Shown here piece after piece: positions 1 through 38,716 of a stretch of DNA of 38,716 nucleotides. The stretch comes from an uncultured Candidatus Saccharibacteria bacterium. Lineage in GTDB: Bacteria; Patescibacteriota; Saccharimonadia; Saccharimonadales; Saccharimonadaceae. The position numbers were made by a program, and so were the translations under genes. The notes beneath the pieces were generated by a model. It ran no database searches and had not been told where the DNA came from. It saw nothing but the letters and a program-made list of their open reading frames with translations. Each line of letters opens with the position of its first letter. Positions within the stretch are counted from its first letter, which is position 1. The DNA lies in the NCBI GenBank assembly GCA_946560015.1, contig CAMNUC010000002.1, forward strand, positions 1 through 38,716, in the 5' to 3' direction.

Positions 1-434
1 AGTGGTAAACCCTCGTGCCATTCAGGTGTATTTTGGGGGCGGAAGTTGCGGTATAGATAAGGGACTTTTTCTTTGGCGCATTGCTCGCGGTAGGCCTGAA
101 TCTGCTCGCTAGAAGTATCGTCGGCGTAGGCGCGACCAGCATCGATAAGTTTTTTAGCCCATTTGTGGTAGATAGCTTTGCGTTCGGACTGGAAGTAGGG
201 TTCGTTAGGGCCGCCAACAAGAGGACCCTCGTTCCATTGCAGGCCTAGCCAAGATAGGGTCTCTTCGATTAGTTCAGTAGCACCTTCCACATAACGGGCT
301 TGGTCGGTATCTTCAATGCGTAAGATTAGTACGCCATCATTTTGGCGCGCCAAAAGATAAGGATAAATCGCACTACGTACGTTGCCAATATGTATATAAC
401 CAGTCGGGCTGGGTGCAAAACGAGTTCTTACCAT
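1..434 (-). CDS. gltX: Glutamyl-tRNA synthetase, N-terminal part (3' end outside window)
   Basis: Reverse-strand reading from 434: MVRTRFAPSPTGYIHIGNVRSAIYPYLLARQNDGVLILRIEDTDQARYVEGA; class I signature (FAPSPTGxxHxGxxR) and RIEDTD. Confidence 0.93.
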   Translation of the reverse strand, partial: MVRTRFAPSPTGYIHIGNVRSAIYPYLLARQNDGVLILRIEDTDQARYVEGATELIEETLSWLGLQWNEGPLVGGPNEPYFQSERKAIYHKWAKKLIDAGRAYADDTSSEQIQAYREQCAKEKVPYLYRNFRPQNTPEWHEGLP

Positions 435-452
435 AGATATATTATACCACGG

Positions 453-2027
453 CTACATTGAGGTGACAATATTGCGGAGTTGTTTCTTAGTGAGAGTATT
501 GTTACTAGCATTTATTTTGTAGAGGACGCCACCATTAACCCAGGCAGCGTTAGCGCCAGAGATATAAATGGTGATTCCCTGTTCGTGGGTGGTAATGTAG
601 TTGGTTTGCCAAGTCGGCTCGACATAGTTGCGCAAGAGCGCGGTACTATCCCAAGAAGATTTCTCTTCGGTGAGGGTGAAAGTGGTCTTTTCTGGACCCT
701 TGAAGGTCATTGTAATCTTACCATCCTCGGAGCTAATGTCGCTGAGAGAATAATCACGAGGGATATAAGAAGGGTAGGATGCCTCAATGCCGGTTTGGAT
801 GGCGGCGACTTTGACAGATATATCAGGGATGCTTGAGCCAACAAAGTAGACAATACCAGCCACGCATAGGACTGCACAAAAGAAAGCTAGAACTAGACGT
901 TTTTTATTGCCGCGCTTCTTGGCGATGGGGCGGCGCGCGAGCTTTTCTTCTGGTTCGCCATCCATGGCAGCGACATTGCGAAGGGCTTTGCGAAGGGCGA
1001 TATCTTCGTCGGTGGCTACTGTCGAGCGAGTACGCGTGGTACGACGCATGGATGGAGTTGGCTTGGCGACGCCCTTGGTGCTGCGTGGAAGAGTCTTAGC
1101 GGTTCGAGAAGATGGTTTAATGGTGGCGCGCGTCGATGATTTTTTGGGTGGAGTTTTGGTTGTGGGTAGTGTTGTCGGAATGAGTTTAGAGTCAGCTTTG
1201 GATTGTTGAAGAGCTTTTTTCTGGACCTCTTCTTGAACTTTAGTGGATTTCATTGCGACGTCAACAAATTTGTCGATAGTATTGCTGAGTTCAAGCATTT
1301 CTGGGGTGGCAGAGTTGGCTTTGAGATTTTCAGCGAAAGCTTGGAGGGAGGTGACTTGTTCGGCGATTTCTTCTGGATTAGTAGCTGTACGAATGGCGGC
1401 GATAGCTTCAGAGGTAGCGCGAGCAATAGTGTCGATGGAGTTATCGGCGTTTTCTACCATTCCGATGCTTGCCGTCGCGTAATCTGCTGCGATATTCATA
1501 GCAAGATCTTGCGAATCGAACGGTGTTGGGTTAGATGTTGTGGCGAGGGTGGTTTCTTGCGCCATAGCCATTTGGTTAGACTCTGGTGTTGCAAAGAACT
1601 CAGTAGGCGTAGATGAAGCTATGACTGGAGTGTAATTATTAATTGTTGTTTCTTCGATGGTGGCTTCTTCTGGCACCATATTGGCGAGATCTATTGGTGA
1701 TGAATCGGTAGATTGGGTGCGATCAATGGTGCCAAGTTCGACGACGTTAGGGACAAAGGTCTGCATCTGCATCTGGGGTGAGGTAGTAGATGGCTCTGGT
1801 TCGACTTGAGCGGCAACGAGATCTGATGCGTGAACGCGTAGATTAACTAGACGTGAAGGTTGTGCATTAGCAGTGTTAATGGCGTGTGTTTGTGTAGAGC
1901 GGGCAGCCTCTTCGATAGCAAGATTGGTGGGCCGCACTACACTGCGACGATCGATGGTGTGAGAAGATTGTGTTAAGCGATGGGTGTTGGAGCTTGCTGC
2001 GCCAGAACCAAGTTGTATTGTAGCCAT
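453..2027 (-). CDS. Single-pass membrane protein: long Ser/Thr/Lys-rich cytoplasmic N-terminus, TM, about 110-aa extracytoplasmic domain (DUF4367-like)
   Basis: Complete ORF; basic KKRGNKKR followed by hydrophobic LVLAFFCAVLCVAGIVYFVG; C-terminal YPSYIPRDYSLSDISSEDGKITMTFKG; purine-rich RBS region upstream. Confidence 0.7.
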   Translation of the reverse strand: MATIQLGSGAASSNTHRLTQSSHTIDRRSVVRPTNLAIEEAARSTQTHAINTANAQPSRLVNLRVHASDLVAAQVEPEPSTTSPQMQMQTFVPNVVELGTIDRTQSTDSSPIDLANMVPEEATIEETTINNYTPVIASSTPTEFFATPESNQMAMAQETTLATTSNPTPFDSQDLAMNIAADYATASIGMVENADNSIDTIARATSEAIAAIRTATNPEEIAEQVTSLQAFAENLKANSATPEMLELSNTIDKFVDVAMKSTKVQEEVQKKALQQSKADSKLIPTTLPTTKTPPKKSSTRATIKPSSRTAKTLPRSTKGVAKPTPSMRRTTRTRSTVATDEDIALRKALRNVAAMDGEPEEKLARRPIAKKRGNKKRLVLAFFCAVLCVAGIVYFVGSSIPDISVKVAAIQTGIEASYPSYIPRDYSLSDISSEDGKITMTFKGPEKTTFTLTEEKSSWDSTALLRNYVEPTWQTNYITTHEQGITIYISGANAAWVNGGVLYKINASNNTLTKKQLRNIVTSM

Positions 2028-2152
2028 CCTTTAACTTAACTCCTCATCACGTTTATACTTAGTACTATTATAACGTTAATGACTACAAAAAAGCAAGAGC
2101 AAAATTTGTATTTTGGTCAAAGCTGGTTAAATTGTTATATAATATATGATGT

Positions 2153-3685
2153 ATGGATTTTGAAGAAAAACGTAAGCGTCAAACGATTCGGGTTATAGTT
2201 GCAGAGATTGGTATGGTGCTGGCGATTGTGGCGGTCGTAGTAGTTTCGACTTTGGCTGCGATGGGTTTTATGATTTCTGGTAACGGAGGGATTGAACAAT
2301 CTGGCTTAATGCAGCTACACACCTTGCCGACTGGCGCGAGCGTTAAGATTGATGGGAATACAATTTTTGCACGAACCAATCTAAGCCGGACCTTGTCGGC
2401 TGGCGAACATAATCTAGAAATTTACCGTGAAAATTATGATACTTGGCAAAAGGTTATCAAGATTAAATCGGGAGTATTAGTGCGAATCTATTATCCGCGA
2501 TTGTTTTTACAGAATCGAGTAACGGAGTCGGTGCGTAAGTTGTCAACAACACAAGATTTGGAGTTCTATGCGCCATCAGCTAATCGTAATTATATCTTGT
2601 ATGCATTAAATGATGCTCCAGAATGGCAGTTGCTTGATATTCGGGGAGATGAAGTCAAAGCAACGCCTCTGGATTTGTCGGGGATTTTGCCAGGCATGGT
2701 AGAGGAAGTGCCAGCCAAAAGAACTGCGCAAACCATCGAAACTCATACGTATCAGTTTCGGGGCAAAGTTGAGGACATCAAGTGGTCAGAAAATGAAGAG
2801 AGCGTGTTGGTAAAAGTTTCGTATGATGGTAAGACGGAGTGGGTATTAGTGCGACTTAAAGACCCTGTACGAAGTGTAAATTTGACAAAAACTTTTGGAC
2901 TGAGTAATACTGCAGAGTTACGTATGATTGATAATTCAGCTAATCAGCTATATCTTTTGGAGAACCGCCAACTAAAAAGGATTAATGCAAACGATGGAGT
3001 AATGTCACGTGTGCTGCTGGATAATGTGTTGAGCTTTGAAAGCTTTGATACAAGAGTAATTTATGTGGCCGAGGCGGCTAGCGATAAGAAACGCACAGTG
3101 GGGGTGTATCGTGATGATGAAAAATCTGGCACAGTATTAGCGGAAATCCCAGAAGACGAAAAAGTGCAAGTAGCTTTGTCGAGTTATTATGGTGATGATT
3201 ATATGGTATGGACAGTTGGTGCAAAAATGAGAATAATGTATGGTAGGATGCCATCATATGATGAAAATCGTGTGGGACTACCGGCGGATTTACAGCCGCT
3301 AGTGGAAGGCGATATTACTCTGAGTGAGGCTCCAGACCGATTGATGATAAGTCCTGGTAATGAGTTTGTAGTGGCGCAGAAAGGCGCTAAATTAATGGTG
3401 ACGGACTTGGAGATGGGTGACCTGTATGAGTATGAAGCGCCAAGTAGCAAGATAAATTGGTTTGATGCGAGCATGCTTTATACTGTAAAAGATCAACAGA
3501 TTGTAGTTTGGGATTTTGATGGAACGAATCGGCGGAATTTAGCGGAGAGCGCAAAAACTGTAGGTAACAAGAGTCCAGTAGTGGATGATAATCCAGTGGT
3601 GTTGGCAAATAATAATCGCTGGTTGTATTATTTAGTAACACAAGATGGGAATACATACTTAACACGCGAAAAAATACGCGAGTAA
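2153..3685 (+). CDS. PEGA domain membrane-anchored protein with probable beta-propeller-like C-terminal part
   Basis: N-terminal TM, then LHTLPTGASVKIDGNTIFARTNLSRTLSAGEHNLEIYRENYDTWQKVIKIKSG (PEGA pattern). Confidence 0.8.
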   Translation: MDFEEKRKRQTIRVIVAEIGMVLAIVAVVVVSTLAAMGFMISGNGGIEQSGLMQLHTLPTGASVKIDGNTIFARTNLSRTLSAGEHNLEIYRENYDTWQKVIKIKSGVLVRIYYPRLFLQNRVTESVRKLSTTQDLEFYAPSANRNYILYALNDAPEWQLLDIRGDEVKATPLDLSGILPGMVEEVPAKRTAQTIETHTYQFRGKVEDIKWSENEESVLVKVSYDGKTEWVLVRLKDPVRSVNLTKTFGLSNTAELRMIDNSANQLYLLENRQLKRINANDGVMSRVLLDNVLSFESFDTRVIYVAEAASDKKRTVGVYRDDEKSGTVLAEIPEDEKVQVALSSYYGDDYMVWTVGAKMRIMYGRMPSYDENRVGLPADLQPLVEGDITLSEAPDRLMISPGNEFVVAQKGAKLMVTDLEMGDLYEYEAPSSKINWFDASMLYTVKDQQIVVWDFDGTNRRNLAESAKTVGNKSPVVDDNPVVLANNNRWLYYLVTQDGNTYLTREKIRE

Positions 3686-3788
3686 GATTTGTAAACACGT
3701 AGGCATGTTTTGTGCGTGCGTGAGCATGTTTTGTGAACTTGCTGGTATGTTTTAAAAACGTGCGAGTATGTTTTTAGCTGCCGAAGAT
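3684..3788. repeat. Imperfect 21-bp tandem repeat array (3 clear units at 3705, 3726, 3747; degenerate edge units at 3684 and 3768)
   Basis: ATGTTTT cores at 3705, 3726, 3747, 3768: spacing exactly 21 bp. Confidence 0.8.
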
Positions 3789-5015
3789 ACCATTCCAAAG
3801 GTTTTCGAAGAAGGAAGGTTCGTTGGCGGGCATTTCGGAGTCGGATGGGGTGACTGGATTGGTAATTCCCTCGTCTGGTATGCCTTCTCCTTCGTTGTAA
3901 TCAAACTCAGGACTGATTTGCTCGCCGGTAATTAATAGGCGATAGCGTGAAGTACCAAGTGGGGTGCATGTAATGAGTGTGATGACTGGCTTTTGAGTGG
4001 GATAAATAAGTGCGGCTACGTCGCTTGGTTCGACGACTTCGCTTTTGGTCATGCGGTAGGTATAGCGAACTGAATTGTAATTGACGTAGATGAGGTCGCC
4101 TTCGGAAAGGCGCTCGAGTCCAGAGAAGATAAACTTATAAGGGTTGCTGCTATAAATATCACCAGCAGAATGCCCAGAGATGACGAGGTTGCCGACTTGT
4201 CCGGGTAGAGCGTTGGCACCCGGTATGGAGAACTGAGCGACGCCGTGGTTCATGGCTTCCATGACATCGTTGGTGAAGATGTTGAAGGCTACTGGTACGT
4301 CGATATTGAGTTTGGGGATGATTAGGCGTGGTTCGGGAGATACAGCTTGTGTAATGCTAGGGTCGACGGCTTCTATGCTAGTATTAACGTCGCCTGTATC
4401 GGGAGAAACATAGGCCATGATGGGGGCGAAGATGAGGCGGTTATACTGTAGGAAAAGGAAGACGCCAACCGTGAGCAAGCCCATAACTAAAGGAAGTAGG
4501 CGGCGAGTGCGACGTTTTTTCTGAACGTTGCCCGTGGCGACGCGCTCGCTTTTGAGCTTCTCGGTAGCAAGATAGTTTTGTGCGGCCTTGGAATAGTAAT
4601 CATTGTAGTAATTTTGGTAGTAGTTTTGCCAGGCAGAGTGGTATTGTTTCCACTCATCGTTGATGATGGTTTGGTTGATGGGGGCGTTTTTAAGGGCGCT
4701 AGCAGCATCGGCACTGGGGATGTGGGTTGATGTTTGAGAAGTATTATAATGATTGATTTGCTCGTAATCATTGCCGGCGATGGACGAGTCGTCATCGTCG
4801 AGTAAGGCATAACTGTCGTAGTCGCTGGTGGGGATGGGTGGAGTGATGTATTCGTTGCCGTTACTAGTGCGGGTGAATTGATCTTGGTTGCTGGTGGGAT
4901 TTTGCTTGAGACTTTCTAGGGTTGAAGAATAGACCGCAAGCACTTTTCTGCGGGCGGCTTCGGCGGCTGATTCGCGCTGTGGTGAAAAGGAAGACCCACC
5001 GTCATTCGTATCCAT
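3774..5015 (-). CDS. Sortase family protein with long cytoplasmic N-terminus
   Basis: VISGHSAG (His), TLITCTP (Cys), SRYRLLITG (Arg); start taken at MDTNDGG because upstream part of the ORF is antisense to tRNA-Leu; TATAAT 7 nt before ATG. Confidence 0.9.
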   Translation of the reverse strand: MDTNDGGSSFSPQRESAAEAARRKVLAVYSSTLESLKQNPTSNQDQFTRTSNGNEYITPPIPTSDYDSYALLDDDDSSIAGNDYEQINHYNTSQTSTHIPSADAASALKNAPINQTIINDEWKQYHSAWQNYYQNYYNDYYSKAAQNYLATEKLKSERVATGNVQKKRRTRRLLPLVMGLLTVGVFLFLQYNRLIFAPIMAYVSPDTGDVNTSIEAVDPSITQAVSPEPRLIIPKLNIDVPVAFNIFTNDVMEAMNHGVAQFSIPGANALPGQVGNLVISGHSAGDIYSSNPYKFIFSGLERLSEGDLIYVNYNSVRYTYRMTKSEVVEPSDVAALIYPTQKPVITLITCTPLGTSRYRLLITGEQISPEFDYNEGEGIPDEGITNPVTPSDSEMPANEPSFFENLWNGIFGS

Positions 5016-5134
5016 ATTTATTATTATAACATAAAGGTGTCGAAAAGCGTGGAGTTTTGTGATATTTTTATCTTCCCTAAAGTAATGTTTTGTGGTACAA
5101 TTGTGCGTAGAAAAGTAGATTTCAGTGTAATTAT

Positions 5135-5221
5135 GGGCGAGTGGCGGAACTGGTAGACGCGCTAGACTCAAAATCTGGTTCTCGCAAGAGAGTAAGGGTT
5201 CAAGTCCCTTCCCGCCCACCA
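5135..5221 (+). tRNA. tRNA-Leu (anticodon CAA), CCA encoded
   Basis: GGGCGAG acceptor / CCCGCCC-A-CCA (one A-C mismatch), D-arm GGCGGAACTGGTAGACGC, anticodon arm CTAGA-CTCAAAA-TCTGG, long variable arm TCTC-GCAA-GAGA, T-arm AAGGG-TTCAAGT-CCCTT. Confidence 0.93.
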
Positions 5222-5323
5222 TGCTGTGCCAGGTGTTATTGCCTTGGCATTTTTCTTGCTCAGAGAACGTTGTCTAGGTATATTTGGCTGTGGTTATTGG
5301 TGGCATGGTATAATTGGGTAGAT

Positions 5324-5893
5324 ATGAAGAAGAAAATTGTTTTAGGGGTTATATTGGTGGTGTTGGTAGTGGCAGCGTGTTTGAGCGTTGGTGTAATGCT
5401 GAATTGGCGTAATAACACCAATAGTGCTATGCAGGATGATGTAGCTTCACGGAATGATGCAGAAGATTTTGCGTCCGGTGGCGGAGTGGTGGCAGAAGAT
5501 AATACTACAGGTGAGAATGCTGGTAGTGCGAATATTGAGGTGAAAGATTTAGCAGAGATCGCTAAGGAGGATGGTAAGGTAAATATTTACTTCTTTTGGG
5601 GCGATGGATGTGCGCATTGCGCGGCAGCATTTAAGTTCTTTGCGAGTATTCGGGAGGAGTATGGTAAGTATTATAATTTATATACTTTTGAGACGTGGTT
5701 TAACGATGAGAATGCAAAACTCGCGAAAGTTTTTGCGGAGAAAATGGGGGATACAGTGAAAGGGGTGCCATATATAATTATTGGTGAGAAGTCTTTCATT
5801 GGATTTGGCGCACAGGACAGCGACAAGCTTGTGCAGGCGATTGAAGAGCAACGTGGTGGTGAGTTTGACGTCTATTGGGATAGGGTGAGATAA
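5324..5893 (+). CDS. Membrane-anchored thioredoxin-fold protein
   Basis: Start at MKKKIVLGVILVVLVVAACLSVG; NIYFFWGDGCAHCAAAFKFF (CxxC) and cis-Pro-type GVPYIIIGEKSFIGF; longer ORF from 5141 is tRNA read-through. Confidence 0.8.
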   Translation: MKKKIVLGVILVVLVVAACLSVGVMLNWRNNTNSAMQDDVASRNDAEDFASGGGVVAEDNTTGENAGSANIEVKDLAEIAKEDGKVNIYFFWGDGCAHCAAAFKFFASIREEYGKYYNLYTFETWFNDENAKLAKVFAEKMGDTVKGVPYIIIGEKSFIGFGAQDSDKLVQAIEEQRGGEFDVYWDRVR

Positions 5894-5949
5894 ATTACTG
5901 AATATCCTTTAGGTATAGTGCCACATCGGCGTAAATGATCGTAGGTGAA

Positions 5950-6195
5950 CTATTGCCAGAGCCAGACACATATATGGACAACAACGTCAGCAACCATAGC
6001 TAGTGCAAGAACGATCATGATGATGCCGAAAAAGATTTCGCAGTTGCGGCAGTTTGATTTATTAGACTTGGCGGTTTTGGTAGTTGTGGTTGCCTTGTAT
6101 CGTTTAGATTTGGTGCTGACGCTGGTGGACTTAGCGGTTGGTTTCTTGGAAGGTTTGGTTTTGGTGGTTTTTGTCTTTTTCGCAGTTGTTGGCAT
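5950..6195 (-). CDS. Small Lys/Thr-rich protein with C-terminal transmembrane helix
   Basis: MPTTAKKTKTTKTKPSKKPTAKSTSVSTKSKRYKATTTTKTAKSNKSNCRNCEIFFGIIMIVLALAMVADVVVHICVWLWQ; AAAGGA-like RBS. Confidence 0.65.
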   Translation of the reverse strand: MPTTAKKTKTTKTKPSKKPTAKSTSVSTKSKRYKATTTTKTAKSNKSNCRNCEIFFGIIMIVLALAMVADVVVHICVWLWQ

Positions 6196-6293
6196 AGAAA
6201 TTCCTTTTTTAGAATTAAATACTTATGCTTATTATAACATATATGAGTGAGAAGTGGGTGACAGAATGTTATAATATTAAGAAAGGAGAAGAT

Positions 6294-6929
6294 ATGCAGA
6301 TTACAAAATTAGAGCATTCAGGAATGATTGTAGAAAAAGATGGGAAGAAGTTGGTGTTTGACCCAGTAGAGTTTGCGGAGACTTTGCCAGAGCTGCATGA
6401 TGTGGCAACAGTTATTATTACGCATATCCATGCGGACCATTTGCAGACAGAGAAGATTAACGAGATCTTAGACTTGAATCCAAATGCAAAAGTAATTGCG
6501 CCAGAAGATGTTGCAGAGGTTTTGCCAAACGCGATCTTGGTGGCGGGAGGCGATGAAATGAATGTCGAAGGGTTTGATTTGAAGTTTTTTGGTAAAGATC
6601 ACGCATCAGTGCTGGCGGGTAAAGTTCCTTGTGACAATATTGGCGTGGTGGTGGATGATAAATTGATGAACCCAGGTGATTCGTTTGACCTACTAGACTT
6701 AAATGGTGCGGTAGAAGTGCTATTAGTACCAGAAGTAGCACCATGGACGAAAATCTCGGAGACGATTGAATTTATGAAAATTGCAAAGCCGAAGGTTGTG
6801 ATACCGGTGCATGATGGTTTGCTGTCGAAAATGGGCAAAGGCGTTTATGATAATCTATTGCGTGGTGCATGTACAGAAATAGGGGCAGAATTTGCTCCGC
6901 TTGGCGTGGGCGAAAGCATGGATATTTAA
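6294..6929 (+). CDS. MBL-fold metal-dependent hydrolase (UlaG-like)
   Basis: THIHADHLQ metal motif, IPVHDGLLSK; AAAGGAGAAGAT RBS before ATG at 6294. Confidence 0.85.
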   Translation: MQITKLEHSGMIVEKDGKKLVFDPVEFAETLPELHDVATVIITHIHADHLQTEKINEILDLNPNAKVIAPEDVAEVLPNAILVAGGDEMNVEGFDLKFFGKDHASVLAGKVPCDNIGVVVDDKLMNPGDSFDLLDLNGAVEVLLVPEVAPWTKISETIEFMKIAKPKVVIPVHDGLLSKMGKGVYDNLLRGACTEIGAEFAPLGVGESMDI

Positions 6930-6946
6930 TTAGAGCAGAGTCTTGT

Positions 6947-7228
6947 CTAGGATATATCTGTGGTGTTGTAGTCGTCGAGGTTGGGGATGATCTCGGGATC
7001 TTGATATTCGTTCTCGGACTCGACGTTTTTGAGGATGTCTTTGTGCCCAGTGAGGGTGGCATAGGGCGCGAACTGGGCGGCACGAAGATCGCGGCTCATA
7101 GGTTTGTGGTTTCTAGCGGTGGGGCGAGGTAGGTGGATAATGTCATCATATTTGCCAGTGGGTAAGCTATGAGCGGAACGGTGTTTGGGCACATTGTTAG
7201 CCCGGTTGCCTGAATGTGACTGATTCAT
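6947..7228 (-). CDS. YolD-like family protein
   Basis: YDDIIHLPRPTARNHKPMSRDLRAAQFAPYATLTGHKD matches the YolD-like signature; ATGA overlap with upstream Y-family polymerase. Confidence 0.8.
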   Translation of the reverse strand: MNQSHSGNRANNVPKHRSAHSLPTGKYDDIIHLPRPTARNHKPMSRDLRAAQFAPYATLTGHKDILKNVESENEYQDPEIIPNLDDYNTTDIS

Positions 7229-8709
7229 GCGCGGTGTCCTCCAATTTGTTGGCGGCGAGTAATGCCAGTGGCGCCAGCTTCGAAATTAGTACCACGAAGA
7301 ATAGCATTATTGCCGTAGCGTTTGCGGATTTTGATGACAGCTTTTTGGAGGCTTTTCTCGCTTTGAAGCTGAGCGAGTTGATGAGCTTTTTGAGTCTCTA
7401 AGAGCGCATAATTAGTAAAGAGGTTTGCCTGGATAAGCTCGGGTTGGGATGAGATTTCCTGATATATATCTTCGTCGATGAGATCGTTGGCGCAGACGGT
7501 GACCTTGCGGGCGGTGAAAGTTGGGTTAAATTCCCTGTCGAAGATTTTGAGGAAGCCGTCGATGAGGAGTTTGGTAGAAGAAGTTTTGAGCGGGAGACGA
7601 TGGGTGCCATGGGCAGGTTTAGGTACGGTACGACCATAATGATCAACAACGGAGCTTGTGGCGGGGTTCTCATGGTCGTAATCGATATGGAGTACAAGGT
7701 GGTCGGTAACGAGGCTCTTATCGACAAGCTGTAGAGATAAAGCTTCGGCCATTTCTTGAACGATGATACGGGCTTTGGTGGCATTGTATGGTGAGCTAAG
7801 GACTTGCCCAGAGCTGAGGCTTTTGGATTCGGGAACGTGAGATTTGATGTCCTTGAGCTCGGTGGGCTCGTAGCCCCAAGCGTGATCGATGAGGAGCTCG
7901 GCGTTGACGCCAAAAAGTTGGTACAAAAGTTCGATATTAGTAAGCGAACAGCGTGCAACGTCACCCATAGTATACATACCGCGACTCTTAAGGCGCTTTT
8001 TGTAGCCACGCCCCACGCGCCAAATATCAGTGATGGGTTGATGTCCCCAAAGTTGTTCACGAAAACTGATCGCGTCGAGGCTGGCGATGCGAACGCCAGC
8101 AGAGTTTGGTTCGGCATGTTTGGCAAGTACATCCATGGCGACTTTGGCGAGGAAGAGATTAGTACCGATTCCGGCGGTGGCGGTAATGCCGGTCTGTTGA
8201 TAAACTGATGTGACAATGTTGGTAACGAATTCTTCGGGAGTGAGGTGGGAGGTTTTGAGGTAACTACTAATATCGCAGAATACTTCATCAATGGAATAAG
8301 CGAAAATGTCTTCGGGCGCGACATGTTGGAGGTAGATTTGATAGATCTTGGCGCTATAGTCGAGGTAGTATTGCATGCGGGGAGTGGCGACAAGATAATC
8401 AAGCTCAAGGTTGGGATTGTTTTGAAGCTCGGGATTGTGATAGCTTTTACCAAGGAAGGTTTGTAAAGGTGCGCGGAGTTTTCTTTCGGCATTGATTTGG
8501 CGGACTTTGGAGATGACTTCAAAAAGGCGAGCACGACCAGGCAGCCCATAACTTTTGAGCGCAGGAGAAATAGCGAGACAAATGGTTTTGTCAGTGCGTG
8601 ATTTGTCGGCGACGACAAGATTAGTAGTAAGCGGGTCTAAGCCGCGCTCAGCACATTCAACAGAAGCGTAAAAGGACTTGAGATCGATAGCGGCGTAGAA
8701 TTTTCCCAT
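7225..8709 (-). CDS. Y-family DNA polymerase (UmuC/DinB/UvrX-like)
   Basis: FYAAIDLKSFYASVECAERGLDPL, FAYSIDEVFCDIS, ITATAGIGTNLFLAKVAMD, DIWRVGRGYKKRLKSRGMYTMGDVA. Confidence 0.92.
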   Translation of the reverse strand: MGKFYAAIDLKSFYASVECAERGLDPLTTNLVVADKSRTDKTICLAISPALKSYGLPGRARLFEVISKVRQINAERKLRAPLQTFLGKSYHNPELQNNPNLELDYLVATPRMQYYLDYSAKIYQIYLQHVAPEDIFAYSIDEVFCDISSYLKTSHLTPEEFVTNIVTSVYQQTGITATAGIGTNLFLAKVAMDVLAKHAEPNSAGVRIASLDAISFREQLWGHQPITDIWRVGRGYKKRLKSRGMYTMGDVARCSLTNIELLYQLFGVNAELLIDHAWGYEPTELKDIKSHVPESKSLSSGQVLSSPYNATKARIIVQEMAEALSLQLVDKSLVTDHLVLHIDYDHENPATSSVVDHYGRTVPKPAHGTHRLPLKTSSTKLLIDGFLKIFDREFNPTFTARKVTVCANDLIDEDIYQEISSQPELIQANLFTNYALLETQKAHQLAQLQSEKSLQKAVIKIRKRYGNNAILRGTNFEAGATGITRRQQIGGHRA

Positions 8710-8738
8710 GGCTTAGTACAATTATATACGATGTGAGT

Positions 8739-8859
8739 ATGTTTTTGAAACTTGTTAGTATGTTTTGGAAACACGCGAGCATGTTTGTCTGGCACGGAAG
8801 TATGTTTTGTAAATGTGTGGGTATGCTTGTTGGGTGTGGAGGTATGATAAAATGAAGCT
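8739..8859. repeat. Imperfect 21-bp tandem repeat array, 6 units, running into the promoter of the Nudix gene
   Basis: ATG(T/C/A) cores at 8739, 8760, 8781, 8802, 8823, 8844: spacing exactly 21 bp throughout; same ATGTTTT...RGY unit as at 3.7 kb. Confidence 0.85.
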
Positions 8860-9396
8860 ATGGAAAAATTTATTTGGCATGAAGAGAATTTACCAAAAGG
8901 CAGAAAACCAGAACGCGTGCATGCGGTGCTAGTGACTAAGGACGGTAGAATGTTGTTGCGCTACAAAAATGGTAGTCCGTTGAAGGTGACGGGTGGCCAC
9001 ATTGATCCTGAGGATATCGACATGTGTTCGGCGGTAGCGCGTGAGGTGTTGGAAGAAATTGATTGCAAAATTGATAAATGCGACTTCATAGGATATTTAG
9101 AATATATTAATGAGGCGGAGAATGTACATGAAATCTGGGCGCGAATGGTAGCGCGGGTGACGGAGATTTTGCCAGCGCAGCCAGATCCAGCTTGCAAGGA
9201 TATTTGGACTTATGGGAGAGTTTTGGAGCCGATAGAAAAAGCGCGTGAAGAAGAAGTTGTACCAGCAGAATTAACAGAAGCAATGCGAGGGGTATTGGAT
9301 GCGGCGATAAGAGCGGCGCAAGAAAAGGGTTATTTTGAAGGCGCCATGAATACGCAGACGGAAGTATTGAACGTAGAAGAGCATATTAAGCGTTAG
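8860..9396 (+). CDS. Nudix hydrolase
   Basis: GGHIDPEDIDMCSAVAREVLEEID Nudix-box-like motif (slightly expanded). Confidence 0.85.
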   Translation: MEKFIWHEENLPKGRKPERVHAVLVTKDGRMLLRYKNGSPLKVTGGHIDPEDIDMCSAVAREVLEEIDCKIDKCDFIGYLEYINEAENVHEIWARMVARVTEILPAQPDPACKDIWTYGRVLEPIEKAREEEVVPAELTEAMRGVLDAAIRAAQEKGYFEGAMNTQTEVLNVEEHIKR

Positions 9397-9459
9397 ACAT
9401 AGGCTACCGAGAGTGATTGTGCTATTATGAGGTTACGTTAGAAATAATGTCGATATCAA

Positions 9460-9485
9460 AAAACTCCCCAGTGATGGGGAGTTTT
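9460..9485. terminator. Bidirectional intrinsic terminator between convergent genes
   Basis: AAAACTCCCCA-GTGA-TGGGGAGTTTT, 11-bp perfect stem. Confidence 0.85.
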
Positions 9486-9491
9486 GCTGGA

Positions 9492-10244
9492 CTATTTTGT
9501 AAAGTCGATGGAGTCCATGATGAACTTGCCGACTGGTTGCCATTTTTTGCGGACGCTGTCTTTGCACTCGAAGATGATAGTGACGAGCTTGTTGTCTTCA
9601 GAGAAGAAGATAGTATTGCTATAATCGTCGCCGGTGACAAATTCGATGTCAGCAATGTTGTGGGAACCAGAAGTGTAATATTTGCCATCAATGACTTCGG
9701 CAACGAGTTCAAAGGAAGCCTTCATAGTGTCATAATAGGTTTCTACCTGATCGTTAGCGAGTTTGCTGTCTGTTGGAGCAATAGCAATGTAGGCGTCTTT
9801 GGCTTCGTTGGTATAGGCAGATTTTGGTGCGTTTTGTTTGCCATATTTTTGCTCGATTTCTTTGGCGGAAAGAGCCTTAAAATCGGTTGGGATCTTGAGA
9901 CGGAAATCGTCAAAAGAAACGTAGGCAGTGGTAACTTTGTTGCCGTCGCCGTCTTTGACGGTGAGGCTGTTTTTGCCGCCGTCCATATTGGCGACGAGCG
10001 CGAAGATACCGATGATGATCAGCGCGATAACTGCAATTGCGCCAATGATACAAGCAATGATGCGACCGGTTTCTTTCTTTGGTTTAGTAGAAGTGTTTTT
10101 GGTACCAGCAGAAGTTGACTTAGTAGTTGTTTTGGTGGTTTTGCTGCTAGCGGCGCTAGACTTACTAGTAGGTTTCGCAGTTTTGGTGGATTTTACATCT
10201 TTGGTACTGTTGGTACTTTTGGATGCAGACTTTTTTGTAGCCAC
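9492..10244 (-). CDS. Membrane protein: Lys/Ser/Thr-rich cytoplasmic tail, TM, extracytoplasmic domain
   Basis: MATKKSASKSTNSTKDVKSTKTAKPTSKSS...KKETGRIIACIIGAIAVIALIIIGIFALVANMDGG; RBS aaaaggag upstream. Confidence 0.7.
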   Translation of the reverse strand: MATKKSASKSTNSTKDVKSTKTAKPTSKSSAASSKTTKTTTKSTSAGTKNTSTKPKKETGRIIACIIGAIAVIALIIIGIFALVANMDGGKNSLTVKDGDGNKVTTAYVSFDDFRLKIPTDFKALSAKEIEQKYGKQNAPKSAYTNEAKDAYIAIAPTDSKLANDQVETYYDTMKASFELVAEVIDGKYYTSGSHNIADIEFVTGDDYSNTIFFSEDNKLVTIIFECKDSVRKKWQPVGKFIMDSIDFTK

Positions 10245-10324
10245 AAATTTCTCCTTTTATATAATTTTGTTAAGACCATTATATAATGCTTTGGCGTTTT
10301 TGTGTGAAAATTCTTATGGTTATT

Positions 10325-11449
10325 TTAACAAGCATCGATACTATATAGTGCATACAGAGTCACTTCTGGCTGAACTGAGTCTATAGTGATTTGGTCTCCG
10401 GGTTGGTATTTTACGCTTGCAGCATCATAGCCTTTTGGTGTGGTAGACCATGAGTAAAAGGTAGCGTAGCAACTGCCAGCATAGCCTTGAGGGATTTTCT
10501 TATCGCTGATAGTGAAAGTGTGGGAGGGGGAGGTGGTAGTGTAGGTTTGTGTACTTGGCATCGGCATGAGCGTACCACCTCCGTCTACTGCGGTTCTGAG
10601 TCCGTTAGCGTTATAGCTTAGTTTGTATTCGATCGCTGTCACTTCTGCTGGCTCCATTACTAAAGTTAGCTTCACATTGGTAGCATAGTGTCCGCTTTGC
10701 ATGTCTTCACCAAATTTCACAGCAAAGGCTAGTTTACCACTTGTATTTACGGTGTTGTTTGATATGGTGTCAGCTGCGGCGCTTTTGATTACGCTACCAT
10801 TGCCGGCTAGCATGGGCTTGTAAGTCATCGTGTTGCTATCGGTGTTTACGAGGTCACTCCAGCCCCATCCCCAAGTATTAGCTACAAGATTGTCTCCTAC
10901 TACGCCGCTATTGTCTACATTGCCTACACTAATACTGCTATTCTCACTATGGGAAAGGCTGGTGCTGCCGTCGTCGTAGCTGATGCTCATGCTATAGCTT
11001 TTGATGCTGGATCCATTGATGCAGACGGTATGGTTGCTATAAGCGGTTTCTCCTACTTTAGCGTCTACGCTGTCAATAGTTTCTGGAGTGATGGTGAGGG
11101 AGATGTTGCTATCGTTAGAACTACGACCTGAATCGGCGGGTAGCGGTCGTGAGCTGCAAGAATCATACCAGTCATCATCCATGATACCATCGTTAGCGTA
11201 GGCTTGGTTGCTATGACTTGATATAGGATTAATAAAACCATATAAACCAACTAGGAGGGATAGCATACATACACTAGGTACTAAGTAGCAAACTATTTTA
11301 CTACTCTGCTTGGAGGATAGTGCAGAATTCTTCTCTCCCCACCATTTGTAGAAATAAGTACTTTTACTATGAAGCAAGTTATTAATAAAAGTTAGTGATG
11401 GGTGAGACTTAGGACTTATGTTATCCTTCCTTCTCCTTCTTTGTAGCAT
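10325..11449 (-). CDS. Secreted/surface protein with extended signal region and C-terminal InlB B-repeat-like (Flg_new) module
   Basis: Basic N-terminus, LLHSKSTYFYKWWGEKNS, hydrophobic VCYLVPSVCMLSLLVGLYGFINP, C-term CYATFYSWSTTPKGYDAASVKYQPGDQITIDSVQPEVTLYALY; RBS aaggaggg. Confidence 0.75.
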   Translation of the reverse strand: MLQRRRRKDNISPKSHPSLTFINNLLHSKSTYFYKWWGEKNSALSSKQSSKIVCYLVPSVCMLSLLVGLYGFINPISSHSNQAYANDGIMDDDWYDSCSSRPLPADSGRSSNDSNISLTITPETIDSVDAKVGETAYSNHTVCINGSSIKSYSMSISYDDGSTSLSHSENSSISVGNVDNSGVVGDNLVANTWGWGWSDLVNTDSNTMTYKPMLAGNGSVIKSAAADTISNNTVNTSGKLAFAVKFGEDMQSGHYATNVKLTLVMEPAEVTAIEYKLSYNANGLRTAVDGGGTLMPMPSTQTYTTTSPSHTFTISDKKIPQGYAGSCYATFYSWSTTPKGYDAASVKYQPGDQITIDSVQPEVTLYALYSIDAC

Positions 11450-11530
11450 CTAGCCCTCCTTGGTTTGGTTTTGGATTAATTAATCACCCTATGGAGTGCC
11501 AAAGTTTTATTTATATTGCGTCACCGATAC

Positions 11531-11680
11531 AAATAAAAATGGCACCACAGGCATGGTGTCCAAACCTAACCAATCAACTCGTAACTTTCGTCCTCATCAA
11601 CTGGGCCTATGGCGCCATTTGTATAGATGAAAACAAGTTACGGATTAAAAATTTTATTGAATGTAATGTTAGGTTTGGAC
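11531..11680 (-). ncRNA. Candidate structured leader RNA (copy A) upstream of the surface protein gene
   Basis: 13-bp perfect inverted repeat GTTAGGTTTGGAC (11668-11680)/GTCCAAACCTAAC (11558-11570); inner helix AAGTTACG (11635-11642)/CGTAACTT (11580-11587) plus GATGA/TCATC; loop 11606-11620 complementary over 15 bp (2 GU on minus strand) to tail 11537-11551; U-rich run after tail. Confidence 0.7.
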
Positions 11681-11687
11681 TAACTTC

Positions 11688-11716
11688 ATTGTAGCGGATT
11701 ATTCTGCTTTTGGCAA
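11688..11716 (-). promoter_or_regulatory. Sigma70-type promoter for leader RNA A
   Basis: On minus strand TTGCCA (11716-11711), 17-bp spacer, TACAAT (11693-11688); predicted +1 at about 11681, at the base of the first helix. Confidence 0.7.
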
Positions 11717-11719
11717 GAG

Positions 11720-11747
11720 TTGTTATTTTGCGGGAGTGTGATATAAT
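11720..11747 (+). promoter_or_regulatory. Orphan extended -10 promoter
   Basis: TTGTTA-16 bp-TATAAT with TGA directly upstream of the -10. Confidence 0.45.
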
Positions 11748-11766
11748 GGAGATGTTTCTAGCAACA

Positions 11767-11799
11767 AAAAGTTCCACCGGGATATTGGGTGGAACTTTT
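11767..11799. terminator. Intrinsic terminator
   Basis: AAAAGTTCCACC...GGTGGAACTTTT, 12-bp perfect stem. Confidence 0.85.
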
Positions 11800-11830
11800 G
11801 TGTGGAGCGTTCAAGTTTGCATAGCTAAAC

Positions 11831-12064
11831 TCAATGTCCAGCTACGCTTTTGATCTTTTGTAAAGTAAAGCGGAGCTTCCCTGGTGCAATCTCTTCGAGA
11901 AACATAGTCTTTGGGCGAGCCCAGACTGGTGCACCTTCATAGAGTCCACGGTAAATTACCAGTTCTTCGCTAGTTTCGGTGTGGTAGGCGATATCTTCAA
12001 CGATGTAGTAATCGCCTTTGTAATGTTGGTAAATGCCGTGGATGATGAGCTCTTGTGATGTCAT
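11831..12064 (-). CDS. DUF1653 family protein
   Basis: GIYQHYKGDYYIVEDIAYHTETSEELVIYRGLYEGAPVWARPKTMFLEEI. Confidence 0.85.
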   Translation of the reverse strand: MTSQELIIHGIYQHYKGDYYIVEDIAYHTETSEELVIYRGLYEGAPVWARPKTMFLEEIAPGKLRFTLQKIKSVAGH

Positions 12065-13306
12065 TTACTCTTTTTCCTTGTAAGTGCGAAGCATATCTTT
12101 GAGAGTCATGCGACTGCCGTAGTTAAGAATAGCGCTAGAGTAGATCTTAATGGCGATTTTGGCGATAATGTAGCAGAAAACGAGTAAAATGGCGATGGAT
12201 AATGCCACTTCCCAGCCGCTGGCTAACCCCATCATGATGCGTAGAGGCATGCAGAACGGTGAGGAAATAGGTAGAAGTGCAGCAAAGACATTTAGACTGC
12301 TGGTAGGGTCGGTAAGGGTGAAATATGCAAGGTAGAATCCGATCATCGTAATAATAGCGACCGGCATGTTGGCGGATTGAATATCTTCGGGCTTACTGAC
12401 GGTTGAGCCGGTGAGGGCATAGAGTAAAGCATAGGCAAAGTAGCCAAGAATAAAGTAAACTAGAGCAGCGACGGCGAGGTAAGGCGTAAAGTTGGAAAGA
12501 TCGAATAGCGCATCAAGGATCTCGGGGGCGAGGAATAGCTTGGCGCTAACAATGGCAGTAATAGCGAAAAGCAGAACCTGCAAAAGTCCAACAATGCCAA
12601 TACCGATGGTTTTGCCGAGGATAATGGTGCGTGGGCTGGTGGAGGTAACAAGAGTCTCCATGATTTTGGAAGTTTTTTCGACAGTGATAGAAGCGGAGAC
12701 TTGGTAGGCACAGAAGTAAATGGCAAAGAAGAGTAGCACGGACATCAGCATAGTAACCATGAGGTTGCCGCCAATGTTTTGGTCGTCGGTTTGTTTAAAC
12801 TCAGTGTTGAAGGTGGGGGTGAGGGTAGCGAGTTGCTTGTCGGTGAGACCCAGTTTGTGGATTTGGACATTAGTATATAAAGCGCTGAGCGTATCGATGA
12901 GGGTTTGCGGCGCGTTGCTGGTGGCGGTGGCAATATTGTCTACAATGTAGGTAAAGTTGATTTGATTATCTACCTTATCGACGGTGATAGCAGAGTTGAT
13001 GTCGCCATTGTCGATTTTAGTTTTGATTTCATCAAAAGTTTGCGGAACGATTTCGAATTTGTATCCAAGGTCGGCGTCATTGAGTGCGCCAAGACTATCT
13101 TCAAAGACATTTTGTGGGTCGGAAATGAGAACGGTGTCGGTAAAATCTCCACCGGTAACTTGATTGATGATGTTGGGGAGATTAAATCCAAGTACGATGA
13201 GAATCAAGATAATGATGGTGGAAATGCGGAAGGACTTGCGACTAATGAGATCGCGCATGGTGAATTTGGTAACAGTCCAAATGTCGCGGAAGTGATTAAT
13301 TTTCAT
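12065..13306 (-). CDS. ABC-2 type transporter permease (NatB-like)
   Basis: N-terminal TM, extracytoplasmic domain, multi-TM half with VEKTSKIMETLVTSTSPRTIILGKTIGIGIVGLLQ. Confidence 0.88.
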   Translation of the reverse strand: MKINHFRDIWTVTKFTMRDLISRKSFRISTIIILILIVLGFNLPNIINQVTGGDFTDTVLISDPQNVFEDSLGALNDADLGYKFEIVPQTFDEIKTKIDNGDINSAITVDKVDNQINFTYIVDNIATATSNAPQTLIDTLSALYTNVQIHKLGLTDKQLATLTPTFNTEFKQTDDQNIGGNLMVTMLMSVLLFFAIYFCAYQVSASITVEKTSKIMETLVTSTSPRTIILGKTIGIGIVGLLQVLLFAITAIVSAKLFLAPEILDALFDLSNFTPYLAVAALVYFILGYFAYALLYALTGSTVSKPEDIQSANMPVAIITMIGFYLAYFTLTDPTSSLNVFAALLPISSPFCMPLRIMMGLASGWEVALSIAILLVFCYIIAKIAIKIYSSAILNYGSRMTLKDMLRTYKEKE

Positions 13307-14237
13307 AGTTTTGCTCCTCGGTTTCTAGTTGAGTGATTTCGTTTTTGGCGCCTACTTTTTCGATGAATATGTCATTGAGGGTAGGTTTCATGATTTCGAA
13401 TTTGTTGATTTTGATGTTGGCGGAGACCAGCTCTTGTAATAGCTTTTCAGCTTGGGCCTCATTGGATATCTTGATGGTGTACTGGTGGTTCTTGGAATTC
13501 TCGATTTTGAGTTGGTGAGATTTGATTTGTTGGCTGATGTCTTGATCGGTGTCGATCTGGACACGAGTGGCAGGATAGGTGGCTTTAATGTCTTTGAGAT
13601 TGCCCTGCAAGACAGTTTTGCCTTTATTCATGATGAGAATGTTGCTACAGAATTCTTCAATGGTAGCCATCTGATGGGCGGACATAATGACGAATTTGCC
13701 GTCGTTGACGAGTCCTATGATGATGTCTTTGAGGATTTCGGTATTGACGGGGTCTAGGCCGCTGAACGGCTCATCGAGTACGACGAGGTCAGGGTTGTGG
13801 ATGATGGCGGTCATAAATTGGATTTTCTGTTGATTGCCTTTGGAGAGTTTCTCAGCAGGCATATTGAGATATTCTTCGACTTTGAGCTTCTTGGCCCATT
13901 TACAAATAGAAGTTTCGGCGTCGGAGCGAGTCATACCTTTGAGCTCAGCGAAATATAGTAGTTGTTCGAGAATTTTAATTTTAGGGTAGACGCCGCGTTC
14001 TTCGGGTAGGTAGCCGAAGTTGACATCTTTGCGGTTGACGGGCTGTCCGTTCCAAGTAATTTCCCCACTGTCTTTAGTAATGATGCCGAGTAGCATGCGG
14101 ATAGTGGTAGTTTTGCCGGCGCCGTTGGTGCCAAGTAAACCATAGACTCCAGGTTTGCTAAGTTTGAGGGAGACTTTGTCGACGACGAGCTTGCCCGCGA
14201 AGGTTTTGCAGACTCGGTCTAAAATTAATTCTGCCAT
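13296..14237 (-). CDS. ABC transporter ATP-binding protein (NatA-like)
   Basis: Walker A GTNGAGKTTT, LSKGNQQKIQF signature, Walker B LVVLDEPFSGLDP. Confidence 0.93.
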   Translation of the reverse strand: MAELILDRVCKTFAGKLVVDKVSLKLSKPGVYGLLGTNGAGKTTTIRMLLGIITKDSGEITWNGQPVNRKDVNFGYLPEERGVYPKIKILEQLLYFAELKGMTRSDAETSICKWAKKLKVEEYLNMPAEKLSKGNQQKIQFMTAIIHNPDLVVLDEPFSGLDPVNTEILKDIIIGLVNDGKFVIMSAHQMATIEEFCSNILIMNKGKTVLQGNLKDIKATYPATRVQIDTDQDISQQIKSHQLKIENSKNHQYTIKISNEAQAEKLLQELVSANIKINKFEIMKPTLNDIFIEKVGAKNEITQLETEEQNYEN

Positions 14238-14308
14238 GTTTCCTTTCTTTAATTTAGTTTACAAAATAGCCGATGCGAGTGGGGCGGTGGGTGGTTAAGA
14301 ATAGCTGC

Positions 14309-14319
14309 GGGGGGGGGGG
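14309..14319. repeat. Homopolymeric G11 tract (C11 in the 5' UTR of the ABC exporter operon)
   Basis: Direct reading: gctgcGGGGGGGGGGGtcatt. Confidence 0.9.
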
Positions 14320-14332
14320 TCATTATGGGATT

Positions 14333-14338
14333 ATTATA
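14333..14338 (-). promoter_or_regulatory. Extended -10 promoter for the 14237 ABC operon
   Basis: Minus-strand TGTTATAAT, C11 tract at about +8 to +18. Confidence 0.5.
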
Positions 14339-14363
14339 ACACGATGTTGATTGCGTGATTAAA

Positions 14364-14387
14364 AATGGCTGGTCTTAGCCAGCCATT
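14364..14387. terminator. Terminator-like hairpin after the ABC permease
   Basis: AATGGCTGG-TCTTAG-CCAGCCATT. Confidence 0.65.
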
Positions 14388-14392
14388 AATAT

Positions 14393-15235
14393 CTAATCTA
14401 GATTTATGCCGTCATTAAGTAGTTTACGATTGATGAAATAGAGCGTGGTAATGAGGACGGTATAGATAGCGCCTATGCCAGTTAGTACCATGATCATGAA
14501 ATCTTGATTGAAAATTTCGTGAGCGATTTGAGGTGGTTTGGCGTCAAAGAGCATAGCGTGGATGCTGGTATCGAAGTTAGCCCAGACGCGGAAGCATCCT
14601 AACATAATGAGAATGCCTATAATATAGACTGCGAAGCCGCAGATGACGGCGCGGAAATTGCGGTGGTTGTTGGTTTTGCTGCCAATGGTGATGCCGGTGA
14701 AACCACAGATGGTAGCATAAAGATATTGGGTGAAGAATGTGAAAAGATAGACGAGATAGAAAATTGGGGTAGCGTCTGGCATGCCAAACCCAAAAGTTAT
14801 GGCAAGGTCCTTGCCGCTTGGTGTGAGCTGTAAGATACTGAGAGTGATGGCGATGGTGCCGATGACGAGCAGTGTGACAATTATTGCTGAGAAGAATTTG
14901 GAAGCCCAGAGTGTTTTGCGAGTGATGGGTAGGGTGTTTGTGAGATAGCCTTCATCGCTGAAAAGATTGATTTTGAAGCGTATCCAAGTGCGAATGACGG
15001 AGTTGAGGAGTAAACCGATGATGACGGCGAAAATGGCGTTCCAGAAAATAGTGTGAGTGATTTGAAGCAAGACTGGAGGTTCGTCGCAGACGGGCATGTA
15101 ATTATCATCAAGCCAGCAAGGTGTATCATAGGCGGTCATGTTGAAGAGCGCCGCGCAACATAGTAGGATAACAGCATAAATAGCGACAGTTTTGAGGATG
15201 AATTTGAGATCGTATTTGATAAGCTTAGCGAGCAT
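14393..15235 (-). CDS. ABC transporter permease
   Basis: Multi-TM protein; start taken at MLAKLIKYDLKFILKTV, 11-nt overlap with the ATPase gene; longer ORF overlaps the ATPase. Confidence 0.82.
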   Translation of the reverse strand: MLAKLIKYDLKFILKTVAIYAVILLCCAALFNMTAYDTPCWLDDNYMPVCDEPPVLLQITHTIFWNAIFAVIIGLLLNSVIRTWIRFKINLFSDEGYLTNTLPITRKTLWASKFFSAIIVTLLVIGTIAITLSILQLTPSGKDLAITFGFGMPDATPIFYLVYLFTFFTQYLYATICGFTGITIGSKTNNHRNFRAVICGFAVYIIGILIMLGCFRVWANFDTSIHAMLFDAKPPQIAHEIFNQDFMIMVLTGIGAIYTVLITTLYFINRKLLNDGINLD

Positions 15236-15926
15236 TTTTGAATTCCTTTCTGAAGATTTCGTCAATTGAAGCGTTATGTTTAGTGCGAAGCTTGTCGGCG
15301 TCGGCTTGCAGGATAATTTCACCATTGTCGATAAAGATGACTTCATCAAGGATACGCTCAATGTCGGCGATGAGGTGAGTAGAGATTAGTACGCTGGCGC
15401 CCTCGTTGAAGTTGTGTAGAATTGTATCCAGGATATAATCGCGTGTAGCTGGATCAATACCGCCGAGAGGTTCATCAAGTATGTATAATTTGGCGCTACG
15501 GCTCATGACAAGAATGAGCTGAAGTTTTTCCTGCATACCCTTGCTCATATGGAGGATCTTGGCATCTAATGAAAGATCAAGATCGTCAATGAGGCGTGTG
15601 GCTTTATTGATGTCAAAATTATCGTAGAATTCGGCAAAGTAATTGAGGGATTGGCGGACGGTCATGACCTTGTCAAGATATGTGCGTTCAGGAAGGTAGG
15701 ATATGTTGCGTTTACTGTTGATGCCGATTGGCTTACCCTCGAATAATACTTCCCCGCTGGTGGGCGTGAGTAAATCATTGGCGAGTTTGATGATGGTGGT
15801 TTTACCCATACCATTCTTGCCAAGTAAGCCGATGATTTTGCCGCTGGGGATCTTGAGATTGACATCATGAAGGACTTCGGTTTTGCCAAAGCTTTTGGAA
15901 ACGTTTTTATACTCTAGTAACGTCAT
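15225..15926 (-). CDS. ABC transporter ATP-binding protein
   Basis: GLLGKNGMGKTTI Walker A, LHMSKGMQEKLQL signature, LYILDEPLGGIDP Walker B. Confidence 0.92.
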   Translation of the reverse strand: MTLLEYKNVSKSFGKTEVLHDVNLKIPSGKIIGLLGKNGMGKTTIIKLANDLLTPTSGEVLFEGKPIGINSKRNISYLPERTYLDKVMTVRQSLNYFAEFYDNFDINKATRLIDDLDLSLDAKILHMSKGMQEKLQLILVMSRSAKLYILDEPLGGIDPATRDYILDTILHNFNEGASVLISTHLIADIERILDEVIFIDNGEIILQADADKLRTKHNASIDEIFRKEFKNAR

Positions 15927-15927
15927 T

Positions 15928-16293
15928 TTAATCCTTTCTTTTTAGAGTTTCTAGGTGTGAGATAATATCGGCGTGCGACAATCCTAGCTCCTGCATTTCG
16001 GTGAGGAACTTTTGGATTTTGGTGGTGGCGAGCTTGGTGCGCTGTTTGGTGATAAATTTGGCGTCGTCGGTGACGAACTTGCCATTGGTACGCTCAGTGA
16101 TGATGAGACGCTTGTCTTCTAATTCCTGAAGGGCTTTTTGCATGGTATTTGGATTGACTTGAGCTTGTGCTGCAAGATCGCGGACAGACGGTAAACGATC
16201 TCCGGGTGAGAATTGCCCAGAAATAATATAAAGCTCAAGTTGCTCGACTAGTTGAAGGTAGATGGGGCGATCATTGGCGAAAGTGAAATTCAT
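15928..16293 (-). CDS. GntR family transcriptional regulator (YtrA-like)
   Basis: PIYLQLVEQLELYIISGQFSPGDRLPSVRDLAAQAQVNPNTMQKALQELEDKRLI. Confidence 0.92.
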   Translation of the reverse strand: MNFTFANDRPIYLQLVEQLELYIISGQFSPGDRLPSVRDLAAQAQVNPNTMQKALQELEDKRLIITERTNGKFVTDDAKFITKQRTKLATTKIQKFLTEMQELGLSHADIISHLETLKRKD

Positions 16294-16305
16294 GGTTTCT
16301 AACTA

Positions 16306-16327
16306 TTGTATTAATAACTTAGTACAA
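16306..16327. promoter_or_regulatory. Candidate GntR/YtrA-type operator
   Basis: Inverted repeat TTGTA-N12-TACAA immediately upstream of the GntR start codon. Confidence 0.5.
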
Positions 16328-16575
16328 TAATACTCAAAATAATACATAAAGTCAAGAATATTTTTGAAAAAAGTGGATAAAAAGTTAATTCACAAAAATT
16401 TTTCATCGTTTTTTGACCTGAAAAAGTGTTCAAAAAGCATGAAATACGAATTAATAAATTTTAATCAGGTAGTTTTGAGGGATTTTAGCGGAGCAGTTTG
16501 GTAAGTAGGCGTGAAATGAATTATTTTTAGAGTTTGATTGGTTCGTGCTTTAATTTTAATATGTGTCATTCATAA

Positions 16576-16605
16576 AAAAGTCCTAGCTTACAAGCTAGGA
16601 CTTTT
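16576..16605. terminator. Intrinsic terminator after metK
   Basis: AAAAGTCCTAGCTT-AC-AAGCTAGGACTTTT. Confidence 0.8.
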
Positions 16606-16621
16606 GGCTAGTGGGCAAAAG

Positions 16622-17608
16622 CTAACTATCCCAGCCGAAGCCTTCACCAAAATGACCGTAGCGGGCGGTAGGTTCATAAATAGGGCGGAGCAAATCAAGA
16701 GTCTTGATAATACCACGTGGAGTCAGATCATATCCTTCAATAAGTTCTGGCTTACCATCAATTATGACGGTACGTTCTAATGGTTCAGCGTAACCAATAG
16801 CATAAGCAAGGCGGACGAAAACTTCTTGAGCCTGGCGTTTCTGCAAGTAGTCAACTGCAACGCGGCGAGCCATATAGGCAGCGGAACGATCGACTTTGGA
16901 TGGGTCTTTGCCGGAGAAGGCGCCACCGCCAATAGGAATGCGGGGGCCGTAGTTGTCAACGATTAGTTTGCGGCCAGTAAGGCCAGTGTCAGCATCAAAT
17001 CCGCCTTGATTCCAGTCGCCAGCGGGGTTGAGATGTAGCTCAGGGTTCCCTGGGAGACTTTCCTGCTCGATAAAGGCGTGGACGAGTTCATTGAGCTCTT
17101 TTTGAGAAGTGTTTTGGAAGCTAGCGACAATAGAATTGAGCGTCCAATTGCTACCATCGCATTCTAAAGTGACTTGGGTTTTGCCATCGTATGGATGTTT
17201 GGTAAAAATGAATTGGTTGAGACGACGAGATAGTATGACTTCGCGCGGGAGCATCTCAGGAGTTTCTGAGCAAGCATAGCCAATCATAATTCCCTGGTCG
17301 CCAGCACCACCAATATCAACGCCTTGGGCGATTTCTGGACTTTGTTCTACGACATTAACAGTAATTTTGATATCGTCGCCAGCGATGTGTTTTACGATAT
17401 CTTTGATGTCGATGTCCCTGGCTTGGGAAGTAACCTCTCCAACAACGAAGATTTGATTATGTCCACCACAGGCTTCCATAGCGACGCGTGAATTGGGGTC
17501 TTGTTCTAGATAGGCGTCTAGGATTGCATCAGAAATCTGATCACAAAGCTTATCGGGATGTTTTGGTGACACGCTTTCAGCGGTACGATAGGTTGTAATA
17601 TTCTTCAT
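16622..17608 (-). CDS. metK: S-adenosylmethionine synthetase
   Basis: TAESVSPKHPDKLCDQISDAILD, GAGDQGIMIGYA, GGGAFSGKDPSKVDRSAAYMAR. Confidence 0.95.
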   Translation of the reverse strand: MKNITTYRTAESVSPKHPDKLCDQISDAILDAYLEQDPNSRVAMEACGGHNQIFVVGEVTSQARDIDIKDIVKHIAGDDIKITVNVVEQSPEIAQGVDIGGAGDQGIMIGYACSETPEMLPREVILSRRLNQFIFTKHPYDGKTQVTLECDGSNWTLNSIVASFQNTSQKELNELVHAFIEQESLPGNPELHLNPAGDWNQGGFDADTGLTGRKLIVDNYGPRIPIGGGAFSGKDPSKVDRSAAYMARRVAVDYLQKRQAQEVFVRLAYAIGYAEPLERTVIIDGKPELIEGYDLTPRGIIKTLDLLRPIYEPTARYGHFGEGFGWDS

Positions 17609-17655
17609 GCTTTCATTATACCATAAGCGGTGGTACGGTGTGATATAATGAAGCT

Positions 17656-18873
17656 ATGAAGATAGCGATTTTTACCGACCTTTATGCGCCGTGGGCGGAT
17701 GGTGGTGTGGTAGCGTCGATAAAAACGCAGAAGCAGAGCTTGGAAGGGCTCGGGCATGAGGTGGTGGTGTTTTGCCCTGGGTTTGAGGCGCGAGAGCGAA
17801 ATGTGATTACGGTGCCGAGCCATAAGAAGTTGCGGATAAACGGGGCAGTAGTAGCAAAGCGTCCGAGTATAGTAGAAGAATATATTTTATCGGAGATGCC
17901 GGATTTTGCGAGTTTTGATTTGGTGCATGTGCAATATGAAGCAAGCTGTAGCATTGCAGGAGTGAGACTAGCGAGGAAGTTTAATTTGCCATTAGTACAG
18001 ACGATGCATGGGCGTGAAGATATGGCGATCGCGGTGAATATTCCTCATCCGTTTAAGTTTTTGACGGCTTGGGCGCTGAATTTTGCGCATGGGCGGTGTT
18101 TGAAGCATAGTATTAAAGTAAGGCGTGATAGATTTCAGGCACTAACTTTCACACGAGCAAAAATGTGGACATTAATGGTGAATCAGGCGGAATATGCAGA
18201 TATCGTGACTACGCCGTCACGGCATTTTGCACGTAAATTGGAACATTATGGCGTAACAAAGCCAGTGGTAGCCGTATCGAATGGAGTGCCTGATGAGTTG
18301 ATAGAAACAGAAGTTCAGCCACGTAGTCTGGAGGATGGTGCGGTGCTCAAGATGTTATGGAATTCGCGTACATCAAAAGAAAAACGGATTTTGCCTTTTT
18401 TGCAGGCTGTGGCTATGTTGAATCGCCCTTATATATTATATGTATACGGAAATGGTAATCAACTTAAAAAGGCGAAAAGGTTTGCGCAAAAACATAACTT
18501 AAAAGTAAGATTTTATGGCGCGGTGAAGCGAGAACGAATTTTGGAAAAAATGCGCTCAACGCATCTGGCGATAATGGCATCTTATAATTTTGATACACAA
18601 GGCATGACGCTATTAGAAGCGGAGGCGATGGGATTGCCAGTATTCTTTTGCGATCCGGCGATGGTGGAGATTGTACCAAAGGAAAGTTTTGTATTAGCTG
18701 ATGGACCAGAAGCGGCGGCGATGCAGATAGCGTTAGATAATATCCAAGCAGCGCAGATTGAAAAAATGAGCAAGAAGATGTTGGCGAGTCGTAAGGAAGT
18801 GACGCAAGCAGTACAGGACAAAAAAATGCTTGCAGCATATGAAGCAGCATTAGAAGTACATCGGCAAAAGTAA
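17656..18873 (+). CDS. GT4-like glycosyltransferase
   Basis: MKIAIFTDLYAPWADGGVVASIKTQKQSLEGLGHEVVVFCP; C-terminal EAEAMGLPVFFCDP. Confidence 0.85.
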   Translation: MKIAIFTDLYAPWADGGVVASIKTQKQSLEGLGHEVVVFCPGFEARERNVITVPSHKKLRINGAVVAKRPSIVEEYILSEMPDFASFDLVHVQYEASCSIAGVRLARKFNLPLVQTMHGREDMAIAVNIPHPFKFLTAWALNFAHGRCLKHSIKVRRDRFQALTFTRAKMWTLMVNQAEYADIVTTPSRHFARKLEHYGVTKPVVAVSNGVPDELIETEVQPRSLEDGAVLKMLWNSRTSKEKRILPFLQAVAMLNRPYILYVYGNGNQLKKAKRFAQKHNLKVRFYGAVKRERILEKMRSTHLAIMASYNFDTQGMTLLEAEAMGLPVFFCDPAMVEIVPKESFVLADGPEAAAMQIALDNIQAAQIEKMSKKMLASRKEVTQAVQDKKMLAAYEAALEVHRQK

Positions 18874-18913
18874 AGTGGCTGCCTTTTATGGCCGCCACTA
18901 CGGGGTGGAATGA

Positions 18914-19495
18914 TTATGGATTTAGCGCGCGGTCGAGTTTGTAGATGAACAAACCTAGACCAATAGAGATGCCGGTACCAATAGCAGCGAGTTTAGAAAT
19001 CGTGGACCAGTTAGTGGCAAAGATAAGCAGTAAGATGCCACCCGCAATGCCACCGAAAACGTAAATCCAACGACGTACCAAGATAAGGCATGTAGTGAGT
19101 TTGACGCCAAGGGTATCCTCGCCAACATAAATCAGTATGAGCTCAACAGAGCTGCAGATAACGATGATAGTGGTGCCGAGGTAGACGGCGTAGCAGGCGA
19201 TGTCGGGGTTGCTGGTGCCAAAAAATAAGTAGACCATACAGGTGATAGCGAGGAAAATGTCAGAAAGGTGTTCGATGGTCTTGACGTGTACACGCCACCA
19301 GCGGACTTTGCCGTCATTGGGATAGGACCAGCGACGGGCGCAGGGTCCGTCAAAGGCGTCGCAGAGCTCGCCGAGGACGAACGCCCAAATAGCGTACTCG
19401 GCAGGCATTTTGGTAAAAGTCATTCCCAGTAATATGAATCCGGCGATGACTTCGCACAGAGTCAATGCGTCAGCTAAGTAGTAGAGTCTTTTCAT
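18914..19495 (-). CDS. CDP-alcohol phosphatidyltransferase family protein
   Basis: DAFDGPCARRW...EHLSDIF CDP-alcohol motif variant; several TM segments; RBS gaggagggg. Confidence 0.75.
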   Translation of the reverse strand: MKRLYYLADALTLCEVIAGFILLGMTFTKMPAEYAIWAFVLGELCDAFDGPCARRWSYPNDGKVRWWRVHVKTIEHLSDIFLAITCMVYLFFGTSNPDIACYAVYLGTTIIVICSSVELILIYVGEDTLGVKLTTCLILVRRWIYVFGGIAGGILLLIFATNWSTISKLAAIGTGISIGLGLFIYKLDRALNP

Positions 19496-19652
19496 GTGAT
19501 CCCCTCCTCAAATTTTAATGCCCTAAGTAGCTGAATATTTACATTATACCACACTTTGTATAAAAAGTAAAGAGTAAAATTGAATTTGGTAGGTAAAACA
19601 TGAAAATGAGGAGGAGAAAATGGAAAAGCTTAAGGATATTTTAAGCTTAAGC

Positions 19653-20462
19653 CTATTCAAAGAAAATGGCGGCCGTGGTGGCTTCGAGGGGCTTGCGGGG
19701 GTTGAAAAGATTGAGCGCAGAGATTTTACTGGCGAGTTGCCCAGACCAGAGGGAAAGTGGCGTATAGTTTGTATCGTTGATGTGGGTGGTGATAATGTTC
19801 CCGCCATTTGCTGTGATGATGTTGTCTTGGTGAAAAGTGAGTAAAGTAAGGTTGTAGGTGAGGGTAAACTTGTGCAGAGTTTCGATAGTGGGGATAAGGG
19901 GCTGAGAGAGCATGATCATGCGGGGATAGTAGAGGGCGCGGAAGATCTTCTGGAGCTGCGACATAGAGCAGATTAGGAATAAGTTGGGCTTGGTGATGAT
20001 CTGCCCGAAGGTAGGAGCAAGCAAATCGATGGCGTCGCGCGTAATGATAACGGGTCGATCGGTGGGGCGTATAGCATCACTGATGGCGATGGCGGTTTCT
20101 GCATTATGGGAAAGATCGCCAATGAGAAGATTAAAATCGGTTTGATCAAAAATTTTAGTGAGTTCGAAGGATTTGGCAAAGGAGCCACTGTTGGTAGAGG
20201 GAGTAAAGGTCAGTGTGTCAAGTACGGGAAGTTTGCTGCGGAGAGCGTCGGGTAGTATAGTATTAACTTGCTTAAGTGGAAAATGTTGATTAAGGTATTC
20301 TGCAGTCCGAATGACTGTGGAGAAGTTCTGGAGGTTGCCGCCGATGACATTAACGCGTCCAGTTTTTTGCTCGGGGATATTCCAAATTAGGTCGGTAAAG
20401 AGTGGTTTAGTTTGTTTTTGCCAGTAGTCGAAGCTACGATTAATCGTTGCAAAACCTTGCAT
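19653..20462 (-). CDS. Conserved protein, possibly a divergent NAD(P)HX dehydratase/ribokinase-like fold
   Basis: VNVIGGNLQNFSTVIRTAEYL, GDLSHNAETAIAISDAI; weak family resemblance only. Confidence 0.45.
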   Translation of the reverse strand: MQGFATINRSFDYWQKQTKPLFTDLIWNIPEQKTGRVNVIGGNLQNFSTVIRTAEYLNQHFPLKQVNTILPDALRSKLPVLDTLTFTPSTNSGSFAKSFELTKIFDQTDFNLLIGDLSHNAETAIAISDAIRPTDRPVIITRDAIDLLAPTFGQIITKPNLFLICSMSQLQKIFRALYYPRMIMLSQPLIPTIETLHKFTLTYNLTLLTFHQDNIITANGGNIITTHINDTNYTPLSLWSGQLASKISALNLFNPRKPLEATTAAIFFE

Positions 20463-20464
20463 TG

Positions 20465-21262
20465 CTAGAACTCCAGTTCGATTGATACAGGACAGTGATC
20501 GGAGCCAAGGATATGTTCGTGAATCTCGGCGGACTTAAGATGAGATAATAAGGATTGAGAAATGAAAAAGTAGTCAATGCGCCATCCGACGTTATTTTCG
20601 CGGGAGTGCCCCCAATGCGACCACCAAGTATAGCGTCGCTCTTGAGGATGGAGGGTGCGGAATGTATCGATGAAACCGGCACTGAGCAAGTTGGTAATTC
20701 CCTGGCGTTCTTCGCTAGTGAAACCGGCGTTATGGGTATTTTGTTTGGGGCGAGCGAGATCAATCTCGGTATGAGCAGCATTAAAGTCACCACAGATAAT
20801 GATGGGCTTGGTTTGCTCAAGAAGTTGGAGTTGCTGCAAGATGGCTGGATCCCAAATTTGTTTACGGAGTTGAAGACGAGAGAGATCCGGTTTGCTATTG
20901 GGCGTGTAGACATTGACGAGATAAAAGTGCTCATATTCGGCGATTTGGAGGCGGCCTTCGGTGAGAGGACAGCCGTATTTATCATTTTGCCAGTTGTAAT
21001 GCTGGATAAGCTTGGGGTCGAATTCGGTGCAACAATTGATGGCGGGAATTTTGCTAAAAATAGCGGTGCCAGAATAACCAGCGCGTTCGGCGCTATTCCA
21101 GTATTCGGTATAATTAGGGAGATCAATTTCGACTTGGTCGGCTTTAGCCTTAGTCTCTTGCAAGCAAAGAATATCTGGATTTTTGGTATTCATAAAATCG
21201 AGAAAAGTGCCTTTTTTGAGGCCAGCACGGAGACCATTAACGTTCCAGGAGAAGATACGCAT
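20465..21262 (-). CDS. xth: Exodeoxyribonuclease III
   Basis: MRIFSWNVNGLRAGLKKG, DILCLQETKA, IICGDFNAAHTEIDLARPK, WRIDYFFIS, LGSDHCPVSIEL. Confidence 0.95.
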   Translation of the reverse strand: MRIFSWNVNGLRAGLKKGTFLDFMNTKNPDILCLQETKAKADQVEIDLPNYTEYWNSAERAGYSGTAIFSKIPAINCCTEFDPKLIQHYNWQNDKYGCPLTEGRLQIAEYEHFYLVNVYTPNSKPDLSRLQLRKQIWDPAILQQLQLLEQTKPIIICGDFNAAHTEIDLARPKQNTHNAGFTSEERQGITNLLSAGFIDTFRTLHPQERRYTWWSHWGHSRENNVGWRIDYFFISQSLLSHLKSAEIHEHILGSDHCPVSIELEF

Positions 21263-21675
21263 TAGTACTTCCCGCGATTGAGATCGCGTTGTTTGATGGT
21301 TTCGCGTTTGTCGTATTTTTTCTTGCTTTTGCCGGTGGCAATAACGAGCTTAATATAACGGCTGCTACCAAGGAGCTTGACCGGAACGAGTTGTAGACCG
21401 GCTTGGCGAGCGCGTTCAAGCTGAGCGAGCTGTTTCTTAGTGATGAGGAGTTTGACATTGCGCGCGGTGTCGACACCAAGAGTGAGATTGTTGAGCCAGA
21501 GTTCTCGGCTCCTAATAGTGACGAAAGAGCCTTTGAACTGAACATGATGATCGCGAATGAGACGAACTTCTGGACCAGAAAGCACCATGCCACAAGTCAA
21601 CTCTTCGTCGAGCGCGTAGTCGAAATGGGCACGACGATTGACGGTGACAGAATTAGAGACTTTCTTTTTCTTCAT
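21262..21675 (-). CDS. smpB: SsrA-binding protein SmpB
   Basis: NRRAHFDYALDEELTCGMVLSGPEVRLIRDHHVQFKGSFV, SKKKYDKRETIKQRD. Confidence 0.95.
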   Translation of the reverse strand: MKKKKVSNSVTVNRRAHFDYALDEELTCGMVLSGPEVRLIRDHHVQFKGSFVTIRSRELWLNNLTLGVDTARNVKLLITKKQLAQLERARQAGLQLVPVKLLGSSRYIKLVIATGKSKKKYDKRETIKQRDLNRGKY

Positions 21676-21758
21676 ATTTATAATTATAACACAATAGCTA
21701 TCAGAGTGGGTATGGCGTGATGCTGAAAAACGACATATGTGGTATAATAATGGTTAAG

Positions 21759-23051
21759 ATGCGTATTGCAATTACTTCGGATTTGTATTATCCAATGTCG
21801 AATGGTGTGGCAGTGTTTGCACATAATTTAGCGAAGGGTTTAGCTCGCCAAGGGCACGAGGTGATGGTAATTTGCCCAAGCTTTAAGGGTAAAAAACACC
21901 GTACACGGCAAGATGGAGTAACTACTGTCTATATGCGGTCAATCAGGTTCCCATTTTATCCAGATCAGATCAACAAAGTACCAACTGGTAAAGAGATATT
22001 GGGCGTGTCGTTGCCGCGTTTGGCCTATCGCCATGGACTGTGGATTACAGTAGATCCATATCCAGAACTTAAGAAAGCCCTAAACAAGTTTCATCCAGAT
22101 GTGATTCATAATCAGACAGCAGAAATGATTGCAATTGCGGCGCGACGTTATGCAAAGAAGTATGATATACCGATGGTCAGTACCGGACATGCTTATCCGG
22201 ATAATTTAACAAGTCAGGTAAAATTACTGAGGCCTTTTAAACGACCGCTGGATGCGGTGTTGCGTACTTATATGGCGAGTTTTTTGAAGCATTCGGAATA
22301 CGCAACAATGCCGACCGAAATGGCGATTGATGACTTAGTACCAAAGAATCGCCGAAGATTTGACGTGACAGTAGAACCGCTATCAAATGGAGTGGATCTT
22401 GCGAAGTTTACGCCAGGCAAGCCGAATTTGAAAGTCCTGCGGAAGTTCCATTTAGATCCAAAGACGCCACGAGTATTATATGTGGGGCGGGTGGATCCAG
22501 AGAAAAGTTTGAGCAATGTGGTGACGGCATTCGCGGGAGTGCTTGAGTCGGTGCCAGAAGCGGAGCTAGTGATTGTGGGGGATGGGACGGATCGGCGGCA
22601 TTTGCTGGATTTAGCGGAGTCGTTAGGAATTGAAAAGAATGTGAAGTTCCCTGGTAGAATTATGCCGCCAGATGTAATTGACATCTATAGGTCGGCGACG
22701 GTATTTGCGACGGCGAGCGAAACGGAGACGCAAGGTATAGTGTTGATTGAAGCAGCGGCGACCGGCTTACCTCTGGTAGCAGTAGATGCAGGGGCGGTGC
22801 GTGAGCTTTGTCAAAATAAGAAGAACGGGATACTATGTGAGTCGCGCGATACAGAACAAATGGCGAAGGCGCTGGTGAAGATTCTCCAGAATGAAGATTT
22901 GCAGCAAAAATATGGTGAAAAGAGCTTAGAGATTGCTCAAAAACACGATTTAAATCATACATTGAAGCGTTTTGCAGAGATCTATGAGGAAGCGATTACC
23001 TTGAAGGGCAAAAAGGTGAGCAAGAAGAAGGGGTTTTGGGGGCGGGGGTAA
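21759..23051 (+). CDS. GT4 family glycosyltransferase (start 21750 or 21759)
   Basis: MRIAITSDLYYPMSNGVAVFAHNLAKGLARQGHEVMVICPSF; VLYVGRVDPEKSLSNVV; EAAATGLPLVAVDAGAVRELC. Confidence 0.92.
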   Translation: MRIAITSDLYYPMSNGVAVFAHNLAKGLARQGHEVMVICPSFKGKKHRTRQDGVTTVYMRSIRFPFYPDQINKVPTGKEILGVSLPRLAYRHGLWITVDPYPELKKALNKFHPDVIHNQTAEMIAIAARRYAKKYDIPMVSTGHAYPDNLTSQVKLLRPFKRPLDAVLRTYMASFLKHSEYATMPTEMAIDDLVPKNRRRFDVTVEPLSNGVDLAKFTPGKPNLKVLRKFHLDPKTPRVLYVGRVDPEKSLSNVVTAFAGVLESVPEAELVIVGDGTDRRHLLDLAESLGIEKNVKFPGRIMPPDVIDIYRSATVFATASETETQGIVLIEAAATGLPLVAVDAGAVRELCQNKKNGILCESRDTEQMAKALVKILQNEDLQQKYGEKSLEIAQKHDLNHTLKRFAEIYEEAITLKGKKVSKKKGFWGRG

Positions 23052-23137
23052 AGTATTGACTTCTTGCGGTAAGTGTGCTATAATGAGAAGATAGGGCCTA
23101 AAACTCTAATAGCACCTTGAAAAGGAGATGGTAAGAG

Positions 23138-23458
23138 TTGGAACTGGTAAAAGAAATTGTCGTGCATTGGCGACGAGATCGGCAATACCGAGAGACATTC
23201 ATGGAAAGTGTAGACGGACATATCGGTGGAGTGAAGCAGGACTCAGTAAACTGGTCTTTGATGGTAAGGTGCATCGTTTTCGGGTGTACGTTTTTCTGGG
23301 ACACGCTTGGTGGCCTGCTGGGCGGGAGTACCGGTGCTGCTTTGGTTAGCGGGTTGTTTTGTAGTCTGACGCTGTTTGGCTTCTCGTCGAAACTGAAGCT
23401 GCCGCAGATGCTTAAGACCGCCCATGAGGACGCTTTGAAAAATTCAAAGGTCAAATAA
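23138..23458 (+). CDS. Small membrane protein of unknown function (TTG start)
   Basis: Near-consensus promoter TTGACT-17-TATAAT upstream, AAAAGGAG RBS, two hydrophobic segments, terminator downstream. Confidence 0.55.
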   Translation: MELVKEIVVHWRRDRQYRETFMESVDGHIGGVKQDSVNWSLMVRCIVFGCTFFWDTLGGLLGGSTGAALVSGLFCSLTLFGFSSKLKLPQMLKTAHEDALKNSKVK

Positions 23459-23526
23459 CAAGCGATATTTAGGTGTACACTGTATAATTTTTTGGTTCTC
23501 TCATGTGCTATCTTCGTCTTTAGCAA

Positions 23527-23546
23527 AACCGCCCTTTGGGGCGGTT
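23527..23546. terminator. Bidirectional terminator between convergent genes
   Basis: AACCGCCC-TTTG-GGGCGGTT followed by ATTTTAT. Confidence 0.8.
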
Positions 23547-24279
23547 ATTTTATAAAATCTATGATGGCATTGGCGGTCTCGCGGGGCTGCTCATAGTTAT
23601 GAAGATGGCCAGTGTTTGGTAGGAAGTCTAGCTTGGCATTTAGCTGCTGGGCAGCGGCTCTAGTTTGGGCTTGGCTAATCAAACGATCATTGGCACCAGC
23701 AAGAAGAAGAACGCTCTTTGGAATATGAAAATCGGTAATGGCATAGCTGGTAGAAAACTTGGCGGCCTGTATAACTTCGGATTTGACAGGGGGCTGGTCG
23801 TTACTGCAATCATGAGTAACTTCTAAAACATGTTTAAGCAAGGCCTTATCATGAGGCGTAAAAAGGAATTTGGTGGTGATGTAGTCAACGGCGGCTTTGG
23901 GGGTGAGAGCCGAGAGGGGTGCTATCATTCGAAAAGGCACAGCGGTGCGTTTAGAGATAGGCGACATAAGGATGGCTTTTTGATGGAAGAGCTCTGGATA
24001 ATACTTGAGAGTGGCGGCGACGACCAGAGAACCCATAGAATGCCCGATGAGGATTGGTCGGTTGAGGTCTTGCTGTTTGACGAAATCCGCTAGGTATCGG
24101 GCATAAGAGTCAGGTGTGTACGAGGGTAGTTTTTGAGCACCGGCGAAAGGCGGTATGGGAGGTATCAAAACTTGGTACCCAGCTTGCTCAAGAATTTGGG
24201 CGATCTCTTGGAGCCCGATAGGTGAGCCACGAAAACCATGCACGAGGATAAGCGCAGGTTTTTTGGTAGGGTTAGCCAT
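23545..24279 (-). CDS. Alpha/beta hydrolase
   Basis: LILVHGFRGSPIGL, ILIGHSMGSLV (GxSxG), LLLAGANDRLIS, NTGHLHNYEQP. Confidence 0.88.
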   Translation of the reverse strand: MANPTKKPALILVHGFRGSPIGLQEIAQILEQAGYQVLIPPIPPFAGAQKLPSYTPDSYARYLADFVKQQDLNRPILIGHSMGSLVVAATLKYYPELFHQKAILMSPISKRTAVPFRMIAPLSALTPKAAVDYITTKFLFTPHDKALLKHVLEVTHDCSNDQPPVKSEVIQAAKFSTSYAITDFHIPKSVLLLAGANDRLISQAQTRAAAQQLNAKLDFLPNTGHLHNYEQPRETANAIIDFIK

Positions 24280-24290
24280 GAAGGGCTGCC

Positions 24291-24518
24291 CTAGTTAGCA
24301 TCTGTTGTGTTTGACGCGTTGGTTTTGTCGAGAGCCTTTTTGATGGCGGGACGGTCGAAGCCAACTATGCGTTCGCCATTAATTTCAGTAACTGGCACAG
24401 CAGTGATATCAGACATAGTGCTGGCGTCAATTTCTTGATATTCAATGCTTTGTTGTTCGAGCCACTCCATAAGGGCGTGGCAGTAGATGCAAGTAGGTGT
24501 AGTGTAAACTTTAATCAT
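24291..24518 (-). CDS. Glutaredoxin-like protein
   Basis: MIKVYTTPTCIYCHALMEWLEQQSIEYQEID...AVPVTEINGERIVGFDR. Confidence 0.9.
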   Translation of the reverse strand: MIKVYTTPTCIYCHALMEWLEQQSIEYQEIDASTMSDITAVPVTEINGERIVGFDRPAIKKALDKTNASNTTDAN

Positions 24519-24549
24519 GTTTTAATTATAGCACGTATTATTGCTTGAA

Positions 24550-25737
24550 TTATTGTTTTTTGGCGGCATCAAGCTGGGGATCGCGGCTATGATTTATATC
24601 ATCGAAAGTACGCTCGACTTCTATGTCTGGAGTGATTCCTTCGCCGTTGATGCTGGTACCTTTGGGTGTATACCAGCGGGCTGTAGTAACTTTAAGAAGG
24701 CCGCCGTTTGATAGATCAAGAAGAGTTTGGACTACACCCTTGCCGTAAGTCTGTTCGCCGAGGATGGTGGCTTTGTCATAATCTTTGAGTGCGCCAGCGA
24801 CAATTTCTGAGGCAGAGGCCGTACCGCCATTAACTAAGACGATAGTCTTTATATTAGTAAGTTTGGCTTGATTACGATTAGCTTTGGTAGTTTGTTCTTG
24901 ATCGTTTTTGCCTTTTTGGACGAGAACGGTGTCGCCATCAATCCAGAGAGAGAGGAGGTCTTTGGCTGCATTGACATAGCCTCCGCCATTATTGCGTAGG
25001 TCGAGAATAACCTTATTAATACCACGTTTTTCAAATTCATCTTTAACGATTTTTTGGACGAGCGTGCCAGTGTCGTCGTCAAAACGTGTGACGGTGAGGA
25101 TAGCAGTTTTGCCATCATATTCGGCATAGGCGGAAACATTATTGATGGCTTCACGGATAAGATCAAAGCTCTTTTCTTCACCATCGCGAACCACGGTGAG
25201 TTTAACCTTGGAGCCTTTCTCGCCTTGTAATTTAGAGGCGATATAGTCGGAAGTCTTATCGTAGACCAGCTCATCGTTTACTTTGTAGATAATATCGCCA
25301 GCTTTGACACCAGCTTTCTCAGCGGGGTTGCCGGGGAGCGTACGTAAGATGCGTACGTAACCATCGCGTAAAGCCATTTCTACGCCTATGCCGGTGCCAG
25401 CTTCACCATGTAATGCGGCTTCGTAATCTTTGGCTTCATCACGGTTCATGTAAGCAGTGTAGACGTCACCAGCGGCGCTAACCAAACCAGATTTAGCACC
25501 ATCAAGGAGCTGATCTTTGTCTAATTCCCCATCATAGTATCTAGATAAGACGGAATAAACTTCATCAAGCTCATGCCAATCATTCTTTTCTGTGGTCTGA
25601 AAGCCCAGGTAAGGCAAGAAATTGGAGGCGAAAGTACTCCAGTTTAGTCCCGCAAAAACACCAATCGCTAAAGTTGCTACTGCACTAATAATAGCGCCGC
25701 CGAGGCTAACTTTACGCTCTTCCCATTTTTCTGTCAT
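24550..25737 (-). CDS. S41 family C-terminal processing protease with PDZ domain
   Basis: PDZ GVKAGDIIYKVND, LDLRNNGGGYVNAAKDL, GGTASASEIVAGALKDYDKATILGEQTYGKGVVQ. Confidence 0.93.
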   Translation of the reverse strand: MTEKWEERKVSLGGAIISAVATLAIGVFAGLNWSTFASNFLPYLGFQTTEKNDWHELDEVYSVLSRYYDGELDKDQLLDGAKSGLVSAAGDVYTAYMNRDEAKDYEAALHGEAGTGIGVEMALRDGYVRILRTLPGNPAEKAGVKAGDIIYKVNDELVYDKTSDYIASKLQGEKGSKVKLTVVRDGEEKSFDLIREAINNVSAYAEYDGKTAILTVTRFDDDTGTLVQKIVKDEFEKRGINKVILDLRNNGGGYVNAAKDLLSLWIDGDTVLVQKGKNDQEQTTKANRNQAKLTNIKTIVLVNGGTASASEIVAGALKDYDKATILGEQTYGKGVVQTLLDLSNGGLLKVTTARWYTPKGTSINGEGITPDIEVERTFDDINHSRDPQLDAAKKQ

Positions 25738-25779
25738 GTTAATATTTTAACATGGTTTGTTAATAATAGGTTAAAAACT

Positions 25780-26937
25780 TTACCAGAGCCTTTGATCTAG
25801 ATGAATGTAGCGGTAGACATGGGGGTTAACATTGTAACGAGCACCAAAATCACCTGGTAGACCGCTTTTTGAACTCAAGGTGTTATTGTATTCGGTGAGA
25901 TTGATGGTGCCATTAGCATTGACGCTTTCGACCCACATAACATGCCCATAGATACCGGCTGTGCTGTAGGCAATGGTATGCGGTGCGGGAGTATCATTAA
26001 CAACGTAGCCTTGACGTTGAGCAGAATAGCCCCAGCTTTTAGCATCTCCCCAAGATGAAATGTAAATACCAAAGTATTCTTGAGCTTTCCAGCCGGCATA
26101 GCTAGTACATTGACAAACGTATCCACCCACTACAATATAACCAACGTTATCTTGTGGGCAGCGGTGTGCCCATGGGTAAGAATTGTAGCCTTCACCTACA
26201 ACGCCTCCATTGTTGTATTTGGCGATTTCGATGGCGATCTCACGTTGCATAGTCTGGCGAGCTTCTTCGGAGTCGCGTTTGTAAGCGGCCGAGTCGTTTT
26301 CATATTTACTGATGAGGGCAAGCTGTTGATTACGTTTGTTGGCGGCCTCGTTGCGGCTGATTTCGGTGCTAGCGATGAGCGCATCGACGCTTTCTTTTTG
26401 CTTCTCTAATTCCTCTTTAAGAGTGCGGATATTTTTGGCGGAAGTGGTGACTTGGTTCTTGACGTTTTCTTGACGAGACTGTTTCTCGGCGAGTTCACCA
26501 ATAGAACTACTACCAGCTAGGAGAGTGATAGGGTCTGGGTCTTCTTCAAAGTGCATTTTGACAAGCATCTTAGCGAGAGCGACTTGTTGAAGATTTAGCT
26601 TCTCGGTATTGAGCGTGATTTGTTCGGATAGATCATTGGCAACAGCTTGGTTGCGAGCGATTTCGTCTTCAAGGGCAGTGATCTCAGCATTAAGGCGAGC
26701 TACTTCACCTTCAAGGGTATTGGCATAAGCAGCAAGTTCTTTAGCGCGTGCTTCAGAAGCGGCAGCACGGTCGGATGCTTCACGGCAAGCTTGAGTGACG
26801 CAACCAAAAGGGTAGGCTTGGACTTCTTCGGTATTATTACTAAGAGCGACTAGGCTTGCAGTAATAGTGATGCTTATTACTGACATAGCAATGATAATTC
26901 TCAGGCCGATAGTTTTATGTTTTTGTTGTGTCTTCAT
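25780..26937 (-). CDS. Coiled-coil CHAP domain peptidoglycan hydrolase (PcsB-like)
   Basis: Signal-anchor, long coiled coil EGEVARLNAEITALEDEI, CHAP CQCTSYAGWKAQEYFG...HVMWVESVNANGTINLTEYN. Confidence 0.9.
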   Translation of the reverse strand: MKTQQKHKTIGLRIIIAMSVISITITASLVALSNNTEEVQAYPFGCVTQACREASDRAAASEARAKELAAYANTLEGEVARLNAEITALEDEIARNQAVANDLSEQITLNTEKLNLQQVALAKMLVKMHFEEDPDPITLLAGSSSIGELAEKQSRQENVKNQVTTSAKNIRTLKEELEKQKESVDALIASTEISRNEAANKRNQQLALISKYENDSAAYKRDSEEARQTMQREIAIEIAKYNNGGVVGEGYNSYPWAHRCPQDNVGYIVVGGYVCQCTSYAGWKAQEYFGIYISSWGDAKSWGYSAQRQGYVVNDTPAPHTIAYSTAGIYGHVMWVESVNANGTINLTEYNNTLSSKSGLPGDFGARYNVNPHVYRYIHLDQRLW

Positions 26938-26993
26938 ATATATTATATATCACACTTATGCTTAGATGTAAATTAATAGAACAGAGTTTTTAA

Positions 26994-28028
26994 TTATTTT
27001 AGATACTTTTGCATGGCAAGGCGGGCAGAGATGGCGCCAATCATCATGCCGATAGCGATCATTACTAGATAAACTAAGACGAGGTTATGTGTACCCATAA
27101 GCATTTCGACAGATGATACGTCCGTACCATAATTGGCGAGCTTTGGGATTAAAAAGCGGTAAATGGCATAGGCAATAGTACTAGAAAGTAATCCGGAAAT
27201 AACGCCGCAGATTTGCGCTTCAACTAGGAACGGTCCACGAATGAACGTGTTGTCAGCGCCTACTAAGCGCATCATGTAAATCTCTTCGCGGCGAGAGAAA
27301 ATAGCCATTCTGATGGTATTAAAGATCATGAGGATGGAAATGATCAAGAATACAGCGCCAAGAATAAGGCCGCCGTTTTTTGCGATGTTAGCCCATGAGC
27401 TGATGGTGGCAATTTCGCTACGGTTAGTGTCGTAAGTGGGCTTTTCTTCGGGGTCGATGTTGTCTTGGATAATTTGAGTGGTATCGATGATATGCTTTAG
27501 CTGTTCGATATTGTCAGGATCATAGACTTTAATACTCATCACGGCATTCATAGTGTCGAGAACAATTTGACTCATTTCTGGATCTTGTAGAACATCCATA
27601 AGCTCGAGGTTGTCTTGATTCTCTTGTAGATACTGCATATAACCCATGGCGGAATCGGCGACTTCAATAGATCGCACGTTAGGGTCGGTTTTAACCATCT
27701 CGGACATATTTTCGAGAGTTTCAAGACTAGTGCCAGGCTTAAAGTAGACGGCGATGTCGATCTTTTGGCGAAGGGATTCGGCAGTAGAACTAAGAATGAG
27801 GCTGGCACCAATAGTAATCATAAGGATTATTAGAGTTACCGTCATGACTAAGGTTGCTGCAATAGAGAGCCAAATATTGCGAGTGAAGCCAGCTGCACCA
27901 TATTTAACTACGCGGCCAGCACTACGCATTTTGCCGACATTGCTATTTTCGACTAAGACTTTGAGATTTTCTTTTTGTTTGAGTCGATCTGCTTTGTCAA
28001 AAGTTCGGATCTTTTTGTGGGATGACAT
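26994..28028 (-). CDS. ftsX: Cell division ABC permease FtsX
   Basis: IDIAVYFKPGTSLETLENM, MRLVGADNTFIRGPFLVEAQICGVISG; adjacent to ftsE. Confidence 0.92.
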   Translation of the reverse strand: MSSHKKIRTFDKADRLKQKENLKVLVENSNVGKMRSAGRVVKYGAAGFTRNIWLSIAATLVMTVTLIILMITIGASLILSSTAESLRQKIDIAVYFKPGTSLETLENMSEMVKTDPNVRSIEVADSAMGYMQYLQENQDNLELMDVLQDPEMSQIVLDTMNAVMSIKVYDPDNIEQLKHIIDTTQIIQDNIDPEEKPTYDTNRSEIATISSWANIAKNGGLILGAVFLIISILMIFNTIRMAIFSRREEIYMMRLVGADNTFIRGPFLVEAQICGVISGLLSSTIAYAIYRFLIPKLANYGTDVSSVEMLMGTHNLVLVYLVMIAIGMMIGAISARLAMQKYLK

Positions 28029-28037
28029 ATTTATCTC

Positions 28038-29165
28038 CTAAACGACACGTTTTTGTTTGGTTTTATTAAGCGGACGCTTGATGGCTTGCTTGATGCTGGG
28101 AGCAGGTTTAAGCTTGACGGTTTGTCCGGAGGTGAGTTTACTGAGTTTTGGTGCGGCTTTGAGTGGCTTACTAGCGGCATACCACTGGTTGGCGGAATCG
28201 CGTGCGTATTTTTTGGTTGACGCAGATGATTTGGTTGGGATAGTTTTTGAACTATTGTTTTTTGACGTGGGTTCTGGTTTGGTCGTTGCATCAATTCGGG
28301 TTTTAGTAATGGATTTACTGGATGGGGATTTGGCTGCCTTGGTAGGTGCTTTTTTGTTGTTTTGTGGAGCCCCCATTAGCGCATTACTAGGTAGATAGAC
28401 TTTTTGGATGAGTGGTGTGGGGGCGATGATTTTGATGGAAGTTTCAGGCTGCGGTGTAGTGGCTTTCTCAGCCTCATCGCCGAGGCGATAGATTCCGTCA
28501 ACTTTCTGATCATTGATGATTTTACCACCTTTGAGAGTGATAACGCGTTTGCGTAAGTTGTTAACGATATTTTCGTCGTGAGTAGTGACGAGTAGGGTAG
28601 TGCCAAAATCGTTGATTTTTTGTAGCAAGTCGATGATCTCCTTGCGGGTGAGCTTATCGAGATTGCCAGTGGGCTCGTCGGCGATGAGGATTTTGGGTTG
28701 TCTAGCGACAGAGCGTGCTATGCTGACGCGCTGACGTTCGCCACCAGAAAGATGCGTCGGGAATTTGTTGGCTTTGTTTTCTAACCCAACTAAGTCTAGA
28801 ACTTTTGGAACGGTTTTTTGGATTTCACGACTGCTCATACCGGCAATTTCGAGGGCGAAGGCGACGTTTTCAAATACAGTACGAGTAGGCAATAACTTAT
28901 AATCTTGAAAAACCACGCCAAGACGACGACGGTAGTGTGGAATGTGACGGCGGCGTACAAAATCTAGGTCGATACCACCTACGACGATTTTCCCAGAATC
29001 AGGGATTTCTTCCTTGGTGATCATTTTGATGAGGGTGGATTTGCCGGCGCCAGATTTGCCGACTAAGAAAACAAATTCATGCGGCTCAATATGCAAAGAA
29101 ATATTGTCCAAAACTGGATCTTCATCGCCTGGATAGGTCTTTGTCACACGATCAAGCAATATCAT
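28038..29165 (-). CDS. ftsE: Cell division ATP-binding protein FtsE with about 150-aa basic C-terminal extension
   Basis: GKSGAGKSTLIKMI, LSGGERQRVSIARSVARQPKILIADEPTGNLD; tail KAPTKAAKSPSSKSITKTRIDATTKPEPTSKNN...KTKQKRVV; start at MILLDRV. Confidence 0.92.
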   Translation of the reverse strand: MILLDRVTKTYPGDEDPVLDNISLHIEPHEFVFLVGKSGAGKSTLIKMITKEEIPDSGKIVVGGIDLDFVRRRHIPHYRRRLGVVFQDYKLLPTRTVFENVAFALEIAGMSSREIQKTVPKVLDLVGLENKANKFPTHLSGGERQRVSIARSVARQPKILIADEPTGNLDKLTRKEIIDLLQKINDFGTTLLVTTHDENIVNNLRKRVITLKGGKIINDQKVDGIYRLGDEAEKATTPQPETSIKIIAPTPLIQKVYLPSNALMGAPQNNKKAPTKAAKSPSSKSITKTRIDATTKPEPTSKNNSSKTIPTKSSASTKKYARDSANQWYAASKPLKAAPKLSKLTSGQTVKLKPAPSIKQAIKRPLNKTKQKRVV

Positions 29166-29208
29166 AATAATATGATACCACAAACATTATGGAATCACAA
29201 CGAAAACT

Positions 29209-30294
29209 TTACTGTGCAGCATTTTGTTCAAGATAACTATTGATGAAGCCGTCTAGTTCACCATCGAGGATTTTTTCAGGTTCGGTACTTTCAAATTTAG
29301 TACGAGTATCTTTGACGAGTTTGTAGGGCTGTAGGACATAATTGCGGATTTGCTGTCCCCAAGAGGCAGACTCGCCAGCGCGGAGTTTGTCAATACTTTC
29401 AGCATGTTGTTCAAGTTGGAGCTGGATGAGCTTACCACGGAGAATTTCCATGGCTTTTTCTTTATTTTGAAGTTGGGAGCGTTCGTTCTGGATGGCAACT
29501 ACGGTATTGGTGGGCAGATGGGTGATACGTACGGCGGAGTTGGTAGTATTGACGCTTTGCCCGCCGTGTCCACCGGAGTGATAGACATCAATGCGCAAAT
29601 CTTTTTCATTAATTTTGATATCTTCGTCAGTTTTGATAATGGGCAGGATTTCTACTAGAGCGAAACTGGTTTGACGTAAGTTATCGGCGTTGAATGGTGA
29701 AAGCCGTACGAGGCGGTGTACTCCATGTTCACTTTTAAGTAAACCATATACGTTAGTGCCAGTGATTTCGTAAACGGCAGTTTTGATGCCGGCTTCTTCA
29801 CCTGTGACACGTTCGAGACATGTAATTTTAAATTTTTGCTTTTCGGCAAAACGTAAATACATACGTTCGAGCATGCCTGCCCAGTCCATTGCTTCAGTAC
29901 CACCAGCGCCTGAAGTAATACGCAAAACAGCCCCAAGTGAATCATATTTGCCACTGAAGCGTAAGGCTTGTTTGAGCTGTGAGAGATTTTGTTCGGAAGC
30001 AGTGAGCTGTTGCTCGAGTTCGTTAAGTAAACTTTCGTCGCGCAGACTAAAAAGCTCAGCGAGATCTTCGGCTTGGACTCTTAGTAGGCGCCATGGTTGC
30101 GCCTCATCATTGAGGCGAGCGAGCTTTTCGTTTTGTTCGCGAGCATATTCAGGGTTAGCCCAGATTTCGGGGTTGGCAACTTCGGTTTCGAGTGCGGTTA
30201 TGGCTTGGATTTTGGCGTCAAGCTGTAATTTCTGCCAGGCACTCGTGAGCTCCGCTTGGAGTGTCTCGAGACGTTTTTTGAGATTGGGGGTCAT
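29209..30294 (-). CDS. prfB: Peptide chain release factor 2
   Basis: GGHGGQSVNTTNSAVRITH (GGQ) and LVRLSPFNA (SPF); single continuous frame. Confidence 0.94.
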   Translation of the reverse strand: MTPNLKKRLETLQAELTSAWQKLQLDAKIQAITALETEVANPEIWANPEYAREQNEKLARLNDEAQPWRLLRVQAEDLAELFSLRDESLLNELEQQLTASEQNLSQLKQALRFSGKYDSLGAVLRITSGAGGTEAMDWAGMLERMYLRFAEKQKFKITCLERVTGEEAGIKTAVYEITGTNVYGLLKSEHGVHRLVRLSPFNADNLRQTSFALVEILPIIKTDEDIKINEKDLRIDVYHSGGHGGQSVNTTNSAVRITHLPTNTVVAIQNERSQLQNKEKAMEILRGKLIQLQLEQHAESIDKLRAGESASWGQQIRNYVLQPYKLVKDTRTKFESTEPEKILDGELDGFINSYLEQNAAQ

Positions 30295-30295
30295 A

Positions 30296-31576
30296 TTATT
30301 GGAGATCCTGGACTAGTTTTTGAAATTGAGCGCCACGATCATAGACACTTTCAAACATGTCAAAGCTAGCAGCAGCTGGCGACATGAGCACGATAGGTGT
30401 CTTGGTAGTATCATTGGAAGCTGGGTCCTGAAGATGATTGGATTGGACGATCTTTTTAGCGGTGGCGGTGGCGAGATTGACGGCTTCTGATAAAGAACCA
30501 GCTTTCGTGATATTTTCTAACATTTTTTCACTTAATAAAGAGTAGAGCTTTTGTCCTGATTCTCCAATGAGGATAAGATGGGCGATGGTGGAAGTGTTTT
30601 GGATGAGGTCGGCAATTTCTGGTAGGTCTTGATTGGCAGTTTTATCACGGCCGCCAGCAATAAGGACGATAGGATTGTTTGGAAAAGCTTCTAGCGCGAC
30701 TTTGAGCGAAGTGGGGGTAGTGGAGAAGTTGTCATCGTAATATTTGACGCAGTTCAGTTCGCGTAAGTATTGCAAACGATGCGGTAAGCCATGGAAATTT
30801 TCCAAGGTTTGGATAATTGTTTCTTGGTATCGCTCAAGAAAGGTTTCTAGTGATAATTGGTAGAAGCTAGCTACAGCGAGTAATGCAGCTTGGGCGTTCT
30901 CGCGGTTGTGTTGGCCTGGAATAGCGAGATGAGCAGTAATTGTATCCAAACAATCATTAGTGATGGGGTAACTGATTTTGCGAGCGAGGCTTTGCTCGGC
31001 GGTTTGAATAGTATCCGGATTGTTGCGGTAGTAAATACAAAAATCGTCAGGGCTTTGATGTTTGGCAATGTTGGCTTTGGCGTTGATATAATCCGCATAA
31101 TCATCATGTACATTAAGATGATCTGGTTCGATGCCGAGGATGACGGCGATATGTGGAGATTTGTGTAAGTCCCAGAGCTGAAAACTACTCATTTCGTAAA
31201 CCACAACATCATTTGCGCCTAACCGATCGAGGATATCTAGAGCTGGGTTGCCGATGTTGCCAATAAGATAGACGTTTTTGCCGAGGTTCTTCAACAAATC
31301 AGTTATGATGGAACAGGTAGTGCCTTTGCCTTTGGTGCCGGTTACACCAATGATAGGACATGGGCAATGGTCAAAGAAGTATTTTGTCATGCTGGAAAAA
31401 TTGGGCTGTGGATGCACGGATGGACTACGCAAGATTAGATCGAATTGGGAGAAATCTTTTTGTTGGAGCTCCTCGGTGGTGAACTTGTCAATGATTTCAA
31501 TTTCGTTGGTTTTTGTTTTGAAATATTTTTCGGCACTCTTACCTTCTTTGCCGTAACCTAAAATCCCAATCTTCAT
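30296..31576 (-). CDS. murD: UDP-N-acetylmuramoylalanine--D-glutamate ligase
   Basis: GILGYGKEGKSAEKYF, IGVTGTKGKGTTCSIITDLL, EMSSFQLWDL, LIAGGRDKTANQ. Confidence 0.9.
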   Translation of the reverse strand: MKIGILGYGKEGKSAEKYFKTKTNEIEIIDKFTTEELQQKDFSQFDLILRSPSVHPQPNFSSMTKYFFDHCPCPIIGVTGTKGKGTTCSIITDLLKNLGKNVYLIGNIGNPALDILDRLGANDVVVYEMSSFQLWDLHKSPHIAVILGIEPDHLNVHDDYADYINAKANIAKHQSPDDFCIYYRNNPDTIQTAEQSLARKISYPITNDCLDTITAHLAIPGQHNRENAQAALLAVASFYQLSLETFLERYQETIIQTLENFHGLPHRLQYLRELNCVKYYDDNFSTTPTSLKVALEAFPNNPIVLIAGGRDKTANQDLPEIADLIQNTSTIAHLILIGESGQKLYSLLSEKMLENITKAGSLSEAVNLATATAKKIVQSNHLQDPASNDTTKTPIVLMSPAAASFDMFESVYDRGAQFQKLVQDLQ

Positions 31577-31639
31577 ATAGTATATTGTAGCATAGAATAG
31601 GCTATGCCGTAGTGTTTTGGTCTGAGGCTTTGACAGTAT

Positions 31640-32887
31640 TTAAAACTTGAGTTTTTCGGCTAGCTCAACTACTAAAGCTTTTTCAACAGAGCTAACAGCG
31701 ACCAGTGCGTTAATATTACTGGAGAGAAATTCTTGAGCTAGTTTGACGATCTCATCTTTTTTGATGTTTTTAACTAGGGTAGGCATTTTTGAAAATTTTT
31801 CAATGGTGCCGTTAGTGAAATAATTATCTGAATAATAATCAGAGAGCTGACCTACGGTTTGAGCACCGATTTGGTATCGTCCAGTGGCGTAAGATTTGGC
31901 GCTTTCGATGTCTTTGCTGCTAATATCGCCATTAAGGACTTTGTCGAGCTCTTGACGGATGAGGCTAAAAAGCTTGTTGGCGTTCTCGGCATTAACCTCG
32001 CCGTCAAAGTCCCAGGACACATTATGCCAACCGTTGGAAATGTCGCTGCCCATACCATAAACTAAACCATATTTGCGGGCTTGGCCAAAAATACGACTAC
32101 TGGTGGTGCCGTTAAGGATTTGGTTTAGGCAGTTCATAGCGGCTACTTCAGGAGGTTGTAGTTTGCGGGGTAGCATCCAAGTAAAGCCAAAAGTAATGTT
32201 GGAAGCATCTTTGCGACGGATTAGTACAGGAGTGGCAGAATGTAGCTCATCGCGAGGAATTTCGAATCTTTCGCCGGATTTGAGATCCCAGTTCTCAAGC
32301 ATTTTGATAATTTTGTGTTTGCGGCCCAAGAGTCGACCAGAAATGATGAAACGTAAGTTATGCGAAGTATGGGTACGGCGATAGTGCTCGCGAATATCTT
32401 TGAGTTCGATGGTGTTAATAGTTTTGATGCGCTCTTGCAGGTCGGGGATATTTTCACCAACGACTTGTTGTAGACGGGGCCAGAGTAATCTGCCGTAATC
32501 GTTCATATAGCCAGTGAGCTCGGCTTTGACATTGCCTTTTTCACTTTTGAGTTCTTCTTCGTTGAAACGCGGTTCGGCAATGGCTAGCTGTTGGAGTTTG
32601 AGGATACGCTCCCACTCGAAGTCTGCACATTCGCTTTCGTAGCAAACTGAAAAATCTGATGTCCAAGCATTGTGGTAGGCGCCGTTTTTGGTAAATTCGG
32701 CTTCGAAGTTTTGCTCGTTGCTGTATTTGGCGTTAGCACCGAATGCTAAGTGCTCAACGACGTGAGCAATTTCGTAGACTTCGGGGCGTTTGGCGTAGCG
32801 CATGCCAGCACGAAATTGAAATTTCGTGTTCATTACGCTAGCGCCAGGCACATTAATCAAGAGACCCCGTGCACCAGAACTCAGCAC
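31640..32887 (-). CDS. M16 family metallopeptidase
   Basis: HVVEHLAFGANAKYSNEQNFEAEFTKNGAYHNAWTSDFSVCYE (HxxEH). Confidence 0.9.
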   Translation of the reverse strand: MLSSGARGLLINVPGASVMNTKFQFRAGMRYAKRPEVYEIAHVVEHLAFGANAKYSNEQNFEAEFTKNGAYHNAWTSDFSVCYESECADFEWERILKLQQLAIAEPRFNEEELKSEKGNVKAELTGYMNDYGRLLWPRLQQVVGENIPDLQERIKTINTIELKDIREHYRRTHTSHNLRFIISGRLLGRKHKIIKMLENWDLKSGERFEIPRDELHSATPVLIRRKDASNITFGFTWMLPRKLQPPEVAAMNCLNQILNGTTSSRIFGQARKYGLVYGMGSDISNGWHNVSWDFDGEVNAENANKLFSLIRQELDKVLNGDISSKDIESAKSYATGRYQIGAQTVGQLSDYYSDNYFTNGTIEKFSKMPTLVKNIKKDEIVKLAQEFLSSNINALVAVSSVEKALVVELAEKLKF

Positions 32888-32907
32888 AACCTCTTCAATA
32901 GAGTGTT

Positions 32908-35682
32908 TTATTGCTGTTTTCCTTTCTTCTTGTTTTGGCGTTCTTTTTTGCGGTTCTGTTTGGTGACGTTGCGCTTTTGGTTATAGTTATGTGTTGGGCG
33001 ACTGCTTTTTGTTTCGTCGTCTTTAAATTCTTTATCGAGGCTCTTTTCTCCGGCGCTGATTTCGTTGACGCCTTTTTCGGTGGCGCTGTCAGCCATTTTG
33101 GTGAGTTCTGATTCGTATTCTTGTCCGTCGGTGAGGCTGTCGGCATGAGCTTCTTGGCGGGTGAGGCTGAGCAGAATCTTGAGGACTTCTTCGCGCAAGT
33201 TTTTTTCTAGGCCGTCGAAGAGTTTTTGTGATTCACTACGGTATTCAACCAACGGATCACGCTGACCGATACTGCGCCAATGAATACCCTCGCGCAAATG
33301 TTGCATGTTTTCGAGATGCTGCATCCAGAGCGTGTCGAGAACCTTAAGATAGACTTCGCGTTCAATCTTGCGCATGATGCCGTCGGTGAACTCGGCTTCT
33401 TTGTTACCGTATTGTCGGGTGATTTCGTCAAGAGCAGCCTTGATGCGGTCTTTTTCTTTACGTTTTTTGCCTATTTCTTCAACGAGCTGTTTGTCGGTAT
33501 CTGGAAAGACTTCAAGGAACTCCTGAGTAAACTTAGGATTCACACGAGAGCTATCTTTGGCAAGATCTTCGGCAGTAACTTTCATGAGTCGCTTAATCTC
33601 ATTGTGGATGTTTTCGCCATCAAGAATCTTGCGGCGCATGCCATAGACGACTTTACGATGACGATTGATGACGTTGTCGTACTGGACGACGTTTTTGCGG
33701 GAGTCGAAGTTGAAGCCTTCGATGCGTTTCTGGGCGGACTCAAGGGTCTTAGAAACGGATTTATTCTGGATAGGTACGTCTTCTTCTATGCCTAAACGCC
33801 CCATCAGCATAGCAATACGATCGCCCTGGAAGATGCGCATAAGATCGTCTTCGCAGCTGACGAAGAACTGCGTAGTGCCTGGGTCGCCCTGACGACCACC
33901 ACGACCACGAAGCTGATTATCGACGCGGCGACTATCGTGGCGTTCGGAGCCGATAACAACAAGACCACCGAGTTCTTTAACACCTTCGCCAAGTTTAATA
34001 TCGGTACCACGACCAGCAAGGTTAGTAGCAAGAGTAACAGCGCCTTTCTCGCCAGCGCGCTCGACGATGGCAGCTTCGCGCTCGTTGTTTTTGGCGTTTA
34101 GAAGTTCATATTTAATCCCTTGACTGTCAAGGTAGCGGGCAATCATTTCGTTTTTTTCGATACTGGCGGAGCCAACTAGGACTGGTTGACCGCGATCGTG
34201 ATATTTTTTAATTTCGGCAGCGATAGCTTTGAGCTTAGCAGCTTCGGTACGATAAATTAGGTCGTCCTTGTCTACGCGCTGGATGGGGCGGTTAGGTGGA
34301 ATTTGGATAACATCAAGTGAGTAGATTTGTTGAAACTCCTCGGCTTCAGTAAAGGCGGTACCAGTCATGCCAGAGAGTTTGTGGTAGAGACGGAAGAAGT
34401 TCTGGAAGGAGATAGTGGCGAGAGTCATGGATTCTTGCTTAACAACGACGCCTTCTTTTGCCTCAATGGCTTGGTGTAGCCCTTCATTATAACGGCGACC
34501 CTGCATAAGGCGACCGGTATGCTCATCGACGATGACTACTTCTCCACTATTGGTGACAACGTAATCTTTATCTCGTTTGAAAACAATTTGAGCGCGTAAG
34601 GCTTGCTCCATATGATAGACAAGACGAGTATGTTTGGTGGAGTAGAGGTTTTTTACGCCTAGCAAGCCTTGGACTTTTTCAACGCCTTTGTCGGTAAGGG
34701 CGACGCTGCGGCGTTTTTCATCGAAGGTATAGTCTTCGGCGACGAGCTGAGCAGCGATCTTGGCGAATTGATAATAGGCATCAGGATTATCGCCAGCAGG
34801 TGCAGAAATGATGAGCGGCGTACGGGCTTCATCAATAAGGATAGAGTCAACTTCGTCGACAATGGCAAAGTTTAGTTCTCTTTGGCGAAGGTATTGAGGC
34901 TCGCTGACCATATTATCGCGTAAGTAGTCAAAACCGAACTCATTATTTGTGCCATAGGTAACATCGGCGGCGTAGGCTTCTTTACGGGTGGCTGGCTTGA
35001 GATGGCGGAAGCGCATGTCTTCGTGCTCTTCGTTTTCGTATTCTGGATCGTAGACGTAGGAGGCTTGGTTGACGATGACGCCAACGCTAAGACCTAAGAA
35101 GTGATATGCTGGTGCATTCCAGCCAGCATCGCGTTGGGCGAGATAATCATTGACAGTAACAACATGGACGCCACGACCAGTTAAGGCATTGAGGTAGGCT
35201 GGAGCGAGAGCGACAAGAGTCTTGCCTTCACCAGTTTTCATCTCGGCTACATTGCCTTCGTGGAGAGCAATACCACCAATGAGTTGTACATCGAAGGGGC
35301 GCATACCTAGAATACGCTTAGCGGCTTCACGCTCGACGGCAAAAGCGTCGGCGAGGATATCATTGAGCTCCTTTTCGGAGCCTTCTTTGAGGCGCTCTTT
35401 GAGGATGCGGGTTTGATCACGAAGCTCATCATCGCTCATGGCGGCGTATTTTGGCTCAAGTTTGCCGATCTCGAGAACTTTTTTATACATGCGTTGGAGG
35501 GTTTTCTTTTGTGCGTCACCAAAAATTCCCTGTAAAATACGGGTCAGTAAGGTCTTATCTGCTAGCTTATCGGTAGGTTGTTTTTCTTTGATAACCTTAG
35601 CTGTTTTATGGTTTTTCTTGGCGGGCTCAGCTTTCTGCAGTTTAGCAGTCGAGCCAGCCTTTTCTGGTGTGCTGGTAGCCAT
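32908..35682 (-). CDS. secA: Protein translocase subunit SecA
   Basis: MRPFDVQLIGGIALHEGNVAEMKTGEGKTL, VDEVDSILIDEARTPLIIS, ATNLAGRGTDIKLG; K/R-rich C-terminus. Confidence 0.97.
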   Translation of the reverse strand: MATSTPEKAGSTAKLQKAEPAKKNHKTAKVIKEKQPTDKLADKTLLTRILQGIFGDAQKKTLQRMYKKVLEIGKLEPKYAAMSDDELRDQTRILKERLKEGSEKELNDILADAFAVEREAAKRILGMRPFDVQLIGGIALHEGNVAEMKTGEGKTLVALAPAYLNALTGRGVHVVTVNDYLAQRDAGWNAPAYHFLGLSVGVIVNQASYVYDPEYENEEHEDMRFRHLKPATRKEAYAADVTYGTNNEFGFDYLRDNMVSEPQYLRQRELNFAIVDEVDSILIDEARTPLIISAPAGDNPDAYYQFAKIAAQLVAEDYTFDEKRRSVALTDKGVEKVQGLLGVKNLYSTKHTRLVYHMEQALRAQIVFKRDKDYVVTNSGEVVIVDEHTGRLMQGRRYNEGLHQAIEAKEGVVVKQESMTLATISFQNFFRLYHKLSGMTGTAFTEAEEFQQIYSLDVIQIPPNRPIQRVDKDDLIYRTEAAKLKAIAAEIKKYHDRGQPVLVGSASIEKNEMIARYLDSQGIKYELLNAKNNEREAAIVERAGEKGAVTLATNLAGRGTDIKLGEGVKELGGLVVIGSERHDSRRVDNQLRGRGGRQGDPGTTQFFVSCEDDLMRIFQGDRIAMLMGRLGIEEDVPIQNKSVSKTLESAQKRIEGFNFDSRKNVVQYDNVINRHRKVVYGMRRKILDGENIHNEIKRLMKVTAEDLAKDSSRVNPKFTQEFLEVFPDTDKQLVEEIGKKRKEKDRIKAALDEITRQYGNKEAEFTDGIMRKIEREVYLKVLDTLWMQHLENMQHLREGIHWRSIGQRDPLVEYRSESQKLFDGLEKNLREEVLKILLSLTRQEAHADSLTDGQEYESELTKMADSATEKGVNEISAGEKSLDKEFKDDETKSSRPTHNYNQKRNVTKQNRKKERQNKKKGKQQ

Positions 35683-35721
35683 TTATTTTTCTCCACAATG
35701 TTATTCTATGATTATACCATA

Positions 35722-35754
35722 TATAAGCCCCTTTTGGGTAAAAAGGGGCTTATA
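35722..35754. terminator. Intrinsic terminator between hpf and secA
   Basis: TATAAGCCCCTTTT-GGGTA-AAAAGGGGCTTATA, 14-bp perfect stem. Confidence 0.85.
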
Positions 35755-35774
35755 CTGCGCGTTAATCTGTAAGG

Positions 35775-36137
35775 TTAAGATTTTTTGAAAAAGAGGCTTT
35801 TAAGACCCTTTTTGCTGAGATGAGGTGTAGCTTCAAGCTTGAAGCGGCGCACCTGTCCCTTGAGTTTGGCTTCAAGGATATCGATACCGGCAAAAACATT
35901 GGAACACTCGTCTTTAGACGTGATAACCTTGCCGCCAGGTATCTCCATGGCTGCGGAAATATCGTATTTGTTGCCATGAGCGCGGTCAACTTCGGTAACA
36001 ACGACTTTCATGATAACGTCTTTTTTGTGGCCGCGGGGTAGATAGCGGTCAAGCTTGCCAAGATGTTTTGTAGCATATTTACGAAAGCCGTCAGAGACTT
36101 TGTAATTGTTGCCGCTGATTTCGATTTTTTCTATCAA
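35775..36137 (-). CDS. hpf: Ribosome hibernation promoting factor/RaiA family (TTG start likely)
   Basis: IEISGNNYKVSDGFRKYATKHLGKLDRYLPRGHKKDVIMKVVV; AAAGGAG before TTG at 36137. Confidence 0.85.
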   Translation of the reverse strand: MIEKIEISGNNYKVSDGFRKYATKHLGKLDRYLPRGHKKDVIMKVVVTEVDRAHGNKYDISAAMEIPGGKVITSKDECSNVFAGIDILEAKLKGQVRRFKLEATPHLSKKGLKSLFFKKS

Positions 36138-36150
36138 GGTAACTCCTTTA

Positions 36151-36447
36151 TTAGAGGCCGAGACTGCCAAGTCCGCCCATTAATGGTTTCATTTTGTCAG
36201 TGGCGATTTCTTGTGCTTTAGCATAGCCATCGCGCATGCAATCTTCAATCCAATGTTCTAATTCCCTGATGTCGTCCAAGTCGACTTTTTTAGGGTCAAT
36301 CTTGACGCTTTTGATCTTGAGTTCACCGGTGATTTGGACGGTAACTGCACCATCGCCAGCTTCTACTTCGACAATCTCATTCTTGAGGGCTTTTTGTGCC
36401 TTTCGAATTTGATTAAGCATTTTCATTTGATCCATTGTCGCACCCAT
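36151..36447 (-). CDS. ybaB: YbaB/EbfC family nucleoid-associated protein
   Basis: MNQIRKAQK-like N-term, AGDGAVTVQITGELKIKSVKIDP. Confidence 0.88.
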   Translation of the reverse strand: MGATMDQMKMLNQIRKAQKALKNEIVEVEAGDGAVTVQITGELKIKSVKIDPKKVDLDDIRELEHWIEDCMRDGYAKAQEIATDKMKPLMGGLGSLGL

Positions 36448-36451
36448 ATTA

Positions 36452-37933
36452 TTACTCCCTTTCTTCTGAATTTAATTCCACCTCTAGTGCTTGATTACTA
36501 GTATACATATATATTCTATCAGAATTATCGGATTTTGGCGAGGTTATAATGGTATTTAGCTCGCCAGGGATGTTTTGGTGTCCAAGAGTTGCATATTTTG
36601 TGGGTAATTGGTCAGGTGCAGGGATTTGGTTTTCAACAGTGAAAGTGTGGCTCTCTTGTAGGATTTTAAGAAAGTTGTAGGAGATTTCGTCATTAATGAC
36701 GTAGAGTGTTTCTCCTTGGGTGAGATTTTCTTGTATTAAAGTAACATCGTTGTTAAACTCGTCGGCAACCATTGGTACATAGCGGTAACCATATAAGAAA
36801 TGCGTAATGCCACCATAGATCATAATTCCCATGAAGGCGCCAATCGGCAACACGCCACTAATGCGCGCGTAAGGGTTGTCTGGAAAGAGGGTGTACCATT
36901 TGTCTAGGATATAACGTAAGCCGTGGGCGATAAGAATAGAGAGTGGTAGTAGAATGAGGATGGCGGATTCGGGGTTGAGACCGGCTAAGAATATAGTGAA
37001 GACGATTAAACAACTAGCGATAGAGTTGCGTGAGGCAAAGAAACCTTTGGTGGTGGAGAGTAAACCGATGGCGGCAAGCGCAATGGAGGCAAGACCAACG
37101 AATGGCGAGAGGAATTGACTTTCGAGGGTGGTATTCCAAGAGAAAAGTGGAAGGAAGGCAACTTTGACATTTTCGATAAAGCCGCCAAAAGTAAGTCCAG
37201 GAGCGAGTAAGAGTTCGGGGATAATAGCTGGGTTGACGAAAGCAGCAACAACTAGTGCAGCAAGCCCCATGAGGATAATAAATAATGTCAAGATGAGCGG
37301 GACAGTGGGGAGGGTCTTGATGGTGAAGCGTAAATGTGGATGTAAAAGTGCGAACAAGACAATAAAGGCGGCAAGGTAGATAAGGTGCGGAGTAAAAATA
37401 GAAGCAAGCAAGGCAAAAGCGAAGACGAAGCAATAGAGCGGTTTAGGCTTGGTGACGCCTTGGATTTTGGAGCCGAGCCAGAGCAAGAGCGTAGGCCAGA
37501 AGACTAGCATAATAAGTGGTGTGCCGGAACCAGCTAAAAAGAGGAAGGAGGCTGACAGTATAGCAAGAATTGAAGCTAGCAGGGCTACATTAGTCTTGAA
37601 CCAGCGATTGAGTAACAGAATAAGTAATAGGCCAAGTATTAATCCGATGACGATGCTGGGGAGCTTAACAGAGTAGACATTTAGGCCGAAAAGCATGATG
37701 GATAATTTTTGCAGGGTGCGGTATGGAAGGTTGACGATATCGCCTTTGAGCACTGAGTCTGGCTGAAGATCATAAGAGTGTGCAGCTGAGGCCATTTCTG
37801 ATTCGGAGAGTCCATTGGGGGCAAGTAGTGGCAACCCAAAAAGTAAAGCGATATAAGCTAATGCTAACAAAATAAAACCAACATGGAATCGATAGCGGTA
37901 CAAGAATAGACTTGTGGGTGTGCGTTTCTTCAC
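36452..37933 (-). CDS. Multi-TM glycosyltransferase, GT39/ArnT-like (GTG start)
   Basis: Multiple TM helices; LSESEMASAAHSY-like lumenal motif; NLPYRTLQKLSIMLFGLNVYSVKLPSIV. Confidence 0.75.
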   Translation of the reverse strand: MKKRTPTSLFLYRYRFHVGFILLALAYIALLFGLPLLAPNGLSESEMASAAHSYDLQPDSVLKGDIVNLPYRTLQKLSIMLFGLNVYSVKLPSIVIGLILGLLLILLLNRWFKTNVALLASILAILSASFLFLAGSGTPLIMLVFWPTLLLWLGSKIQGVTKPKPLYCFVFAFALLASIFTPHLIYLAAFIVLFALLHPHLRFTIKTLPTVPLILTLFIILMGLAALVVAAFVNPAIIPELLLAPGLTFGGFIENVKVAFLPLFSWNTTLESQFLSPFVGLASIALAAIGLLSTTKGFFASRNSIASCLIVFTIFLAGLNPESAILILLPLSILIAHGLRYILDKWYTLFPDNPYARISGVLPIGAFMGIMIYGGITHFLYGYRYVPMVADEFNNDVTLIQENLTQGETLYVINDEISYNFLKILQESHTFTVENQIPAPDQLPTKYATLGHQNIPGELNTIITSPKSDNSDRIYMYTSNQALEVELNSEERE

Positions 37934-37990
37934 ATTATCATTATAGCATAAGTTGTGAATGTGAGAAAACTTTGGGTGTTTCCGGAGAAC

Positions 37991-38074
37991 CTAAGCTCTG
38001 AGCTTAGGTTTTGGGGTTTGTCACCCCTGTAAGGAAGCCAAAAAGCTAAGCTCGGGGGTTAGGTTTTGGGGTTT
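37991..38074. repeat. Two-copy 29-bp direct repeat, 55-bp period
   Basis: CTAAGCTCtgagcTTAGGTTTTGGGGTTT (37991-38019) and CTAAGCTCgggggTTAGGTTTTGGGGTTT (38046-38074). Confidence 0.75.
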
Positions 38075-38109
38075 TCGTGGTTTTGTGTAAGGTTGGTAAA
38101 AAATAAAGC

Positions 38110-38139
38110 TTGTACTAATAAAATGCAGTGTGATATAAT
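38110..38139 (+). promoter_or_regulatory. Sigma70-type promoter for leader RNA B
   Basis: TTGTAC (38110-38115), 18 bp, TATAAT (38134-38139) preceded by TGA; predicted +1 at about 38146. Confidence 0.7.
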
Positions 38140-38145
38140 GAGGGT

Positions 38146-38272
38146 GCATACTAAGATGAACAAAATGTTTTTTCTATTGTACGAGAAAATGGCGTCATGA
38201 ACGTCTAATGTGCAATAGAACGTCTTCGGAAGTTTGTTTGTCTTAGGTATGCCCGTTCGTGGCGCCTTTTTT
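38146..38272 (+). ncRNA. Candidate structured leader RNA (copy B) upstream of the surface protein gene
   Basis: P1 GCATACTAAGA (38146-38156)/TCTTAGGTATGC (38241-38252); P2 AACAAA (38159-38164)/TTTGTT (38233-38238); P3 TTCTATTGTAC (38172-38182)/GTGCAATAGAA (38210-38220), 11 bp; loop GGCGTCATGAACG (38191-38203) complementary over 13 bp (2 GU) to CGTTCGTGGCGCC (38254-38266), then T6. Confidence 0.75.
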
Positions 38273-38437
38273 GGTATTAAAAAGCGCATCAAGGATAGGA
38301 TAAATCCTCCAATATATCAAATGGTGTAGATACTACACTAAAAGGATGTATTGTTGTGCGCTATTTTTGTTACCGCTAAATAAGCGCCCCACGAGCAAAA
38401 AGTTATAACTACTATAAACCAAAAGGAGGGCCATAAT

Positions 38438-38716
38438 ATGCGTCACAGGTCTAAATGGAGGAAGAGGAGTGATGATAGTACTATTGGTATCAATAATACA
38501 TCATCATTAGTTAATACTACTTCTTCTACTCACCCATCAACAACTTTTACCATACATAATAACAATAACAATGTACTTAGTAACCTCATTACTAATACAT
38601 CTAGACTGCTTCATAGTAAAAGTACTTATTTCTACAAATGGTGGGGAGAGAAGAATTCTATACTATCTTCCAAGTGGGGTGCTAGCAATAGAATAGCTTA
38701 TTCCTGCTTAGTACCT
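38438..38716 (+). CDS. Surface/secreted protein, paralog of 10325-11449 N-terminus (truncated by window end)
   Basis: MRHRSKWRKRSDDSTIGINN...SRLLHSKSTYFYKWWGEKNSILSSKWGASNRIAYSCLVP; RBS aaaaggaggg; no stop before the window end. Confidence 0.75.
   Translation, partial: MRHRSKWRKRSDDSTIGINNTSSLVNTTSSTHPSTTFTIHNNNNNVLSNLITNTSRLLHSKSTYFYKWWGEKNSILSSKWGASNRIAYSCLVP

Follow-up and report, generated by a model that had tools for sequence, protein, structure and literature searches.

The window, by which we mean the whole stretch of DNA analysed (38,716 nt), contains two copies of a structured leader RNA, designated A and B. Copy B occupies the region 38110-38437, close to the end of the contig, and all of its features are located on the plus strand. 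An extended −10 element of the type TGA-TATAAT (TGATATAAT, 38131-38139), which agrees with the family consensus GTGCTATAAT derived from 103 copies, places the predicted +1, as read from the sequence, near 38146. The leader RNA, taken from this position to the end of the U-tract (38146-38272), was matched by the covariance model R1 at 38144-38272 with a score of 35.6 bits.

The outer helix (P1) of copy B consists of a 5′ strand at 38146-38164 and a 3′ strand at 38233-38252. Its core is formed by GCATAC (38146-38151) and TAAGA, which pair with TCTTA-G-GTATGC (38241-38252), leaving one bulged G (38246), and it is extended further by the pairing GAACAAA/TTTGTTT. The inner helix of 11 bp (P3) is built from TTCTATTGTAC (38172-38182) and GTGCAATAGAA (38210-38220); both P1 and P3 show covariation in homologues. 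The loop enclosed by P3 carries the strand GGCGTCATGAACG (38191-38203), the partner of the tail strand CGTTCGTGGCGCC (38254-38266), and all 13 of 13 positions of the two strands can pair when G-U pairs are counted. The junction contains a small hairpin, CTTCGGAAG (38224-38232), and the tail is followed directly by the U-tract, T6 (38267-38272). The promoter, the outer helix at the predicted +1, the 11-bp helix, the loop/tail complementarity and the T6 run given in the preliminary description of this locus were thus found to match the sequence base for base.

Downstream of the U-tract we identified (i) a second stem-loop, GGTATTAAAAAGCGCA...TGCGCTATTTTTGTTACC, ending in T5 (38273-38374), which recurs in several copies of the same genome and might serve as an additional terminator, (ii) a weak candidate for an element termed D (CCACGAGC, 38389-38396), which by inspection forms eight pairs with the tail and is not significant alone, and (iii) a Shine-Dalgarno sequence, AGGAGG (38424-38429). 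The surface-protein gene that follows (38438-38716) is truncated by the contig end. It starts about 165 nt past T6, and the N-terminus of its product resembles that of the protein encoded downstream of copy A (STYFYKWWGEKNS).

Copy A is located on the minus strand (11535-11682; R1 match of 44.8 bits), 86 nt upstream of a gene for a 374-aa exported protein (10325-11449, minus strand). This copy was retrieved by means of the tail motif, and was missed by a plain BLAST search inside the window. A search with the DNA of copy B revealed more copies in the same genome. This genome also contains a single copy with a tail of another type, GACACC/GGTGTC, described below (L287; G000 C1:284-437, minus strand).

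A new RNA family of Saccharibacteria

Copies A and B are members of a new RNA family of Saccharibacteria, which is absent from Rfam. When both copies, together with eight loci with homologues, were compared with Rfam 15, no family other than tRNAs reached the gathering threshold. The best sub-threshold hits of the leader RNA were far under the cut-off, none of the riboswitch families of Rfam was matched, and no description of this RNA was found in the open literature. The earlier proposal of a new structured RNA is therefore upheld, both by the lack of an Rfam match for either copy and by the strong covariation seen in homologues.

The tail motif is enriched in the genome of origin (12 occurrences, compared with at most 6 in other congeners), and its reversed control occurred 0 or 1 times in genomes of the genus. 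Several hits to this motif (L007, L009-L012, L014, L015, L018-L020 and, likewise, L027, L028, L042 and L284) had no partner loop; these were considered chance matches and dropped.

The model R1, built from 11 copies, matched 44 of the 99 congeneric genomes, and the highest number of scored copies in a genome was at least 30; the E-values of such covariance models are rough. In total, 140 distinct copies were collected, part of them chosen by the loop-tail pattern. The genomes are MAGs and the copies are paralogues, which do not represent independent evolutionary events. Most of the named records with exact pattern matches were MAGs of Candidatus Saccharibacteria, many of them derived from ruminant gut, and viral contigs gave no exact match to this pattern.

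Conserved helices and the loop-tail pairing

The covariation looked for in homologues proved to be strong in both the outer and the inner helices. In a MAFFT alignment of 11 copies, which does not depend on the model, 32 of 51 pairs had changed on both sides, the loop-tail helix included, and the covariation score was reached by none of 500 shuffles. Among 85 distinct copies, aligned by fitting to the model (so that this alignment, A4, leans towards it), 89.7% of the cells were paired and all 38 of the 38 modelled pairs displayed compensatory two-sided changes; the covariation score was 0.725, compared with 0.181 for shuffled sequences and at most 0.100 for slid partners.

Together, P1, P2 and P3 make up a rod, in which the median number of enclosing pairs is 40 (140 copies) and whose folding z-score averaged −8.8, with values below −3 in every copy. 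Its 5′ boundary falls 0-2 nt from the first base of the model in 138 of these copies, and its 3′ boundary leaves 0-3 nt to the tail, also in 138. The stems are nearly wholly different between paralogues, and the loop, the tail and the U-tract are nearly fixed. A U-tract, taken as 5 or more T within 8 nt, was present in 140/140 copies, and the 5′ half of the junction contained a U-rich motif (4 or more consecutive T) in 120/140, compared with 47/140 after shuffling.

The pairing between the loop and the tail, pointed out earlier in copy B, is conserved across homologues by compensation. Of the 140 copies, 139 pair at no fewer than 10 of the 12 positions, a figure somewhat favoured by the pattern-based selection of part of the set, compared with 7 of 140 when the upstream region was shuffled. 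Where tails differ among the paralogues of one genome, the best or nearly best fit to a given tail is usually its own loop, and the pairing therefore appears to take place in cis. G-U pairs far exceeded A-C mismatches, both in the loop-tail helix (215 to 18) and in the stems (284 to 55), which indicates that it is the sense RNA that is conserved, and argues against a palindrome acting at the DNA level. Within 90 nt after the U-tract, an element D with complementarity to the tail above the 95% null was detected in 87 of 127 copies.

P1 and P3 have no bases in common with the loop-tail helix. These pairings would therefore be mutually exclusive only if a pseudoknot were sterically impossible, and they may coexist as a static knot. 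A closed knot with side-by-side geometry predicts that the lengths of P1 and P3 rise together; the observed correlation was negative (rho −0.36), and this argument was not used. The mean energies calculated for the two alternative structures were −46.1 kcal/mol for the rod and −43.4 kcal/mol for the loop-tail state, and in 100 of 140 copies it was the rod that had the lower energy. Such similar values would fit a switch, which is weak evidence when taken alone.

Weak matches found beyond the genus proved to be relatives. An order-wide pattern search matched 17 of 393 genomes, representing 12 genera (one of the matches, L284, being a chance hit), and, with earlier hits added, yielded 19 distinct sequences of an older variant. 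Three pairings compete in this variant. GACACC at the 3′ end of P1 and GGTGTC immediately ahead of the U-tract make up a short local hairpin. The tail strand of this hairpin also pairs with the P3 loop, over 10-11 bp, and the loop in turn pairs with a tail-like segment on the 5′ side, whose complementarity exceeds the 95% null in 14 of the 19 sequences. The loop, the tail and the 5′ segment change jointly (CCGCA/TGCGG, CCACG/CGTGG). Since the search pattern fixed GACACC and GGTGTC, the unbiased pairings are only those of the loop and the 5′ segment; a MAFFT alignment of the set was too gapped for a model. As judged from these pairings, the arrangement is the classic layout of an attenuator (1:2 and 3:4 versus 2:4), in which the local hairpin would be a textbook terminator and the loop-tail helix then the antiterminator. 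The wider spread of the variant at low copy number suggests that it is ancestral.

Promoters, downstream genes and the proposed mechanism

The position of the RNA as a leader of surface-protein genes, first described for copy B, was borne out across the family. In G068, all 20 of the 20 examined copies precede genes for exported proteins on the same strand, and 9 of 10 further FISUMP genes, picked by the gene and not by the RNA, have the RNA. Among 71 downstream proteins, 56 contain the NCBIfam FISUMP domain and 12 match the CPR Pam pilin C-terminal model. The same gene family is present in the RNA-free congeners G003, G010 and G098, where it has a plain promoter of the TATAAT type and a short 5′ UTR. 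Reading frames beginning with RTG near +1 end at different places in the G068 sequences inspected, and a leaderless ORF at +1 was set aside on inspection.

The promoter defined by the consensus is a strong, extended −10 promoter upstream of the RNA. A site comparable to it was found between the U-tract and the ATG in 4 of 103 spacers, compared with 8 of 103 shuffled ones, and thus no second promoter was identified there. The gene therefore appears to require read-through from the leader promoter, and the element must be, at least in addition to any other role, part of the mRNA leader. The order of elements, i.e. a promoter, a leader, a helix with a U-tract, and a same-strand gene with no other promoter, is that of an attenuator.

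The reading that we prefer, with a probability of roughly 55%, is that the RNA acts in cis as a leader and, by conditional termination, controls read-through into a regulon of surface-protein genes. Transcription would start at, or within a few bases of, the rod P1-P2-P3 (approx. 40 bp), and 12-13 nt of the P3 loop pair with the tail located between the rod and the U-tract. The tail could be engaged by alternative partners: the P3 loop, the P1 end and, in most copies, a second loop-like sequence just downstream. Competition at the U-tract would then determine, under some signal, whether transcription terminates in the leader or proceeds into the gene, and many surface-protein paralogues would be set by one shared switch.

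The roles of the individual helices as terminator or antiterminator are what we infer from these pairings. In the preliminary description the loop-tail helix was suggested to act as the terminator; the structured RNA, the pairing and the leader position have stood, but most copies possess a rival local hairpin, which makes this assignment less certain. Within the main family, 110 of the 140 copies can form this hairpin from the end of P1 and the tail (GCACC/GGTGC). It is weak and almost absent in copy B, where the 13-bp loop-tail helix abuts T6; since there is almost no local hairpin, the loop-tail helix would be the better candidate for the terminator in this copy.

Several other explanations were weighed against conditional termination. 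The RNA could be a stand-alone sRNA with its own terminator, acting in trans on the paralogues through element D near their start codons. We regard this as unlikely, although the tails are nearly identical among the paralogues of one genome, complementarity of element D to the tail exceeds the null in the majority of copies given above, and a terminated greA leader has been reported to act in trans (PMC2965389). Where the codes differ within a genome, it is the cis partner that fits best or nearly best, the gene, having no second promoter, would still need read-through, and copy B has a weak element D or none. Quite unlikely, in our estimation, is a static pseudoknot whose helix at +1 shields an abundant surface-protein mRNA from decay, with the U-tract mostly read through. 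The strong promoters, the plausible abundance of surface proteins and the near-coincidence of the start of P1 with the first model base (0-2 nt apart in 138/140) agree with such a protector, which nevertheless leaves unexplained both the exact, conserved U-tract beside the tail and the competing pairings of the older variant.

It is very improbable that the elements are DNA-level sites of recombination or inversion which shuffle promoters and leaders among surface-protein genes. Several contigs do end inside a shared 55-mer beginning at the tail, and serine recombinases flank the module in contigs assigned to Clostridia; however, contig breaks are expected anyway at the repeated 5′ ends of genes, the strong excess of G-U over A-C speaks against such sites, and recombination of DNA would not need the compensated divergence of the stems. 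The least probable explanation is that the structure serves the upstream transcription unit as an inert terminator: a helix and a U-tract are present, but the structure has its own promoter at its 5′ end, and is followed by a same-strand gene with no other promoter.

Related systems and possible mobility of the module

Attenuators of the trp type (1:2 and 3:4 versus 2:4) resemble the leader RNA in having four competing segments beside a U-tract in a 5′ leader, a similarity that is clearest in the older variant. The RNA described here differs from them in that inspection of its 5′ reading frames revealed no conserved leader peptide, its competing partner is the loop of a hairpin, reached across a crossing helix, and a single type of leader precedes tens of paralogues. 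Riboswitches that combine a pseudoknot with a terminator platform share with it a compact 5′ structure, a pairing from a loop to a downstream segment, and a U-tract. They differ in that the stems of our RNA are hypervariable, with no invariant core resembling a ligand pocket beyond the loop, the tail and the U-rich junction; Rfam contains no match to it, and the genes that it precedes encode surface proteins instead of metabolic functions.

Stabilising 5′ UTRs exist on abundant mRNAs of surface-layer or outer-membrane proteins. These also place a 5′-terminal helix on a surface-protein mRNA, whereas the RNA described here has in addition a conserved tail and U-tract, the tail being complementary to an internal loop. 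The ABC-leaders, attenuators found in surveys of premature terminators, are terminator leaders repeated upstream of a multi-paralogue family (PMC2965389). They are similar in this respect and differ in sequence, structure and hosts; the text of PMC2965389 does not mention pseudoknots, Saccharibacteria or TM7.

To our knowledge, little is known about gene regulation in Patescibacteria or about how their host-facing surface proteins are chosen. If the preferred reading, conditional termination, is true, the leader would define, in an episymbiont, an RNA regulon that covers most FISUMP-type surface genes of a genome. The RNA itself would be an addition to Rfam and provides a testable claim on the control of host-contact proteins, and the candidate loop-tail pseudoknot terminator lends itself to assays in a standard in vitro system. 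A bolder extension, which we consider doubtful, is that the shared loop-tail code, through pseudoknot-controlled termination and possible cross-talk between leaders, tunes dozens of host-contact proteins in the manner of antigenic-variation switches, and that the module has crossed to Clostridia on serine-recombinase elements.

Several observations concern the movement and assembly of these loci. The leaders in the pairs L160/L177, L145/L184 and L138/L169 are approx. 99% identical across MAG species (most other pairs show about 80% identity or less), which hints at a recent exchange of loci. Rabbit-gut contigs binned as Clostridia (L171, L175, L180, L192, L193 and L265-L267) contain the same RNA together with a FISUMP gene. 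Large serine recombinases are encoded near L265, L266 and L267 (the last also has an ilvD-type gene nearby), and the Saccharibacterium G012 encodes a recombinase with 62% identity. This suggests that the module composed of the RNA and the FISUMP gene is mobile across phyla, with misbinning of the contigs as the remaining alternative.

In two pairs of contigs with different leaders, L022/L041 (at the ends of contigs C1 and C9 of the genome of origin) and L032/L036 (G015), both contigs end in one and the same stretch of approx. 55 nt that begins at the tail, so that different leaders continue into an identical downstream sequence. This may come either from breaks in the assembly where gene starts are repeated or from a true shuffling of leaders. 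One locus (L006) carries two tandem copies of the RNA (1399-1525 and 1753-1895) on the same strand, approx. 230 nt apart, at a contig end. The starts of the FISUMP ORFs of L171, L180 and L192 contain a long inverted repeat with GTGCCA/TGGCAC, which is similar to the core of the loop and the tail.
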